Positions 1 to 64,000 of a stretch of DNA of 64,000 nt are shown here, piece by piece. How positions within the stretch are numbered: the first letter of the stretch is position 1; each line of letters starts with the position of its first letter. The notes under the pieces are model-generated. The model did not search any database. It was not told the DNA's origin and worked only from the letters and a program-made list of their open reading frames with translations. The stretch comes from Negativicoccus succinicivorans. Lineage in GTDB: Bacteria > Bacillota > Negativicutes > Veillonellales > Negativicoccaceae. Position numbers and translations under genes: made by a program. The DNA is taken from NCBI RefSeq assembly GCF_014207605.1, contig NZ_JACHHI010000001.1, forward strand, positions 62,001-126,000. The letters are read 5' to 3'.

Positions 1-219
1 CGCAGCAAAAAAGTGGGCGATGTATTGGCAGACGGCGACATGGTCGAAGTGCAGATCATCGGCATTAATAAATCCCGCAAACGCATCAGCTTCAGCCTGA
101 TCCAGGTACAGGAGCATGCGGAAGGCGCGACGGAAGAAATGCCGGCGGATGAAGCTCCGGTGCAAGATGTTGCTGAAGCCGAAGAGGTTACGGCGGAAGC
201 AACGTCTGACGAAGAATAA
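1..219 (+). CDS. S1-domain protein, C-terminal end (partial)
   Basis: The reading frame is open at the left edge and ends at a TAA at 217-219. The first 35 residues look like the last strands of an S1 RNA-binding domain, with a GDMVEVQIIGI stretch followed by a basic KSRKRISFSL run. The remaining tail is very acidic and rich in Ala and Glu. In Clostridia and Negativicutes the gene upstream of der-plsY-gpsA is usually ribosomal protein S1 or an IspH-S1 fusion, so this is probably one of those. Only the last 72 codons are visible, so the two cannot be told apart. Confidence 0.75.
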   Translation, partial: RSKKVGDVLADGDMVEVQIIGINKSRKRISFSLIQVQEHAEGATEEMPADEAPVQDVAEAEEVTAEATSDEE

Positions 220-302
220 AACCGTCAGCCGAGGTAAAGAAAAAAGCAAAAATGCGGGGGACGGTTCGCTGTTTCCCGTGTTTTTTATTGAAGGAGTAAG
301 CT

Positions 303-1637
303 ATGGATAAACCGTTAGTGGCGGTGGTCGGACGGCCAAATGTCGGCAAGTCGACATTATTCAACGCGATCATTAACAAACGTATTTCCATCGTGGAAGA
401 TGTTCCCGGTGTCACTCGCGATCGCATTTATTTTGATGCAGAGTGGCTCGGCACAAAGTTTACTTTGATTGATACGGGCGGTATTGAGTTTTTGGTGCCG
501 AAAGAAGACCATATCAGCGTTGGCACCAAAGCGCAGGCCCAACTTGCGATTTTGGAGGCCGACGTGATCGTACTCGTCTGTGACGGGCGCGTCGGTGTCA
601 CGGCGGATGATGAACAGGTCGCCCATCTACTACGAGATGCCGGTAAACCGATCGTGCTTGCGGTCAATAAAATTGACAGTCCCGCGCAGGAAATGAATGT
701 CTATGAATTTTATTCTTTGGGACTGGGGGATCCGCATGCGATTTCCGCTTCCAATCTGCTGGGATTGGGAGATTTGTTGGATGATGTGGTGAAGCATTTT
801 CCGCAGCGCGAAATCGATCCGCATGAAGATGAACTTGTGCATGTGGCGCTGGTCGGTCGTCCGAATGTCGGCAAATCTTCTCTTACCAATGCGCTTCTCG
901 GCGAAGAACGTGTGCTGGTGAGTGATGTACCCGGCACGACACGAGATTCGATTGATACGCATTGGAAATACCATGGCGAGGAATTTGTGCTTATTGATAC
1001 CGCGGGAATGCGTCGTAAGGCAAAAATTGATTTGCCGGTGGAGCATTACAGCGTCATTCGTTCGCTGCGTTCGATCGATCGTGCCGACGTGGTCGTACTG
1101 GTTTTGGATGCGACCCAAGGGGTCACTGAGCAAGACACCAAAATTGCGGGCTACGCGCATGAAGCCGGCAAAGGCATGATCATTCTTGTTAATAAATGGG
1201 ACTTGATCGAAAAAGACAGCAAGTCTACCGAAACATATGCGGAAGATATTCGGCGTGAATTGGCCTTTTTACAATATGCACCGATTGTGTATGTTTCGGC
1301 TCTTACCAAACAACGAATTCATCGTCTGGGAGAGCTGATTCAATTCGTTTCGGAACAGCAAACGCGCCGCGTTTCGACCGGGGTTCTGAATGAAGTTTTA
1401 ACGGACGCAAAATTGATGAATCCGCCGCCGATGAAGTATGGTAAGGAAATCAAGCTGTACTATATGACACAGGTGGGAGTTAAACCGCCGACCTTTGTGC
1501 TTTTCTGTAACTACGCGCAATACGTCCATTTTTCGTACGTGCGATTTTTGGAAAATCGTTTGCGTGAATCGTTCGGGTTTGAAGGTACGCCGATTCGATT
1601 GGTTTTACGCGGTAAACGCGATGGTGATGATGAGTGA
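303..1637 (+). CDS. der: Ribosome-assembly GTPase Der (EngA)
   Basis: This is a double-domain GTPase needed for maturation of the 50S ribosomal subunit. At 444 residues it has the usual family length. It carries two G1 loops of sequence GRPNVGKS at residues 10-17 and 185-192. DTGG and DTAG G3 motifs follow, and NKID (122-125) and a later NKWD serve as G4 motifs. The last 80 or so residues form the KH-like domain. The ATG follows a GAAGGAG ribosome site. The stop overlaps the plsY start by 4 bases, and the order der-plsY-gpsA is common in Firmicutes. Confidence 0.97.
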   Translation: MDKPLVAVVGRPNVGKSTLFNAIINKRISIVEDVPGVTRDRIYFDAEWLGTKFTLIDTGGIEFLVPKEDHISVGTKAQAQLAILEADVIVLVCDGRVGVTADDEQVAHLLRDAGKPIVLAVNKIDSPAQEMNVYEFYSLGLGDPHAISASNLLGLGDLLDDVVKHFPQREIDPHEDELVHVALVGRPNVGKSSLTNALLGEERVLVSDVPGTTRDSIDTHWKYHGEEFVLIDTAGMRRKAKIDLPVEHYSVIRSLRSIDRADVVVLVLDATQGVTEQDTKIAGYAHEAGKGMIILVNKWDLIEKDSKSTETYAEDIRRELAFLQYAPIVYVSALTKQRIHRLGELIQFVSEQQTRRVSTGVLNEVLTDAKLMNPPPMKYGKEIKLYYMTQVGVKPPTFVLFCNYAQYVHFSYVRFLENRLRESFGFEGTPIRLVLRGKRDGDDE

Positions 1638-2242
1638 TTAATTATTTGCTTTGCGTTATGGGAGCATATTTGCTGGGGTCGATTCCCAGCGGTTTGTGGC
1701 TCGGCAAGCTGCTTTGCGGTACCGACTTACGTCGGCACGGCAGTCGTAATATCGGCGCAACCAACGCTTATCGCACGTTGGGAGCGCGTATGGGGATTGC
1801 CGTTTTTGTCGCGGATTTTCTGAAGGGCGTAGCGGCGACATCGTTAGGCGGAAACGATCCGATACTGCTTGCGCTTTGTGCGGCAGCAGCGATTGTCGGC
1901 CATTGCTTTTCCGTGTTTTTGGGATTTCGCGGCGGCCGCGGTGTGGCGACCGGCTTTGGGGTCATGTGCTGTCTGTCGTTGCCGGTAGCAGTTGCGGCGG
2001 CTGTCGTTTGGGCGGTTTTGGTCTTTGCGACACGGTTAGTATCCTTGGCGTCCATTGTCGCAGCGTTGACCGTACCGATCCTTTTATGGTGGTGGCAGGC
2101 TCCGTCGGCATTTTTGATTTTTGCGACTTTGGGTGTCATTGCTATCATTTTTCAACATCGTGCCAATATCGGGCGATTACTGCGTGGCGAAGAGAAACAA
2201 ATTGAACGCGCAAAATTAAAACGCCGGCGTAAAACAAAATAA
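1634..2242 (+). CDS. plsY: Glycerol-3-phosphate acyltransferase PlsY
   Basis: This integral membrane enzyme transfers acyl groups from acyl-phosphate to glycerol-3-phosphate, the first step of phospholipid synthesis. The 202-residue protein has about five hydrophobic segments. The three family motifs are visible: GSIPSG near the N terminus with GSRNIGATN soon after, GFRGGRGVATG in the middle, and HRANIGRLLRGEE near the end. Two usual Lys positions in the middle motif are Arg here. The start is GTG inside the der stop (GTGA overlap), which suggests translational coupling. The downstream gpsA supplies its substrate. Confidence 0.95.
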   Translation: MINYLLCVMGAYLLGSIPSGLWLGKLLCGTDLRRHGSRNIGATNAYRTLGARMGIAVFVADFLKGVAATSLGGNDPILLALCAAAAIVGHCFSVFLGFRGGRGVATGFGVMCCLSLPVAVAAAVVWAVLVFATRLVSLASIVAALTVPILLWWWQAPSAFLIFATLGVIAIIFQHRANIGRLLRGEEKQIERAKLKRRRKTK

Positions 2243-2261
2243 GATAATACGAGGTGATATT

Positions 2262-3272
2262 GTGCAGATAGCCATGATAGGTGCAGGTGCATGGGGCATT
2301 GCGATGGCCAGATCGCTTGCCGAAGCGCATCCGAACGTATGCTTATATGCACGAAACGCTGAAACGGTCGCGGAAATGACGGAAACTCGTCAACACGCGG
2401 CATATTTACCGGGCGTGTTGCTTCCAAATCAAGTGAAAATTACTGCGGATTTGGAAGAGGCAGTGACAAATGCGGATGTAGTCGTGCTGGCGACCCCGTC
2501 GAAAGCGATAGGGACAATGGCGGAGGCAATTCGTCCATGGCTCACTGAAAACGCATTGGTCATTTCAGCAGCGAAAGGTTTGTCACCGAGCGGGGGGCGT
2601 TTATCGGAAGATATAACCGCCGCATTGGCTGGGGTGACGAACGAAATCGCCGTGATTTCGGGACCGAATCACGCGGAAGAAGTCGGGCGTTTATTGCCGG
2701 CGGCCACCGTGGTCGCTGCTGCCCGCAAAGAAACCGCTATGCGAGCACAGGATGTCTACATGTTGCCGCATTTGCGAGCATATTACAGCACGGATATTAT
2801 CGGGGTGGAGTACGGCGGTGCGCTGAAAAATATTATTGCACTTGCTGCCGGAGCGGTCGATGGCGTCGGTTACGGGGACAATACACGTGCGACTTTGATT
2901 ACTCGCGGCTTAGCGGAAATCGTGCGCTATGCAGTGCATTTCGGAGCACGCAATGAAACCTTGTTTGGACTTTCCGGCATGGGCGATCTGATCGTAACCT
3001 GTACGAGTAAACACAGCCGCAATCATGAAGCAGGCAGAGCATTGGCGCAAGGCTTGACGGAAACGCAGATCACACAGGGAACAAAAAAAGTGGTGGAAGG
3101 CATCCGAAGCACTCATATCGTATATCCTGTGGCGCAGCGGGAAGGTATTGAAATGCCAATTACCGAGCAGGTATATCGAGTGCTTTCCGGTGAAAGTTCA
3201 TTGCAAAACGCATTGCAAAACCTGATGACACGGGCAAAAAAAGAAGAGCATCAGGAGCCTGTTATTTTGTAA
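2262..3272 (+). CDS. gpsA: Glycerol-3-phosphate dehydrogenase [NAD(P)+]
   Basis: This cytosolic enzyme reduces dihydroxyacetone phosphate to sn-glycerol-3-phosphate for phospholipid synthesis. The 336-residue protein begins with a Rossmann nucleotide loop, GAGAWG, at residues 7-12. It has the SGPNHAEEV motif and the AAKGL stretch of the family. The catalytic lysine lies in the GGALKNIIALAAG segment. The GTG at 2262 is preceded by GAGGTG at 2251-2256. The gene directly follows plsY, which uses its product. Confidence 0.96.
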   Translation: MQIAMIGAGAWGIAMARSLAEAHPNVCLYARNAETVAEMTETRQHAAYLPGVLLPNQVKITADLEEAVTNADVVVLATPSKAIGTMAEAIRPWLTENALVISAAKGLSPSGGRLSEDITAALAGVTNEIAVISGPNHAEEVGRLLPAATVVAAARKETAMRAQDVYMLPHLRAYYSTDIIGVEYGGALKNIIALAAGAVDGVGYGDNTRATLITRGLAEIVRYAVHFGARNETLFGLSGMGDLIVTCTSKHSRNHEAGRALAQGLTETQITQGTKKVVEGIRSTHIVYPVAQREGIEMPITEQVYRVLSGESSLQNALQNLMTRAKKEEHQEPVIL

Positions 3273-3295
3273 TTTGAAAATACCAATGTTATAAT
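3267..3295 (+). promoter_or_regulatory. Probable sigma-A promoter for rsmD-coaD
   Basis: TTGTAA at 3267-3272 and a perfect TATAAT at 3290-3295 are spaced by 17 bases. They overlap the end of gpsA and lie just upstream of rsmD. Prediction is from sequence only. Confidence 0.55.
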
Positions 3296-3317
3296 ACAAT
3301 GTAACTATCGAGGGTAT

Positions 3318-3872
3318 ATGAGAATCATTGGTGGCACTAGACGCGGACATAAATTGGCGGCGCCAAAGGGGATGGCGACGCGCCCGACACAGGATCGGGT
3401 GCGCGAAGCGATCTTCAATACGCTGGTCAACATAGGTTTACTGGAAACACGCGTGCTTGATTTGTATGCGGGCACCGGCGCCATGGCGCTGGAAGCGTTA
3501 AGTCGCGGAGCGGAATTTGCTTGCGCCGTAGATGAGAAAACTGCTGCGGTGATTCGTCAAAACGCGGAGGTTTGCGACTTTTCTTCACAGATCGAAGTAC
3601 GTGAACAACGCGTCGAATCTGCATTGGCGAACTTGCCGCAGAATCAACCGTTTGACTATGTTTTTCTCGATCCGCCGTACCAACGCGGTTTGGTGGAACC
3701 TGTACTGCGGGAATTGCTCCGTGCGCGCCTCGTGCAGCCTACCAGCGTAGTTGTTGTTGAACAGGCACGGGAAGAAAGCTTGGAGATACCTAAAGGTTAT
3801 CGGCTCTGGCGGCAGAAACATTACGGCGGTACTATGGTGACCTATTTGGTGGTAGAAAGGGAAGAAGGATAA
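3318..3872 (+). CDS. rsmD: 16S rRNA (guanine-966-N2)-methyltransferase
   Basis: This enzyme methylates G966 of 16S rRNA using S-adenosylmethionine. The 184-residue protein starts with the typical RIIGGTRRGHKL segment, followed by TRPTQDRVREAIFN. It has an SAM-binding DLYAGTGAMALEALSRGA motif and the catalytic DPPY tetrad in FLDPPYQ. The rsmD-coaD pair is a very common arrangement, and the coaD start lies only 4 bases downstream of the stop. Confidence 0.94.
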   Translation: MRIIGGTRRGHKLAAPKGMATRPTQDRVREAIFNTLVNIGLLETRVLDLYAGTGAMALEALSRGAEFACAVDEKTAAVIRQNAEVCDFSSQIEVREQRVESALANLPQNQPFDYVFLDPPYQRGLVEPVLRELLRARLVQPTSVVVVEQAREESLEIPKGYRLWRQKHYGGTMVTYLVVEREEG

Positions 3873-3876
3873 TTGC

Positions 3877-4362
3877 ATGCGAGTGGGAATCTGCCCGGGC
3901 AGTTTTGATCCGGTCACAAAAGGCCATGTGGACATTTTTGAACGCAGTGCACAATTGGTCGACAAACTGATTGTTGCGGTCTTTGTGAATCCCGGCAAGA
4001 AACCGATGTTTTCGATGGAAGAACGGGTAGCTTTGCTGAAAGAAGCAACGACTCATATTCCGAACGTAGAAGTGGATGCGTTCTCCGGCTTACTCAACGA
4101 TTACGTGCGTCAACGTGACTCGCGCTTAATCATTCGCGGGTTGCGGGCATTCAGCGACTTTGAATATGAATTCCAACGGGCGTTATTATTGAAAGATCAG
4201 GATCCGGAAATTGAAACGGTTTTTATGATGACGCGCGGTGAATATTCGTTTATCAGCTCTTCGGGAATCAAAGAGTTGGCCATGTTTCGCGGTGACGTGG
4301 GGCGGTTGGTACCGCCATGTGTATTAACCGCACTGGAAGAAAAATTGGCGGTTGCCAAATAA
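3877..4362 (+). CDS. coaD: Phosphopantetheine adenylyltransferase
   Basis: This enzyme makes dephospho-CoA from 4'-phosphopantetheine and ATP, the penultimate step of coenzyme A synthesis. The 161 residues match the family length. The nucleotidyltransferase motif is visible as GSFDPVTKGH near residues 8-17, and the second signature as ISSSGIKELA near residue 128. An AAGGAGG-like site in the end of rsmD precedes the ATG. Confidence 0.96.
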   Translation: MRVGICPGSFDPVTKGHVDIFERSAQLVDKLIVAVFVNPGKKPMFSMEERVALLKEATTHIPNVEVDAFSGLLNDYVRQRDSRLIIRGLRAFSDFEYEFQRALLLKDQDPEIETVFMMTRGEYSFISSSGIKELAMFRGDVGRLVPPCVLTALEEKLAVAK

Positions 4363-4375
4363 AGGAGTGGTATTC

Positions 4376-4858
4376 ATGGATACACGCAAATTGCTGGAAG
4401 AGCTTGATTATGTAGTAATGAATGGTAGGGAAGTTCCGTTAACAAACAAACGCCTTGTCGATCAGGACGAAGTGGCACGCATCATTGACGCGATCAACAG
4501 CTCGTTGCCTAATGAATTGGAGAACGCCAAGCGTATCGTTGCCGATAAAGAACGTGTGATGATGGATGCACAAAAACAGGCGGAAACGATTATTGCGCAA
4601 GCCAAAGATTATATCGCTAAAATCACGGAAGAAAGCGAACTTGTGAAAAATGCCCAAGAGCGCGCCAATGAAATTATCGCAAATGCGAACCAAACCGCGG
4701 ACACTATGCAGCAAAACGCTCTTGAGTATGCGACCGATGTTTTGAAATACGTCGAAGAGAACATGGAAGGAACGCTTGATTCGTTGCGTAAAAATCGGGA
4801 AAGCCTTATGCAACAGCAACCGCAACAAGGGACAGAAGATACCTTACCGCGGGAATAA
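4376..4858 (+). CDS. Coiled-coil protein of unknown function next to coaD
   Basis: The product is about 160 residues long and has no recognisable catalytic motif. From about residue 30 to 140 it is a long helix rich in Ala, Glu, Lys and Gln with heptad character, resembling the stalk b subunit of ATP synthases and DivIVA-like proteins. Homologues beside coaD in Firmicutes are often labelled ATPase without evidence. I chose ATG 4376 over an earlier TTG at 4352 because AAAGGAG at 4360-4366 sits at the right distance. The C-terminal tail is Gln-rich. It may be a scaffold or septum-linked protein, but that is speculation. Confidence 0.75.
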   Translation: MDTRKLLEELDYVVMNGREVPLTNKRLVDQDEVARIIDAINSSLPNELENAKRIVADKERVMMDAQKQAETIIAQAKDYIAKITEESELVKNAQERANEIIANANQTADTMQQNALEYATDVLKYVEENMEGTLDSLRKNRESLMQQQPQQGTEDTLPRE

Positions 4859-4866
4859 CAGGGCGG

Positions 4867-4897
4867 AAAAAAAGAGCTTGCCGAAAGCTCTTTTTTT
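4867..4897 (+). terminator. Intrinsic terminator after the coaD operon
   Basis: GAGCTT (4874-4879) and AAGCTC (4885-4890) form a stem extended by a run of A on the left and seven T on the right, with loop GCCGA. Confidence 0.9.
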
Positions 4898-4908
4898 GTA
4901 TATTTTTA

Positions 4909-4938
4909 TTGGCGTAAACGTTCATTAAAATATATAAT
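4909..4938 (+). promoter_or_regulatory. Probable sigma-A promoter for leuS
   Basis: TTGGCG at 4909-4914 and TATAAT at 4933-4938 are 18 bases apart. The leader before leuS is too short to hold a T-box, unlike the pheS leader in this window. Confidence 0.6.
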
Positions 4939-4978
4939 AAGTAATTAATAAACTGAGAAATGAACGGGAGGAAATTCC

Positions 4979-7447
4979 ATGAACGATAAGTACAATCCTG
5001 CAGAGATTGAGAAAAAGTGGCAGGATAGATGGCATGCAATGGATGCCTTTCATACGCATGCCGATGCGGAAAAAGAAAAATATTATGTGCTCGAAATGTT
5101 TCCTTATCCGTCGGGGAATTTGCACATGGGACATGTACGCAACTACGCGATCGGTGATGTGATTGCTCGTTTCATGACGATGCGCGGTTACAATGTGCTT
5201 CATCCGATGGGCTGGGATGCATTTGGCATGCCGGCCGAAAATGCGGCGATCCAGCGCAACATTCATCCGGCAAAGTGGACATACAGCAACATTGAAAACA
5301 TGAAAAAGCAGCAAAACAAATTAGGACTTTCCTATGACTGGGATCGGGAGGTCACGACTTGCAGCGAGGACTACTATCGGTTCACGCAGGAGCTGTTTTT
5401 ACTCTTCATGAACCGCGGTCTTGCGTATAAAAAAGAAGCGAAAGTCAACTGGTGTGAACATTGCGGGACCGTACTGGCGAATGAACAGGTAGTGGACGGC
5501 TGCTGCTGGCGTTGTGATACGCCGGTAATAAAGAAAAATCTTTCGCAATGGTTCTTAAAAATTACTTCGTACGCGGATCGTCTGTTGAATGATCTGGAAC
5601 TTCTTAATGGCTGGCCGGAACGCGTTAAAACGATGCAAAAAAATTGGATCGGGCGCAGCGAAGGTACCGAATTTAAATTCGGCGTGAAAGAGTTGCCGGA
5701 GGAAACCATCTCCGTATATACCACACGTGTCGATACCGTGTACGGTGTTTCCTACGTAGTGTTAGCACCGGAACATCCGTTAGTCGAGAAAATTATTGAA
5801 GGCAAAAAAGAAGCTGATGCGGTTCGCCAATTCGTCGAAGAAATGCGAAACGTCAACGAGCTCGACCGTACTTCGGAAGATGTCGAAAAAGTCGGCCTTT
5901 TTACCGGCGGTTATGCGATTCATCCATTAACTGGTGAAGAGGTGCCGATTTGGGTGGCCAATTATGTATTAGTGGACTACGGTACCGGTGCTGTGATGGG
6001 CGTACCGGGGCATGATGAACGCGACTTTCTCTTTGCCCGCAAATATAATTTGCCGGTACATGTTGTCATAAGCGAAGATACATCGGATAGAATAGCTGAA
6101 AAACTTGATGATGCTTATACGGAAGACGGTATTTTGATCAACAGCGGTGAATTTAACGGTTTAACCAGTGCAGAGGCTCGTCGCAAGATTACGGAAAAAA
6201 TGCAGGAACAAGGGATCGGCGAAGCCCATGTCAACTACCGGTTGCGTGATTGGCTGATCTCCCGTCAACGGTATTGGGGCGTGCCTATTCCGGTCGTTTA
6301 CTGCCCGCATTGCGGCATGGTGCCCGTACCCAAGGAAGATTTGCCGGTACGCTTGCCGACCGATGTGGATTTCAATAGTAAGGCGGCAGTATCTCCGCTG
6401 GAAACAAATGAAGAGTTCTTATTTACGGCGTGTCCGAAGTGTGGTGAAAAGGCTCGTCGCGAAACCGATACGATGGATACGTTCATCGACTCTTCGTGGT
6501 ATTTCCTGCGCTATACGGATCCGCAAAACGATCAGGAACCGTTCAGTAAAGATAAGGCTAATTACTGGATGAACGTCGATCAATATATCGGCGGCATTGA
6601 ACATGCAATTTTGCATCTTTTATACTCCCGCTTCTTTACGAAAGTATTGCATGATGCCGGTATGACGGAAGCGGTTGAACCGTTTGATAAATTACTGACG
6701 CAGGGCATGGTGTTGAAAGACGGCAGCAAGATGTCCAAGTCAAAAGGCAATGTGGTTTCGCCCGAAGAATTGGTCGCTCAGTACGGTGCCGATACGGCAC
6801 GGCTCTTTACTCTTTTTGCCGCTCCGCCGGAACGTGACTTGGAATGGAGCGATCGCGGTGTAGAAGGAGCTTTCCGCTTTTTGAATCGTGTTTGGCGCAT
6901 TGTGGGACGCTACTTGGAAATGCCGACACAGGAACGCAAATTGACCTCGGAAGATAAAGATTTGCGTCGTGAAACCCATCGGGTACTCCAAAAAGTGACA
7001 ACCGATTTGGACGGTCGTTACAATTTCAATACTGCCATCAGCGCGATCATGGAACTGGTAAACGCCTTGCATGATTACGCCGAACGGGTCAATGATATGC
7101 CTGACGGTTTGCGCCGTGAAGTACTGCGAGATTTGGTGATTTTGTTGGCACCGTTCACACCGCATATCGCGGAAGAGCTCTGGCAGGCACTGGGCGAGCA
7201 GGAAAAGAGCGTACATGAGGCCTCGTGGCCGGAAGTGGACCCGACGGCACTGGTGGTGGATGAAGTCGAACTTGCCGTGCAAGTGAATGGCAAGGTTCGC
7301 GCCACCATTCAGGTGGGAGTGGCCGCTACGAAAGAAGAAATCGAAGCAAAAGCACTCGCTCATGAGAGGGTGCAAGAATTTATCGACGGCAAAGCGATTC
7401 GCAAAGTGATCGTTGTGCCGCAAAAAATTGTTAATATCGTGGTTTAA
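4979..7447 (+). CDS. leuS: Leucyl-tRNA synthetase
   Basis: This class I synthetase charges tRNA-Leu and edits mischarged products. At 822 residues it has the normal bacterial length. The ATP-binding HIGH motif appears as HMGH at residues 49-52 and KMSKS at about 584-588. The Cys pairs around residues 159-181 (CEHCG, CWRCD) and the CPHCG/CPKCG pair in the 440-485 region look like zinc sites. The CP1 editing region contains the [15 protein letters not shown] stretch. It is flanked by terminators on both sides, so it is probably a single-gene transcript. Confidence 0.97.
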
Positions 7448-7485
7448 AAAAATAGCGGCAGGAACTATACCTGCCGCTATTTTTT
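7447..7485 (+). terminator. Intrinsic terminator after leuS
   Basis: A perfect 16-base stem, with A run and TAGCGGCAGG on the left and CCTGCCGCTA and T run on the right, has a 7-base loop at 7463-7469. Confidence 0.93.
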
Positions 7486-7492
7486 GTATGCA

Positions 7493-7501
7493 TGCTATAA
7501 T
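7493..7501 (+). promoter_or_regulatory. Extended -10 promoter for nrdR and the heptose operon
   Basis: TGCTATAAT is an extended -10 element. No convincing -35 is visible at 17 bases upstream because the leuS terminator occupies that space. Confidence 0.55.
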
Positions 7502-7566
7502 AAATACGATATCTGGACATTCCTTATCGAAAACATCGATCCCATATGGGTAAAGGGGGAAGCCAA

Positions 7567-8052
7567 ATGAAATGCCCATTTTGTAAATATGCTGATACAA
7601 AAGTAACCGACTCGCGTGTGACGGACGATGGAAATGCCATTCGTCGGCGACGGGAATGCTTGTCCTGTCATCGACGCTTTACCACGTATGAACTGGTCGA
7701 AGAAGCGCCGCTGATGGTGATTAAGCGTGACGGGCATCGAGAAATGTTTGACGGTGACAAACTGTTACGCGGATTGATGCGTGCTTGTGAAAAACGGGAA
7801 GTCAGTGTGGAGCAAATAAAAGAATTGGTGGCTTCTGTGGAGCGGGAACTGCGCAATCGCCTGGTGCAGGAAATTTCCTCGGAAGAACTGGGTGAAGTGG
7901 TTCTGGCGAAGTTGAGCGATCTGGATCCGGTAGCGTATATTCGTTTCGCATCCGTTTACCGTCGGTTCAGTGGTTTGAAGGATTTTATGGCGGAACTGGA
8001 AACGTTGATGGCCAAAGAGGAACAAAAGCAAAAAGGAGTTGAGTCGAAATGA
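7567..8052 (+). CDS. nrdR: Transcriptional repressor NrdR
   Basis: This is the nucleotide-sensing repressor of ribonucleotide reductase genes. The zinc ribbon uses C3, C6, C31 and C34 (CPFC and CLSC). An ATP-cone domain follows, roughly residues 46-136, with the VIKRDGHREMFDGDKL opening. I chose ATG 7567, which places the MKCPFC motif at the N terminus as in the family and lies behind a GGGGGAAG site. An upstream in-frame ATG at 7546 would add seven atypical residues. The product is 161 residues, slightly longer than the usual 150. No ribonucleotide reductase gene is in the window. Confidence 0.95.
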   Translation: MKCPFCKYADTKVTDSRVTDDGNAIRRRRECLSCHRRFTTYELVEEAPLMVIKRDGHREMFDGDKLLRGLMRACEKREVSVEQIKELVASVERELRNRLVQEISSEELGEVVLAKLSDLDPVAYIRFASVYRRFSGLKDFMAELETLMAKEEQKQKGVESK

Positions 8053-9122
8053 TCATCGATTTGCATTGTGATACATTGATGAAGCTGTTGGACGTACCTG
8101 CCGGCGGCGATTTGCATAAAAATGTTTGGAATATCGACTTGGAGAAGTTGCAAAAGTCAAATTATTTACTGCAGGACTTTGCGATTTTTGTAGATTTGGA
8201 AGAACATCCCGATGCGTATGTTCGTTATGGTGAAATGCGGGATACGTTTTTGGCGAACATCAAAAAATATGGTGATAAAGTACGCCAGGTTCGTACGCTT
8301 GCAGACCTGGAAGCCTGCCGTCGTGATCGCATCATCGGCGCATTGCTTTCCGTAGAGGAAGGCGGGGTTTTTGGCGGTGATTTGCAAAAACTGAAAAAGG
8401 CGTTTACTGAGGACGGCGTGCGACTGGTCACATTGACTTGGAACTATGAAAATGAATTGGCCTTTCCGAACGGGACAGAGGGCAAAGACAAAGGGCTTAA
8501 AGCCCGCGGCTGGGAATTTGTCGAGTGGATGCAGGCAAACGGCATGATCGTCGATACGAGCCATTTGAACGATCAAGGTACGAGAGAATTGTTGGAACGC
8601 GCCGAAAAACCTGTGATGGCGTCCCATTCTAATGCGCGTGCCGTTTTTTCACATCCGCGTAATTTGCCCGACGATTTATTACGTGCGTTCGGGGAAAAAG
8701 GCGGTGTGATCGGTTTAAACTTCTCGCGAAATTTCGTCGGTTCGAAACCGATTACAGATCCTTCCGAAGTGAATAATCCACGATTACTTTTGGCGCCGTT
8801 GACGACAGAAGAATATCATCAGGTGGCGATCGGCGAACGACCGGTTCCGGCACCGCAATTGGATTCGCCGTTATTGGTTTCCAAGGCGGCGGATATTGCT
8901 CGCCATGCTCGATATATCGCTGACATAGCAGGAATCGAAACGGTCGCGTTGGGAACGGATTTTGACGGTATCCAGCCTTACCTTGAAATTCATGATGCCT
9001 CCGAAATGGATAAACTGTTTACAGCATTAGAAAAGGAAGGTTTCTCCGCGGACGATATTGATCATATCAGTCATAAAAATGCCATACGCTTCTTTAACGA
9101 CACACTGCCGGCAGGTAAATAA
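8049..9122 (+). CDS. Membrane-dipeptidase-type metallopeptidase (M19)
   Basis: The 357-residue protein belongs to the M19 renal dipeptidase family, which hydrolyses dipeptides using two zinc ions. The HxD motif is at the N terminus (LHCDTL). A metal-bridging Glu lies in SVEEGGVFGG. A SHSNARAV stretch holds a histidine ligand, and GTDFDGI is near the C terminus. No signal peptide is visible, so it should be cytoplasmic. It overlaps nrdR by 4 bases (ATGA) and leads into gmhA. Its natural substrate is unknown. Confidence 0.9.
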   Translation: MIIDLHCDTLMKLLDVPAGGDLHKNVWNIDLEKLQKSNYLLQDFAIFVDLEEHPDAYVRYGEMRDTFLANIKKYGDKVRQVRTLADLEACRRDRIIGALLSVEEGGVFGGDLQKLKKAFTEDGVRLVTLTWNYENELAFPNGTEGKDKGLKARGWEFVEWMQANGMIVDTSHLNDQGTRELLERAEKPVMASHSNARAVFSHPRNLPDDLLRAFGEKGGVIGLNFSRNFVGSKPITDPSEVNNPRLLLAPLTTEEYHQVAIGERPVPAPQLDSPLLVSKAADIARHARYIADIAGIETVALGTDFDGIQPYLEIHDASEMDKLFTALEKEGFSADDIDHISHKNAIRFFNDTLPAGK

Positions 9123-9685
9123 TGGATATTGCCAATGCACTTCATGAACATATAGAAGTCGCCCAAGCTTATCAGGAGCATGCTAATGAAATAGCACAAA
9201 GCGGAGAAATCATTTGTCATGCTTTGCAGCGCGGGCGGAAAATTTTATTTTGCGGCAACGGCGGTTCGGCGGCGGATGCGCAACACTTGGCGGCTGAACT
9301 GATTGTGCGTTACCATGCGGAACGTCGTGCGCTGCCGGCGATCGCGTTGACCACGGATACGTCGGTTTTGACCGCCGCCGCGAACGACTACGGTTACGAG
9401 GAAGTATTTGCCCGCCAAGTAGCGGCACTCGGGCAAAAAGGAGATGTATTAGTGGCGATTTCCACGAGTGGCCACAGTCCCAATGTATTGAAAGCGATCG
9501 AGGCCGCACGAACCAACGGACTCAAAATTATCGGTTTGACGGGGGCCAAAGGTAACGAGATGGATACCTGCTGTGACTTGGTGCTGCATGTGCCGAGTGA
9601 TGTGACAGCCCGCGTGCAGGAGATGCATATTTTAACGGGACATATTTGGTGTGAAATGGTGGATGAATATGCGCACGAATGTTGA
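9122..9685 (+). CDS. gmhA: Sedoheptulose-7-phosphate isomerase
   Basis: This enzyme converts sedoheptulose 7-phosphate to D-glycero-D-manno-heptose 7-phosphate, the first step toward the ADP-heptose of LPS inner core. The 187 residues form a SIS domain. FCGNGGSAADAQHLAAE (from about residue 42) and AISTSGHSPN are the phosphate-binding loops. The ATG shares one base with the dipeptidase stop. The following hldE and gmhB complete the next steps, so the assignment is firm. Confidence 0.96.
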   Translation: MDIANALHEHIEVAQAYQEHANEIAQSGEIICHALQRGRKILFCGNGGSAADAQHLAAELIVRYHAERRALPAIALTTDTSVLTAAANDYGYEEVFARQVAALGQKGDVLVAISTSGHSPNVLKAIEAARTNGLKIIGLTGAKGNEMDTCCDLVLHVPSDVTARVQEMHILTGHIWCEMVDEYAHEC

Positions 9686-11132
9686 GCGTTTCTTCCACTC
9701 ATTACATACTTTGCGCATTGTCGTAGTCGGTGATGTCATGTTGGACCGCTACCTGTTCGGTCAGGTAGCACGCATTTCGCCCGAGGCGCCGGTACCGGTA
9801 CATCGCATTGAAAAAACGGAACGACGTTTGGGCGGTGCCGCCAACGTCGCTGCCAACTTGCGCGGATTGGGTTGTCCTGTACGCTTGATCAGTGCTGTCG
9901 GTGATGATAGCGCGGCCGATGAATTTCGCGAAGTTTTGCGTGCGGGCGATATGGATGACAGCGGCATATTGACGGATCCGGAGTTGCAGACAACGACAAA
10001 AACCCGCGTGATCGGTGTACAACAACAAATGCTGCGGATCGATCAGGAACGGATTCAAGATATTTCGGAACATACCGTTTCCCGCATTTGTGAGCAAGTG
10101 ACAAAGGAAGTAGAAAAAGGTTGCTCGGTCTTGGTGATTTCCGACTACGGCAAAGGAATTTGCACGGAATCACTTTGTCAAAAAGTAATTCAAATCGGAT
10201 GCGATGCGCAAGTACCCGTTCTGGTAGATCCGAAACAGGCGGATTGGTCTCGTTACCGCAATGCTACTCTTGTAACGCCGAACCTGAAAGAATTAAGCGA
10301 AGCTTGCGGAACAACGCTTGCGAATCACGACCGCGAAGTAAAAGCAGCGGCGCTTGCTCTGATGAAAAAGTCGGGTGTGCAGCAAGTGGCCGTCACGCGT
10401 TCTGCGAAAGGCATTCTTTGGGTGGATAATGAATCGCACAGTTTTCAGCATCCGGCCTTGGCGCGGGAAGTATACGACGTTTCCGGGGCGGGTGATACGG
10501 TAGTAGCCGTACTTGCTGCGGCGATAGGAGCCCAGTTGCCGCGGCGTTTTGCGCTGCATTTGGCGAACTGTGCCGCCGGCGTAGTAGTCGGCAAAGTGGG
10601 TACATATGCGATTTCACAATCGGAACTGGCCGTCTCGTTAAGTGATAATATCCATCGGGATGCCGCCGTATTGAAACTTTCCGAGCTTGTACAAGTGGTT
10701 AACGCATGGCGTGAGGCGGGGGATACCATCGTCTTTACCAACGGTTGCTTTGATTTGATTCACCGCGGACATTTGACGTATTTGGAAGCGGCGGCGGAAC
10801 TGGGAGACCATTTGATCATCGGCGTCAATTCCGATGCTTCGATACGACGTTTAAAAGGAAGTTTGCGTCCGATTGTTTCTGAAGCGGATAGGGCGTACCA
10901 CTTAGCGGCATTGCGTGCGGTGGACGCCGTAGTTGTTTTTGACGAGGATACCCCCTATGAGCTGATTCGGGAGATTCGTCCGGACGTATTGGTCAAAGGC
11001 GGAGACTACTCGCCGGATGACGTCGTCGGCAAAGAGTTTGCCGGACGCGTACAAATAATTCCTTTTGTAGACGGATACTCCACAACAAAACTTATTACTA
11101 CTATTACCAGTCGAAATAAAGGAGTTCATTAA
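9669..11132 (+). CDS. hldE: Bifunctional heptose-7-phosphate kinase / heptose-1-phosphate adenylyltransferase
   Basis: The N-terminal part, about residues 1-320, is a PfkB-type sugar kinase with GDVMLDRY, a GGAANVAANL substrate loop and the catalytic DVSGAGDTVVA motif. The C-terminal part, from about residue 340, is a nucleotidyltransferase with TNGCFDLIHRGH. It phosphorylates heptose 7-phosphate at C1 and later adds AMP. The start is uncertain: GTG 9651, ATG 9663 and ATG 9669 are all in frame. ATG 9669 has GGTGG six bases upstream and gives 487 residues, near the usual 477. It overlaps gmhA by 17 bases. Confidence 0.95.
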   Translation: MRTNVERFFHSLHTLRIVVVGDVMLDRYLFGQVARISPEAPVPVHRIEKTERRLGGAANVAANLRGLGCPVRLISAVGDDSAADEFREVLRAGDMDDSGILTDPELQTTTKTRVIGVQQQMLRIDQERIQDISEHTVSRICEQVTKEVEKGCSVLVISDYGKGICTESLCQKVIQIGCDAQVPVLVDPKQADWSRYRNATLVTPNLKELSEACGTTLANHDREVKAAALALMKKSGVQQVAVTRSAKGILWVDNESHSFQHPALAREVYDVSGAGDTVVAVLAAAIGAQLPRRFALHLANCAAGVVVGKVGTYAISQSELAVSLSDNIHRDAAVLKLSELVQVVNAWREAGDTIVFTNGCFDLIHRGHLTYLEAAAELGDHLIIGVNSDASIRRLKGSLRPIVSEADRAYHLAALRAVDAVVVFDEDTPYELIREIRPDVLVKGGDYSPDDVVGKEFAGRVQIIPFVDGYSTTKLITTITSRNKGVH

Positions 11133-11133
11133 A

Positions 11134-11649
11134 TTGTCACAACGAGCGATATTTTTGGACCGTGACGGAGTAATTAATGTTGATCACGGCTATGTGAGTC
11201 GGCCGGACGAAGTGGAATTTATTCCCGGAGCGCGGGAAATGATTGCCGAACTGAGCCGACAGGGCTGGCTGATTTTCGTTGTGACCAATCAAAGCGGTGT
11301 GGCGCGCGGCATGTACACGGAAGAGGACGTGCAGGCATTACACCGCTGGCTGAACGAAGAGTTTGCCAAAGCGGGCGGAAAAGTGACGGAGTTTTTCTAT
11401 TGTCCGCATCTTTTACATGCCAAAGTAAAAAAATATGATGTGGATTGCGTTTGCCGTAAACCGCGGCCGGGCATGATTATTCAAGCGCTCAGTAAGCACC
11501 GTATCGCACGGGAAGACGCGTTTTTGATCGGTGACGGCGAACGGGATGTGGCGGCCGCCGAGCGTGCCGGCATTCGCGGATTTTTATTTACCGGCGGTAA
11601 TGTGCAGGAATTTATGCATGAATGTGTACGGGATCTCCAATGGAATTAA
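11134..11649 (+). CDS. gmhB: D-glycero-heptose-1,7-bisphosphate 7-phosphatase
   Basis: This is a HAD-family phosphatase acting between the two HldE steps. The nucleophile and acid are D9 and D11 in FLDRDGVIN. A zinc loop CPHLLH followed by CVCRKP, around residues 90-112, is diagnostic of GmhB. The motif GDGERDV carries the C-terminal acidic residues. The start is TTG 11134 behind AAAGGAG. The gene lies 1 base after hldE, and its end overlaps the heptosyltransferase gene by 10 bases. Confidence 0.94.
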   Translation: MSQRAIFLDRDGVINVDHGYVSRPDEVEFIPGAREMIAELSRQGWLIFVVTNQSGVARGMYTEEDVQALHRWLNEEFAKAGGKVTEFFYCPHLLHAKVKKYDVDCVCRKPRPGMIIQALSKHRIAREDAFLIGDGERDVAAAERAGIRGFLFTGGNVQEFMHECVRDLQWN

Positions 11650-12680
11650 ATTTGCCGCAGGCACGTATCTTAATTATTAAAATGAGCTCGCTCGGCGATA
11701 TTATTTGTGCATTGCCGGCGCTGTTTGCGTTACGTAAGAAGTATCCGCACGCGCATATTACTTGGGCGGTTCATCACGCATTTAAAGATATTTTGCCGGG
11801 CACTCCTTATTTGGACGATAAAGTTGTAATTGACCGGAATCGTCTTCGCCAGCCTTCCTATTGGCGTGAATTACATAGGGAATTACGCGAACGCTCGTTT
11901 GACCTGGTATTGGATTTGCAGATGCTTGCTAAGAGTGCTTTGGTGGCGCGGTTAAGCTGCGCTAAAGCGCGTTACGGATATTGGGAAGCGCGCGAAGGAA
12001 GCGGACTGGTAAGTCAGCCGATTGTCGGCGCTCATCAATATGGTCATATCACGGAACGCTTATTGGACGTGGTAGAGTATTTCGGCGCGGATATCGACCG
12101 GATTGCGTATCCTTTGTGTGACATCAGTGATGCCGAAGTCACATTACGTCAAAAATTACAAGCTTTGGGCGTGACCGGCGAGTATATTGTGATTGCTCCG
12201 AGCAGCCGCGGTGCGGGGAAGGATTGGCCGGAAATGTCCTGGCGGGAACTGATCGGTCAGATGACCGCTGACGGGCGGCATGTAGTTATTGCCGGCAGCG
12301 CCGCTGACACCCCGCTGGCGCAACGTTTGCTGGCGGGTGACCGAACGAAAAGAACGGCAGATCTGACAGGCAAAACAAGTTTACGTGAATTGCTGGCGCT
12401 GGAGAAACATGCGCGCATGCATATTTCCGGTGATACGGGTCCGCTTCATATTGCCAATGCGTACGGTACGTCCATCATTGGTTTGTACGGTCCGACGCGT
12501 CCGGAACGCAGCGGTCCGTTTCACAATCCCCAAGGCGATTATGTGATGGCACAGCAAGCGCAGAATGCCGATTTAAAAATCAAGAAAAACCGCAATATTA
12601 CGATGAGCACTATTCCGGTAGAAGATGTGATTACATTGTATCGCAAGAAAATAAACGCGGAACAAAAAAAGAGACCGTAA
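11640..12680 (+). CDS. LPS heptosyltransferase-like glycosyltransferase, family 9
   Basis: The 346-residue protein resembles WaaC/WaaF, which add heptose from ADP-heptose to the lipid A-Kdo core. The N terminus KMSSLGDIICALPAL matches the family, as do the APSSRGAGKDWP nucleotide-binding region and the SGDTGPLHIANAYGT motif near the C terminus. It looks closer to WaaC than to WaaF, but this cannot be settled by eye. I chose ATG 11640; an upstream frame start at 11622 lies inside gmhB. It is the last gene of the heptose operon. No ADP-heptose epimerase gene is adjacent. Confidence 0.9.
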   Translation: MELNLPQARILIIKMSSLGDIICALPALFALRKKYPHAHITWAVHHAFKDILPGTPYLDDKVVIDRNRLRQPSYWRELHRELRERSFDLVLDLQMLAKSALVARLSCAKARYGYWEAREGSGLVSQPIVGAHQYGHITERLLDVVEYFGADIDRIAYPLCDISDAEVTLRQKLQALGVTGEYIVIAPSSRGAGKDWPEMSWRELIGQMTADGRHVVIAGSAADTPLAQRLLAGDRTKRTADLTGKTSLRELLALEKHARMHISGDTGPLHIANAYGTSIIGLYGPTRPERSGPFHNPQGDYVMAQQAQNADLKIKKNRNITMSTIPVEDVITLYRKKINAEQKKRP

Positions 12681-12693
12681 CGGTCTCTTTTTT
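12665..12693. terminator. Bidirectional terminator between heptose operon and MATE gene
   Basis: GAGACCG (12671-12677) pairs with CGGTCTC (12681-12687), flanked by six A and six T and closed by a TAA loop that is also the stop codon of the glycosyltransferase. The convergent MATE gene ends at 12692, so the element can serve both strands. Confidence 0.9.
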
Positions 12694-14053
12694 AATGCGT
12701 GGTTTGGATTTTATGTCGATTGCGATTGAGATAGATGAGACGTGAGTTGTAGGCGATGGAGACAGCAAGTAAACCGCAAATAATACCGACCCAATAACCG
12801 TAAGGACCTAAATTGGTATAATGCGACAGAAAAATGCCTAAGGTCAAACCGATACACCAATAGCATAATAATGAAACGATAAATACGAAGCGCACGTCTT
12901 TATAACCGCGCAGCGCTCCTTGGATCGGTACGCCGGTAGCATCGGCAAAGGTAAACATCAGCGCATACACCATAAAACTGGCAGTGAGCGTGATCATTTG
13001 CGGATCATTGGTATAAAGACCGGCAATCGAATTGAAGTTAAAGAAGGCGAGGATAAATAGAACGGTTGCCACGCTAATCGTAAAAACTTGCGCCATGCGG
13101 GCATAGCGTAAGGCAGCAGCAAAGCGCTTGGCACCAAGTTCAAACCCGCATAAAATCGTCGCGGCAATACCGGCAGAAAGAGGGAGCGAGTACAATACGT
13201 TGGAAAAATTATTCGCAGCATTATGAGCGGCAATAACCTGTGTACCATAGCTCGTGATTAAGAGGCCGACGATAGAAAACAAGGATATTTCCAAAAAGTT
13301 GGCACCGCCGATCGGTAAGCCGATTTTCAGCTGCTCCCGCCATCTTGCGAAATGAAGACCTTCCCATTCCTTGAAAATGCGATAATGGGAAAAAGGGGGC
13401 AAAAAAAGCATAACCAAGAAAAAGAGCAAGCAGTTCACACTGTTGGAAATGGTAATCGCCAGTCCCGCTCCGGCACCGCCCAACGAGGGAATACTGCCAT
13501 AGCCGTCAATAAACACATAGTTCAAAATAATATTCAGGAAAAATCCTGTAGTCATAATCGAAAGGGAAATACGAGTATAACCGTGAGCATCCACCACATT
13601 GCGTAACGTAACAGAAATAAAACAGGGAATAATTCCGTAGGCAATAAATGTCAGAAACCCCTGTGTGACCTTGCGCACAGCAGGCTCCAGACCTAAGTTA
13701 TCAAGCATCCAGGGGAGGAGAAAACTTCCCATGCAAATGGTTACCAGGCCGACAGTCAGAGAAAGGTAGATTCCTTGCCGCACAATGGAAGGAATATTTG
13801 TCGGTTGATTGGCGCCTAAAAGTTGGGAAATAATCGGCGTAAGTCCCATGAAAAGGCCAATCGAAGTCATTAACACCGGCACCCATAAATTTACGCCGAC
13901 CGCCGCTCCGGCAAGATCAACGGTGCTATGCCTCCCGGCTACCGTGGCGGCAAAAAAGCCGCCGGCTACAAGGGATAATTGAGTCAGGAAAAGCGGTATC
14001 CAAATAGAAAAAAATTGCCGCCACATTTGGCGGGGATAGTCGAAATGTTGCAT
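12692..14053 (-). CDS. MATE-family efflux transporter
   Basis: The 453-residue protein has about 12 hydrophobic segments in two similar halves, as in the MATE (NorM/DinF) family of Na+- or H+-coupled exporters of drugs and metabolites. The N terminus has FLTQLSLVAGGFFAATVAGR and the repeated half begins near residue 235 with GLPIGGANFLEISLF. It is one of only three minus-strand genes in the window. AGGAGG lies just upstream of the ATG. The substrate cannot be predicted. Confidence 0.92.
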   Translation of the reverse strand: MQHFDYPRQMWRQFFSIWIPLFLTQLSLVAGGFFAATVAGRHSTVDLAGAAVGVNLWVPVLMTSIGLFMGLTPIISQLLGANQPTNIPSIVRQGIYLSLTVGLVTICMGSFLLPWMLDNLGLEPAVRKVTQGFLTFIAYGIIPCFISVTLRNVVDAHGYTRISLSIMTTGFFLNIILNYVFIDGYGSIPSLGGAGAGLAITISNSVNCLLFFLVMLFLPPFSHYRIFKEWEGLHFARWREQLKIGLPIGGANFLEISLFSIVGLLITSYGTQVIAAHNAANNFSNVLYSLPLSAGIAATILCGFELGAKRFAAALRYARMAQVFTISVATVLFILAFFNFNSIAGLYTNDPQMITLTASFMVYALMFTFADATGVPIQGALRGYKDVRFVFIVSLLCYWCIGLTLGIFLSHYTNLGPYGYWVGIICGLLAVSIAYNSRLIYLNRNRHKIQTTH

Positions 14054-14075
14054 GATGCCTCCTTTGAGTAGAAAT

Positions 14076-14084
14076 ATTATATCA
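14076..14084 (-). promoter_or_regulatory. Extended -10 promoter for the MATE gene
   Basis: Read on the minus strand this is TGATATAAT, about 20 bases upstream of the start codon. No good -35 is visible. Confidence 0.5.
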
Positions 14085-14157
14085 TAAACCGGACGGAATT
14101 TTGCTGTATGAGAATCCGATTATACGGATCGGTATCGCTAAAACAAAACTTGTACTA

Positions 14158-14166
14158 TGTTATAAT
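14158..14166 (+). promoter_or_regulatory. Extended -10 promoter for the MacA/MacB-like operon
   Basis: TGTTATAAT lies 47 bases upstream of the adaptor gene, divergent from the MATE promoter. A clear -35 is lacking. Confidence 0.5.
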
Positions 14167-14213
14167 AAAAAGAACAAAGGGAACATTCAGATAACTTAGA
14201 TAAAGCGGGTGAA

Positions 14214-15311
14214 ATGATGGCTCGAAACGAATTTTGGCAAACTCATAAACGTAAAATTGTTTGGGGAGTGCTTTTTTTATTGCTTATATTAGCCGGGGTT
14301 TGGTGGTGGACGCATCGGACTACAGAAAGTAAAGAGTCTTATGTGTTGGGGCAGGTCACCACAGGTTCAATTGCCAGCTCGATTGATGCGACAGGCGCGA
14401 TCGAACCGGTTAATGAAGTAAAGCTGAGCGCCAACATTTCGGGTACGTTAACTCAGGTGTTTGTGAAAGAAAATCAGCAAGTTCATGAAGGCGACGTCTT
14501 GGCGGTGATTTCTGCGAAATCGGCGGAAAGTCAGTTGAGTCAGGCGGAAAGTATTTTAGCCAATAAACGAAGCCTTTACGACCGATATCATCAATTATAT
14601 GCCGAGGGAGCGATTTCCTATCAGCAATTGGCGGATGCGCAAATGAACTATGAAACAGCGCAAGCTACCTACAATAAAGCGCAAGCGGACATGTCCGACA
14701 CGACGATTGTCGCGCCGATGGACGGCGTCGTGATCGGTGAACCGATGAAAGTGGGCGAGACGGTAGCGCAAGGCTTGTCGAGTCAGATGATCATTGCGAA
14801 AATTGCCGATCTTTCTTCCATGCGGATCCGTCTTTTAGTGGATGAGACAGACATCGGTCAGATCAAGACCGGACAAAATGTAACGTTTACTGTTGACGCG
14901 TATCCGAACCGAAAGTTCCACGGGCATGTGACGGACATTTCCCGCACGCCGGCTTCGAGCGGGAATTCTTCGAGTACAGCGGTTATTTACTATACGGTAT
15001 ATGTGGCGATTAACAGCGATGAAATCAGTTCTTTGTATCCGTCCATGACAGCGCGTGCGATCATTGACGCGCAAACGAAAGATCATGTCGTATTGGTGCC
15101 GATCACGGCGCTGCGCAGCGATGTGAACGGTCAATACGTGTATAAAAAAGCGGGCGACAAGCTGGAAAAAACACCGGTAGTAATCGGTATTATTACGGAT
15201 ACTCAGGCGGAAGTTATTTCCGGCCTCAGCGCCGAAGATACGATTGTGACCAGCGGCAGTGTCAAAGAAGATAAAGCGGGCAATTCTGTAGCGCGTCATC
15301 CGCGAATTTAG
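14214..15311 (+). CDS. MacA/HlyD-type periplasmic adaptor subunit
   Basis: The 365-residue protein has one N-terminal membrane segment (about residues 15-33). A lipoyl-like domain (GAIEPVNEVKLSANISG), an alpha-helical hairpin (about 95-150), a barrel domain and a membrane-proximal domain follow. This is the layout of membrane fusion proteins. With the next two genes it forms a MacAB-like tripartite exporter that would span a diderm envelope. The ATG at 14217 is an equally possible start. No TolC-type outer-membrane partner is encoded here. Confidence 0.9.
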   Translation: MMARNEFWQTHKRKIVWGVLFLLLILAGVWWWTHRTTESKESYVLGQVTTGSIASSIDATGAIEPVNEVKLSANISGTLTQVFVKENQQVHEGDVLAVISAKSAESQLSQAESILANKRSLYDRYHQLYAEGAISYQQLADAQMNYETAQATYNKAQADMSDTTIVAPMDGVVIGEPMKVGETVAQGLSSQMIIAKIADLSSMRIRLLVDETDIGQIKTGQNVTFTVDAYPNRKFHGHVTDISRTPASSGNSSSTAVIYYTVYVAINSDEISSLYPSMTARAIIDAQTKDHVVLVPITALRSDVNGQYVYKKAGDKLEKTPVVIGIITDTQAEVISGLSAEDTIVTSGSVKEDKAGNSVARHPRI

Positions 15312-15316
15312 GTGAA

Positions 15317-16018
15317 ATGATGAGTGTGCCTGTAATAGCGTTGAAAGATATCGTTAAAAATTATCGCTTAGGAAAAGAGGAAGTACCTGTACTGAAAGGG
15401 ATATCTCTTTCCGTAGAGCGCGGTGAATTTTTGTCGATCATGGGACCTTCAGGTTCGGGCAAGTCAACCTTGATGAATATTCTGGGATGCTTGGATCGTC
15501 CGACTTCCGGCTCGTATGAATTGGACGGCGAAGAGGTCGCACAATTATCGGATGATCGATTGGCGCAAACGCGTAATCAAAAAATCGGGTTTGTATTTCA
15601 AAGTTTTAACCTGCTTGCCAAGTTATCCACTTTGGAAAACGTAAAATTGCCGATGATTTATGCGGGGACGCCGGAACCGGAGCGAACCGAGTATGCACGC
15701 AAATTATTAACGCAACTGGGTCTGGGCGAGCGTCTGCATCATCTGCCGACGGAACTTTCCGGAGGTCAACGACAGCGCGTCGCCATTGCGCGAGCCTTGG
15801 TCAATCATCCTGCGATTATTATGGCCGATGAGCCGACGGGCAACTTGGACAGTAAATCCGGTGCGGAAGTTATGGAAATTTTTACGGAGCTTCATCGTCA
15901 AGGTCGGACGATTCTGCTGGTTACCCATGAGGCGGATATTGCCGCTTATGCGCAATCCCATATCGTGTTGCGCGACGGGGTCGTGACGCAGGAATGGATG
16001 GTAGCCGACGATGCGTAG
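15317..16018 (+). CDS. ABC transporter ATP-binding protein, MacB/LolD type
   Basis: The 233-residue ATPase has Walker A GPSGSGKST at residues 43-51, a Q-loop, the signature LSGGQRQRVAIARAL from about 148 and Walker B IIMADEPTGNLD. The LDSKSG stretch after Walker B is typical of the MacB/LolD/FtsE branch. It powers the permease encoded next. In E. coli MacB the two are fused, but here they are separate. Six bases separate it from the adaptor gene. Confidence 0.94.
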   Translation: MMSVPVIALKDIVKNYRLGKEEVPVLKGISLSVERGEFLSIMGPSGSGKSTLMNILGCLDRPTSGSYELDGEEVAQLSDDRLAQTRNQKIGFVFQSFNLLAKLSTLENVKLPMIYAGTPEPERTEYARKLLTQLGLGERLHHLPTELSGGQRQRVAIARALVNHPAIIMADEPTGNLDSKSGAEVMEIFTELHRQGRTILLVTHEADIAAYAQSHIVLRDGVVTQEWMVADDA

Positions 16019-17228
16019 TATGTTTTGGGAAAATTTACAAATCGCATGGCAGGCTTTAATCAGTAATAAAATGCGCTCCCTTTTGACGATGCTGGGGATT
16101 ATCATCGGGGTGGCTTCCGTGATTGCGCTGGTCTCGATCGGCCAAGGCGTCCAAAAAGATACGGAAGATCGGTTTTCGCAACTCGGCTCCAATCTCCTGA
16201 TTGTTATACCGGGAGCACCGCGAACACCGGGCTTGCGACCGGTGGCAGGAAGTTTGGAAACGTTGCACTATAATGATTACGTGTCGATTACGTCGCTGCC
16301 TAATGTCAAAGACGCCTCGCCAATGGTGCAGGGGTCGTATGTAGTAGTGGCCGGCAATAAAAACTGGACCACAAAGGTTATCGGTGTCACCGCATCCTAC
16401 CGTAATGTCAGGGACGCGGAAATTGAGGAAGGCCGCTACTGGACGGAAAAAGAATATAAATCGCGGGCGCGCGTAGTGCTACTCGGCAAGACGGTCGCCG
16501 AGAATTTATTTGGCGATGCCAATCCGATCGGCAGTAAAATTCGTGTAAAAAATGACCCGTATGTGGTAATCGGAACTCTTGCGGAGAAAGGTGCATCGGG
16601 CGGAAATGATGCGGATAACTGCATTTTGGCGCCGTTCAGCACCGTACAGGAACGGTTGCTCGGCATCACCTATGTGCAAACGATCAGCGTCGCCTCCGCA
16701 TCCGCCGATGCGATGTCGCAAGTGGAAGCGGATATTACCAACCTTTTGCGGATTCGACATAAGATTTTGCCTAATCGCGAAGATGATTTTACGGTAGAAA
16801 ATATGGCAGACGTTTTAGAAACCGTACAGCAAACCATGCAAACGCTTACACTCTTCTTGGGTGCGATTGCGGCGATTTCGCTGTTAGTCGGCGGTATTGG
16901 AATCATGAATATTATGCTGGTATCAGTAACGGAACGTACTCGTGAAATCGGAATACGTAAAGCTCTCGGTGCGACGTATCGGATGATTATTACGCAGTTT
17001 TTGATTGAGTCGATTACGATCAGTCTGGTAGGCGGCACGATCGGTGTCATCGTCGGCATCTTAGGGGCGCACGCGATGGCCTCCTTAGTCAACGTTTCCG
17101 CGGCCATTTCTCCTTGGCCGATTTTAGGATCATTTGCGTTTTCGGTAGCCATCGGATTGCTGTTCGGTTTGTATCCGGCCCGTAAAGCGGCACGCTTGAA
17201 CCCGATCGATGCGTTGCATTATGAATAG
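16011..17228 (+). CDS. MacB-like ABC transporter permease (FtsX-type)
   Basis: The 405-residue protein has a first membrane segment near residues 20-45 (MRSLLTMLGIIIGVASVIALVS), a large extracytoplasmic MacB_PCD domain and three C-terminal membrane segments, ending with GLYPARKAARLNPIDAL. MacB-type permeases drive export by moving the periplasmic adaptor rather than by carrying substrate through the membrane. The gene overlaps the ATPase gene by 8 bases. The substrate (antibiotic, peptide or lipid) is unknown. Confidence 0.93.
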   Translation: MRSMFWENLQIAWQALISNKMRSLLTMLGIIIGVASVIALVSIGQGVQKDTEDRFSQLGSNLLIVIPGAPRTPGLRPVAGSLETLHYNDYVSITSLPNVKDASPMVQGSYVVVAGNKNWTTKVIGVTASYRNVRDAEIEEGRYWTEKEYKSRARVVLLGKTVAENLFGDANPIGSKIRVKNDPYVVIGTLAEKGASGGNDADNCILAPFSTVQERLLGITYVQTISVASASADAMSQVEADITNLLRIRHKILPNREDDFTVENMADVLETVQQTMQTLTLFLGAIAAISLLVGGIGIMNIMLVSVTERTREIGIRKALGATYRMIITQFLIESITISLVGGTIGVIVGILGAHAMASLVNVSAAISPWPILGSFAFSVAIGLLFGLYPARKAARLNPIDALHYE

Positions 17229-17240
17229 GTGGAGTCGATA

Positions 17241-17681
17241 GTGATAACGGAGCAGGAACAACAAAAAATTATGAAAATGGTGTTACTGAATCCTTTTGAT
17301 CGCCTGATGAATTATGAAGTGGTGACGATGGAACCGGGGCACTTGGTAATGAAAACAATAGCGCAGCGCGAAATTGTGGAAAACTCCTATCAGTCGACAC
17401 ATGGCGGTTTTCTTTTCGGCTTGGCTGATACCTATATGGGAGCAGCCTGTTTTGCACACGGCAAATCAGTCACGACCATGGGGCTTCGTATTTCGTATAT
17501 TCGTCCTGTTGTTTTGGATTCGACGGTGACGGGAACGGCAGAGGTTATTCATAACGGACGCAACACGATGCGGACGGTTTGCGATTTTCGCGATGAAAGA
17601 GGTCGGCTCTTAGCTCATTGCGAAGGAACCTTTTATGTGCTGGGGAAGGCCTTATGGATGATGGAGGAGACAAATGATTGA
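17241..17681 (+). CDS. PaaI-family hotdog thioesterase 1
   Basis: The product of about 146 residues has a hotdog fold with the PaaI pattern. An HGG turn lies in STHGGFLFGLADTYMG, followed by ISYIRPV and a VIHNGRNT strand. Such enzymes hydrolyse acyl-CoA thioesters. I chose GTG 17241 because GGTGGAG at 17229-17235 precedes it; a GTG at 17229 is also in frame. The gene overlaps a second hotdog gene by 8 bases, and an acyl-CoA dehydrogenase follows. Confidence 0.87.
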   Translation: MITEQEQQKIMKMVLLNPFDRLMNYEVVTMEPGHLVMKTIAQREIVENSYQSTHGGFLFGLADTYMGAACFAHGKSVTTMGLRISYIRPVVLDSTVTGTAEVIHNGRNTMRTVCDFRDERGRLLAHCEGTFYVLGKALWMMEETND

Positions 17682-18105
17682 TCCCTCATTGGAAAATTTT
17701 TATCAACGCGCCAAAAGTGAAGATCCTTATTTTCAGTTTATGAAAATTGAAGTAGTGGATCTCTTTCCGGGAAAAACTCATTTTAAACTGTTTATCGAAC
17801 CGGATTTCCACACTAATCGCCGCGGAATTGCACATGGAGCGCCGCTGGCTACGATGAGCGACGCCTGCATGGGGTGGGCATCTCGAGCGCTCGGCTACCA
17901 TGTCGTCACGATTGATTTGGATATTTCGTATATTCGTCCCGTTCCGGAAAATACCTGGGTGCACGGCTACGGTGAAATCATCCACCACGGTAAAAAGACA
18001 TTGGTCGGGGAAGTTAAATTTTACGATGACAACAAGAGATTAATGCTTTCGGGGAAAGGCACGTATTGGATCGTGCACCCGATTGATATCGCGCACGATA
18101 TTTAA
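17674..18105 (+). CDS. PaaI-family hotdog thioesterase 2
   Basis: This 143-residue protein resembles its upstream neighbour (shared ISYIRPV and HHGKKT/HNGRNT positions), so the pair looks like an old tandem duplication. The active-site turn is AHGAPLATMSDACMG, with HGA in place of HGG. The two proteins may pair as a heterodimer, but that is inference. GGAGGA in the end of the upstream gene precedes the ATG. Acyl-CoA substrates are likely given the following gene. Confidence 0.87.
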   Translation: MIDPSLENFYQRAKSEDPYFQFMKIEVVDLFPGKTHFKLFIEPDFHTNRRGIAHGAPLATMSDACMGWASRALGYHVVTIDLDISYIRPVPENTWVHGYGEIIHHGKKTLVGEVKFYDDNKRLMLSGKGTYWIVHPIDIAHDI

Positions 18106-18115
18106 GGAGGGAACA

Positions 18116-19255
18116 ATGGACTTTACAATCACTGCCGAACAGCAGGAATTATTGGATCTGGTGCAGGAAATTGTAACGAAAGAAATCGCACCGCGTGCGT
18201 TGGAAATGGATAAAGACGGTGTGGTGCCGGATGAACTCTGGAAAATTTTGAAGCAGACCGGACTGACCTCACTCGGCGTACCGAAAGAATACGGCGGCCT
18301 CGGTTTGGATGCCATGACGTTGGCGCTTATTTTTGAAAAAATCGCGCAGGGCTGTGCGGGTATTGCGACGGCGTGCGCGGCGAATATGCTGGCCATGTTG
18401 CCGGTAGCCTTCGGTGGCACACCCGAGCAGATGCAAGCTTTTTGTGACGTGATTTTAGGCGGAGGGATGACCGCGTTTGCCTTGACGGAACCGAATGCCG
18501 GTTCGGATGCGTCGGCGATTGCAACACGCGCGAAAAAAACGGAAGGCGGCTACATTTTAAACGGTACGAAGCATTTTATTACCAACGGCCCGATTGCCGA
18601 TGTGGTAGTGGTCTTTGCCAATGCCAATCCGGCTCGCGGCGTCCGCGGGCTGACGGCATTCATTGTGCCGACAGATACGGACGGTTTCAGTGTGGGTAAA
18701 GTGGAAGATAAAATGGGCATTCGTGCTTCCGCTACTTCGGAATTGGTACTGACGGATTGCTTTGTACCCGAGTCGGCGCGGCTGGGGCGTGAGGGCAGCG
18801 GTTTCAAATGGGCGATGCGGACGTTGGATGCATCGCGTCCCTTTGTCGGTGCGATCTCCGTCGGCATTGCAGAGGCGGCATTGCAAGCCGCAGGGAAATA
18901 TGCGCACACGCGTGTGCAGTTCGGCAATAAATTGATTGCGCTGCAGATGGTACAGCAGATGTTGGCCGATATGGCAATGGCAACGGAAGCATCCCGCTTG
19001 TTGGTGTGGAAAGCGGCTGCCAGTCAAATGGATGGTGCGAGAAACGCCGGTGTTATCGCGTCCATGGCGAAGTGTTTCGCATCCGATACGGCGATGAAAG
19101 TGAGCACAGATGCCGTTCAAATTATGGGCGGTGCCGGTTACTCCAAAGAAGCACCGTTAGAAAAATATATGCGTGATGCCAAAGTCATGCAAATTTTTGA
19201 AGGCAGCAATCAGGTACAGCGAGGTATTATTGCCGGCGGTCTCAAATTCACATAA
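18116..19255 (+). CDS. Acyl-CoA dehydrogenase, short-chain (butyryl-CoA type)
   Basis: This FAD enzyme of 379 residues oxidises acyl-CoA or, in anaerobes, reduces crotonyl-CoA with electron-transfer flavoprotein. The family patterns LTEPNAGSDA, GTKHFITNGP and QIMGGAGYSKEAPLEK are visible. The catalytic glutamate sits in the conserved IFEGSNQVQRG segment. ATG 18116 follows AAGGAGG; an earlier in-frame start lies in the thioesterase gene. No etfAB genes are nearby, so the electron partner is encoded elsewhere. Butyrate metabolism is plausible but not shown. Confidence 0.92.
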   Translation: MDFTITAEQQELLDLVQEIVTKEIAPRALEMDKDGVVPDELWKILKQTGLTSLGVPKEYGGLGLDAMTLALIFEKIAQGCAGIATACAANMLAMLPVAFGGTPEQMQAFCDVILGGGMTAFALTEPNAGSDASAIATRAKKTEGGYILNGTKHFITNGPIADVVVVFANANPARGVRGLTAFIVPTDTDGFSVGKVEDKMGIRASATSELVLTDCFVPESARLGREGSGFKWAMRTLDASRPFVGAISVGIAEAALQAAGKYAHTRVQFGNKLIALQMVQQMLADMAMATEASRLLVWKAAASQMDGARNAGVIASMAKCFASDTAMKVSTDAVQIMGGAGYSKEAPLEKYMRDAKVMQIFEGSNQVQRGIIAGGLKFT

Positions 19256-19260
19256 GTGAC

Positions 19261-19289
19261 TTGCGGAATCAAAGTTAACTTGTTATACT
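19261..19289 (+). promoter_or_regulatory. Promoter of the pheST T-box transcript
   Basis: TTGCGG at 19261-19266 and TATACT at 19284-19289 are 17 bases apart, and TGT precedes the -10 to make it extended. It begins five bases after the stop of the acyl-CoA dehydrogenase. Confidence 0.75.
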
Positions 19290-19309
19290 ATCTTTAATTT
19301 CACATTGGA

Positions 19310-19512
19310 TGCTAGGAACGAAAGGTGTATGGAGGATTCGCACTTCAGGGAGCCGATTTCATGACTGGAAAAGTCGGCGTGTGAAACCATACAGTTCATT
19401 CGGGAGCAGTTTGCTGATAACGTAGGCAAAACGTATTTCTGCGATAAAGATTTCGAGTACTTATTTGGGTGGTACCGCGGAAGAGACTTTCGCCCCAGGC
19501 GAGGGTCTTTTT
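19310..19512 (+). promoter_or_regulatory. Phenylalanine T-box riboswitch with terminator
   Basis: The T-box core GGGTGGTACCGCG is at 19467-19479. Stem I can be drawn from TGCT (19310-19313) with AGCA (19405-19408), CGAA (19319-19322) with TTCG (19399-19402), and GTATGG (19327-19332) with CCATAC (19387-19392). This leaves AGTTCA as the specifier loop, so the specifier codon is TTC (Phe) at 19395-19397. A terminator hairpin follows, GAC..CGCC with GGCG..GTC, ending in five T at about 19508-19512. Uncharged tRNA-Phe should favour the antiterminator and turn on pheST. Specifier and downstream gene agree. Confidence 0.95.
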
Positions 19513-19532
19513 GTGTTTTTAGGAGGGGTGTT

Positions 19533-20555
19533 ATGAAAGAGGAAATGCAGGAACTGCAACAGCGTGCGTTGGAACAAATCGCAGCTGCTGCGAACGAATC
19601 GGAGTTACAAAAAATCCGAGTAGCGTTCTTAGGTAAAAAAGGGGAACTGACTGCGATATTGCGCGGCATGAAGGATCTGACCGCTGAAGAGCGGCCGGTC
19701 GTGGGGGCGCTCGCTAACGAAGTGCGCGGCCTTTTGGAAAAAAACCTGAGCGAGAAGCAGGATGAACTGGCGCAAAAAGCATTGAGCGAACGGTTGGCGG
19801 CGGAAAAAATTGATATTACGTTACCGGGACGTCGACCGCTGCAAGGTCATTTGCATCCATTGACGCAGATCAATCGTCGCATTCAGGATATTTTTATGAA
19901 GATGGGGTATACGATTGCGCAAGGTCCGGAAATCGAAGATGATTTTTATAACTTCCAAAGCCTGAATTTTCCCAAAGACCATCCGGCGCGTGATATGCAA
20001 GACTCGTTTTATATCAATGAATCGATTCTTTTGCGTACGCATACGTCGCCGGTTCAGGCGCGCACGATGCAGTCACAGGAACCGAATACGCCGATTCGTA
20101 TTATTGCCCCCGGCAAAGTATATCGTTCCGACTATGATGCGACGCATTCACCGGTGTTCCATCAGGTCGAAGGACTCTTGCTGGATCAGGGAATCACCTT
20201 TTCCGACTTGAAGGGAACGATTGAACATTTTTGCCGGGAAGTTTTCGGTACAGATACCAAGGTACGCTTTCGTGCCAGCTATTTCCCGTTTACGGAACCG
20301 AGCGCGGAAGTCGATATTTCTTTCCGTAAACGGCACAGTAAAGGCGGTACGGTGGATACGTCCGAAGAATGGCTGGAAATTCTCGGTTGCGGTATGGTGC
20401 ACCCGAATGTATTGCGTTTAAACGGTTACGATCCGGAAAAAATCAGCGGTTTTGCGTTCGGTATGGGTGTGGAACGAATCGCCATGCTGGTGTACGGAAT
20501 TGACGATTTACGTTTATTTTATGATAATGATGTGCGCTTCTTGGCGCAGTTTTAG
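19533..20555 (+). CDS. pheS: Phenylalanyl-tRNA synthetase alpha subunit
   Basis: This is the catalytic subunit of the class II (alpha-beta)2 enzyme. The 340-residue protein has an N-terminal coiled coil (about 1-90) for tRNA binding. Motif 1 lies around [14 protein letters not shown], motif 2 around [10 protein letters not shown], and motif 3 is [22 protein letters not shown] precedes the ATG. It is under the T-box described above, and pheT begins 11 bases after its stop. Confidence 0.97.
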
Positions 20556-20566
20556 GAGGGAAATAT

Positions 20567-22987
20567 ATGCTGGCATCGTTAACCTGGCTGCGCCATTATG
20601 TCACGATTGAGGGAGATCCGGAAGAGCTCGCCGAAACACTGACTATGGCCGGCATTCCGGTGGAAAAAGTACATGTTCCCGGCAAAGATATTAAAAATGT
20701 CGTTACGGGTAAAATTCTTTCGGTCGATCCGCATCCCAATGCAGACAAACTCGTTGTCTGCCAAGTGGATGTAGGAACGGAAACATTACAGATTTGCACC
20801 GGGGCAAAGAACGTGCGTCCGGGTCAAATTGTACCGGTAGCGCAACCGAACTCATATTTACCGGGCGGTATTCACATTAAAACATCGAAATTGCGCGGTG
20901 TACCTTCGTTCGGCATGATGTGTTCGGCAAATGAATTGGGCTTCGATTTGAGCCTGTTATCCGGCGCACGCGCTGACGGTATCTTTATTTTGCCGAATGA
21001 TGTTCCGGTGGGTCATGATATCCATGAGTTTTTAGGTCTCGATGATGTGATTTTCGAGTTTGAACTTACACCGAATCGAGCGGACTGTTTCAGCATGGTG
21101 CGACTGGCTCGTGAATTTGCGGCGTTGTTCAACAGTCAATTGAGCCTGCCGACCATTCAAGTGAACGAGTCCGGTACGGCGATTACGGAAGACGCAAAAG
21201 TGACGCTTGCCGCCACCGATCTTTGCGAACGCTTTTCGACGCGACTTTTGCGCAATGTGAAAATTGCGCCTTCGCCGGAATGGCTGCAGGATGCGCTGCG
21301 CAGTGCGAATATTCGCAGCATCAATAATGTTGTCGATGTGACGAATTTTGTCATGTTGGAGCAGGGGCAGCCGTTGCATGCGTACGACTATGATACGCTT
21401 GCGGGACACGAATTAATTTGCCGCCGTGCATTGCAAGGCGAATCGTTAGTGACCTTGGACGATAAAGAACGAACCTTAGCAGAGGATCAGCTGGTCATTG
21501 CCGACCGAGACGGTGCAGTCGGACTTGCGGGCATTATGGGCGGACAGCGCACGGAAGTGACCGACCAAACGACGACCGTATTGTTGGAGGCCGCCACATT
21601 CAATGGCGCGACCATTCGTCGTACCGCGCGTAAACACGGCCTGCGTTCGGAAGCGTCGGGACGTTTTGAACGCGGTATTGATCCCGACATTACGACACTT
21701 GCTTTAGATCGAGCCGCGCAGCTGCTGCAGGAAATGAGCGCCTGCGAAGTGGCTCCGGGGTATCTTGATGTGTATCCCGAACCGCAACCGACGCGTACAC
21801 TCACCGTTACGGTAGAGGAAATTAACCGGGCGATCGGGATTACGTTGGAGCGTGCTGAAATTATCGATATCTTGAAACGCCTTTATTTTGACATCACCGA
21901 ACAGGGCGAAGCACTGCTTTTAACCGTTCCGAGCTGGCGCGGTGACGTAGCGGAACTGGCTGATATTGTCGAAGAAGTGGCGCGCCTTTACGGCTATGAT
22001 AAAATTCCGAACACATTACCGCTCGGGCGCCAAACCAGTGGCCGTCAAAGCGATGAGCACGCAGCGATCGAAACGATTCGTGATATCCTGGTACAAGCCG
22101 GTCTTTCTGAGACGGTTACCTTCAGTTTCATGGCACCGCAAGATTTGAAAGCATTGGGGTTGGCAGAATCAGACAGCCGCTATCAGGCGGTTTCCGTATT
22201 AAATCCGATTACCGATGATTTCCCGCAAATGCGGACTACACTTGTACCGAGTCTGTTGCAGGCGGTCAAGCGCAATCTTGCCGTGAAAAATGAAAACTTG
22301 GCGCTGTTTGAAGCGGCATCCGTGTATTTGCCGAAAGAATTACCGCTTGCCGAATTACCGCAAGAAAAACCGTTTGTCACAGGTGTTCTTTGCGGCAGCA
22401 CGGGGGCTGCACGTTGGCCGCAGGCACAGCATGCCTACGATTTTTATGATGTCAAAGGTTTGATGGAAACGGTTCTTTCCCGACTGGGCGTCACCGATTA
22501 CCGTTGGGATGTAGCGGAAGACGCCATTTACCATCCGGGTAAGGCGGCCGCCGCGCTGCATGACGGTAAAGTTTTGCTGTCTTGCGGTGAATTGCATCCC
22601 GTTGCCCAAAAAGGGTACGGTTTGAACCCGACAATGTATATATTCACAGTGGATATCGAAGCATTGTTGCCGTATATTGCGACAATACCGGAATACCAAA
22701 GCTTGCCGAAGTATCCGACGCTGGATCGGGATCTGGCCATTTTAGTTCCGGAAGGTGTCACGCACTCGACATTGGTTGATGTCATGCAAAGACAGGGCGG
22801 CGCGATTCTGGAATCGGTCGAACTGTTTGATCGTTACAGCGGTGATCAGGTGCCGAGCGGATTCGTCAGTATGGCCTATGCGTTGCATTTCCGCGCGCCG
22901 GATCGCACCTTGCAGGATCATGAGGTGGATGAACGAATTCAACGGATTGTCCAACGGTTAAAAGCATTTAATTGTAGCTTACGTTAA
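20567..22987 (+). CDS. pheT: Phenylalanyl-tRNA synthetase beta subunit
   Basis: The 806-residue subunit contains an EMAP-like tRNA-binding domain (about 40-150, with DPHPNADKLVVCQVDVG), the B3/B4 editing domain, the B5 domain, a catalytic-like core and a C-terminal anticodon-binding FDX-ACB domain (from about 710, with YPTLDRDLAILVPEGV). It pairs with PheS and clears mischarged Tyr-tRNA-Phe. Length and domain order are normal. A strong terminator follows directly. Confidence 0.97.
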   Translation: MLASLTWLRHYVTIEGDPEELAETLTMAGIPVEKVHVPGKDIKNVVTGKILSVDPHPNADKLVVCQVDVGTETLQICTGAKNVRPGQIVPVAQPNSYLPGGIHIKTSKLRGVPSFGMMCSANELGFDLSLLSGARADGIFILPNDVPVGHDIHEFLGLDDVIFEFELTPNRADCFSMVRLAREFAALFNSQLSLPTIQVNESGTAITEDAKVTLAATDLCERFSTRLLRNVKIAPSPEWLQDALRSANIRSINNVVDVTNFVMLEQGQPLHAYDYDTLAGHELICRRALQGESLVTLDDKERTLAEDQLVIADRDGAVGLAGIMGGQRTEVTDQTTTVLLEAATFNGATIRRTARKHGLRSEASGRFERGIDPDITTLALDRAAQLLQEMSACEVAPGYLDVYPEPQPTRTLTVTVEEINRAIGITLERAEIIDILKRLYFDITEQGEALLLTVPSWRGDVAELADIVEEVARLYGYDKIPNTLPLGRQTSGRQSDEHAAIETIRDILVQAGLSETVTFSFMAPQDLKALGLAESDSRYQAVSVLNPITDDFPQMRTTLVPSLLQAVKRNLAVKNENLALFEAASVYLPKELPLAELPQEKPFVTGVLCGSTGAARWPQAQHAYDFYDVKGLMETVLSRLGVTDYRWDVAEDAIYHPGKAAAALHDGKVLLSCGELHPVAQKGYGLNPTMYIFTVDIEALLPYIATIPEYQSLPKYPTLDRDLAILVPEGVTHSTLVDVMQRQGGAILESVELFDRYSGDQVPSGFVSMAYALHFRAPDRTLQDHEVDERIQRIVQRLKAFNCSLR

Positions 22988-23023
22988 TAAAAAAGCCTGC
23001 CGAATTCGGCAGGCTTTTTTATT
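22986..23023 (+). terminator. Intrinsic terminator after pheT
   Basis: A 17-base perfect stem, centred on AATT and holding GCCTGCCG/CGGCAGGC, is flanked by A and T runs. It starts at the pheT stop and could work in both directions. Confidence 0.93.
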
Positions 23024-23088
23024 GTCGGCACAGTTTCCAACAGGTACTTAATCCATATCGGCCATACATAAAGAGTTAAATGGGTATA

Positions 23089-23097
23089 TGGTATAAT
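23089..23097 (+). promoter_or_regulatory. Extended -10 promoter for the mut-mia-hfq operon
   Basis: TGGTATAAT lies 31 bases upstream of the P-loop protein gene. No clear -35 is visible. The rest of the 105-base gap after the pheT terminator shows nothing else. Confidence 0.5.
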
Positions 23098-23128
23098 AAA
23101 ATATCAATCCAAAAAGGAATGGTGCGAG

Positions 23129-23965
23129 ATGAAAGTAATCGCATTTGTGGGTCCGAGCGGCACAGGGAAAAGCTATCGGGCATCAGTGGTCGCACATGAA
23201 AGCGGTATTGAATGCATCATTGATGACGGTATTTTAATTTATCAAAATCGATTGGCTGCCGGATTTTCCGCTAAAAAAGAAGAGAGTCGTTTGAAGGCGG
23301 TTCGTCGGGCTATTTTTCAAGATCCCGTGCAGGTCGCTTCGGTGCAAAAAGCGTTGGCAAAGATCAATCCGAAGAAGCTTCTGATTTTAGGAACGTCGGA
23401 ACGCATGGTGGATAAAATAACACTGGCGCTTGGTCTGCCCAAGCCGAGCCGTTACATTCATATTGAACAGGTGGCGACCCGTGAGGAAATTGCGCGCGCC
23501 AACGAATCCCGTTTAAAAGAGGGAAAACATATTATTCCCTTGCCCACAATGGAATTGCGCCCTCATTTTCGCGGGTACTTAATCGATCCGTTGAAGTCTT
23601 TTTTTCGGCGTGATAAAAACAAAAAAGCCCAGGGTCCGGATGAAAAATCGGTGGTTCGACCGATTTTCAGTTATTACGGCAAACTCGTATTCAGTGACGC
23701 GGTAATCATCGCTTTGTTGAACCGGGCGGTAGAAGTGACGCGCGGTGCCATTTCGGCGCATGATGTTAAAATTACGAAAATGAAGGAAAATACAAACGGT
23801 CTAGGATTGGAGTTTTCGCTGGTCATGGCCTTTAATCATGATCCGAAACGATTGATTCAGCGTTTGCAGAAGGCCATTCGTCATGAAATTGAGTATACGA
23901 CGGGAATGTCAGTGCAGATGTTGAAAATATCGATTCGCGATATGGTTAATGTGCAGCGCCGGTAA
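23129..23965 (+). CDS. P-loop NTPase fused to an Asp23/Gls24-like domain
   Basis: The 278-residue protein begins with a nucleotide-binding loop GPSGTGKS at residues 8-15, followed by an IDDGILIYQ segment. The N-terminal domain runs to about residue 155. From about residue 180 the sequence (YYGKLVFSDAVIIALLNRAVEVTRG, then GLGLEFSLVMAFNHDP) resembles the Asp23/Gls24 (DUF322) alkaline-shock domain. A basic linker RRDKNKKAQ joins the halves. No membrane segment is present. Related proteins exist in Clostridia without a known role. It lies upstream of miaB with only 29 bases between them. Confidence 0.72.
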   Translation: MKVIAFVGPSGTGKSYRASVVAHESGIECIIDDGILIYQNRLAAGFSAKKEESRLKAVRRAIFQDPVQVASVQKALAKINPKKLLILGTSERMVDKITLALGLPKPSRYIHIEQVATREEIARANESRLKEGKHIIPLPTMELRPHFRGYLIDPLKSFFRRDKNKKAQGPDEKSVVRPIFSYYGKLVFSDAVIIALLNRAVEVTRGAISAHDVKITKMKENTNGLGLEFSLVMAFNHDPKRLIQRLQKAIRHEIEYTTGMSVQMLKISIRDMVNVQRR

Positions 23966-23994
23966 ACATCCCATGTTTTGAGAAGGAGAACACA

Positions 23995-25326
23995 TTGAAA
24001 GGAACGTACCATATTATTACTTACGGTTGTCAAATGAACGAAAGTGATTCAGAACGCTTGTCGGGACAACTGGAAGAATTGCAATACCAACCTACAGACA
24101 ACATGCAGGAGGCAGACGTCATCGTCATCAACACCTGCTGCGTGCGAGAAAGCGCAGAAAATAAGGTTTACGGGAAAATTGGCGAACTGAAACATCTTAA
24201 AGCCAAGAATCCGAATCTTGTCATCGGCATTACCGGCTGTATGGCGCAGAAAAATAAGGAAGCGTTATTTGAGCGTGCTCCGCATATTGATTTTGTTTTC
24301 GGTCCGTACAATATTCATCATTTAAAAGAGTTACTGCAAAGCGGTAAAGCGGTCGCCTCGCACACGCTCAAAACGCAAATGCGCGGTGCCGATATTACAG
24401 ACTTTACGGATCTGCATGCCGTTCGTAAAAGCAATGTTTTTGCCTGGGTGCCGATCATGCAGGGGTGCAACAAGTTTTGCACTTATTGCATCGTGCCGTA
24501 TGTACGCGGTCGCGAATGGAGTCGTCCGATCGAGTCCGTTGTCAAAGAAGTACGGGAACTTGCCGCTGCAGGCTATAAAGAAATCACGCTCTTGGGACAA
24601 AATGTGAATGCCTATGGTCTTGATTTTAAAGACGGTACGGATTTTGCGGATTTGCTTCGCGAAGTGGATAAAATCGATGGCATTGAACGCGTCCGGTATA
24701 TGACATCGCATCCTCGTGACATGACGCGGGAGATGATCGATACGATTGCGCAGAGTCGGCACGTGGTCACCCAAATGCATTTACCCGTACAATCCGGTTC
24801 GGATGCTGTATTGAAAGGGATGAACCGCGGTTATACGGTAGAGCATTATTGTAAATTGGTGGATTATATCCGCAAAGTGATGCCCGATGTGGTACTGACG
24901 ACCGATCTGATCGTAGGTTTTCCCGGCGAGACGGAAGAAATGCATCGGGAAACGCTGGAGCTGCTGAAAAAGATTCGTTATGACTTGGCGTACACCTTTC
25001 TATACTCGCCGCGTTCGGGAACACCCGCCGCCAAAATGGCGGGACAGGTTTCCAAAGATGTCATGAAACGGCGCTTACAGGAACTCATGAGTATCCAAAA
25101 CGAAATCAGCTTAGAGCGCAACGAAACGATGGTCGGTAAAACATATGAAGTAATCGTGGAAGGGCCGACTAAAAATAATCCGAAGATGTGGTTCGGTCGT
25201 ACGAGCGGTAACAAAATGATTATTTTTGCACCGCGCGCAACGACTATGATCGGTGAGACAACACAAGTGAAAGTAGACCACGCGCAGACATGGCTTTTGC
25301 GTGGCGAATTGGCAGAAAGGAACTGA
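23995..25326 (+). CDS. miaB: tRNA-2-methylthio-N6-dimethylallyladenosine synthase
   Basis: MiaB is a radical-SAM enzyme that adds a methylthio group to i6A37 of tRNAs reading UNN codons. The 443-residue protein has the N-terminal iron-sulfur Cys set (YGCQMN, NTCCVRE, GCMAQ), the radical-SAM motif CNKFCTYC with C158, C162 and C165, and a C-terminal TRAM domain. The start is TTG behind AAGGAG. MiaA, which makes the i6A substrate, is encoded six kilobases downstream in the same run of genes. Confidence 0.96.
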   Translation: MKGTYHIITYGCQMNESDSERLSGQLEELQYQPTDNMQEADVIVINTCCVRESAENKVYGKIGELKHLKAKNPNLVIGITGCMAQKNKEALFERAPHIDFVFGPYNIHHLKELLQSGKAVASHTLKTQMRGADITDFTDLHAVRKSNVFAWVPIMQGCNKFCTYCIVPYVRGREWSRPIESVVKEVRELAAAGYKEITLLGQNVNAYGLDFKDGTDFADLLREVDKIDGIERVRYMTSHPRDMTREMIDTIAQSRHVVTQMHLPVQSGSDAVLKGMNRGYTVEHYCKLVDYIRKVMPDVVLTTDLIVGFPGETEEMHRETLELLKKIRYDLAYTFLYSPRSGTPAAKMAGQVSKDVMKRRLQELMSIQNEISLERNETMVGKTYEVIVEGPTKNNPKMWFGRTSGNKMIIFAPRATTMIGETTQVKVDHAQTWLLRGELAERN

Positions 25327-25327
25327 C

Positions 25328-27901
25328 ATGGCGGCCAAACTGACGCCGATGATGGCGCAGTATCAAGCAATCAAAAAAGAGCATCCGGATGAAATTCTGT
25401 TTTTCCGCTTGGGCGATTTTTATGAAATGTTCTTTGATGATGCCTTGCTGGCTTCCCGTGAGCTGGAATTAACCTTAACGGGACGGGCGGCAGGGAATAA
25501 AGAACGCGCACCGATGTGCGGTGTACCGTTTCATTCGGCGGAGAGCTATATTTATCGTCTGGTGCAGAAAGGTTATCGCGTAGCCATCTGTGATCAGCTG
25601 CAGGATCCGAGTGAAACCAAAGGCCTGGTCGAACGCGGCGTCACTAAAGTTATCACGCCGGGGACAGTTCTTTTAGACAGTTCATTGGCGAACGGTACCC
25701 GCAATTATTTGGCGTACTTGTATCAAAAAGAAGCGCAAATCGTGTTGGTGCTTGCTGAAGTTTCGACCGGAGAATGTCGTTGGGGATTATTTACGGATAA
25801 AGAAAAGCATGAACTGTTCGACGCATTGAGTATTTATGCGCCGGCGGAACTGATTATCGAAGCATCGGACGAATGTAAATTAAGTATCGAAAATTATGCC
25901 AAGTCGCGTCTTGGGACGATGCTGATTTTGAGCGCTGAAGAACTGGAAATGCCGCTACCGAAACTGACCGGGGCAACTGATTTCGGCGGTTTGGCGTCTG
26001 CGGAATTACCGACGGAGTCAGCGGTTCGCGAAGCATTGGCGCAGTTGTTTTATTATTTGGCAAAAACGTTGCAGCAATCGGCGAAACAGGTTACATTGCT
26101 ATTGCCGTTGCGTGAAGAAGCGCAAATGACGCTTGATCATCGGACGTTACGTCATTTAGAAATCTTACAGAATATGCAGGACGGAAGTATCCGCGGTACT
26201 CTCTATGCGCTTTTAAAGCAGACGCAAACGGCCATGGGGGCGCGCCTTTTACAGCGTTGGTTGGAAGCACCGCTACTCTCGGATAGGGAAATTTTGGCGC
26301 GGCAGGAAGCGGTGGCGGATTTTCTTAAAAATGCGCGCCAAGCGGATGCATTAGGAAATGTCTTGGAACGTATTTATGATTTTGAGCGGATCGTCACTAA
26401 AGTGGAGATTGGAACGGCGACGCCGAAAGATCTTTTGGCGGTACGGGATTCGTTAGCGGAACTGGTGCCGTTAAAGGAACTTTTGCAAGAATTCAATGCA
26501 CCTATGCTGCAAACGTTGAACCGCGATGTGGCGACGCACACGGATGTGTATACATTGCTGACGGAGGCTATCGCGCCTGACGCGGGTTTGCAACGTAACG
26601 GTGATTATATTAAAGACGGTTTTTCGCCGCGGCTGGACGAATTACGTTCGCTGGTCCATGACAGTCGCAGTTGGATCGCCAATTTGGAAGCGGCGGAAAA
26701 AGCTAAATCGGAACTTAAGTTAAAAATCGGTTTCAACAATGTGTTCGGTTACTATTTTGAAGTGCCTCGTTCCCAAGCGGAACGGGTACCGGAGTATTTT
26801 GTACGTAAGCAGACGCTGGCGAACGCCGAACGCTATATCACACCGGAACTGAAGGAGTTTGAAGTCAAAGTACTGTCGGCACAAGCGGAAATGGACAAGC
26901 TGGAAGCACAGCTATTTTCGCAGGTGCTCGCGGATCTGCGACCGGCGCTTGCGGATCTGCAGAAAACGGCGCGTACTCTTGCCGTCATTGATACGCTGCT
27001 GGCACTTGCCGTGGCCGCGCATAAATATCGTTGGGTACAGCCGGCATTAAATCGTCAGAATCGAATTGAAATCCGCGACGGCATGCATCCGATGTTGGCC
27101 GCCGCACAAAAGGATACATTCGTTCCGAATGACACCGTTTTACGTCATGAGGACTGTGAAACCATGCTGATTACCGGGCCTAATATGGCCGGTAAATCGA
27201 CGTATATGCGACAAGTCGCATTGCTGTTGTTGATGGCGCAGATTGGTTCGTTTATCCCGGCGCGCACTGCCGATATTTGTCCGGTCAGCCGCATTTTTAC
27301 GCGCATCGGCGCGACGGATGATATTGCCAGCGGTCAAAGTACATTTATGGTGGAGATGAATGAAGTCGCCGATATTTTACAGGCGGCGGACGCCAACTCC
27401 CTCATTTTGCTCGATGAAGTCGGTCGCGGCACGAGCACCTATGACGGCTTAAGCATCGCGCGCGCGACCGTTGAATTTATTGCGGAGAAAATCGGTGCGT
27501 TTACGTTATTCGCAACGCACTATCATGAGTTAACGGAAGTTGCGGATGTTTATCCGCACATTCAAAACTTTACGGTTTCCGTCAAGGAGCGTCGCGGCGA
27601 CGTGCAGTTTCTACGACGCATTATCCCCGGGAAAGCCGATAAAAGTTACGGTATTCATGTCGCCAAACTGGCGGGCTTACCGACGAGTGTGTTGCAAAGG
27701 GCACAGACGCTGCTGGCGGAACTCGAAACCACAACTCCCGCTGCACCTGCAGAAGCGGAGCGTGTTCCGGCGATGGACATTTTTGCCGACGGCATTTGGG
27801 ATGAATTGGCCGGTTTAGATGTTTTCAGCATGACACCGATGGAAGCAATGGAAACGTTATTCAGATTAAATAAGGAAGCCAAAGCGAGAAAGGGATTGTA
27901 A
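25328..27901 (+). CDS. mutS: DNA mismatch repair protein MutS
   Basis: MutS recognises mismatches and starts repair with MutL. The product from ATG 25328 is 857 residues. The mismatch-reading Phe-X-Glu motif is present near the N terminus in GDFYEMFF. The ATPase has Walker A GPNMAGKST at about 616-624, Walker B LILLDEVGRGTS, and the FATHYHEL stretch. An in-frame ATG-like start at 25301 inside miaB is rejected because 25328 has AAAGGA just upstream. MutL follows after one base. Confidence 0.97.
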   Translation: MAAKLTPMMAQYQAIKKEHPDEILFFRLGDFYEMFFDDALLASRELELTLTGRAAGNKERAPMCGVPFHSAESYIYRLVQKGYRVAICDQLQDPSETKGLVERGVTKVITPGTVLLDSSLANGTRNYLAYLYQKEAQIVLVLAEVSTGECRWGLFTDKEKHELFDALSIYAPAELIIEASDECKLSIENYAKSRLGTMLILSAEELEMPLPKLTGATDFGGLASAELPTESAVREALAQLFYYLAKTLQQSAKQVTLLLPLREEAQMTLDHRTLRHLEILQNMQDGSIRGTLYALLKQTQTAMGARLLQRWLEAPLLSDREILARQEAVADFLKNARQADALGNVLERIYDFERIVTKVEIGTATPKDLLAVRDSLAELVPLKELLQEFNAPMLQTLNRDVATHTDVYTLLTEAIAPDAGLQRNGDYIKDGFSPRLDELRSLVHDSRSWIANLEAAEKAKSELKLKIGFNNVFGYYFEVPRSQAERVPEYFVRKQTLANAERYITPELKEFEVKVLSAQAEMDKLEAQLFSQVLADLRPALADLQKTARTLAVIDTLLALAVAAHKYRWVQPALNRQNRIEIRDGMHPMLAAAQKDTFVPNDTVLRHEDCETMLITGPNMAGKSTYMRQVALLLLMAQIGSFIPARTADICPVSRIFTRIGATDDIASGQSTFMVEMNEVADILQAADANSLILLDEVGRGTSTYDGLSIARATVEFIAEKIGAFTLFATHYHELTEVADVYPHIQNFTVSVKERRGDVQFLRRIIPGKADKSYGIHVAKLAGLPTSVLQRAQTLLAELETTTPAAPAEAERVPAMDIFADGIWDELAGLDVFSMTPMEAMETLFRLNKEAKARKGL

Positions 27902-27902
27902 T

Positions 27903-29819
27903 ATGGCGCAAATACATATTCTCGATGCCGTTACCGTTAATCAAATTGCCGCCGGGGAAGTCGTTGAGCGACCGGCTTCGGTAGCCAAAGAATTGATTGA
28001 AAACGCCTTGGATGCGAATGCTACACATATTGAAATCGAAATTGCGGAGGGCGGAGCGCGCTACCTGCGTGTGACGGATGACGGCAACGGTATGACGGCG
28101 GAAGATGCAGCCCTTGCATTTGTACGTCACGCGACGAGTAAAATTCAAAAAGCGGCCGATATCTTCGCGATCAGTTCGATGGGATTTCGCGGTGAAGCCT
28201 TGGCAAGCATTGCGTCTGTTGCCAAGGTGACGTTGGTCACGCGTACGCAAGAAGCAGAAACTGGACAGGAAATTCGCATCGAAGGCGGCGAATTAATTTC
28301 TTCGCAGACAATCGGAGCGCCGGTAGGCACGACACTTGAAGTGCGAGATTTATTTTACAATACGCCCGCGCGGCAAAAGTTTTTGAAAACGGAACGTACG
28401 GAAAGCAGCCGAATTAATACATTGGTCGGTAAATTGGCATTAGCGCATCCGCAAATCGCGCTTCGTTTAATCAATAACGGTCGTACCGTAATTGATACGC
28501 CCGGCAACGGAGATATGCTGGATACATTTGCATCTTTATTCGGAACGGATCTTGCGAATGCCATGTTGCCGGTGGAGTATCAAACCGAGACCGACAGCGT
28601 GACCGGTTATATCGCTAAACCGGCTGTACTGAAGAGCAGTCGCCAATGGCAAACGTGGATTGTCAATGGTCGGATCGTGGAAAGCCCCGCTTTGAGTCGG
28701 GCACTCGACAATGCGTACCATTCATTGTTGCCGAAACGCGGCTACCCGCCGGCCGTGATTCGCGTAATGATTTCTCCCGCGGATGTCGACGTAAATATTC
28801 ATCCGCAAAAGCGGGAAGTTAAATTCAGCGATGAGCAGGCGGTATTTCGTGCGGTATATCATGCGGTTTTAAATGCGTTGACGAGTGTTGATGATGCGGC
28901 CACCGTGGCGACGGAAGTGACACAGGCACCGCTTGGTATGCAACGCCATACCGCTGCATTGCAAGGCGAATCCGCGCAGAAACAAAATGAATTTACGCTA
29001 GCGGATAAGAAAACGGATTTTGAGCTCCAGCAAGGGGTGTTGGAGTCGACGGTACGTCCGCCGAATGCCATTACGAAACCGAGCTCATCAAGCGCGCCAG
29101 CCGCTTCAACACAGACGGCAACGTCTTACGCACCGCCGCGTTGGAGCGTCGCGGAAGAAAATACGTTCAGCGAATACATGGCGAAGGTACAGCAAGAGGA
29201 TACTTCCGACGAAGAAGAACGCATTTTATTTACACCGCAGGAAGATGCAGAGGCTACACTTGTCCCATTGGGTCAGATCGCGAACTGTTTTATCGTTTGT
29301 CAAAAAGGCGAAGAGCTCTACATCATTGACCAGCATGCGGCGCATGAAAGAGTACGCTACGATCGTTTGGCACAGGCGACCGAAGGGATTCCGGCGCAAA
29401 CCTTACTGGTGCCGCAACTTTTGCAACTCGATGCCGAAGATGTTCAAGCATTGCTCACCCATGAGGAGCAGTTGCACGCACTGGGATTTCAATTTGAGCA
29501 GGCCGGACCGCAATTGCTGCGTTTAGTAGCGGCGCCTGCCGATGCCGTCGGCACCGAACAGGAACGCATGCTGAGCGAAATCAGTTTGGCGCTGCAGGCG
29601 GATACGCCGCCGACCGCCGAACAGTTACGCCATCGCGTATTGGCATATGCTTCCTGCCGCGGAGCGATCAAAGCGGGGCATGCATTGAATATTCGTCAGA
29701 TGCGGGAATTAATTCGCGATTTGCTCGCGACAAAACGTCCGTTTGTTTGCCCGCATGGCCGACCGGTTATGGTTCGATTTACCGCCGCCGATTTGGCAAA
29801 ACTGTTTCGGCGCTCCTGA
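27903..29819 (+). CDS. mutL: DNA mismatch repair protein MutL
   Basis: MutL links MutS to downstream repair steps. The 638-residue protein has the GHKL ATPase motifs at its N terminus: LIENALDANAT, DDGNGM and GFRGEALASI. A linker at about 335-430 is rich in Gln, Thr, Ser and Ala. The C-terminal dimerisation domain carries DQHAAHE from about residue 476, ACRGAIKAGH and CPHGRP. These are features of the endonuclease-type MutL of Gram-positive bacteria. The last acidic position of the metal motif is Asp rather than Glu. It overlaps the next gene at TGATG. Confidence 0.96.
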   Translation: MAQIHILDAVTVNQIAAGEVVERPASVAKELIENALDANATHIEIEIAEGGARYLRVTDDGNGMTAEDAALAFVRHATSKIQKAADIFAISSMGFRGEALASIASVAKVTLVTRTQEAETGQEIRIEGGELISSQTIGAPVGTTLEVRDLFYNTPARQKFLKTERTESSRINTLVGKLALAHPQIALRLINNGRTVIDTPGNGDMLDTFASLFGTDLANAMLPVEYQTETDSVTGYIAKPAVLKSSRQWQTWIVNGRIVESPALSRALDNAYHSLLPKRGYPPAVIRVMISPADVDVNIHPQKREVKFSDEQAVFRAVYHAVLNALTSVDDAATVATEVTQAPLGMQRHTAALQGESAQKQNEFTLADKKTDFELQQGVLESTVRPPNAITKPSSSSAPAASTQTATSYAPPRWSVAEENTFSEYMAKVQQEDTSDEEERILFTPQEDAEATLVPLGQIANCFIVCQKGEELYIIDQHAAHERVRYDRLAQATEGIPAQTLLVPQLLQLDAEDVQALLTHEEQLHALGFQFEQAGPQLLRLVAAPADAVGTEQERMLSEISLALQADTPPTAEQLRHRVLAYASCRGAIKAGHALNIRQMRELIRDLLATKRPFVCPHGRPVMVRFTAADLAKLFRRS

Positions 29820-30604
29820 TGATGATATGGGGGATTACGACCGGATATAAGCCGACTAACGAGCAACGCCTGCAGGCACAGGAGTTGGCGTCCGAGTGGC
29901 AACTTCCTTACGTGGAGCGCGGCCATGCATCATTGCGTCGCTTGGCGGAGCGGACACGGATTTCCCATTGGCTCGTGCAATTGCAGCGGGGATTAGTCGC
30001 AACGGATGGAAAGACACGGCTGGAGTTTCATTTGCAAATGGCAAAGTTACGTGCGCTGAATTGGGAACGTAAGCGCCAAGATCATTTTGCCGATCTTTTG
30101 CATGAAGTTTCTCCGGAACATTTTTTAGACGCCACATTCGGTCGAGGCAGCGACGCGATTATGGCCGCTTATACCGTGCCTGAGAACGTGGAAATCATTG
30201 CGCTTGAAAAGTCATTTCCGGTGTATGCAGTGGGCAGAGACGGTTTGCGCTCTATGAAAGTTCCCGAAGCACCGGCATTGACGGCAGCGTTGCGGCGGAT
30301 TCATTTACTCCATGTTGACGTGAACGACTATCTCAAGAAACAACCGGATAACCACTTTGATGTCATTTATTTTGACTTCATGTTTCATCATACGGTAAGC
30401 CAAACCAATAACTTGTCTGATTTGCGCATATTTGCCGCGCAAGCAGGGCTGGATGAAAAGCTCTGGGAAGATGCAAAGCGAGTTGCTAAAAAGCGTATTA
30501 TTGTTAAAAACAGACCATTCGCGAGCTGGTTTAAGACGCATCCGCCGACGTTTTTACGCGGCGGTACGTATAGTCGAGTGGTTTATGGAGTATGGAACTT
30601 ATGA
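29819..30604 (+). CDS. RsmJ/YpiP-like SAM-dependent methyltransferase
   Basis: The product is about 261 residues. It has an SAM-binding motif DATFGRGSDA and an acidic FDFMFHHT where RsmJ has a DPMFP motif. RsmJ methylates G1516 of 16S rRNA in E. coli, and a B. subtilis relative is YpiP. The N terminus (ITTGYKPTNEQRLQAQELA) is conserved in this branch. ATG 29819 overlaps the mutL stop, so I prefer it to an earlier start inside mutL. The substrate here is unproven. Confidence 0.78.
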   Translation: MMIWGITTGYKPTNEQRLQAQELASEWQLPYVERGHASLRRLAERTRISHWLVQLQRGLVATDGKTRLEFHLQMAKLRALNWERKRQDHFADLLHEVSPEHFLDATFGRGSDAIMAAYTVPENVEIIALEKSFPVYAVGRDGLRSMKVPEAPALTAALRRIHLLHVDVNDYLKKQPDNHFDVIYFDFMFHHTVSQTNNLSDLRIFAAQAGLDEKLWEDAKRVAKKRIIVKNRPFASWFKTHPPTFLRGGTYSRVVYGVWNL

Positions 30605-31530
30605 AACAACGCCTGGTAGTTATTATGGGGCCGACGGGGGCGGGTAAAACAGAAGTGTCATTGCATCTTGCCGAAATGTTCAATGGGGAAATTATTTCGG
30701 CGGATGCGTTTCAAGTGTACCGCGGCCTGGACATCGGTACAGCGAAAGCAAAACCCGCTGAACAGAAACGGGTTGTACATCATCTGCTGGACATTAAAGA
30801 GGTCACTGATAACTATACGGTGGCCGAATTTTGTGAGCGTGCCAGGATACTGATTACCGATATTGCCGCGCGGGGGAAAACCCCCTTTTTGGTCGGCGGT
30901 ACCGGTCTTTATGTACAAGCATTGCTTGAAGGTTATACATTCCCTGACATCGGACCGGTTCGGGAATGGACGCAGCGCTACAATGAAATGTATCGCACGC
31001 AGGGGGTGGAACGATTACGCGAGGAAATGCGGCAACGTTCTCCGGAATATTTTGCGACACGGACGGTAGGCGATCCGCAACGATTGATTCGCGCCCTTTC
31101 CGTACTTGCGGCGGGAGGCAGTTACGAAGCGACGAAGAAAAGCGATGAGCCATTGTATACCGGACCGGTATTCGCACTGGCGCCGCCGCGGGAAACATTG
31201 TATGAGCGTATTAATGCCCGTGTTGAAAAAATGTTTGCCGAAGGTTTGGAAAACGAGGCGCGTTGGCTTTGGCAAAAGCATGAAGGCAGTATAAGCCAAG
31301 CGGGGAAAGGGATAGGGTACCGTGAATGGCCGGCATACTTTGCGGGGGCGCAGACACGTGAAGAAACGCTTGCTTTGATACAGCTTCATACGCGCCGTTT
31401 TGCCAAACGCCAAATGACATGGTTGCGCCGAATGCCATACATAACGTACATAGATCCGTGCGCATACCCGAACGCGCAAGCGCTCGCTGATGCCATGCAA
31501 CAAATCATTAAAAACAACTGGGAGACGTGA
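30601..31530 (+). CDS. miaA: tRNA dimethylallyltransferase
   Basis: MiaA transfers a dimethylallyl group to A37 of tRNAs that read UNN codons. The 309-residue protein has the P-loop [11 protein letters not shown] near residues 9-19, [17 protein letters not shown] and [16 protein letters not shown] 30601 overlaps the previous stop by 4 bases, with GGAG about 10 bases upstream; ATG 30592 is too close to that site. MiaB, encoded upstream, modifies its product. Confidence 0.96.
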
Positions 31531-31531
31531 A

Positions 31532-31741
31532 ATGACAAATAAAATAAATTTACAGGATGCTTTTCTTGAGGCCTTAAAAAAGGCGAAGGCCGCAGTCAAT
31601 ATTTATCTTTTGAATGGGGTTAAACTGCAGGGAATTGTCAAGGATTATGATAATTTCACAGTATTACTTAAAAGTCAGGAAAAAGAGCAGCTGATTTACA
31701 AGCATGCCATTTCTACGATTCAAGAAGGGGAAAAAGAGTGA
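31532..31741 (+). CDS. hfq: RNA chaperone Hfq
   Basis: Hfq forms hexameric rings that bind small RNAs and mRNAs. The 69-residue protein has Sm1 ([13 protein letters not shown], from residue 24) and the Sm2 signature YKHAIST at residues 56-62. Q8 of the proximal RNA face is conserved (NLQDAF). The C-terminal tail is very short, as in other Firmicutes. The ATG at 31532 follows GGAGACGTG and lies one base after miaA. The miaA-hfq order is widely conserved. Confidence 0.96.
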
Positions 31742-32988
31742 ACGATTCACAATCATCTGCCATTACGCTTAAGGAAATCGAAACACAGGCTTTACTCACA
31801 TGTCGGGAAGCGTTTGCGCGCTATGATGAAGTCGCGGTAAAAAATACCGAGAAAATCTTAACAGCATTTCGTGAATGCCAATTATCCGCATTCCATTTTC
31901 AAGGAACGACAGGTTATGGTTATGACGATGTCGGCAGGGAAACCTTGGAAAAGGTATTTGCGCATGTTTTTCGTGCGGAAAAAGCGCTGGTCCGTCCGCA
32001 CTTTGTTTCAGGAACGCATGCCTTAGCGACAGTCTTGTTGGCATTGCTTAACCATGGCGATGAAATGGTCTGTGCGATGGGAACCCCTTATGACACAATG
32101 CAAACGGTTATCGGGCTTACCGGTAATGCGCCGGGGAATCTGCGGGAGCGTGGCGTCGCATATCATGAAGTAGCTACGAAAGGCGGTCGGTGCGATCTTA
32201 CTGCGTTGGCGAATGCAGTGGGACCCAAAACACGTCTGGTATTGATCCAACGTTCGCGCGGTTATGCGGAACGAAAAGCGCTGACAATTACCGAAATAGC
32301 CGAAATCATTCGTGTCATCAAAACGAAAAATCCGCAGACGATTTGTTTCGTCGACAATTGCTACGGAGAGTTTACCGCCACGCAAGAACCGATCGAAGTC
32401 GGTGCTGATATCGCAGCCGGTTCGCTGATCAAAAATGCCGGTGGCGGGATCGCTCCGACAGGGAGTTATGTCGTCGGGCGCGCGGATCTGGTCGAAGCAA
32501 CGGCGCATCAATTGACGGCACCGGGTCTGGGGGATGAGATGGGTTCGTATACACCGGGGTATCGACTCTTTTTTGAAGGCCTTTTTATGGCACCGCATGT
32601 AGTCGGACAAGCGTTACGCGCCGCCGAATTTGCTGCCGCCGTGTTTCATCGTTTGGGCTTCAAAAGCGAACCGCAATTAGGCACGGAGCGCAGTGATCTG
32701 ATTCAAACGATCGAATTGGGCACGGAAAAAGCGTTATGCGGATTTTGCGAAGGATTGCAGGCATGGTCACCTGTCGACGGCTATGTGCGTCCGGTTCCGG
32801 GGGAGTTACCGGGGTATGCCGATCCGATTATCATGGCTTGCGGCGCATTCACGCAAGGGTCATCCATTGAACTTTCCGCCGACGGTCCGTTGCGTGCGCC
32901 GTATACGGTATATTTGCAAGGCGGTTTGGTATTTGAACACTCACGCTTGGCTATTATGGGTGCAGCCGCTAAAGTGCTTGAGCAATAG
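31738..32988 (+). CDS. PLP-dependent enzyme of the YnbB / methionine gamma-lyase family
   Basis: The 416-residue protein belongs to the fold-type I family once called aluminium-resistance protein (YnbB in B. subtilis). Conserved parts include [30 protein letters not shown] and [15 protein letters not shown]; the lysine in the last should hold the cofactor. The family is related to Cys/Met metabolism enzymes but its substrate is poorly known. GTG 31738 overlaps the hfq stop (GTGA), so it is probably translated with hfq. A terminator follows. Confidence 0.88.
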
Positions 32989-32994
32989 AAATCA

Positions 32995-33020
32995 AAAATC
33001 CCATCGTACGATGGGATTTT
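32995..33020 (+). terminator. Intrinsic terminator after the hfq operon
   Basis: AAAATCCCATCG and CGATGGGATTTT form a perfect 26-base palindrome ending in T. Confidence 0.85.
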
Positions 33021-33028
33021 GCTTTTGC

Positions 33029-33058
33029 TTGACAATGATATCTTCTCTCGGGTAAAAT
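33029..33058 (+). promoter_or_regulatory. Promoter of tRNA-Val
   Basis: A perfect TTGACA at 33029-33034 and TAAAAT at 33053-33058 are separated by 18 bases and lie 14 bases upstream of the tRNA. Confidence 0.8.
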
Positions 33059-33072
33059 GAATAAAGTTACGC

Positions 33073-33149
<77 letters not shown>

Positions 33150-33155
33150 TTTTAA

Positions 33156-33178
33156 CACCGTCAGGGTGCTTTTTTTTT
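33156..33178 (+). terminator. Terminator after tRNA-Val
   Basis: CACC (33156-33159) pairs with GGTG (33165-33168), followed by C and nine T. Confidence 0.75.
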
Positions 33179-33223
33179 GCCGTTAAAATTTTTACAATGC
33201 GAAGTAGCGCGGAAAGGATCAAT

Positions 33224-34126
33224 ATGGCGAAGTGGGCAGTCGCAGTCGCTGCGCTTTTTTGGGCAATCAGCGGCGTAGTGGCGCAACAATTGTTTGCCTC
33301 CACGACGATTCAGGCACCGGCCTTAACAACGATTCGAATGGCATTTAGCGGGATTTTATTTTTGCTGATTTTTTTTGTAACGCGCTCCAAGCACGGAAAA
33401 CTCGCTTCACGCACTCGTAAATTTTATCTGCTGAAAATGCCGTTGTTCGGAGTGCTGGGTATTTTCGGTATGCAGTATACGTACTTTCAAGCGATTCAGC
33501 ACGGCAGCGCGGTAGTGGCAACCGTATTGCAAAATTCTGCACCGGTGTTGCTGCTTTTCTGGGCGATTTGGCGCACTAAGTCTTGGCCGAATTTAACCGA
33601 TGTGTTGGCGACCACAGGAGCAGTAATCGGTGTTGTACTGCTGGTGACGGGCGGGGACGTGACCAAACTTCTCGTTTCTCCGATAGCCATTTTCTGGGGG
33701 ATTTTATCCGCCTTTGCCGCCGCATTTTACATCCTTTTTCCGCTTTCGTTATTGCGGCGTTTTCCCGCGCCATATTTATTGGGGTTGGGAATGTTGTACG
33801 GAAGCATATTCAGTTATTGGATTACGCCGGTGACCGATTGGTCTATGTTCTTTCGCCCGCAAGTTTTACCCATGTTTTTATACATCGTGGTGGGCGGAAC
33901 ACTGATTCCGTTTTTTCTGTTTCTCTATGCGTTACGTACATTACCGCCGACTACAGTCAGTGTGCTTACCTGTCTGGAGCCCTTTGGCGCAGTCGTTTTT
34001 TCGGTACTCTTTTTGGGCATGTCATTCGGTTGGGGAGAAATCATCGGCATTATTTGCGTCATGAGTGCGGTGCTTTTACTTACTTTCAGTAAAGAGCCGC
34101 GAGAACCTACGCAAAGTCAGGACTGA
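33224..34126 (+). CDS. EamA/DMT-family transporter
   Basis: The 300-residue protein has about ten hydrophobic segments in two EamA repeats, typical of drug/metabolite exporters such as RhaT/YdcZ relatives. The first repeat starts WAVAVAALFWAISGVVA and the second starts near residue 150 with AIFWGILSAFAAAFYILF. ATG 33224 has GGAAAGGA upstream; an earlier ATG at 33197 does not. Its 3' end overlaps the convergent aminopeptidase gene by 20 bases. The substrate is unknown. Confidence 0.88.
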   Translation: MAKWAVAVAALFWAISGVVAQQLFASTTIQAPALTTIRMAFSGILFLLIFFVTRSKHGKLASRTRKFYLLKMPLFGVLGIFGMQYTYFQAIQHGSAVVATVLQNSAPVLLLFWAIWRTKSWPNLTDVLATTGAVIGVVLLVTGGDVTKLLVSPIAIFWGILSAFAAAFYILFPLSLLRRFPAPYLLGLGMLYGSIFSYWITPVTDWSMFFRPQVLPMFLYIVVGGTLIPFFLFLYALRTLPPTTVSVLTCLEPFGAVVFSVLFLGMSFGWGEIIGIICVMSAVLLLTFSKEPREPTQSQD

Positions 34127-35345
34127 AATTGCCGTCATGAAAGATTTCTACTTCACGACCGTCTTTGGTGCGTCCGACAATGGTAAGGTCAGAACTTCCG
34201 ATCATAAAATCCACATGAATCATCGAGCGGTTTAAGCCGGCGGCGGTCAATTCGTCGTCGGTTTTTGTTTTGCCGTCGGTGATGCAAGTAGGATACGCGG
34301 CGCCGAGCGCCAAATGGCAGGAGGCGTTTTCGTCAATTAACGTTTCATAGAACGAATAGGGAATTTGCGCAATGGGTGAATCTTTTGGTACGAGTGCGAC
34401 CTCGCCTAAAAAGCGTGCTCCTTCATCCGATGCAAGCAATTGTTCGATGGCCTCCTTACCTTTCGAAGCTTCTACTTGCACTACTTTACCGTCGACGAAA
34501 TCAAGCTCCAATCCTTCGACCGTTTGGTTGTAAACGACTAACGGGCGAGTGCTGGTGACGTGACCTGTCATGCGCCGAAAATCAGGGGCAGTAAAAATTT
34601 CTTCCGTGGGAATGTTAGCAGCGAACGGGACCGCGCGGCCGCTTTTTTCATTACCGCCTTGCCATATGTGCGTGTCCGGCAGGCCGATCACGAAATCCGT
34701 GCCGTTTTTGCTCATGTAGTGCAATGTGTCCAGTCGTAACGCATCTAATAATCGACGACGTCTGTGCAATGTATCCAAATGATTTTGCCACGCTGCCAAC
34801 GCATCTTCGTTTTGAATACGGGAAACATAAAAAATGGAGTCCCATAACTTTTCTAAAGCCGTTACCGGCGTTTCGTCCGGAAATAAAAGGGCTGCCCAGG
34901 TGGGGGTTGCAACGGCCGCTACTAGCCACTGCACTTGCGAGTTCATAATGGCTTGTGAGTAAAACTGAAATACTTTGTTTTTGGCCTGCTGAAACGCGTT
35001 AATTCGCGTCGTGGGTACCTCTTTGAAAAGTGGCGAATCACAACTTACCAAAGAGATGATAGCTCGATTTTCCGCCAAATATTCTTGTGCTTTGGTGATC
35101 TGCGAAGGACGGGTATACAGCAGCGAATCTTCCTGCGCGTATTGCAAACGCTGGGCGAAAACGGTACCGGATTGCCAATCAACCTGCACATCGCCGGCGC
35201 CATGGGCGTAAGCGGCATTCACCAAAACGGTGACAAATTCATGTGCTTCCACCGGTGCGTTAATAAGTAACAGTTGCTCGGGTTGCAAGTTCACGCCGTA
35301 TTGTAAAAGAACATCCGCATACGATTTCGCAAGTTTTTGATCCAT
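34107..35345 (-). CDS. M29-family aminopeptidase (AmpS/PepS type)
   Basis: The 412-residue protein matches the thermophilic aminopeptidase family, which uses two metal ions to release N-terminal residues. Conserved stretches include LLINAPVEAHEF at the N terminus, SFYETLIDENASCHLALGAAYP and MIHVDFMIGSSDL near the C terminus; these carry the Glu, His and Asp ligands. No signal peptide is seen, so it is cytosolic. AGGAGC precedes the ATG. It is a lone minus-strand gene. Confidence 0.9.
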   Translation of the reverse strand: MDQKLAKSYADVLLQYGVNLQPEQLLLINAPVEAHEFVTVLVNAAYAHGAGDVQVDWQSGTVFAQRLQYAQEDSLLYTRPSQITKAQEYLAENRAIISLVSCDSPLFKEVPTTRINAFQQAKNKVFQFYSQAIMNSQVQWLVAAVATPTWAALLFPDETPVTALEKLWDSIFYVSRIQNEDALAAWQNHLDTLHRRRRLLDALRLDTLHYMSKNGTDFVIGLPDTHIWQGGNEKSGRAVPFAANIPTEEIFTAPDFRRMTGHVTSTRPLVVYNQTVEGLELDFVDGKVVQVEASKGKEAIEQLLASDEGARFLGEVALVPKDSPIAQIPYSFYETLIDENASCHLALGAAYPTCITDGKTKTDDELTAAGLNRSMIHVDFMIGSSDLTIVGRTKDGREVEIFHDGNFSPDFA

Positions 35346-35420
35346 AATTCATTGCTCCTTTGTGTCACTGGGTATAAAATATATTCAGAACGTATAAAAC
35401 AAGAGAAAGAAGGATTATCG

Positions 35421-35972
35421 GTGCATTTTTCTCGGTCCGTCATTCACGCATTGTTGGCGAGTGCCTTAGCGCTTTCATTTTTAGGAATATTATACTATTT
35501 CTTAGCAGACAATTCCCAATCGGAGCCTATGCCGATGGCGGCCGCTTCAGTGGCGGCGCCCATCGAAGAAAATATGTTGGTTTACGTAGCAGGGGCAGTC
35601 GAACAGCCGGGCGTGTACCAATTGCCGATCGGAAGTCGAGTCAAAGATGCGGTGCAGGCGGCAGGAAATCTGCTACCGTACGCCGATGCGGAAGCAGTCA
35701 ATTTGGCGGCGAAATTACGTGACGGTGAGCAAATCAGCGTGCCGTTTAATTTTAATCCTCCGGAAGGGCAACTCGGCATCACGTATGTGAATATTAACAC
35801 GGCGAATTTGGCAGAGTTGACTGCACTTCCGGGAGTGGGTGAGGCCACGGCGCAAAAAATTTTAGACTATCGTCGGGAGCATGGTCTGTTTCGTCAATTG
35901 ACGGACTTGGAAGAAGTCAAAGGAATCGGTGAAGGAAAATTCAAAGAGCTGCGTCGTCATATCACCATTTGA
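35421..35972 (+). CDS. comEA: Competence protein ComEA
   Basis: ComEA binds incoming DNA at the cell surface during natural transformation. The 183-residue product has one membrane anchor (about 10-28), a short linker, an SLBB domain (about 50-115, with VYVAGAVEQPGVYQLP) and a double helix-hairpin-helix DNA-binding domain (from about 122, with INTANLAELTALPGVGEATAQ). I chose GTG 35421 behind AGAAGGA; an earlier frame start would place extra residues before the anchor. ComEC follows with a 4-base overlap. Confidence 0.92.
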   Translation: MHFSRSVIHALLASALALSFLGILYYFLADNSQSEPMPMAAASVAAPIEENMLVYVAGAVEQPGVYQLPIGSRVKDAVQAAGNLLPYADAEAVNLAAKLRDGEQISVPFNFNPPEGQLGITYVNINTANLAELTALPGVGEATAQKILDYRREHGLFRQLTDLEEVKGIGEGKFKELRRHITI

Positions 35973-38221
35973 TCTGGCATTATGGAGCGTTGTTGTTTGC
36001 GTCGGCAGTCGCGCTGGGGATCGTTTTAAATACCACGTATCCGTTACTTGTCTACGGGATTTTACTGATTGCAGTCGGTGCTCTTACCGGATTTTTCTTT
36101 TTGACGCCGGAAAAAATGGGGCGCAAGTGGCTGCTCTTAATTTTATTCAGCGGTTTGCTTGCAGGCGGAGCGGGTATTTATTGGCAAGAAAAGCAATCAG
36201 CGGATCTTGCTTTTTTTGTGTATAACGAAACCGGCACATACCATGTCACTGTGGAAAGGGAAGCACAGGTTTTCACCGACGGAGATAAAGTGACATATCG
36301 GTATCCGGTGGCGCTAAGAACATTTTCCTATCTGGACGGTGTGACAAGGAATACTAAAGGGAAAGCATATCTTTATTTAGATGGTACGCAGTATGCGCCG
36401 TATCCTGTTGGCACGGTGCTGCAAGTTAAGGCCGAATTAAAACCGTTTCACTATTATCAAAACCCCGGACAAAAAACACTTTATTATCGTCACCGCACAG
36501 AACAAATGCTGGGCAATTTATACGTTCCGCTCAAATCGCAAGCGAATGCTGTCGGTATGGCTAAAGGTTATTACTTTTTGTCTATGGCCCAACACCTGCG
36601 CGAGACAACGCGGACCTTTTTTGCGCAGGCCTTGCCGAAGTCGGAGGCGGCGTTGGCGTTTGCTTTGCTGTGGGGCGGTTATGACGGCCTTTCTTCCAAC
36701 CTGATTAATGCGTTTGCCAATTCCGGTATTATTCATATTTTATCTGTTTCCGGTTCTCATATTGCGCTTTTATTCGGCCTCCTTTGGTGGCTCGGCAGGT
36801 GTCTTCGCATACCCGACCCACTCACATATGGTGCCGCTTTTTTATTGGTTTTTACCTATGCATTTATTACCGGCTGGCAACCTCCCGTGGTGCGTTCGTT
36901 TTGGATGGGCGCGGCGGCGTTTGGGGGAATACTGCTGCGGCGGGACGTGGATGCTAGCCATTGGCTTGGTTTGGTTAGCGCACTGATGCTGCTGTATCAG
37001 CCGTTTCTTTTATATGATGTCAGTTTTCAACTGTCATTTGGTGCCACGCTGGGGTTGGTAACCTGCTATGTTCCTTGCTCGCGACTGTGTTGCACGTATT
37101 TGCACATGCCGCTGCGCTTGGCGCAAGGGATCGCAGTTACCGTTGCCGCAAATATTTTTTTGTTGCCGTTGTTGTTATATTATTTTCAAGCCCTGCCGCT
37201 TTATGCAGTACTGACAAATATCATCGTCGCACCGTTGTTGGAAATCATTATTGCGGCGGAGTTGGCGGCGGTCATCTTGCATTTTGTTTGGACGCTACCG
37301 GCGGTGGGAATCTTGCAACTCGTTCACTATGGTCTGGTCATCTCGGTTGCACTGATTCAAATCGTGGCGGATTTACCGCTGGCGCAATTACGATTTCGCG
37401 CGTTAAGTATCGGGGAAACGGTTCTCTATTTCGTCGGCTTGGCGGCGATCGTTATGTATTTTAAATCCAAACGCACCTGGGGGAAATATCCTTTATTGGC
37501 ATTCTTCGTTATTTGTCTCGGGATGGGAATCTATCGGATCACGCAAAGCGGCCAAACGCGCATTTTCGTGCCGGACGTCGGGCAAATGGGAGCCATTTGT
37601 ATGGAAACCGGGGGACGACGGATTTTATATATCAAGGAAAGTCGTTATGCGCGGCGAGATTATCCCCGGGCGCTGACTCGTGCTTTAAATTTTTACGGTA
37701 TTTTTACTGTGGATGATTGTATTTATGTGACACCGCGTGAAAATACGGCAGAACCGTTTCCGGCGCATCGTTATCTGCGGGCACAGGAAATTTCCGACGG
37801 TAAAAATCAGTACGTCGTGTCAACGGCGGATACTTTTATTCAATATCCCGGCGTGCTTGCCAATCAAAATGGAGTGGGACTGGCTACATCGGATGGCTCG
37901 GCGTTAGTACAATTACAAACTGAAAAATCCTTGGTGCTGCCGAGCACGACGAATTTACTTGTGATAGCGAATGCGAAAAGTGCGAGGACGGTACTGGCAC
38001 AACGGCATCCGCAACTGTCTATTACAGTGCCTGATGGAAACTTTAGAGGTAGTGAAGGCACGGCGGATGGTAGCGAGGAGTTTCACGCGAAAGGTATACC
38101 TGTGTATAATAATAAAGAGACAGGAATGATAGTCGCATCATTACATGGTCATACATGGCACGTCGAAACGGAGATAAAAACGCATGCAGAAGGACCAAAT
38201 TTACCTTTTTCACGGTACTGA
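35969..38221 (+). CDS. comEC: ComEC/Rec2-family DNA uptake channel with degenerate C-terminal domain
   Basis: The 750-residue protein has about ten membrane segments and the competence core (LSVSGSHIALLFGLLWW, near residue 260). It forms the inner-membrane channel for single-stranded DNA. The C-terminal part from about residue 530 corresponds to the lactamase-like domain but starts FVPDVGQMGAICMETGG and contains no HxHxDH metal motif. Start assignment is weak: TTG 35969 overlaps the comEA stop, with no strong ribosome site. The comEA-comEC-holA order is typical of Firmicutes. Confidence 0.85.
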   Translation: MIWHYGALLFASAVALGIVLNTTYPLLVYGILLIAVGALTGFFFLTPEKMGRKWLLLILFSGLLAGGAGIYWQEKQSADLAFFVYNETGTYHVTVEREAQVFTDGDKVTYRYPVALRTFSYLDGVTRNTKGKAYLYLDGTQYAPYPVGTVLQVKAELKPFHYYQNPGQKTLYYRHRTEQMLGNLYVPLKSQANAVGMAKGYYFLSMAQHLRETTRTFFAQALPKSEAALAFALLWGGYDGLSSNLINAFANSGIIHILSVSGSHIALLFGLLWWLGRCLRIPDPLTYGAAFLLVFTYAFITGWQPPVVRSFWMGAAAFGGILLRRDVDASHWLGLVSALMLLYQPFLLYDVSFQLSFGATLGLVTCYVPCSRLCCTYLHMPLRLAQGIAVTVAANIFLLPLLLYYFQALPLYAVLTNIIVAPLLEIIIAAELAAVILHFVWTLPAVGILQLVHYGLVISVALIQIVADLPLAQLRFRALSIGETVLYFVGLAAIVMYFKSKRTWGKYPLLAFFVICLGMGIYRITQSGQTRIFVPDVGQMGAICMETGGRRILYIKESRYARRDYPRALTRALNFYGIFTVDDCIYVTPRENTAEPFPAHRYLRAQEISDGKNQYVVSTADTFIQYPGVLANQNGVGLATSDGSALVQLQTEKSLVLPSTTNLLVIANAKSARTVLAQRHPQLSITVPDGNFRGSEGTADGSEEFHAKGIPVYNNKETGMIVASLHGHTWHVETEIKTHAEGPNLPFSRY

Positions 38222-39143
38222 TATACCGGCTGTTTATGCTCGTAAGCAGCAAGCCGGAAACAGTGCTGCAGAAACCGTGGAACAGGGTAAAGAACACAGT
38301 ACGACGGCGGAAATCGTGCAGCAAATCAATCAACCGTCGCTCTTTACCGAAGTGCGTCGGTTTGAATTTATTAATCCTTTGTTTTTGACACAAAAGGATG
38401 AATCTATTCCGGCGAAGGAATTTCTGCAGGCATTGGAAAATGTACCGGTGGAAACGCGTGTTTTTTTTATTTTGGAAGGTAAACCGGACCGTCGATTAAG
38501 TTTGGTAAAAAAATTTTTGCCGCTGGCGCAAGTATCGGTGTCGGAATTTATTCCCGGCTGGAAAGTCGGCGCCGCTTTTAACAGTGTCTTGCGTGTTCAA
38601 GGCCGGACGTTAAGTCGTGCTGCGCAACAGTACTTGCAAGCGGTGGCAGAAAGCTGGGATAACACATCGTCCGTTTTTATTACTACAGAAGCACAAAAGT
38701 GGCAACTGATGACGGATCAAAAAGAGATTCCGCTCGAAGTGGTGCAGGAGTCGCTACCGTCGTACCTGCAACGGCAAGTGTTTCGATTTTGGGATGATTT
38801 GGTGGATCAACGCAAGCGAGCTGTTCTGGAAGCCGTTCCGCATTTATTCAATGATATGGCAGAGACCTTGAAAAATACCGGCTTTCTGGCTTCGCAATTG
38901 CGTCTTTGCTTGGGGATTTATGAATTGGAACATGCCGGTGTTGCGACGAGAGATATGGCACGAAAATTGCAAGTTAAAAATCAATGGCGCTGGAAAAACA
39001 TTTACGCCGCAGCGCAGAAGCTGAACTATGCGCAGTGCGCTGGGTTGTTGCTGACACTGTATCGCGCGCAATGGCGGCAACGTAACGGTTATGAAGTTTC
39101 GTGGAGCGAACTGTTCGGTGAATATTTGCGAGGAACTTTATGA
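38184..39143 (+). CDS. holA: DNA polymerase III delta subunit, divergent
   Basis: The 319-residue protein is assigned mainly by position after comEC and by its layout. It has an N-terminal FHGTD segment where HolA has its YLFYGEE-like start, a middle LEGKPDRRLSLVKKF segment, and a helical C terminus with LRLCLGIYELEHAGV. HolA loads the sliding clamp with HolB and DnaX. The sequence is diverged and the P-loop is not functional-looking, as is usual for delta. It overlaps the comEC end by 38 bases. An unrelated function is not excluded. Confidence 0.72.
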   Translation: MQKDQIYLFHGTDIPAVYARKQQAGNSAAETVEQGKEHSTTAEIVQQINQPSLFTEVRRFEFINPLFLTQKDESIPAKEFLQALENVPVETRVFFILEGKPDRRLSLVKKFLPLAQVSVSEFIPGWKVGAAFNSVLRVQGRTLSRAAQQYLQAVAESWDNTSSVFITTEAQKWQLMTDQKEIPLEVVQESLPSYLQRQVFRFWDDLVDQRKRAVLEAVPHLFNDMAETLKNTGFLASQLRLCLGIYELEHAGVATRDMARKLQVKNQWRWKNIYAAAQKLNYAQCAGLLLTLYRAQWRQRNGYEVSWSELFGEYLRGTL

Positions 39144-40558
39144 AGAAGAATACCATGATTGTCGCCGGTGTCGTGGCAGGAATTATGCTTGTCTTGATAT
39201 TTTTTCCTTTGTTTGTTAACGGGACAAGCGGTGTCGTCCGCGGAGTCAAGCTGCAGGATCGGGATGTGTCAGGTTGGCAAGCGGAAGGACTGCAACGCTA
39301 TTTGGCAGAGCAAAACAACAAATATGAAAATGCGGCGCTGAATTTGACCTATCAAACCTACACTTGGTCGATTCCGATGCGCGACCTGAAACTTGCCATA
39401 AATGCAGAGAAAACAGCGGCTGCTGTCAGCAGCTACGGTCGTACCGGTTCGTGGTTTCGGCAATGGTGGGAGCAGTGGCAAAGCTACCTGAACCCGGTTC
39501 AAATGAATTGCACGGTCGCTTATGATGTGGCACATTTAAATGAAATTCTGCGGGCTAAAGTGGACGAACTGGCAGCGCCGCCACGCAACGCCTCGGTATC
39601 TTTTAATGAAGCTGGCGACGTTGTAATTGAAACGGAAAAACCGTGCCTGATATTGGATTATGTGCAAGTCGCCAAAGTGGCTGAGAAAAAAATAAATGCG
39701 CAGGATTTTTCTCCTTTAATATTGCAACCGAGCCAAGTGGATTTGCCGACGCTGCGCAAGGAGCAGTTGGCGTCGATCAACGCGATTTTAGGCGAATACA
39801 CCACTTATTACGGCGGTGATGAAAACCGCAGCGCCAACATTTATAAAGGAAGCGCTGCTGTTTCCGGTGCTTTGTTGGCGCCGGGCGAAACCTTCTCGTT
39901 CAATGATACGACCGGCTTACGCACATATGAGGCCGGTTATTTATCGGCGCCTGTTTTTATTAATGGCGAATTGGTTCCCGATGCCGGCGGCGGCATTTGC
40001 CAAGTCAGCACGACCATGTTTAATGCGGTTCTTTTGGCGGGGCTTGACGTGGTGCAGCGCACGCCACATTTTGCACCGGTCGGTTACACAGAAATCGGGC
40101 GGGACGCGACCGTAGCGGATAATTCTATTGATTTTATATGGGTCAACTCAGCGAAGTCACCGGTGTATGTTATGGCGACGGCCGGCGGCGGTGCGATTAA
40201 TGTAAAAATTTTGGGAAATAGTGATGATCGTCCTTCGGGAGTCGCGATCACAACCGAACCGGCAAAAGTTTTACCGCATGAGAAAAAAGAAATTGTGGTA
40301 AATGATCAGAAAGAGGATGTTATAGAAGAGGAAGGTCATGACGGCTACTCTGTTGTAGTGCATCGTCGTGTCAGCTGGAGTGACGGACGGGCACTTACGG
40401 ATACATTTTATTCCGTATATGATCCGGTTACGACGATCACAAAGTTGTCGCCGCAGGAGGCGCAAAAACGCGTGGCGTCACTGGCGAAAGCTACGATGGA
40501 ACATAAACCGGGAAAAGGTCGTGAAGCATCCGAAGCGAAAAATAGAATTCAGACGTAA
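39140..40558 (+). CDS. VanW-family protein with peptidoglycan-binding-like domain
   Basis: The 472-residue protein has one N-terminal membrane segment (about 5-25), so most of it lies outside the cytoplasm. Residues about 30-200 resemble the PG_binding_4 domain often paired with VanW. The VanW domain follows with LAPGETFSFND, DAGGGICQVSTTMFNA and HFAPVGY. The biochemical role of VanW is unknown; some relatives sit in vancomycin-resistance clusters. The C-terminal tail is charged. It overlaps holA by 4 bases. Confidence 0.9.
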   Translation: MKKNTMIVAGVVAGIMLVLIFFPLFVNGTSGVVRGVKLQDRDVSGWQAEGLQRYLAEQNNKYENAALNLTYQTYTWSIPMRDLKLAINAEKTAAAVSSYGRTGSWFRQWWEQWQSYLNPVQMNCTVAYDVAHLNEILRAKVDELAAPPRNASVSFNEAGDVVIETEKPCLILDYVQVAKVAEKKINAQDFSPLILQPSQVDLPTLRKEQLASINAILGEYTTYYGGDENRSANIYKGSAAVSGALLAPGETFSFNDTTGLRTYEAGYLSAPVFINGELVPDAGGGICQVSTTMFNAVLLAGLDVVQRTPHFAPVGYTEIGRDATVADNSIDFIWVNSAKSPVYVMATAGGGAINVKILGNSDDRPSGVAITTEPAKVLPHEKKEIVVNDQKEDVIEEEGHDGYSVVVHRRVSWSDGRALTDTFYSVYDPVTTITKLSPQEAQKRVASLAKATMEHKPGKGREASEAKNRIQT

Positions 40559-40575
40559 GGGGGTACCGATAAGCG

Positions 40576-43500
40576 TTGCGTAAGTATAAATTTGTTCCTC
40601 GAAAACCGGTGAAATTTAAAGAGTTAATTGTCGACATTAAAGGGAAAACTTGGGAAATCACCAAAACAGCGGATTTTACGCCGCAAAAAATAAATGAATT
40701 TGTACCGCCGGCTGTGACGCTAAAAGTAGACGGTGAAACGGTTACTCGTACAGTGCTTCCCGACCCAACTGATGAAAATAGCGCGGCTCCGTCGGACAAA
40801 GGGAAGCAAGCTTCATTTGGGCAGGGGAATGGGGTATCACAAGAAGGGATGACTTCAGAACCGGCCTCGATAGAAGCGGCGACTCCCGAACCGGAAACCA
40901 AGGGCACGGATGCGGCACCGTCCGTAAGTACGACGGATGTGTCAAGCAGTTGGCAAAATTTGCTGTATGATGATCGATTTTTGCAGGCGCGTGCTCAAGC
41001 GAAAACAGGCGGCGATCCGGAGCTTTTGATCGGCAAACGCAAAATTAAAGCGACACCGCTTGCGATGCGGGAAATTCACGAAGAAATGGCAGCCGTCATC
41101 GTTGAAGGGGATGTTGTATCGGCTGAAGTTCGCGAATTGCGGACAGGTCGTAAATTGCTCAAATTAAAAATGGCCGATGACACGAACGGTCTGGCGGCGC
41201 AGTATTTCTTTGAAAAAGGAGAGGATACTTCCTGTTTGGAAAAAAATCTTTGTCGTGGCAAACGTGTACGGGCACGCGGCGAAGTGCGCCAGGATAAATA
41301 TTCGGGCGGTTTGGTTATGCAGCTTTCCAATTTAATGTTGGTGCCGACCGGGACGTACAGTCATGAGGATAATCATCCGACGCCGCGCGTCGAATTGCAC
41401 CTCCATACCAAAATGAGTACGGACGCGCTGATTGATGTGGACCGTTTGTTGACCACGGTAAAAGAATGGAATCATCCCGCGGTCGCCATTACCGATCATG
41501 GTGTTGTCCAATCATTCCCTATAGTGCAGGCATTGGCGGCGGAAAAAGGTGTCAAAGTCATTTACGGGATGGAAGGCTACCTGATTGAAGATATCCCGGC
41601 GGATATTACGCGCGATCAGCAAAAATATACTCATATTATTTTATTGGCGAAAAATCGCGTCGGTCTGCAAAACTTGTACCGACTGGTTTCGCTTTCGCAT
41701 TTGCGGTATTTCAAAAAACGGCCGCTCATTCCGCGGGCAATCTTAGACGAGAATCGCGAAGGATTAATCGTCGGTTCGGCCTGCGTTGCGGGAGAATTGT
41801 TCCGCGCCGTTTTGGACGATTTGCCGCGCTCGGAGCAACTGCGAATTGCCAGTTACTACGATTATTTGGAAATTCAGCCGATTGGGGACAATCGCTTTCT
41901 CTTACAGGATGATCGCTATCCCAACATAAAAACGGATCGCGATTTGCAGAAGCTGAATGAAGTTATTGTCAGTCTGGGGGAAGAACTGAATTTACCGGTC
42001 TGTGCAACTTGCGATTCGCATTATCTGTTTGATGAAGATAAAATCTATCGCGAAATTTTACTCAGCAAATGGGGTAAATCCGGTGAGCCCGAACAATTGC
42101 CGGACCTTTATTTGCGTACGACGGAAGAAATGCTGGAAGAATTTTCTTACCTCGGCGAGACCAAGGCATTTGAAGTCGTTGTCAGCAATACCCGTGGAGT
42201 AAGCGAACTGGTGGAAGACTTTGCGCCGCTTCCTGCTGACGGAAAATTATATTCACCTCAGATCAGCGGCTCGGACACCGAGCTTGAACGCATGTGCTAT
42301 GCAAAAGCTAAGCGCCTTTACGGTGACCCTTTGCCGGCGATCGTAGAAGAGCGATTGAAAAGTGAACTCGAAGCGATCATAGGCAACGGTTTCGGTGTGT
42401 TGTATTACATCGCGCATAAGTTGGTGGCCCACTCTTTAGGAGATGGTTATCTCGTCGGTTCACGCGGTTCGGTCGGCTCCTCCTTTGTGGCAACCATGGC
42501 GGATATTACGGAAGTAAATCCGTTGCCGCCGCATTATTTGTGTCCGCAATGTCAATACAACGAATTCATCACGGACGGTTCCGTCGGCGGCGGGTTCGAT
42601 CTTGCGGATAAAGCATGTCCAAAATGTGGCGCTGCATTGCACAAAGACGGTCACAACATTCCGTTTGCCGTATTCTTGGGATTCGAAGGGGATAAGGTAC
42701 CGGATATTGATTTGAACTTTTCCGGTGATTATCAGCCGCAAGCGCACAAATATACGGAAGAATTATTCGGGCGCGACAATGTGTTTCGCGCCGGGACAAT
42801 CAGCGGTATTCAAGATCGCACCGCCTTTGGCTATGTAAAAAAGTACGCGGAGCAAAGGCAATTGGTGACGAATGATATCTATGCGGAGAGTCTGTTGACT
42901 GGCATCACCAAGGTCAAAAATACCACCGGCCAGCATCCGGGAGGCATTATGGTTTGTCCCCGCGATATGGATATTTTGGCATTTACGCCGATTCAACATC
43001 CGGCCAATAAAAAAGAGTCGGGCATCATCACGACTCATTTTGACTACCATTCCATCGAAGGCCGTATGGTTAAGCTCGATATTCTGGGGCATGATGATCC
43101 GACCGTCATTCGTATTTTAGAAGATTTGACGGGCATCAAACCGTCAGAAATTCCGTTTGATGATCCCGCCACCATCAGTCTCTTTTCTTCGACGGAAGCG
43201 CTGGGGCTGACACCGGAGCAATTAAATGGAGATACCGTCGGGACGTTGGGGATTCCGGAATACGGTACGCAATTCGTACGCCAGATGCTGGAAGACACAC
43301 ACCCGCAAAATTTTAGTGAATTGGTACGTATCAGCGGATTTTCTCATGGCACGGATGTGTGGCTTAATAATGCCAAGGATTTGATTACGGCCGGCGAAGT
43401 CAAGCTGGAAGACGCGATTTCAACCCGTGATGACGTGATGAACTATTTAATTCAGCACGGTGTGGCACCCAAAATTGCGTTCAACGTCATGGAAAATGTT

Positions 43501-44157
43501 CGGAAAGGACGCGGTCTCGAAAAGAAAAATAAACAGGGGCAACCTGTCAGCAAAAATGAAGAAGCTCTGCGCAAAGAAAAAATTCCGGAATGGTTCATCA
43601 ATTCCTGCAAAAAAATCTCGTACCTCTTTCCACGGGCGCATGCGGTGGCATATGTCATGATGGCCTTCCGTATTGCCTGGTTTAAAATCTACCATCCGCT
43701 GGCATTCTATGCAGCATACTTTACCGTACGTGCGCGCGGTTCTTTTGACGGCAAGGCGATCTTACCGGGGTTGGCGAGCCAAGAAAAAATGTGGAAATAC
43801 ATTCAGGCCAAAGGCCGCGACGCCAGTGCGGTAGAAAAGGATTCCGCCACGAATATTGAAGTGGCGATGGAAATGGCCCAACGCGGTTTCCGGTTTAAAC
43901 CCATCGATCTTGCCCGTTCCCACGTGCGCGATTTTGTGGTGGAAGATGGGATGTTGTTACCGCCGCTTTCCTGCGTACCGGGACTTGGCGAAACCGTAGC
44001 GGAAGAAATTGTGGCGGCGCGTGAAAACGGACCGTTTACATCAAAAGAAGACCTGCGTAAACGCGGTAAGGTCAGCCATACGATTGTGGAAACACTAACG
44101 GAAATGGGCGCCTTGGAGGGAATGCCTGATGAAGAACAATTAAATTTATTTGGTTAA
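40576..44157 (+). CDS. polC: PolC-type DNA polymerase III alpha subunit lacking the exonuclease domain
   Basis: This is the replicative polymerase, 1193 residues against about 1430 in B. subtilis. An N-terminal segment and a low-complexity linker (about 62-122) precede an OB domain (about 165-260). The PHP domain begins at residue 271 with RVELHLH. The usual proofreading exonuclease inserted after KVIYGMEGYL is absent: the chain runs directly from IEDIPADITRD (about 338-347) into YTHIILLAKNRVGLQNLY. Zinc Cys pairs (CPQCQ, CPKCG) and the catalytic PDIDLNFSGDY motif are intact. TTG start, with a GGGGG site upstream. Confidence 0.95.
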   Translation: MRKYKFVPRKPVKFKELIVDIKGKTWEITKTADFTPQKINEFVPPAVTLKVDGETVTRTVLPDPTDENSAAPSDKGKQASFGQGNGVSQEGMTSEPASIEAATPEPETKGTDAAPSVSTTDVSSSWQNLLYDDRFLQARAQAKTGGDPELLIGKRKIKATPLAMREIHEEMAAVIVEGDVVSAEVRELRTGRKLLKLKMADDTNGLAAQYFFEKGEDTSCLEKNLCRGKRVRARGEVRQDKYSGGLVMQLSNLMLVPTGTYSHEDNHPTPRVELHLHTKMSTDALIDVDRLLTTVKEWNHPAVAITDHGVVQSFPIVQALAAEKGVKVIYGMEGYLIEDIPADITRDQQKYTHIILLAKNRVGLQNLYRLVSLSHLRYFKKRPLIPRAILDENREGLIVGSACVAGELFRAVLDDLPRSEQLRIASYYDYLEIQPIGDNRFLLQDDRYPNIKTDRDLQKLNEVIVSLGEELNLPVCATCDSHYLFDEDKIYREILLSKWGKSGEPEQLPDLYLRTTEEMLEEFSYLGETKAFEVVVSNTRGVSELVEDFAPLPADGKLYSPQISGSDTELERMCYAKAKRLYGDPLPAIVEERLKSELEAIIGNGFGVLYYIAHKLVAHSLGDGYLVGSRGSVGSSFVATMADITEVNPLPPHYLCPQCQYNEFITDGSVGGGFDLADKACPKCGAALHKDGHNIPFAVFLGFEGDKVPDIDLNFSGDYQPQAHKYTEELFGRDNVFRAGTISGIQDRTAFGYVKKYAEQRQLVTNDIYAESLLTGITKVKNTTGQHPGGIMVCPRDMDILAFTPIQHPANKKESGIITTHFDYHSIEGRMVKLDILGHDDPTVIRILEDLTGIKPSEIPFDDPATISLFSSTEALGLTPEQLNGDTVGTLGIPEYGTQFVRQMLEDTHPQNFSELVRISGFSHGTDVWLNNAKDLITAGEVKLEDAISTRDDVMNYLIQHGVAPKIAFNVMENVRKGRGLEKKNKQGQPVSKNEEALRKEKIPEWFINSCKKISYLFPRAHAVAYVMMAFRIAWFKIYHPLAFYAAYFTVRARGSFDGKAILPGLASQEKMWKYIQAKGRDASAVEKDSATNIEVAMEMAQRGFRFKPIDLARSHVRDFVVEDGMLLPPLSCVPGLGETVAEEIVAARENGPFTSKEDLRKRGKVSHTIVETLTEMGALEGMPDEEQLNLFG

Positions 44158-44165
44158 TCCTACAC

Positions 44166-44195
44166 TTGCGGGCTTACCGTAAGCTGTGATATACT
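44166..44195 (+). promoter_or_regulatory. Promoter of rpsB-tsf
   Basis: TTGCGG at 44166-44171 and TATACT at 44190-44195 are 18 bases apart, with TGA making an extended -10. Confidence 0.75.
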
Positions 44196-44201
44196 TGTAC
44201 A

Positions 44202-44301
44202 GGTCAAAATACGCACGCCGATGGATTCAGACAGCTGTGTCCGGATGACCCGGGCCCTGTCGGAGAGGAAGCGGCGGAGGTAAAAAACAGGAGGTAGTAA
44301 A
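44202..44301 (+). promoter_or_regulatory. Structured leader of rpsB with a possible 20-codon ORF
   Basis: About 100 bases separate the promoter from rpsB. CGCCG (44216-44220) can pair with CGGCG (44272-44276). Inside, GACA/TGTC at 44230-44241 forms a hairpin that competes with GACAG (44230-44234) pairing to CTGTC (44257-44261). The region also holds an open frame from ATG 44221 to TAA 44281-44283 whose C-terminal third is almost all Arg, Lys and Glu. It has no strong ribosome site. An autoregulatory ribosomal-protein leader is plausible; I do not recognise a named family. Confidence 0.45.
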
Positions 44302-45072
44302 ATGTCAGTAGTATCTATGAAACAATTGTTGGAAGCCGGTGTTCACTTTGGACACCAAACTCGTCGTTGGAACCCGAAAATGGCACGTTTCATTTTCACG
44401 GAACGCAACGGTATTTACATTATCGATCTGCAGCAGACCGTTAAAAAAGTAGACGAAGCGTATGATTTCCTTCGTGACTTGGCGGCATCGGGCAAGTCGG
44501 TATTGTTCGTCGGGACGAAAAAACAGGCCCAGAACACTATTCAGGAAGAAGCGGAACGTTGCAACCAGTTCTACGTAAAAGAACGTTGGCTGGGCGGCAT
44601 GTTGACCAACTTCAAAACGATCCAATTGCGTATCAAACGTTTACAGGAACTGAAGGCAATGGAAGAAGACGGCCGTTTCGATCTCTTACCGAAAAAAGAA
44701 GTCATCGGTTTGCGCCGTGAAATGAGCAAACTGGAAAAATATCTCAACGGTATTAAAGATATGAAAGGTTTACCGGGGGCTCTCGTGATCATTGATCCGA
44801 AGAAAGAGCAGATCGCGGTAGCGGAAGCACGGAAACTCAATATTCCGATTATTGCTACGGTTGATACCAACTGTGACCCGGATGAAATCGATTTTCCGAT
44901 TCCGGCGAACGATGATGCGATCCGTGCCGTAAAATTGTTGGTCGGTAAAATGGCGGACGCTGTTTTGGAAGGCCGCCAGGGCGAGCAGGACGAAGTAGCG
45001 GAAGCGGAGCCGAAAGCGGAAGACAGCGCGGAAGAAGCTACCGAAGAAACCACAGAAGAAACAGCGGAATAA
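44302..45072 (+). CDS. rpsB: 30S ribosomal protein S2
   Basis: The 256-residue protein has the family sequence from the N terminus ([22 protein letters not shown]) and the FVGTKKQAQ and [15 protein letters not shown] motifs. The last 35 residues form a strongly acidic tail rich in Glu and Ala. An AGGAGG site precedes the ATG. It is followed by tsf, as in nearly all bacteria. Confidence 0.98.
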
Positions 45073-45105
45073 AGTACAACAAATATATAAGGAGGGACTG
45101 CCTGA

Positions 45106-45753
45106 ATGATTACAGCAAGCTTGGTGAAAGAATTACGCGAGAAAACAGGCGCGGGCATGATGGATTGCAAACGTGCTTTGGTGGAAACGGACGGCGATCT
45201 CGAAAAAGCGGTAGACTATCTTCGTGAGAAAGGCCTTTCCAAAGCCGCAAAAAAAGCGGACCGCGTAACGGCGGAAGGTTTGGTCGCATCTTACATTCAC
45301 GGAAACGGCCGTATCGGCGTTTTGGTAGAAGTCAACTGCGAAACAGATTTCGTAGCCCGTTCGGAAGATTTCCAGCAACTCGTTAAAGATGTCGCGATGC
45401 AAATTGCGGCGACGAATCCGCGTTATCTCACACGGGAAGATGTTCCCCAGGAAGCGATCGATCATGAACGCGAAGTACTTCGTCAGCAAGCTCTGAACGA
45501 AGGTAAACCGGAAGCGATCGTCGATAAAATGACCGAAGGTCGACTGGAAAAGTTCTATCGCGAAAACGTTTTATTGGAACAGGAATTCGTTAAAGATACG
45601 GACAAATCGGTACAGCAAATGATCACCGAAATGATCGCGAAGATCGGTGAAAATATCAGTGTTCGTCGATTCACACGTTATCAACTCGGCGAAGGAATTG
45701 AAAAACGGCAAGACGACTTCGCATCCGAAGTAATGGCCACGATGAATCAATAA
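45106..45753 (+). CDS. tsf: Elongation factor Ts
   Basis: EF-Ts exchanges GDP for GTP on EF-Tu. The 215-residue protein has the N-terminal UBA-like domain ([19 protein letters not shown]) and the core with [18 protein letters not shown]. It is the short clostridial form rather than the 280-290-residue form of E. coli and B. subtilis. AAGGAGG precedes the ATG. It forms one transcript with rpsB. Confidence 0.97.
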
Positions 45754-45780
45754 GAGAACACACATGTGTTCTCTTATTTT
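45752..45780 (+). terminator. Probable terminator or attenuator after tsf
   Basis: AAGAGAACAC (45752-45761) pairs with GTGTTCTCTT (45766-45775) around ACAT. The T tract is only ATTTT, so some read-through into pyrH, 26 bases downstream, is likely. No separate pyrH promoter is visible. Confidence 0.7.
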
Positions 45781-45784
45781 CTAG

Positions 45785-47083
<1,299 letters not shown>

Positions 47084-47087
<4 letters not shown>

Positions 47088-47347
47088 GTACTGCTATTTC
47101 TACGCAGTGGCTGGGCAGACCTCTTGGTGAAGTGGCAGATGCGCTGCACGAAAGAGGTCTGCTTTATTCATTTTCAGAAACGGAAAAAGACAGCCGCCAT
47201 TATATCGTTGCTCCGCAACATCAATACGTCGTACGAGTATGCATAGATAATCAGTCGATCGTCACTTGTGCCAAACAAGTTTATAGTGATGAGGTAAATG
47301 CATACATTAGCAAGCAATATGGGGAACAATATGTCGTCAAAGCCTAA
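47084..47347 (+). CDS. Small protein of unknown function between frr and uppS
   Basis: This 87-residue open frame starts with TTG within the frr stop and ends inside the beginning of uppS (17-base overlap). It has no membrane segment, no cysteine motif and no fold I recognise; the composition is ordinary for a soluble domain. The tight packing and the absence of any other explanation for 250 bases argue that it is real. A role linked to translation or cell-wall lipid synthesis is only suggested by position. Confidence 0.65.
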
Positions 47348-48050
47348 TTCATTGCCGGCTCACGTAGCCATTATTTTGGATGGCAACGGACGCTGGGCGA
47401 AAATGCGTGGACAACTTCGGCGAATGGGGCACAAAGCAGGCGCTCAAAATGTTAAAACGATTGTCCGTGCAGCTTCGGATCAGGGTATAAAAACACTTAC
47501 TTTATATGCTTTTTCTACGGAGAATTGGCGGCGTTCTACTACGGAAGTCGCTTTGCTGATGCGCCTGTTCAGCTGGTATTTAGAACATTATATTGATGAG
47601 TTAAACGAGCACAATGTACAAGCGCATGTCATCGGCGACAGAGAACGATTAAGCGCCGACTTAATTGCGAAAATAGAACGTTTTGAAACGGCAACGGAAA
47701 AAAATACCGGCTTAGTTTTAAATATTGCACTCAATTACGGGGGCCGTGAAGAAATTTTGCAGGCGGCACGCCGATATGCGGATGACTTTGCGCAAAAGAA
47801 AACATCGACATTGACGGAGGAACAATTTCAGCGCTACTTGTATCCGTCTGCCGTGACGGATGTGGATTTATTAATTCGCACCGGCGGCGATCAGCGCATC
47901 AGTAATTTTCTTTTATGGCAGATTTCGTATGCGGAACTTTATTTTACCGATACTCTATGGCCGGATTTTTCGCCGCAGGATTTAGCGCTGGCGATCGCCT
48001 CCTTTGCAGGTCGTGAACGACGGTTTGGAGGCTTGCAGGGAGAGGAGTAA
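47331..48050 (+). CDS. uppS: Undecaprenyl diphosphate synthase
   Basis: This cis-prenyltransferase makes the C55 carrier lipid for peptidoglycan and LPS. The product is about 239 residues. The catalytic Asp lies in ILDGNGRWA near residue 17. TLYAFSTENWRR and DLLIRTGGDQRISNFLLWQ are the other family signatures. I chose ATG 47331, five bases after GGGGA; earlier in-frame ATGs at 47298 and 47319 lie in the upstream ORF. Confidence 0.96.
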   Translation: MSSKPNSLPAHVAIILDGNGRWAKMRGQLRRMGHKAGAQNVKTIVRAASDQGIKTLTLYAFSTENWRRSTTEVALLMRLFSWYLEHYIDELNEHNVQAHVIGDRERLSADLIAKIERFETATEKNTGLVLNIALNYGGREEILQAARRYADDFAQKKTSTLTEEQFQRYLYPSAVTDVDLLIRTGGDQRISNFLLWQISYAELYFTDTLWPDFSPQDLALAIASFAGRERRFGGLQGEE

Positions 48051-48052
48051 AT

Positions 48053-48868
48053 ATGTTACGAACACGCGTTATTACAGCACTTATCGGTGTCGCCGCTTTT
48101 CTCCTGCTTATCTATTTGGGCGGGATTTGGTTGGCTCTGCCGGTATGGGGCTTAGCTTTTTTAGCATTATTGGAATATAAACATATTTTGCAACAGCGGC
48201 AAATTTATGCATCGGCTATCGTGATGACTATTGTCATGACGTTGATGGTTATCGGTGCGGAGACTGTCGGCGGTATCTTTTTATTGATTCTTTTGCCGGC
48301 GATTTTGCCATGTCTGTTCCTCGTAGCATTTTGTTTACGACGTGCGCCGGACTTTTTATCACTGTTTTTCACTATCGGCGGCGTGTTGTACATCGGTGTC
48401 GGTTTTAGCACCTTGCTTTTGTTGCGTAGCGCGTCGTTTTTGCATGGAGCGGCATTCGGCTCCGGCACTTTTTGGGTCTGGTTTGCGCTTTTGGGAACGT
48501 GGATGAGCGACACGGGTGCTTATTTTGCCGGCAAACGATTTGGAACCAAAGCGGTGGTTCCGAAAATCAGCCCGCATAAAACGCTTGAAGGTTTTATCGG
48601 CGGTGCCCTTTTTACAATAGTGGGATTGCTCATATATGCGTACGCCGGTCAAGTACCGCTTTCTCTTGCACTCGGTTTAGCTATGGCGGTAGCGATGGTC
48701 GCGCCGGCAGGAGATCTTTTTGAATCACTTTTGAAGCGCTACGTAAATGTTAAGGATTCGGGACATATATTGCCGGGGCACGGCGGTATTTTGGACCGTT
48801 TTGACAGCCTTTTATTCGTTACACCGGTGTTGTACTCGCTGCTTTTATTTTTGATAGGTGACTTATGA
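48053..48868 (+). CDS. cdsA: Phosphatidate cytidylyltransferase
   Basis: CdsA makes CDP-diacylglycerol from phosphatidic acid and CTP. The 271-residue membrane protein has about eight hydrophobic segments and the C-terminal signature KDSGHILPGHGGILDRFDS. The sequence SDTGAYFAGKRFG is also typical. It sits between uppS and dxr, an order shared by most bacteria, and overlaps dxr by 4 bases. Confidence 0.96.
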   Translation: MLRTRVITALIGVAAFLLLIYLGGIWLALPVWGLAFLALLEYKHILQQRQIYASAIVMTIVMTLMVIGAETVGGIFLLILLPAILPCLFLVAFCLRRAPDFLSLFFTIGGVLYIGVGFSTLLLLRSASFLHGAAFGSGTFWVWFALLGTWMSDTGAYFAGKRFGTKAVVPKISPHKTLEGFIGGALFTIVGLLIYAYAGQVPLSLALGLAMAVAMVAPAGDLFESLLKRYVNVKDSGHILPGHGGILDRFDSLLFVTPVLYSLLLFLIGDL

Positions 48869-50022
48869 AAAAAATTGCGGTATTGGGAAGTACCGGATCG
48901 ATAGGTACGCAAGCTTTAGAAGTTATTCGTGAGCATTCGGATAAATTACAGGCCACCGTATTGGTGGCTCATCGTAACACTGATTTATTGCGGCAGCAGA
49001 TCGAGGAGTTTCATCCTGAACTGGTTGCGGTAACGGATAGGGAAGCCGGGAAGCAGCTGCGAGCTACTTATACCGGACCGACAAAAATTATCATCGGACC
49101 GGAAACGTTAACTGAAGCGGCTGCGGCAGCTAATGCCGAAATCGTTTTGGTAGCTATTTCGGGCGCTATCGGAATCGCGCCTACGTTAGCTGCGATTGAG
49201 GCACACAAAGTTATTGCTCTTGCGAATAAGGAAACGATGGTAGCGGCCGGTGATCTGGTTAACCGCAAAGCAGTGGAGGCAGATGTTACCATTTATCCTG
49301 TGGACAGTGAACATAGTGCCATTTTCCAATGTTTGCAGGCAGTTCCCAAAGACGCGTTGGCAAATGTAATATTGACGGCTTCGGGAGGACCTTTTCGTGG
49401 CTACAGTGCGGCGCAACTTGCCAATGTAACCGTTGCTGATTGTTTAAAGCATCCGACATGGCAGATGGGACAAAAAATAACGATTGATTCAGCGTCCTTA
49501 TTTAATAAAGGGTTGGAAGTCATCGAAGCCCATCATTTATTTGCCGTCGACTATGATAAAATAGAAGTTGTTGTACATCCGCAGAGTATTGTTCACTCGA
49601 TGATTCGTTTGCGGGATGGTGGGGTGCTTGCTCAGCTGGGTGTTCCGGATATGAAATTACCGATTCAGCTGGCATTTTCGTATCCCGAGCGATGGACGAT
49701 TAATAATGCTCCGCTGCATTGGGATACGCAACGCACACTGGAATTTGAGCCGCCGGTCACAGACGTTTTTCGTTCCTTGCCGCTGGCGTATCAGGCAGGG
49801 CGCATGGGACAATCGGCGACATTAGTTTATAACGCGGCCAATGAAGAAGCGGTAAAGGCGTTTATTGCAGATAAAATTTCCTTTACGGATCTTTTTACCG
49901 TGACGGAAGAAATGGTCGTAACTCATACGCCGACACCATTGCGTGATTGGCAAGACATTGTGATGGCTGATCGGGCCATTCGCAATCGAGCGACGGAATT
50001 TATTGCGACATTATCGAAATAA
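48865..50022 (+). CDS. dxr: 1-deoxy-D-xylulose-5-phosphate reductoisomerase
   Basis: Dxr makes 2-C-methyl-D-erythritol 4-phosphate, the first committed step of the non-mevalonate isoprenoid pathway. The 385-residue protein has the NADPH loop GSTGSIGTQAL, the metal-binding VDSEHSAIFQCL and the SASLFNKGLEVIEAHHLF segment. IspG from the same pathway is encoded two genes downstream. Confidence 0.97.
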   Translation: MKKIAVLGSTGSIGTQALEVIREHSDKLQATVLVAHRNTDLLRQQIEEFHPELVAVTDREAGKQLRATYTGPTKIIIGPETLTEAAAAANAEIVLVAISGAIGIAPTLAAIEAHKVIALANKETMVAAGDLVNRKAVEADVTIYPVDSEHSAIFQCLQAVPKDALANVILTASGGPFRGYSAAQLANVTVADCLKHPTWQMGQKITIDSASLFNKGLEVIEAHHLFAVDYDKIEVVVHPQSIVHSMIRLRDGGVLAQLGVPDMKLPIQLAFSYPERWTINNAPLHWDTQRTLEFEPPVTDVFRSLPLAYQAGRMGQSATLVYNAANEEAVKAFIADKISFTDLFTVTEEMVVTHTPTPLRDWQDIVMADRAIRNRATEFIATLSK

Positions 50023-50034
50023 CGGAGGAATACT

Positions 50035-51072
50035 TTGCTGACTATTATCGCGACCATCTTTGTATTTGGCGTGATTGTTCTTGTGCATGAGTGGGGACAC
50101 TTTATTACAGCTAAATTGACCGGTATGCGAGTGGATGAGTTTGCGGTCGGTTTCGGCAGTAAGTTGTGGTCAAAGCGCGTGGGAGAAACAACATACTCTT
50201 TGCGATCCGTTCCTCTCGGGGGATTTAATCGCATTGCAGGCATGACGGAAGAGCAGGTTGAGGAGGATCAGGTCGATCCGCGTCGCGCCTTTGTGTATAA
50301 ACCGGCTTGGAAACGTTTCATCGTGATCGTGGCCGGTGCGGCTATGAATTTTATTCTGGCCATTATTTTGATCAGCGGTCTGTTTAGCGCATACGGTGTT
50401 TCTACACCGAGTGATGAACCGATCGTCGGTGAAGTTCTTACACAGGCGCCTGCATCAAGTCATCAATTGGTGCCCGGCGATCGCATTGTAGCGATTCAGG
50501 GGGAGCCAATCCGGCAATGGAATGAAATTTCTCCCCATATGCAAAAATGGGGTGGGCAAGTGGTTACGTTACGAGTTGAACGTAACCACGAACCGCTGAC
50601 GTTACAAGTGATTCCCGGAAGCGATAACGGACGTGTAGTACTTGGTATCCTTCCGGTCATTGAAACTCGGCCGGTCGGCTTACTCGAATCCGTTCAGTAC
50701 GGTGCAGAACGTTCATGGAACTTAACCGCGCAGATGTGGAAAGGCATCGGTCAGCTGATTACCGGGAAAGTTTCCGGCAGCGAATTGGCAGGACCTGTCG
50801 GTATAGCGCAAATGGCAGGCAACATTGCGCGTACCGGTTTTGCCAATTTATTGATGTTTACCGCCGTCTTGAGTCTTAACTTGGGACTACTTAATTTATT
50901 GCCCGTACCCCTGTTGGACGGAGGTCATTTATTGCTGATTGTGGTAGAGGGAATTATCGGTAAAAAATTACCTCCTAAATACCTGTACTATATTCAGATG
51001 ACGGGAATGCTTCTTCTAGGTGCACTTTTTATTTATGCGACGAGTAACGATATCTTACGATTTTTGAAATGA
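50035..51072 (+). CDS. rseP: Site-2 intramembrane metalloprotease RseP
   Basis: RseP-type proteases cut membrane proteins such as anti-sigma factors. The 345-residue protein has the zinc motif HEWGH at residues 18-22. A PDZ domain lies at about 115-200, and the second metal motif is in NLLPVPLLDGGHLL. It has about four membrane segments. The start is TTG behind GGAGGA. The target protein here is unknown. Confidence 0.95.
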   Translation: MLTIIATIFVFGVIVLVHEWGHFITAKLTGMRVDEFAVGFGSKLWSKRVGETTYSLRSVPLGGFNRIAGMTEEQVEEDQVDPRRAFVYKPAWKRFIVIVAGAAMNFILAIILISGLFSAYGVSTPSDEPIVGEVLTQAPASSHQLVPGDRIVAIQGEPIRQWNEISPHMQKWGGQVVTLRVERNHEPLTLQVIPGSDNGRVVLGILPVIETRPVGLLESVQYGAERSWNLTAQMWKGIGQLITGKVSGSELAGPVGIAQMAGNIARTGFANLLMFTAVLSLNLGLLNLLPVPLLDGGHLLLIVVEGIIGKKLPPKYLYYIQMTGMLLLGALFIYATSNDILRFLK

Positions 51073-51086
51073 CATGAAGTGATAGA

Positions 51087-52160
51087 ATGACACGAAGAAA
51101 AACAAGACAAATTCATATAGGACAAGTAGCGATCGGTGGGGATGCACCGGTATCTATTCAATCGATGTCGACATTCACCCCGACGGACATCACAGCGGCG
51201 GTAAAGCAAATCAATGAACTTGCGGATGCCGGTTGTGACATTGTGCGTTTGGCGGTGCCGAATCGGGCGAGCGCGCTCGCGTTGAAGCAGGTTAAAGCGC
51301 AAACCGACGTACCTTTGGTAGCCGATATTCACTTTGATTACCGCTTGGCTCTGGATGCCATTGACAGCGGTGTTGACGGTTTGCGGATCAACCCCGGCAA
51401 TATCGGCAGCATGGAAAATGTGCTGAAAGTGGTCGAGAAAGCCAAACCGAAACGGATTCCCATTCGTATCGGTATTAACGCGGGATCATTACCGGAGCAT
51501 ATTCTGGAATCCTACGGCGGCCATCCGACCGCACAGGGAATGGTAGCTTCTGCATTGGAACATATTCGGATATTGGAGCAGGCGGATTATCATGAAATGA
51601 AAATTTCGCTGAAATCCACGGATGTTCCCATGATGGTGGAAGCGTATCGAACGCTTGCTGATCAGTGCGATTATCCGCTCCATTTGGGCGTGACGGAAGC
51701 GGGGACGGTGATGCGAGGCAGTATTAAGTCGGCGATGGGGATCGGTGCTCTTTTACTTGACGGTATCGGCGACACGATTCGTGTGTCATTGACAGCCAAT
51801 CCCGTAGAAGAAGTAAAGGTTGCGAAAATGATTTTACAGGCAGCCGGTTATTCTACGTATGGGGCGGTCATGATTTCATGCCCGACCTGCGGGCGTTGTC
51901 AAGTCGACTTAATTCCGATGGCAGCGGAAGTCGAAAAACGCCTGGAAGGTATTAAAACGCCGTTGCGTGTAGCCGTCATGGGGTGCGTCGTCAACGGTCC
52001 TGGGGAGGCTCGCGAAGCGGACTTCGGAATTGCCGGTGGCAACGGTCAAGGCGTTTTGTTCCGCAAAGGCAAAGTGTTGCGTACTGTTTCTGAGGATGAT
52101 TTAGTCGACGAACTGATGAAAGAAATTAATCAATATCTAGCGGAGGAGAAAAAGGTATGA
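51087..52160 (+). CDS. ispG: 4-hydroxy-3-methylbut-2-enyl diphosphate synthase
   Basis: IspG is an iron-sulfur enzyme, the second-to-last step of the non-mevalonate pathway. The 357-residue protein has the TIM-barrel start with VSIQSMSTFTPTD. The cluster cysteines are in SCPTCGRC and MGCVVNGPGEA. Its 3' end overlaps proS by 4 bases. Confidence 0.97.
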   Translation: MTRRKTRQIHIGQVAIGGDAPVSIQSMSTFTPTDITAAVKQINELADAGCDIVRLAVPNRASALALKQVKAQTDVPLVADIHFDYRLALDAIDSGVDGLRINPGNIGSMENVLKVVEKAKPKRIPIRIGINAGSLPEHILESYGGHPTAQGMVASALEHIRILEQADYHEMKISLKSTDVPMMVEAYRTLADQCDYPLHLGVTEAGTVMRGSIKSAMGIGALLLDGIGDTIRVSLTANPVEEVKVAKMILQAAGYSTYGAVMISCPTCGRCQVDLIPMAAEVEKRLEGIKTPLRVAVMGCVVNGPGEAREADFGIAGGNGQGVLFRKGKVLRTVSEDDLVDELMKEINQYLAEEKKV

Positions 52161-53872
52161 GAGCATCTCAATTATATAGTCCCACGTTACGTGAAATGCC
52201 GGCAGATGCGGAGGTAATGAGTCACAAACTGATGTTGCGTGCGGGGTTTATCCGTAAACTCAGCGCAGGTTTATATACATTTTTGCCGCTGGCTTGGCGC
52301 ACGTTGCGTAAAATTGAAACGATCGTGCGAGAGGAAATGGACGCTATCGATTCGCAGGAAATTATGATGCCGATTATTCAGCCGGCAGAAATTTGGCAGC
52401 AATCGGGACGCTGGGGGGCCTACGGTGAAGAGATGTTCCGTCTCCAAGATCGGCATCAGCGGGAATTTTGCCTTGGACCGACGCATGAAGAGATGATAAC
52501 CACGCTGGTCAAAATGGATGTTTCTTCGTACAAACAATTACCGCTTACTTTGTATCAAATTCAAAATAAATATCGCGATGAAGTTCGGCCTCGTTTCGGA
52601 TTAATGCGAAGCCGCGAATTTATTATGAAAGACGGCTATTCGTTTGATGCTGACCCGGCAAGCATGAAAGTCAGCTATCAAAAGATGTATGATGCGTATA
52701 GTCGCATTTTTACGCGTTGCGGATTGGATTTCCGACCGGTAGAGGCGGACTCAGGGGCCATCGGCGGCAGCGGCTCACATGAATTTATGGCTTTTGCCAA
52801 GTCCGGCGAAGCGGCTATTGTACGTTGTCATGATTGTGATTATGCGGCAAATATCGAAGTCGCATGTCCGCAAACACCGGATATTGAAAGCGAAGCAGCC
52901 GGCGTAGAGCTCGAAAAAGTGGCGACACCCAATCAGAAAACAATCGAGGCATTGTGTCAATTTTTACAAATTGATGCTGCACAAACGATTAAAGTCGTTA
53001 TGTACCAGGCAGAAAAGAAATTGGTCATGGCCGTTGTTCCGGGCACGGCAGAAGTCAATGATGTGCGCGTGGCGGGATTAGTCGGTGCTGTGGAATTGCC
53101 ACTTGCTGGTGATGAAGAACTACAGGCCCATGGCCTTATCCCGGGGTACCTGAGCCCGATCGGCTTGACGCCGTCGGATGGTTTGGAAATTATTGTAGAT
53201 CCGAAAGTTATGCAAATGACGGATGCTGTCAGCGGCGCCAACGAAGCGGACACGCATTTCCGACATGTCATTCCGCAAAGGGATTTCCCCGATGTGCGCG
53301 TGGAAACGATTCGTCTGATTACAGATGAAGATGTGTGCCCGAAATGCGGCGGTCATATTACTATTGACCGTGGTATTGAGGTCGGTCAGGTATTTCAATT
53401 GGGCACAAAGTACAGCGAGTCGCTGGGAGCCATGTTCCTGGATCAAAACGGCAAGTCGCACCCCTTTTATATGGGTTGTTACGGTATCGGCGTATCGCGG
53501 ACGATGGCGGCGACAATTGAGCAAAGTTATGACGACGATGGGATTATTTGGCCGGTTGCGATTGCGCCGTATCAGGTGGTCGTCGTAGCAGCTAACAGCA
53601 AAAATGAAGAACAGCAACAGGCGGCGGAACAATTATATAATGAGTTGACTCGGGCGGGCATCGAAACGGTCTTTGATGATCGTAAAGAACGAGCCGGTAT
53701 CAAATTCAAAGATGCCGACTTGATCGGTTATCCTGTTCGTGTGACCGTCGGTAAAACATTCATTGAAGACGGCGAAGTAGAAATCAAGGTTCGTCGGAGT
53801 GGTGAAGTCACGAAAGTGAAGTCTGACAAAGCTTTGTCAACAGTGCAAGACTTGTTAGCATCACTGGCATAA
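52157..53872 (+). CDS. proS: Prolyl-tRNA synthetase
   Basis: This is the bacterial-type class II enzyme with an inserted editing domain. The 571-residue protein has motif 2 in LGPTHEEMI and RPRFGLMRSREF, the YbaK-like insertion at about 240-400, and motif 3 in GCYGIGVSRTMAA. A C-terminal anticodon-binding domain follows. It ends the long pyrH-proS run and is followed by a strong terminator. Confidence 0.97.
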   Translation: MRASQLYSPTLREMPADAEVMSHKLMLRAGFIRKLSAGLYTFLPLAWRTLRKIETIVREEMDAIDSQEIMMPIIQPAEIWQQSGRWGAYGEEMFRLQDRHQREFCLGPTHEEMITTLVKMDVSSYKQLPLTLYQIQNKYRDEVRPRFGLMRSREFIMKDGYSFDADPASMKVSYQKMYDAYSRIFTRCGLDFRPVEADSGAIGGSGSHEFMAFAKSGEAAIVRCHDCDYAANIEVACPQTPDIESEAAGVELEKVATPNQKTIEALCQFLQIDAAQTIKVVMYQAEKKLVMAVVPGTAEVNDVRVAGLVGAVELPLAGDEELQAHGLIPGYLSPIGLTPSDGLEIIVDPKVMQMTDAVSGANEADTHFRHVIPQRDFPDVRVETIRLITDEDVCPKCGGHITIDRGIEVGQVFQLGTKYSESLGAMFLDQNGKSHPFYMGCYGIGVSRTMAATIEQSYDDDGIIWPVAIAPYQVVVVAANSKNEEQQQAAEQLYNELTRAGIETVFDDRKERAGIKFKDADLIGYPVRVTVGKTFIEDGEVEIKVRRSGEVTKVKSDKALSTVQDLLASLA

Positions 53873-53877
53873 AGGCA

Positions 53878-53917
53878 CAAATAAAAAAGAGTCGATGCAT
53901 CGACTCTTTTTTATTTG
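53878..53917. terminator. Terminator after proS, perfect 40-base palindrome
   Basis: The left arm 53878-53897 is the exact reverse complement of the right arm. The core is AGAGTCGATG/CATCGACTCT, flanked by A and T runs. Confidence 0.92.
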
Positions 53918-53945
53918 TAGCACTGACGGCTGCGTCAAAGGCCTA

Positions 53946-53954
53946 TGTTATAAT
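53946..53954 (+). promoter_or_regulatory. Extended -10 promoter for the U32-mutS2 operon
   Basis: TGTTATAAT lies 22 bases upstream of the U32 start codon. No clear -35 is present. Confidence 0.55.
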
Positions 53955-53976
53955 AAAGACTTGAAGAGGTGAAACA

Positions 53977-56358
53977 ATGGAATTGTTAGCGCCAGCAGGG
54001 TCGCTGGCACATTTAAAAACGGCGGTTGCTGCCGGCGCTGATGCAGTATATCTCGGCGGGAAAGCATTCAGCGCACGCCAAAGTGCAGCAAATTTCGATC
54101 ACGAGGAACTGCGGGAAGCGGTTACGTTGTGCCACTTACATGATGTGGCCGTTTATGTGACCGTTAATATATTGGTGGCGGATGCGGAAACGGAGCCTTT
54201 TAAACATTTTATCCGTGAGCTTGCGGAGCTTTCTGTGGACGCCGTTATCGTACAGGATATCGGTGTTGCCCAAATCATTCGTCGCGAAGCGCCGCTGCTT
54301 GCTATTCACGGCAGTACGCAAATGTCGGTAAGCGATCTTGCAGGGGTGGAATTTTTAGCGAAGGAAGGGTTTACGCGAGTCGTTTTAGCGCGTGAGCTTT
54401 CCCTGACGGAAATTCAAGAGATTACAGAGCAGGCATCGATTGAGATTGAAATATTTATTCATGGTGCGCTATGTGTATCGTATTCCGGTCAATGCCTGAT
54501 GAGCAGCTTTATCGGTGGCCGCAGCGGTAATCGCGGCGCATGTGCGCAGCCTTGCCGGATGCCGTATGACTTGGTGGATGCGTCCGGCGGACGTAAGAAT
54601 CCTGCGGCGGAACAATATGTATTAAGTCCCAAGGATATGATTTCAACGGATGTTATTGCGGAACTTGCGCAAACTAAAGTCGCCTCGCTTAAAATCGAAG
54701 GACGAATGAAGCAAATTCCCTACGTATATACTACGGTGAAAACATATTGGCAACTGATCGACGGTGAAATCAATGCGCAGGCCGCGCAAACTATGTTGGC
54801 TAAAAGTTTTAATCGCGGTTTTACAAAAGCGTATTGGTACGACTCCGTCGGTCGTGATTATTTAACACGTTTTGCACCGAACTATCATGGCGAACCGATC
54901 GGTATTCTTACAAAAATTGATAAAAACAAGGAATTGGCAGTGTTTGCGATGTCGCATATTCCGGCGAACGCAAACGGTGTCTATAAATATATCGCCAAAG
55001 ACGGTGGTTTATGTTATGTCGCCGGTAAAGATGTAACGTATCAATCTGGGAAAAAAGAGTTGTACTTCCACTATGCCGAATTTCCAAAGGAAGACACAAA
55101 ACTTTATTGGCAATCTTCGGAGCAGCCGGCAAATGTTACAGCGGATATCATCGCCATTCCTACCTACTGGGATGTGCATGCCGTTGTCGGTGAACCGCTG
55201 CGGGTGAAGGTTCGTACAGAAGAAGGTATTGCAGTTGAAATTGTAAGTGATTTCAACGTACCGATGGCTCGCACACAGCCGACAGATCTGAATCTTGTAA
55301 AAACGCAACTTTCACGTTTGGGCAACACCGCTTTTGTACTGGAGGGTGTGACTTTAACGGAAGGCCATTTTATGCTGCCTAAAAGTGTTTTGAATCATGT
55401 GCGTACGCAAGCACAGACAGCATTAACAGAAGCTATTTTGCAAACCTATAAAGAACGTCATTTTCAGGCGGTACCGACGGTTTACGACAGAGTAAAACCG
55501 CATGTGCTACCATCGCTCAAAAGTGCAGTAGTACGAGCTCGAACGCTTGCACAGGTAGAAACGGCATTGGCAGAAAAAGCCAACGAAATTATTTTTGGTG
55601 GCGATATATTTACCGGTGAAACGTATACGGCACAAGATTATGCTCAAGTGGTAATGCGTTCGCGGCAGCATCATGCTCGCGTAGGCCTGGCTATGCCGCG
55701 TCTGACGCGACAAAAAGAAGCTGCTGAAGTTGACCGTATGCTTCAAGATATGGTTGCCGCACAACCGGATTTTATTTTGATTCATGCGTACAGTGATGCG
55801 CAACGATTGGCAGAGTTCGCGCCGCAGATGCCTTTTTATGTAGCGCCGACGCTAAATGTGTTTAATCAGGAATCGTTGCGCTTTTGGCAACAACATGGTG
55901 CGAGCGCCATCTTTCTTTCACAGGAGCTTACACTGGCACAAATTCGTGGAATTTTACGCCAATACGACGGCTCATTGGGAGTATACGCTTGCGGTCGCAC
56001 AGAATTAATGGTGACCGAAAATAATTTATATAGCGCCTATGGAGACGAAAAATGTACAGATCATGGAGTGCGGAATTGGTCACTGCGGGATCGATTGGGA
56101 AAGGAATTCCCTTTGCAGACGGATCAGTTCGGGCGTATGCATATTTTCAATTCAGTGCCTACAGATATGGCGCCGGCGCTCGCCCGTCTCTCGCAATACG
56201 GTGTTCACAAAGTGGTCATAGATGCGGCATTGCTTTCACAAAATGAGTTGGCGCAAGCAGTCAAAATTTACACGGCTCTATGGTTACAAGACGCCGAGTT
56301 TACGAATGAAGTGTTCCCGCAGGCAACGCGCGGACATTTGCAACGAGGGATTATGTAA
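53977..56358 (+). CDS. U32-family protein, RlhA-like
   Basis: The 793-residue protein starts MELLAPAGSLAHLKTAV. It carries the U32 signature Cys pattern (HGALCVSYSGQCLMSS, then NRGACAQPCR) that binds an iron-sulfur cluster. The central region resembles DUF3656. E. coli RlhA, with this layout in 653 residues, hydroxylates C2501 of 23S rRNA; other relatives act on tRNA or quinones, so peptidase activity should not be assumed. An extra C-terminal U32-like repeat (from about 500) accounts for the length. It shares one base with the mutS2 start. Confidence 0.87.
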   Translation: MELLAPAGSLAHLKTAVAAGADAVYLGGKAFSARQSAANFDHEELREAVTLCHLHDVAVYVTVNILVADAETEPFKHFIRELAELSVDAVIVQDIGVAQIIRREAPLLAIHGSTQMSVSDLAGVEFLAKEGFTRVVLARELSLTEIQEITEQASIEIEIFIHGALCVSYSGQCLMSSFIGGRSGNRGACAQPCRMPYDLVDASGGRKNPAAEQYVLSPKDMISTDVIAELAQTKVASLKIEGRMKQIPYVYTTVKTYWQLIDGEINAQAAQTMLAKSFNRGFTKAYWYDSVGRDYLTRFAPNYHGEPIGILTKIDKNKELAVFAMSHIPANANGVYKYIAKDGGLCYVAGKDVTYQSGKKELYFHYAEFPKEDTKLYWQSSEQPANVTADIIAIPTYWDVHAVVGEPLRVKVRTEEGIAVEIVSDFNVPMARTQPTDLNLVKTQLSRLGNTAFVLEGVTLTEGHFMLPKSVLNHVRTQAQTALTEAILQTYKERHFQAVPTVYDRVKPHVLPSLKSAVVRARTLAQVETALAEKANEIIFGGDIFTGETYTAQDYAQVVMRSRQHHARVGLAMPRLTRQKEAAEVDRMLQDMVAAQPDFILIHAYSDAQRLAEFAPQMPFYVAPTLNVFNQESLRFWQQHGASAIFLSQELTLAQIRGILRQYDGSLGVYACGRTELMVTENNLYSAYGDEKCTDHGVRNWSLRDRLGKEFPLQTDQFGRMHIFNSVPTDMAPALARLSQYGVHKVVIDAALLSQNELAQAVKIYTALWLQDAEFTNEVFPQATRGHLQRGIM

Positions 56359-58709
56359 TGGAACGTAAGACGTTAGAGGCCTTAGATTACGGAAAAATTC
56401 AAGAACGGTTACGAGAGCGTTGTGCATCGAACGGTGCCAAGGAATGGGCACTGCAATGGTATCCCAGCAGTGATCCGAGAGAGGTTGAACGACGCTTAGC
56501 CGAAACAGCGGAGGCATTACTGCTGATTCAAAATGCACAGGCACCGCATTTCGGAGGCTTGCGGATGATTCGGCAGTCGCTGGAACGAGCGCAGAAAAAA
56601 GGAATCTTAACGGTGGAAGAAGTGCTGGCGATTCGCTCGTCACTGGAAGCCTATCAAGAAATTCGCGACCGCTTTATGGCGGCGCAGGAAACGCCTCGTT
56701 TGACAGCGGTTGCGGCAGAAATTGAGCCGCAACCGCAACTTTTAGCACGGCTTGAGACGATGTTTGATGAACGTGGCCGTATGCGCGACACTGCAAGTCC
56801 TAAACTGAATCAATTGCGTCGCACTCAGGAACGGTTGCAGGAACGCGTGAAGCATTCACTGGAAGCAATGATCCAGGATCGTACCACCGCTAAATATTTG
56901 CAGGAAGCGTTGGTTACACAACGTAATGAGCGCTATGTCGTGCCGGTTAAAGCGGAATATAAATATGCGGTGCCGGGGATTGTGCATGATCGTTCCGCAA
57001 CCGGGCAAACGCTTTACATTGAGCCGCTCGTTTCCGTAGAATTAAATAATGATTTGCAAGAAGCAGCTTTGGCGGAGCATACGGAGATTGTGCGGCTAAT
57101 GACGGTGCTTTCCGAACAGGTGGCCCAGGTCGCGCAACCGTTGATGCATACAGAAAAATGTACCACAGAGCTGGATTTCATTTTGGCACGAGGCTACCTT
57201 GCGGCGGAGGATCACGGACGGTCAGCCCAACCTGCCGCCGATGCTGAAATTATTTTAGAGTCCGTTCGTCATCCGCTTTTATCCCAAGAAAGTGCAGTAC
57301 CCATCACTGTTGAAATCGGTAACGGGTATTCGATTTTGGTGGTAACCGGATCGAATACCGGCGGCAAGACGGTTGCTCTAAAGACGGTGGGTCTGGTAGC
57401 GGCGATGAATCAAGCGGGACTTTTTATCCCTGTTGCGGGACGTGCAGTTTTACCTATATTCCAAAATATTTGGGTGGCGATCGGCGACGAACAAAATATG
57501 GCGGAAAATCTGTCCACGTTTTCCGGGCACATGAGTCGCCTGATTCAAATCATGAAAGATGCAGGCAGCAACGATCTGGTATTGCTCGATGAGCTGGGAT
57601 CAGGAACGGATCCTGTGGAAGGGGCGGCGCTTGCAATTGCGATTTTGGAGTACTTCCATCGCTTGGGGTCACTCGCCATGGTAACCACGCATTACAGTGA
57701 GTTAAAGCAGTATGTTTATACGCATCCCGGCATGGAAAATGCGCATGTTGAATTTGATGATGAGACACTTACACCCACATACCGTTTGCAGATCGGTATT
57801 GCAGGGAACAGTCAGGCGCTCAATATTACAAAACGTCTTGGCATGATTCCTGAAGTATTGGCTCGCGCGCAGGAATTGAAACAAGCTTCCGCGTATTATG
57901 AAATGGAAAAGGTACTCGAAGAACTGAATCATAAACGCCGCGAACTTTCCCGTATGGAGGAAGACCTGCAAATGCGGCTTTCCAAAGCGGAAAAATCGCA
58001 TGCCAAATGGAATGAAAGCAACCAGGAATTGCAACGTAAAAAGCAAGCCATTCTGCAGAAAGCACGTGATGATGCGCGGCAATTAAAGCGTGAGCTTAAA
58101 GTAAATGCCGAACAAATCATTAAAGATTTGAAACGCAGCGCTAAAGAGGCAAAAGATAAACAGCAGGCGGTCGTTGATGAGAAGCGGCAAGCGATTGACC
58201 GTTTGTCGATACCGAGCGCGAATGAACGAACAAAAATCCCGCTTCGCAAGATCGAAATCGGGCAAGCGGTGTATGTAGATACGTTGGAAAAGGTAGGCAC
58301 TGTTATTGATATCCAGGGGAAACAGTTTAAAGTTGATTTAGCCGGTCTGCCGATTACGGTGGCGGCCAGAAATTTATTTTACCCGTTACCGCAAGAAGCA
58401 AAGCCAAAGGAAGCAAACACAAAAGAACGGATTCGCAGCAAGGCAGTAGCTCCGAAAATGCGTGTGGCCGCGCAAAGCATTAATCTGATCGGAGAGACGG
58501 TGGCGGATGCCGAACCGCAAGTAGCTGCTTTTTTGGATGCGGCGATGCTGGCAGGTTTGACCTCGGTGGAAATTATTCATGGGAAAGGTACCGGCGCATT
58601 ACGCAAAGGGATTCACGCACAATTACGCAAAATTCCTTATGTAAAATCCTTTTCATTCGCACCGGCAGTGGCCGGTGGCAGCGGCGTGACAGTGGTGACA
58701 CTCGGATGA
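56358..58709 (+). CDS. mutS2: MutS2 (Smr-domain ATPase)
   Basis: MutS2 is a MutS-type ATPase without mismatch-recognition domains; it acts on branched DNA and, in B. subtilis, on collided ribosomes. The 783-residue protein has Walker A TGSNTGGKT at about residue 331, Walker B LLDELGSGTDP, a long coiled coil (about 515-620) and a C-terminal Smr endonuclease-like domain with IIHGKGTGALR. The start shares TAATG with the upstream stop, and the end overlaps the esterase gene by 4 bases. Confidence 0.96.
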   Translation: MERKTLEALDYGKIQERLRERCASNGAKEWALQWYPSSDPREVERRLAETAEALLLIQNAQAPHFGGLRMIRQSLERAQKKGILTVEEVLAIRSSLEAYQEIRDRFMAAQETPRLTAVAAEIEPQPQLLARLETMFDERGRMRDTASPKLNQLRRTQERLQERVKHSLEAMIQDRTTAKYLQEALVTQRNERYVVPVKAEYKYAVPGIVHDRSATGQTLYIEPLVSVELNNDLQEAALAEHTEIVRLMTVLSEQVAQVAQPLMHTEKCTTELDFILARGYLAAEDHGRSAQPAADAEIILESVRHPLLSQESAVPITVEIGNGYSILVVTGSNTGGKTVALKTVGLVAAMNQAGLFIPVAGRAVLPIFQNIWVAIGDEQNMAENLSTFSGHMSRLIQIMKDAGSNDLVLLDELGSGTDPVEGAALAIAILEYFHRLGSLAMVTTHYSELKQYVYTHPGMENAHVEFDDETLTPTYRLQIGIAGNSQALNITKRLGMIPEVLARAQELKQASAYYEMEKVLEELNHKRRELSRMEEDLQMRLSKAEKSHAKWNESNQELQRKKQAILQKARDDARQLKRELKVNAEQIIKDLKRSAKEAKDKQQAVVDEKRQAIDRLSIPSANERTKIPLRKIEIGQAVYVDTLEKVGTVIDIQGKQFKVDLAGLPITVAARNLFYPLPQEAKPKEANTKERIRSKAVAPKMRVAAQSINLIGETVADAEPQVAAFLDAAMLAGLTSVEIIHGKGTGALRKGIHAQLRKIPYVKSFSFAPAVAGGSGVTVVTLG

Positions 58710-59659
58710 ATAGCGTAGAGGAAAGTTCACGCAGTCGAGCGGTCAAATGGTTGTTGCGCTTAAGCGGAGTGAAGGCACTGACGGAATGGACCGACGGGGA
58801 TATCCTGAGTTGGATTATCAAGCGACAGTTAGTGTGGGATGCCACCGTACCGCATTGGCTAACACAACGTCACGAAGTAAGCGATATGACAGAGGACGGC
58901 ATTCGTACTGTCCGTATTGCGGCATCAAAAGAAAGCAACAAACAGTATTTGTACTATGTACATGGCGGCGGCTTTTTAATGGAGATGTATTTCCTGTACT
59001 GGCTTTTCGCCGATCGAATCACGTCGTCATTGGGGGCGGAACTCGCCCTGCCGATTTATCCGCTGTTGCCGGAAGCAAATATGGAAGCAGGTTTTCAGGC
59101 GGTTCTCGCTTCCTATCAACGCTGGTATAAAACAATTCCCAAGGAGGCCAAGATCCATATCATAGCGGATTCGTCGGGCTGCTCGTTAGCGTTACGATTA
59201 GCGCAGGAAACTGTCGCAAGCGGCGTACCGGCTCCGAAAAATTTAATTTTGATCTCGCCTTGGGTGGATATGAACGTATCGGATAAACGCCTCGATATCT
59301 ATGAACAGGATGATCCTTTTATATCCGTGGAAGCATTACGTGAATGTGCTGCGATGGCGGTGCCCAATCAAGATTACGATGACCCGCGGTATAGTCCTTT
59401 ATACGGAAATTTGTCAGGTATCGGGCGATTGAGTGTTTTCACAGGAACGGCGGATACACTGTATCCGAATGCATTGGCATTACGAAATCAAGCTACATTA
59501 GCGCATGTACCGATCAATTATTACGAACATACCGGGATGTTCCATATTTATCCGCACTTTCTCGTGGAAGAAGGGCGACAGGCATTTGTGATGATTAAAA
59601 AAATCATTGCGGGTAAAGCGCCCGATCCGAGAGGTCGCGGATTTACAATTATACGCTAA
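58706..59659 (+). CDS. Alpha/beta-hydrolase, HSL-type esterase
   Basis: The 317-residue protein has the oxyanion motif HGGG at about residue 88 and a nucleophile elbow DSSGC at about 155, with D-x-S-x-G spacing. The catalytic Asp may be in FTGTADTLYPN and the His in HTGMFHIYP near the C terminus. This arrangement fits hormone-sensitive-lipase-like esterases. No signal peptide is visible. The substrate is unknown; coupling to mutS2 by a 4-base overlap has no obvious functional reason. Confidence 0.86.
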   Translation: MNSVEESSRSRAVKWLLRLSGVKALTEWTDGDILSWIIKRQLVWDATVPHWLTQRHEVSDMTEDGIRTVRIAASKESNKQYLYYVHGGGFLMEMYFLYWLFADRITSSLGAELALPIYPLLPEANMEAGFQAVLASYQRWYKTIPKEAKIHIIADSSGCSLALRLAQETVASGVPAPKNLILISPWVDMNVSDKRLDIYEQDDPFISVEALRECAAMAVPNQDYDDPRYSPLYGNLSGIGRLSVFTGTADTLYPNALALRNQATLAHVPINYYEHTGMFHIYPHFLVEEGRQAFVMIKKIIAGKAPDPRGRGFTIIR

Positions 59660-59669
59660 GGAGACAATT

Positions 59670-60008
59670 ATGTTGAACAGTACAGAAAAGATGGTAGATG
59701 TAGGCGGCTTCCCGATTCCTGAGGATCAGGCAGAACAGTTTTGCGAAATGCGCGAAGCAATGGCAGAAGCAGCTACGGAAGTATTAAAAAGCTTTTGCAC
59801 AAAGGTGGAGCGTAAAAATCTGGATGAAGTGCTGGGAGAAGGCGTTATCGGTTATTTTGCTGACGGTGACGAGGTGCATGTTTCGCTGGACCCCTTTGAA
59901 GTGCCGGCGATGCGTGTTGCGCATGAACGCGGTAAGTTGTTGGAATATATTCTGGCAGCTAACGGAATTCCCGTCGAATATTATGAACAACATCTTCGCA
60001 GAGTGTAA
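59670..60008 (+). CDS. Unknown 112-residue acidic protein
   Basis: The product has no motif I recognise. It contains a helical segment (about 18-50, with PEDQAEQFCEMREAMAEAATEV) and a short beta-like stretch (IGYFADGDEVHVSL). AAGGAGA precedes the ATG, and the gene sits at the end of the mutS2-esterase run, 10 bases after the esterase stop. An in-frame start at 59607 inside the esterase is rejected. The protein is probably soluble. Confidence 0.72.
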   Translation: MLNSTEKMVDVGGFPIPEDQAEQFCEMREAMAEAATEVLKSFCTKVERKNLDEVLGEGVIGYFADGDEVHVSLDPFEVPAMRVAHERGKLLEYILAANGIPVEYYEQHLRRV

Positions 60009-60011
60009 AAG

Positions 60012-60040
60012 TTGTTACGAAATACATAATAATGTACAAT
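60012..60040 (+). promoter_or_regulatory. Promoter for the fakB-fakA pair
   Basis: TTGTTA at 60012-60017 and TACAAT at 60035-60040 are separated by 17 bases and lie about 50 bases upstream of the degV gene. Confidence 0.6.
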
Positions 60041-60089
60041 AATAAGGAAAACGCCCAAAGAGCGTTACGAGAAAGTAAAGGAGATGCGC

Positions 60090-60953
60090 ATGATTCATAT
60101 TATTTGTGACACCACCGCATGCTTAAGTGATGAATTTGTAGCTAGTCATGGCAATCTGCATATGATCCCCCTGTATATTTCACTTGGGGGCGGTGAAACT
60201 GTGAATGACAACAGTATCAGTACGAAAGAAGTTTTTGAAAGCTATGAAGCTACAAAAATTCAGCCGTTGACCAGTCAGCCGTCGATTGGCGAATGGATGC
60301 AAATTTTTAATTCGATTCCTGAAAAGGATTCGATCATCATTATCACGATTAGCAAGATCGTCAGCGGTACCGTACAGACGGCCCGGGTCGCAGCGAAGCA
60401 ATCGAAGCGGAAACATATTGCAGTGATCGATTCGCATTCCACTAACGGCGGTATGCAGATTTTGGTCGAAGAAGCATTGACTATGATTGAAGATGGCAAA
60501 GACTTCGATACTATTGTGGCACAACTGCACGAAAATATTGCCAATTCGATTACAATGTTTATGCCCACTGACTTAAAATATTTGCAACGTGGCGGTCGTA
60601 TCGGCAAAGTCGCAAGTTTAGTCGGTTCGATTTTACAAATCCGTCCAATTCTTTACCTCGAGTCGGATGCAATTGGTATACTTGACAAAGTACGCACGAC
60701 AAAAAGGGCGATGCAAAAAATGAAAGAAAAAGCGATGTCTCGTCCTATAAAACGTCTTCACGTCGCCACTATTTTAGCGGATGAACTGGGACGCCAATTC
60801 CAGAGAGAATTGGAAAGCGAACTTCCGGATGTCACTATTACTCATTCGGAAGGATCGCCGGTCCTAGGGGCACACTTGGGACCGCAAGTGGTCAGTTTAA
60901 TGTTGGAATGGGAACATGAAGACGGTACCGAGGAGGACACGCATGTACAGTGA
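60090..60953 (+). CDS. fakB: DegV-family fatty-acid-binding protein (FakB type)
   Basis: DegV proteins bind a fatty acid and present it to the kinase FakA. The 287-residue product has the N-terminal CDTTACLSDEF, the TSQPSIGEW loop and the DSHSTNGG and DLKYLQRGGRIGK motifs of the family. ATG 60090 has AAAGGAG six bases upstream; ATG 60084 touches that site and is less likely. The next gene encodes the matching kinase, which supports the FakB role. Its lipid preference cannot be read from sequence. Confidence 0.88.
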   Translation: MIHIICDTTACLSDEFVASHGNLHMIPLYISLGGGETVNDNSISTKEVFESYEATKIQPLTSQPSIGEWMQIFNSIPEKDSIIIITISKIVSGTVQTARVAAKQSKRKHIAVIDSHSTNGGMQILVEEALTMIEDGKDFDTIVAQLHENIANSITMFMPTDLKYLQRGGRIGKVASLVGSILQIRPILYLESDAIGILDKVRTTKRAMQKMKEKAMSRPIKRLHVATILADELGRQFQRELESELPDVTITHSEGSPVLGAHLGPQVVSLMLEWEHEDGTEEDTHVQ

Positions 60954-62547
60954 AATTGACGGCACACATTATAAACAAATGCTGATTGGCGCTTATCAGG
61001 CATTTAAAGAGAATTATGAAAAGATCAATGAATTAAATGTATTTCCCGTTCCGGATGGTGATACCGGTACCAATATGCTGAATACATTACGTTCGATGTA
61101 CAGCATGATTGTCAATAATGACAGTGAATTTATCGGTGTCATTGCGGAAACGGCAGCCACCGGTGCTATTATGGGCGCACGCGGCAACTCCGGCGTCATT
61201 TTATCGCAAATTATCCAGGGCTTGGCGAAAGGTTTGCGCGGTAAAAAACAGGCATCTTCCCGGCAGATGGGCAAAGCATTCCAGTATGGGATTTTATACG
61301 CATACCGTTCGGTCGTAAAGCCGGTCGAGGGTACTATTTTGACGGTCGCACGCGGCATTGCGAGAGGAACGCGTGACGTAACTCGCACGGAGCGTGACTT
61401 CAGTAACGTTTTGCGCAAGGCGATTCAAAGCGGTCAAGAAGCATTGGCGCAGACACCTGAACAATTGCCGATTTTAAAAGAGGCCAATGTCGTGGACGCA
61501 GGTGGACAAGGCTTACTGCTGTTTTTAGAAGGCTGCTTGGCTGGATTGACAGGCGAAGTAAGCATTACTCAGGAACAGGTGCCGGCTGCCGTTAAAAAAT
61601 TGCAAGTAAAAGGTGAAACGTTCTCGATTGATTATCCTTATTGTACGGAATTTATTCTCCAACCGGCTAAAATCAAAGGTGCGGAAGCGCGTAAAGTACT
61701 GGAGGCATGGGGCGAATCGATGGTTGTTGCCGAAGGTACCAACCTGTTAAAAGTTCATATTCACACCCAACGTCCGGGGCATGTACTGGATATGGCAGCC
61801 GATTGGGGCACGCTGCATGATATTAAAGTCGATAACATGATGGACCAATTTGAACGAAATAAAAATATCGCTCGCAGTAATGAGAAAAAAGCATTAGGCT
61901 TATTGGCTGTGGTATCCGGCGACGGTTGGGAAGAAATCATGAAAAATATGCATGCCGAAGTGTTAAGCGGTGGGCAAACCATGAACCCTTCCGTCCAGGA
62001 AATTATGCAGGCGCTGGACGCTCTTTACGCGGACAACTATATTATTTTGCCGAATAATAAAAATATTATTCTTGCCGCCAAACAGGCGCAAAAAATCCTC
62101 GGCGAAAAATTACAAATTGTGCCGACTGCAAATCCTGCAGAAGGTGCCGCGGTAGCTATGCAATATGATCCGAATAATGATGTGACCAGCAATGTGGAAC
62201 GCATGTGCGAAGAGCTTGAACACATCCGTGCGGCAGGAATTACTCAAGCGGTGCGAGACAGTTCGGTAGATGGCGTCAAAATTGCCAAAGATGATTATAT
62301 GGGCATTATTTCCGGTGAGCGTGTGATTACCGCCACCGAACTTTCCGACGTGTTGGCTGACGTGTTGGAAAAACTGGTGAGTATGCAACCCGATGCCGAA
62401 TTGATCACGCTTTATTACGGCGCCGATCTGGATGAAATGCAGGCCAATGAATTATTGGCCCAAGCCCAAGCGAAACATACGAATATCGATTTGGAATTAC
62501 AATATGGCGGTCAGTCGTTGTATCCGTTCTTTATTTCGATTGAATAA
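60943..62547 (+). CDS. fakA: Fatty acid kinase catalytic subunit (FakA/DAK2 type)
   Basis: FakA phosphorylates FakB-bound fatty acids to acyl-phosphates, which PlsY (encoded at the start of this window) or PlsX uses. The 534-residue protein has the DhaL-like ATP site with NVFPVPDGDTGTNM, then ARGNSGVILSQIIQG. It has the C-terminal DegV-like domain ending QYGGQSLYPFFISIE. ATG 60943 follows AGGAGG and overlaps degV by 11 bases. A shared terminator separates it from the convergent speD-like gene. Confidence 0.92.
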   Translation: MYSEIDGTHYKQMLIGAYQAFKENYEKINELNVFPVPDGDTGTNMLNTLRSMYSMIVNNDSEFIGVIAETAATGAIMGARGNSGVILSQIIQGLAKGLRGKKQASSRQMGKAFQYGILYAYRSVVKPVEGTILTVARGIARGTRDVTRTERDFSNVLRKAIQSGQEALAQTPEQLPILKEANVVDAGGQGLLLFLEGCLAGLTGEVSITQEQVPAAVKKLQVKGETFSIDYPYCTEFILQPAKIKGAEARKVLEAWGESMVVAEGTNLLKVHIHTQRPGHVLDMAADWGTLHDIKVDNMMDQFERNKNIARSNEKKALGLLAVVSGDGWEEIMKNMHAEVLSGGQTMNPSVQEIMQALDALYADNYIILPNNKNIILAAKQAQKILGEKLQIVPTANPAEGAAVAMQYDPNNDVTSNVERMCEELEHIRAAGITQAVRDSSVDGVKIAKDDYMGIISGERVITATELSDVLADVLEKLVSMQPDAELITLYYGADLDEMQANELLAQAQAKHTNIDLELQYGGQSLYPFFISIE

Positions 62548-62605
62548 AAATAAGAATAATAAAAAAAGACCAACAAGCGTTGGTCTTTTTTTATTATTCT
62601 TATTT
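62548..62605. terminator. Bidirectional terminator, 27-base perfect stem
   Basis: The left arm 62548-62574 is the exact reverse complement of 62579-62605, with loop AAGC. The core GACCAAC/GTTGGTC is flanked by AT-rich arms. It overlaps the end of the convergent speD-like gene and serves both transcripts. Confidence 0.93.
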
Positions 62606-63088
62606 ATCACTGCGATGGGGGCGAAAAGCATTCAAAACCTTATCACGCGTCTTTTTAATTTGTGCTCCGGTAGTTTTTACACGCCGCCATTGGGTCGTAT
62701 GAGATTTTGTTTTCGGTTTCATATCGCGATTGGGGTCGACTTTGCCCCGTTTGATACTGGTCGCACGAATCTTATCCGGTCGGAATTGGCGGCGGAAAAT
62801 TTTCATTGTTTGCGTAGGATTGGCATCTGTACGGAATGTGAAGACATCCACAGCTACATATCCTAAATTGGGATAGGAGTGCAGGCAAACGTGACTGTCT
62901 TTACCGATTGCAATCACAACGAGTGCTTCATCATATTTATGTACGTGAGTATCATACAAATCTAAATCCAAATCCAAATATGCCATCGCCGTATGAATAG
63001 TATCCAGTAAGTCGGGGAAATTATCGACTAGCGAAATACGGCAGCCATAGCAGTCAATCAGAATGTGTTTGCCCATCGATAGGCTCAT
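62600..63088 (-). CDS. SpeD-family pyruvoyl decarboxylase-like protein, lacks catalytic Cys
   Basis: The 162-residue protein aligns with short bacterial S-adenosylmethionine decarboxylases (SpeH type). The self-cleavage serine is retained (D64-S65 in KDSHVCLH), as is the processing His (H70). The catalytic Cys of FTCG is Phe (F85 in VDVFTFRTD), and the Glu before the cleavage site is Asp. A basic tail (about 116-162, with 15 Lys/Arg against 4 Asp) is added. No spermidine synthase is adjacent. Some SpeD homologues have become ornithine or arginine decarboxylases, so AdoMet may not be the substrate here. AGGTG precedes the ATG. Confidence 0.8.
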   Translation of the reverse strand: MSLSMGKHILIDCYGCRISLVDNFPDLLDTIHTAMAYLDLDLDLYDTHVHKYDEALVVIAIGKDSHVCLHSYPNLGYVAVDVFTFRTDANPTQTMKIFRRQFRPDKIRATSIKRGKVDPNRDMKPKTKSHTTQWRRVKTTGAQIKKTRDKVLNAFRPHRSDK

Positions 63089-63113
63089 ATGTTCACCTGC
63101 TTTCTATGCATCT

Positions 63114-63122
63114 ATTATAACA
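63114..63122 (-). promoter_or_regulatory. Extended -10 promoter of the speD-like gene
   Basis: Read on the minus strand this is TGTTATAAT, 26 bases upstream of the start codon. The nearest CtsR-like site lies about 32 bases further upstream. Confidence 0.55.
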
Positions 63123-63145
63123 AATGCAAAAAAGATAAAAAATAG

Positions 63146-63174
63146 TTGCAAAAAGTCAAAAGGTCAGCTATAAT
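63146..63174 (+). promoter_or_regulatory. Promoter of ctsR
   Basis: TTGCAA at 63146-63151 and a perfect TATAAT at 63169-63174 have a 17-base spacer. Confidence 0.75.
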
Positions 63175-63197
63175 GATCATAAAGACAAAAGGTCAAT
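63154..63197 (+). promoter_or_regulatory. Two CtsR-like operator sites around the ctsR promoter
   Basis: AGTCAAA at 63154-63160 is followed after one base by GGTCAGC, and AGACAAA at 63183-63189 is followed after one base by GGTCAAT. The two copies are 29 bases apart and flank the -10 box. They match the CtsR heptad A/GGTCAAA, but the published box has three bases between heptads, not one. CtsR usually represses its own operon, so these are probably its sites. Confidence 0.6.
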
Positions 63198-63220
63198 GGT
63201 TATGTAAGTGAGGTGATTCT

Positions 63221-63649
63221 ATGGGTAAGATGGTAGCCGATCGGATTGAACGGTTTATCATGCGCCGATTTTTAGAAGAAAAAGCACAGGAGATTATATT
63301 ACAACGTAAAGAGATTGCAGATGCATTGAATTGTGCGCCGTCGCAGATCAGTTATGTATTAAGTACGCGTTTTTCCCCGGAAAAAGGTTTCAGCGTGGAA
63401 TCACGCCGCGGCTTGGGAGGCTTCATTCGGATCACAGTTATTCGCCCGCTGGTCGGGGAAGATAATGATAGATTAACGATCGCTGATATCGATAAAGCGC
63501 TATACAATTTACTGCAGGAAGCGGTGATCACACAACGTGAGGCGCAGTTTTTACATGAAGCATTTTTGACTATTTGGCAAGAAACGGAAGGCAATATGCG
63601 AAGGCATCTCATGTTGCAATTACAGAAACGAATTAATCAACTTTTTTAG
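63221..63649 (+). CDS. ctsR: Heat-shock repressor CtsR
   Basis: CtsR represses clp genes of class III heat shock until heat or McsA/McsB activity releases it. The 142-residue protein has the N-terminal DNA-binding region (ADRIERFIMRRF, then NCAPSQISYVLSTRF) and the glycine-rich wing GFSVESRRGLGGFIRI. The C-terminal domain is helical. ATG 63230 is a possible alternative start. It should be followed by mcsA, mcsB and clpC; only mcsA is visible. Confidence 0.95.
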   Translation: MGKMVADRIERFIMRRFLEEKAQEIILQRKEIADALNCAPSQISYVLSTRFSPEKGFSVESRRGLGGFIRITVIRPLVGEDNDRLTIADIDKALYNLLQEAVITQREAQFLHEAFLTIWQETEGNMRRHLMLQLQKRINQLF

Positions 63650-63663
63650 GGAGAAGGTGAGCG

Positions 63664-64000
63664 ATGATGCAATGCGATCGTTGCCATAAGAATGAAGCGG
63701 TTTTGCATGTCACTCAAGTTCATAACGGGCATAAAGAGGAGCGACATCTTTGCGAAAAGTGTGCGCAAGAGACAGGGGAACTGCCGCAATGGACACAGAG
63801 CCCGTTTGATTTATGGGATACCGATTTTTTCAAAAGTTTGGTAAATCCGCAGCAAAGCCGACCGGAGCAGGCACAATGTTGTCCGCAATGCGGCTTGACA
63901 TGGGCAGAGTTTAATGAACGCGGACGTCTTGGTTGCGCCCGGTGTTACGAAGTCTTTGCCGATTCTTTATTGCCTTTATTGCAGCGGTTGCAGGGGGCGA
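63664..64000 (+). CDS. mcsA: McsA-like zinc protein (partial)
   Basis: The frame runs off the right edge after 112 codons. It holds four zinc-type Cys pairs: CDRC, CEKC, CPQC and CARC, typical of McsA, the activator of the arginine kinase McsB and a modulator of CtsR. The start is ATG 63664 or 63667, behind GGAGAAGGTGAG. The ctsR-mcsA order supports the name. Confidence 0.9.
   Translation, partial: MMQCDRCHKNEAVLHVTQVHNGHKEERHLCEKCAQETGELPQWTQSPFDLWDTDFFKSLVNPQQSRPEQAQCCPQCGLTWAEFNERGRLGCARCYEVFADSLLPLLQRLQGA

Follow-up and report, generated by a model that had tools for sequence, protein, structure and literature searches.

The window analysed here is a stretch of 64,000 nucleotides from the genome of Negativicoccus succinicivorans (1.4 Mb, 99.98% complete), and carries on its forward strand, as do all the window features given below, a gene for a DNA polymerase III of the PolC type without the DEDDh exonuclease (Exo) insert (polC, 40576..44157, an ORF of 1193 aa whose putative start is a TTG, the first start codon that follows the preceding stop). 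Two genes upstream lies holA (38184..39143), coding for the delta subunit of the clamp loader, and further away are mutS and mutL (25301..29819), so that the genome also encodes mismatch repair. The N-terminal part of PolC ahead of the OB domain comprises ~165 residues (40576-41070), of which 59-145 are predicted to be disordered. The OB region itself (approx. residues 165-265, 41068..41370), placed by an alignment to structure 3f2b that starts at residue 165 and by AlphaFold strands at 171-255, is followed by the first half of the PHP domain (41389..41562), with the metal ligands H275, H277, D283 and H308, and by the segment YGMEGYL (residues 330-336, 41563..41583), which holds ligand E333 and marks the Exo insertion point in PolC of the B. 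subtilis type. Next comes a loop of 14 residues, IEDIPADITRDQQK (41584..41625), lying between model strands 327-337 and 352-358 where an exonuclease insert of ~200 residues would sit, and then the second half of PHP (41626..42024), which opens with YTHIILLAKN at residue 351 and contributes ligands H353, C403, D480 and H482. The polymerase core (Pol3 and fingers, 42280..43530, with PDIDLNF at residue 709 and HDDPTVIR at 839) and a C-terminal clamp-binding motif, QLNLFG (44137..44154), of the type described in PMC3919608, complete the protein.

The protein exceeds the cut-offs of the NCBIfam equivalog models for PolC (NF001688, 1431 bits vs 873; TIGR01405, 1325 vs 1043) and has the features of the type: an OB domain ahead of PHP, HhH towards the C-terminus and the terminal clamp motif. 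The NCBIfam match is split, its main stretch restarting at profile position 610 (376), past the exonuclease. A Pfam search of the 1193 residues recovered PHP (273-418), Pol3, finger and HHH domains and no RNase_T domain anywhere, and the interval between ligands E333 and H353 is only 20 residues. The 1474-aa PolC of PDB 9qpc aligns in two pieces with ~160 residues unmatched in between, and 3f2b, an Exo-deleted construct of the G. kaustophilus enzyme, in a single one; the latter is also the best PDB match of the AlphaFold model (TM 0.94 by target), in which the PHP domain is closed and the blocks around the junction have pLDDT 91-98. An initial annotation of the window had described a PolC cleanly deprived of its proofreading exonuclease, with PHP, zinc and polymerase motifs intact, and this description holds, all nine PHP metal ligands being in place. 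The junction is short and direct, as it had said, but measures 14 residues instead of about 10. An assembly deletion or a pseudogene is exceedingly improbable: the reading frame is intact, the identical junction occurs in the 96% identical PolC of a second Negativicoccus genome, that of N. massiliensis (L007/L036), and the architecture is shared across the class. The window PolC is thus confirmed as an intact polymerase of the Exo-less type, neither artefact nor pseudogene.

Polymerases of this kind are already on record. Exo-less PolC was reported in Clostridia and Negativicutes by Timinskas et al. 2013 (PMC3919608), and the Negativicoccus protein, without Exo insertion and in a Negativicutes genome that also encodes DnaE1, corresponds to their description: it shares the OB, PHP, Pol3 and HhH domains, shows no architectural difference and is one more member of the same type from the same class. 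With the B. subtilis-type PolC it has the family, the motifs, the PHP ligands and the C-terminal clamp motif in common, and it differs in having no DEDDh exonuclease inside PHP, an insert of about 200 residues. A survey of 150 genomes of the class (some 34 family codes) found the short form throughout, with no PolC above about 1350 aa, i.e. of Exo length, among the matches listed. The PolCs of 299 genomes sampled from the phylum form two length classes: short proteins of about 1130-1350 aa, whose match begins in the N-terminal part, and long ones of about 1380-1490 aa, in which it resumes after Exo. Counted by hand, at least about 104 short and at least 42 long ones are among the matches listed, which are the best-scoring ones, so that their ratio may be biased. 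The interval between the PHP ligands E333 and H353 (or their equivalents) discriminates the two forms, with 210-218 residues in Exo-bearing PolCs (n=26) and 13-40, with one at 85, in Exo-less ones (n=65). Exo-less proteins made up 6% of PolC in the 2013 set; here they account for the entire class sample and for no less than about a third of the phylum genomes sampled, although sampling differs between the two studies. The absence of Exo in Negativicoccus is known in kind and ordinary for its class, not a peculiarity of this genome, and in this respect the interpretation given in the initial annotation was incomplete and is only partly supported.

Two variants appeared in these surveys. One PolC of ~1372 aa (L064, G228:C9:11176-16362) carries at the Exo site an Ala/Pro/Asp-rich stretch of ~85 residues and no exonuclease. 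Three genomes of the class (G089, G103 and G134) carry an additional PolC-like gene that is divergent (36-47% identity, frames of 600-900 aa), perhaps a decaying or mobile copy.

To follow the Exo state along the phylogeny we used quick PolC trees, with SH-aLRT as the only support measure. A tree of 74 PolCs from which the Exo columns were excluded needs seven changes of state, at least three of them forced by well-supported branches, and a tree of 44 rows needs eight, four of them forced. A single split separating all Exo-less PolCs as one clade was rejected (p-AU 6e-9). The Exo state has been altered several times within the phylum. Given that the insert always occupies one site, recurrent loss is simpler than repeated gain, and the data, on trees whose root is uncertain, point to loss as the probable direction, repeated insertion at the same site being the less likely alternative.

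How an Exo-less PolC might be proofread is suggested by the PHP domain itself. A site of nine residues in PHP is the proofreader of M. tuberculosis DnaE1, where it is lined by the very loop that takes the Exo insertion in PolC; the substitution D226N abolishes this activity, and G. kaustophilus PolC (Gka PolC), in which one PHP ligand is changed, is inactive (PMC5636811). The window PolC has the nine metal ligands characteristic of PHP-type proofreading polymerases and, like M. tuberculosis DnaE1, a loop at the B. subtilis-type Exo position; the mycobacterial enzyme is a DnaE1 of demonstrated activity, whereas the Negativicoccus protein is a PolC known by its sequence. Among Exo-less PolCs seven of the nine ligand positions are kept in 65/65 and the other two in 64/65. 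All ligands are also kept in 23/26 Exo-bearing PolCs, so that their conservation is not specific to the Exo-less forms and is no proof of activity. As a signature distinguishing the two forms, D480, which is N in the inactive G. kaustophilus PolC, had to be rejected (D in 64/65 vs 23/26). In 15 of 54 Exo-less genomes (completeness 89% or above throughout) no RNase_T match of any kind was found, while 40/40 Exo-bearing control genomes have one, through PolC itself; a DnaQ-like partner therefore cannot be a general substitute for the lost domain. Together with the intact ligands this makes editing by PHP the best-supported general explanation for Exo-less PolC. We found no publication describing proofreading by the PHP domain of a PolC.

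A separate exonuclease is nevertheless available in Negativicoccus. The initial annotation had noted that the window holds no DnaQ-like gene, correctly, as the genome's only two RNase_T matches lie on other contigs, and had concluded that proofreading must either be supplied by another protein or be weak. Two stand-alone DEDDh exonucleases make the former possible, but it is not required, the nuclease site of PHP having been overlooked; weak proofreading is no more than an expectation. One of the two is a DnaQ-like protein of 195 aa (P0002, L109; G000:C3:262153-262737, minus strand, outside the window). It has the DEDDh active site, and its RNase_T domain is confidently modelled (pLDDT about 95) with a disordered C-terminal tail. 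Its catalytic residues D7, E9, D91, H144 and D149 are invariant in 33 homologues. The closest structures are ExoX, the Exo domain of PolC and epsilon, and the nearest NCBIfam model is PRK06195; the curated cut-offs for epsilon are missed (best NF004844, 168.6 bits vs 373; TIGR01406, 42.9 vs 222.7). That the protein is the released Exo domain of PolC is unsupported, with 169 bits to PRK06195 against 68 to PolC. Homologues are present in 59/60 genomes of the order, including 52/52 good ones, and in 112/150 of the class (E <= 0.001). In the phylum sample they were found in 33/299 at 1e-15, at least one of these matches being the Exo domain of PolC itself, and a hand count outside the class gave about 8 with a homologue among about 94 Exo-less genomes. 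Such a patchy distribution led us to reject the idea that this exonuclease generally replaces Exo.

The tail of this protein might link it to the sliding clamp. In Negativicoccus it ends in QDALF; in one family of the order (f1) all four sequences end in Q[DG][AGS]LF (QDALF, QGALF, QGGLF or QGSLF), in a second family (f4) 11/11 end in Q[MD][STA]FF (QMSFF, QDTFF or QDAFF), in a third (f2) 3/6 end in [VM]SLF, with no Q, and in a fourth (f3) 0/9 have a tail. No such tail was seen in the homologues sampled elsewhere in the class. Among 340 ORF ends from the loci of the order, the pattern Q..[LMF]F at the C-terminus or within two residues of it occurs otherwise only in PolC. The QxxLF/QxxFF tail, confined to part of the order, is plausibly a clamp-binding peptide and provides a new lead; a literature search found no paper on DnaQ proofreading in Negativicutes.

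A rival explanation would be proofreading in trans, in which the QDALF peptide would tether the 195-aa exonuclease to the beta clamp and the enzyme would edit behind both PolC and DnaE1. Its near-universal presence in the order, the invariant catalytic residues, the Q-tail of the f1 and f4 sequences (with [VM]SLF in half of f2), the restriction of that pattern to PolC among other ORF ends, and a disordered tail on a well-folded domain are all consistent with this, yet f3 and the homologues from the rest of the class lack the tail, a homologue (E <= 0.001) is missing from 38/150 class genomes even though the class shows no PolC of Exo length among the matches listed, and outside the class the exonuclease accompanies only the few Exo-less genomes counted above. 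Moreover, fold and sequence are as near to ExoX and to the PolC Exo domain as to epsilon, and a role in repair would fit equally well. We regard trans proofreading as a rather unlikely account. The corresponding proposition for the order, that a separate DnaQ-like exonuclease tethered to the clamp has taken the place of the editing domain that PolC lost, its C-terminal QxxLF/QxxFF peptide resembling the clamp motif of PolC, is similarly doubtful; if true, it would represent a layout of replicative proofreading in PolC bacteria that is neither that of the inserted domain nor that of the alpha-bound epsilon. The 195-aa exonuclease resembles the noncanonical mycobacterial DnaQ (discussed in PMC12926913) in that a stand-alone DEDDh exonuclease coexists with a replicative polymerase whose PHP site is intact, here with a candidate clamp-binding tail; the Negativicoccus protein, known from sequence, differs in being short (195 aa) and nearest to PRK06195 among the NCBIfam models.

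Alternatively, PolC would no longer be the main replicase and a PHP-proofreading DnaE1 would do the bulk of the synthesis, so that Exo could be lost at no cost to PolC, an idea raised by Timinskas et al. for PolC + DnaE1 systems (PMC3919608), in which the division of synthesis and proofreading is described as an open question. The single DnaE1-type polymerase of the genome (1205 aa) would be suited to this, as it has an intact PHP domain, an OB domain and a QTGLF motif. However, almost all genomes of the class retain PolC, with its full motifs, and the mean column identity of 46% across the sampled Exo-less PolCs is what would be expected of an important enzyme. This alternative seems to us decidedly improbable, more so than the clamp-held exonuclease.

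The reading that we favour, and consider on balance probable, combines a normal and functional PolC of the Exo-less type that occurs across Negativicutes and in many Clostridia, a clean ancestral loss, editing by the PHP domains and a possible DnaQ-like addition. The absence of Exo, the intact PHP ligands, the presence of DnaE1 and of the tailed exonuclease and the repeated change of Exo state are shown, whereas loss as the direction of that change, the activity of PHP, binding to the clamp and a part in proofreading are inferred. An ancestor would have lost the DEDDh insert cleanly from the PHP loop, leaving a loop that would be of the same size as that of DnaE1 (PHP ligands 5 and 6 are separated by 20 residues in PolC and by 21 in the DnaE1 of the same genome). 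PolC would most likely edit at its own intact trinuclear-zinc PHP site, with a contribution from the corresponding site of its DnaE1 partner, where the nine zinc ligands are also kept, and in this order the separate DnaQ-like exonuclease, possibly held on the clamp through its C-terminal QxxLF peptide, may contribute. The main interest of these genomes is less the absence of Exo itself than that the question of proofreading becomes testable: the probable repeated loss of Exo, along with the 15/54 sampled genomes that have no RNase_T family protein, provides a natural test of proofreading at the PHP site of PolC. A 2026 survey building on Timinskas et al. tallies proofreaders of the PHP and DnaQ types in bacteria that have both PolC and DnaE1; what is new here is that the Exo state changed repeatedly within the phylum and that a stand-alone exonuclease with a likely sliding-clamp tag might take over the correction of errors.

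As regards the remaining exonucleases of the genome, the Pol I-type DEDDy domain (PF01612) gave no match in it, and Pol I is probably without an active proofreading domain as well, which is consistent with the statement of the 2026 survey on the Firmicutes. The second stand-alone DEDDh exonuclease (P0001, 318 aa, in the region G000:C4:71068-71508; L001:1414-2370) is distantly similar to KapD/Rv2179c and carries an extra C-terminal half.
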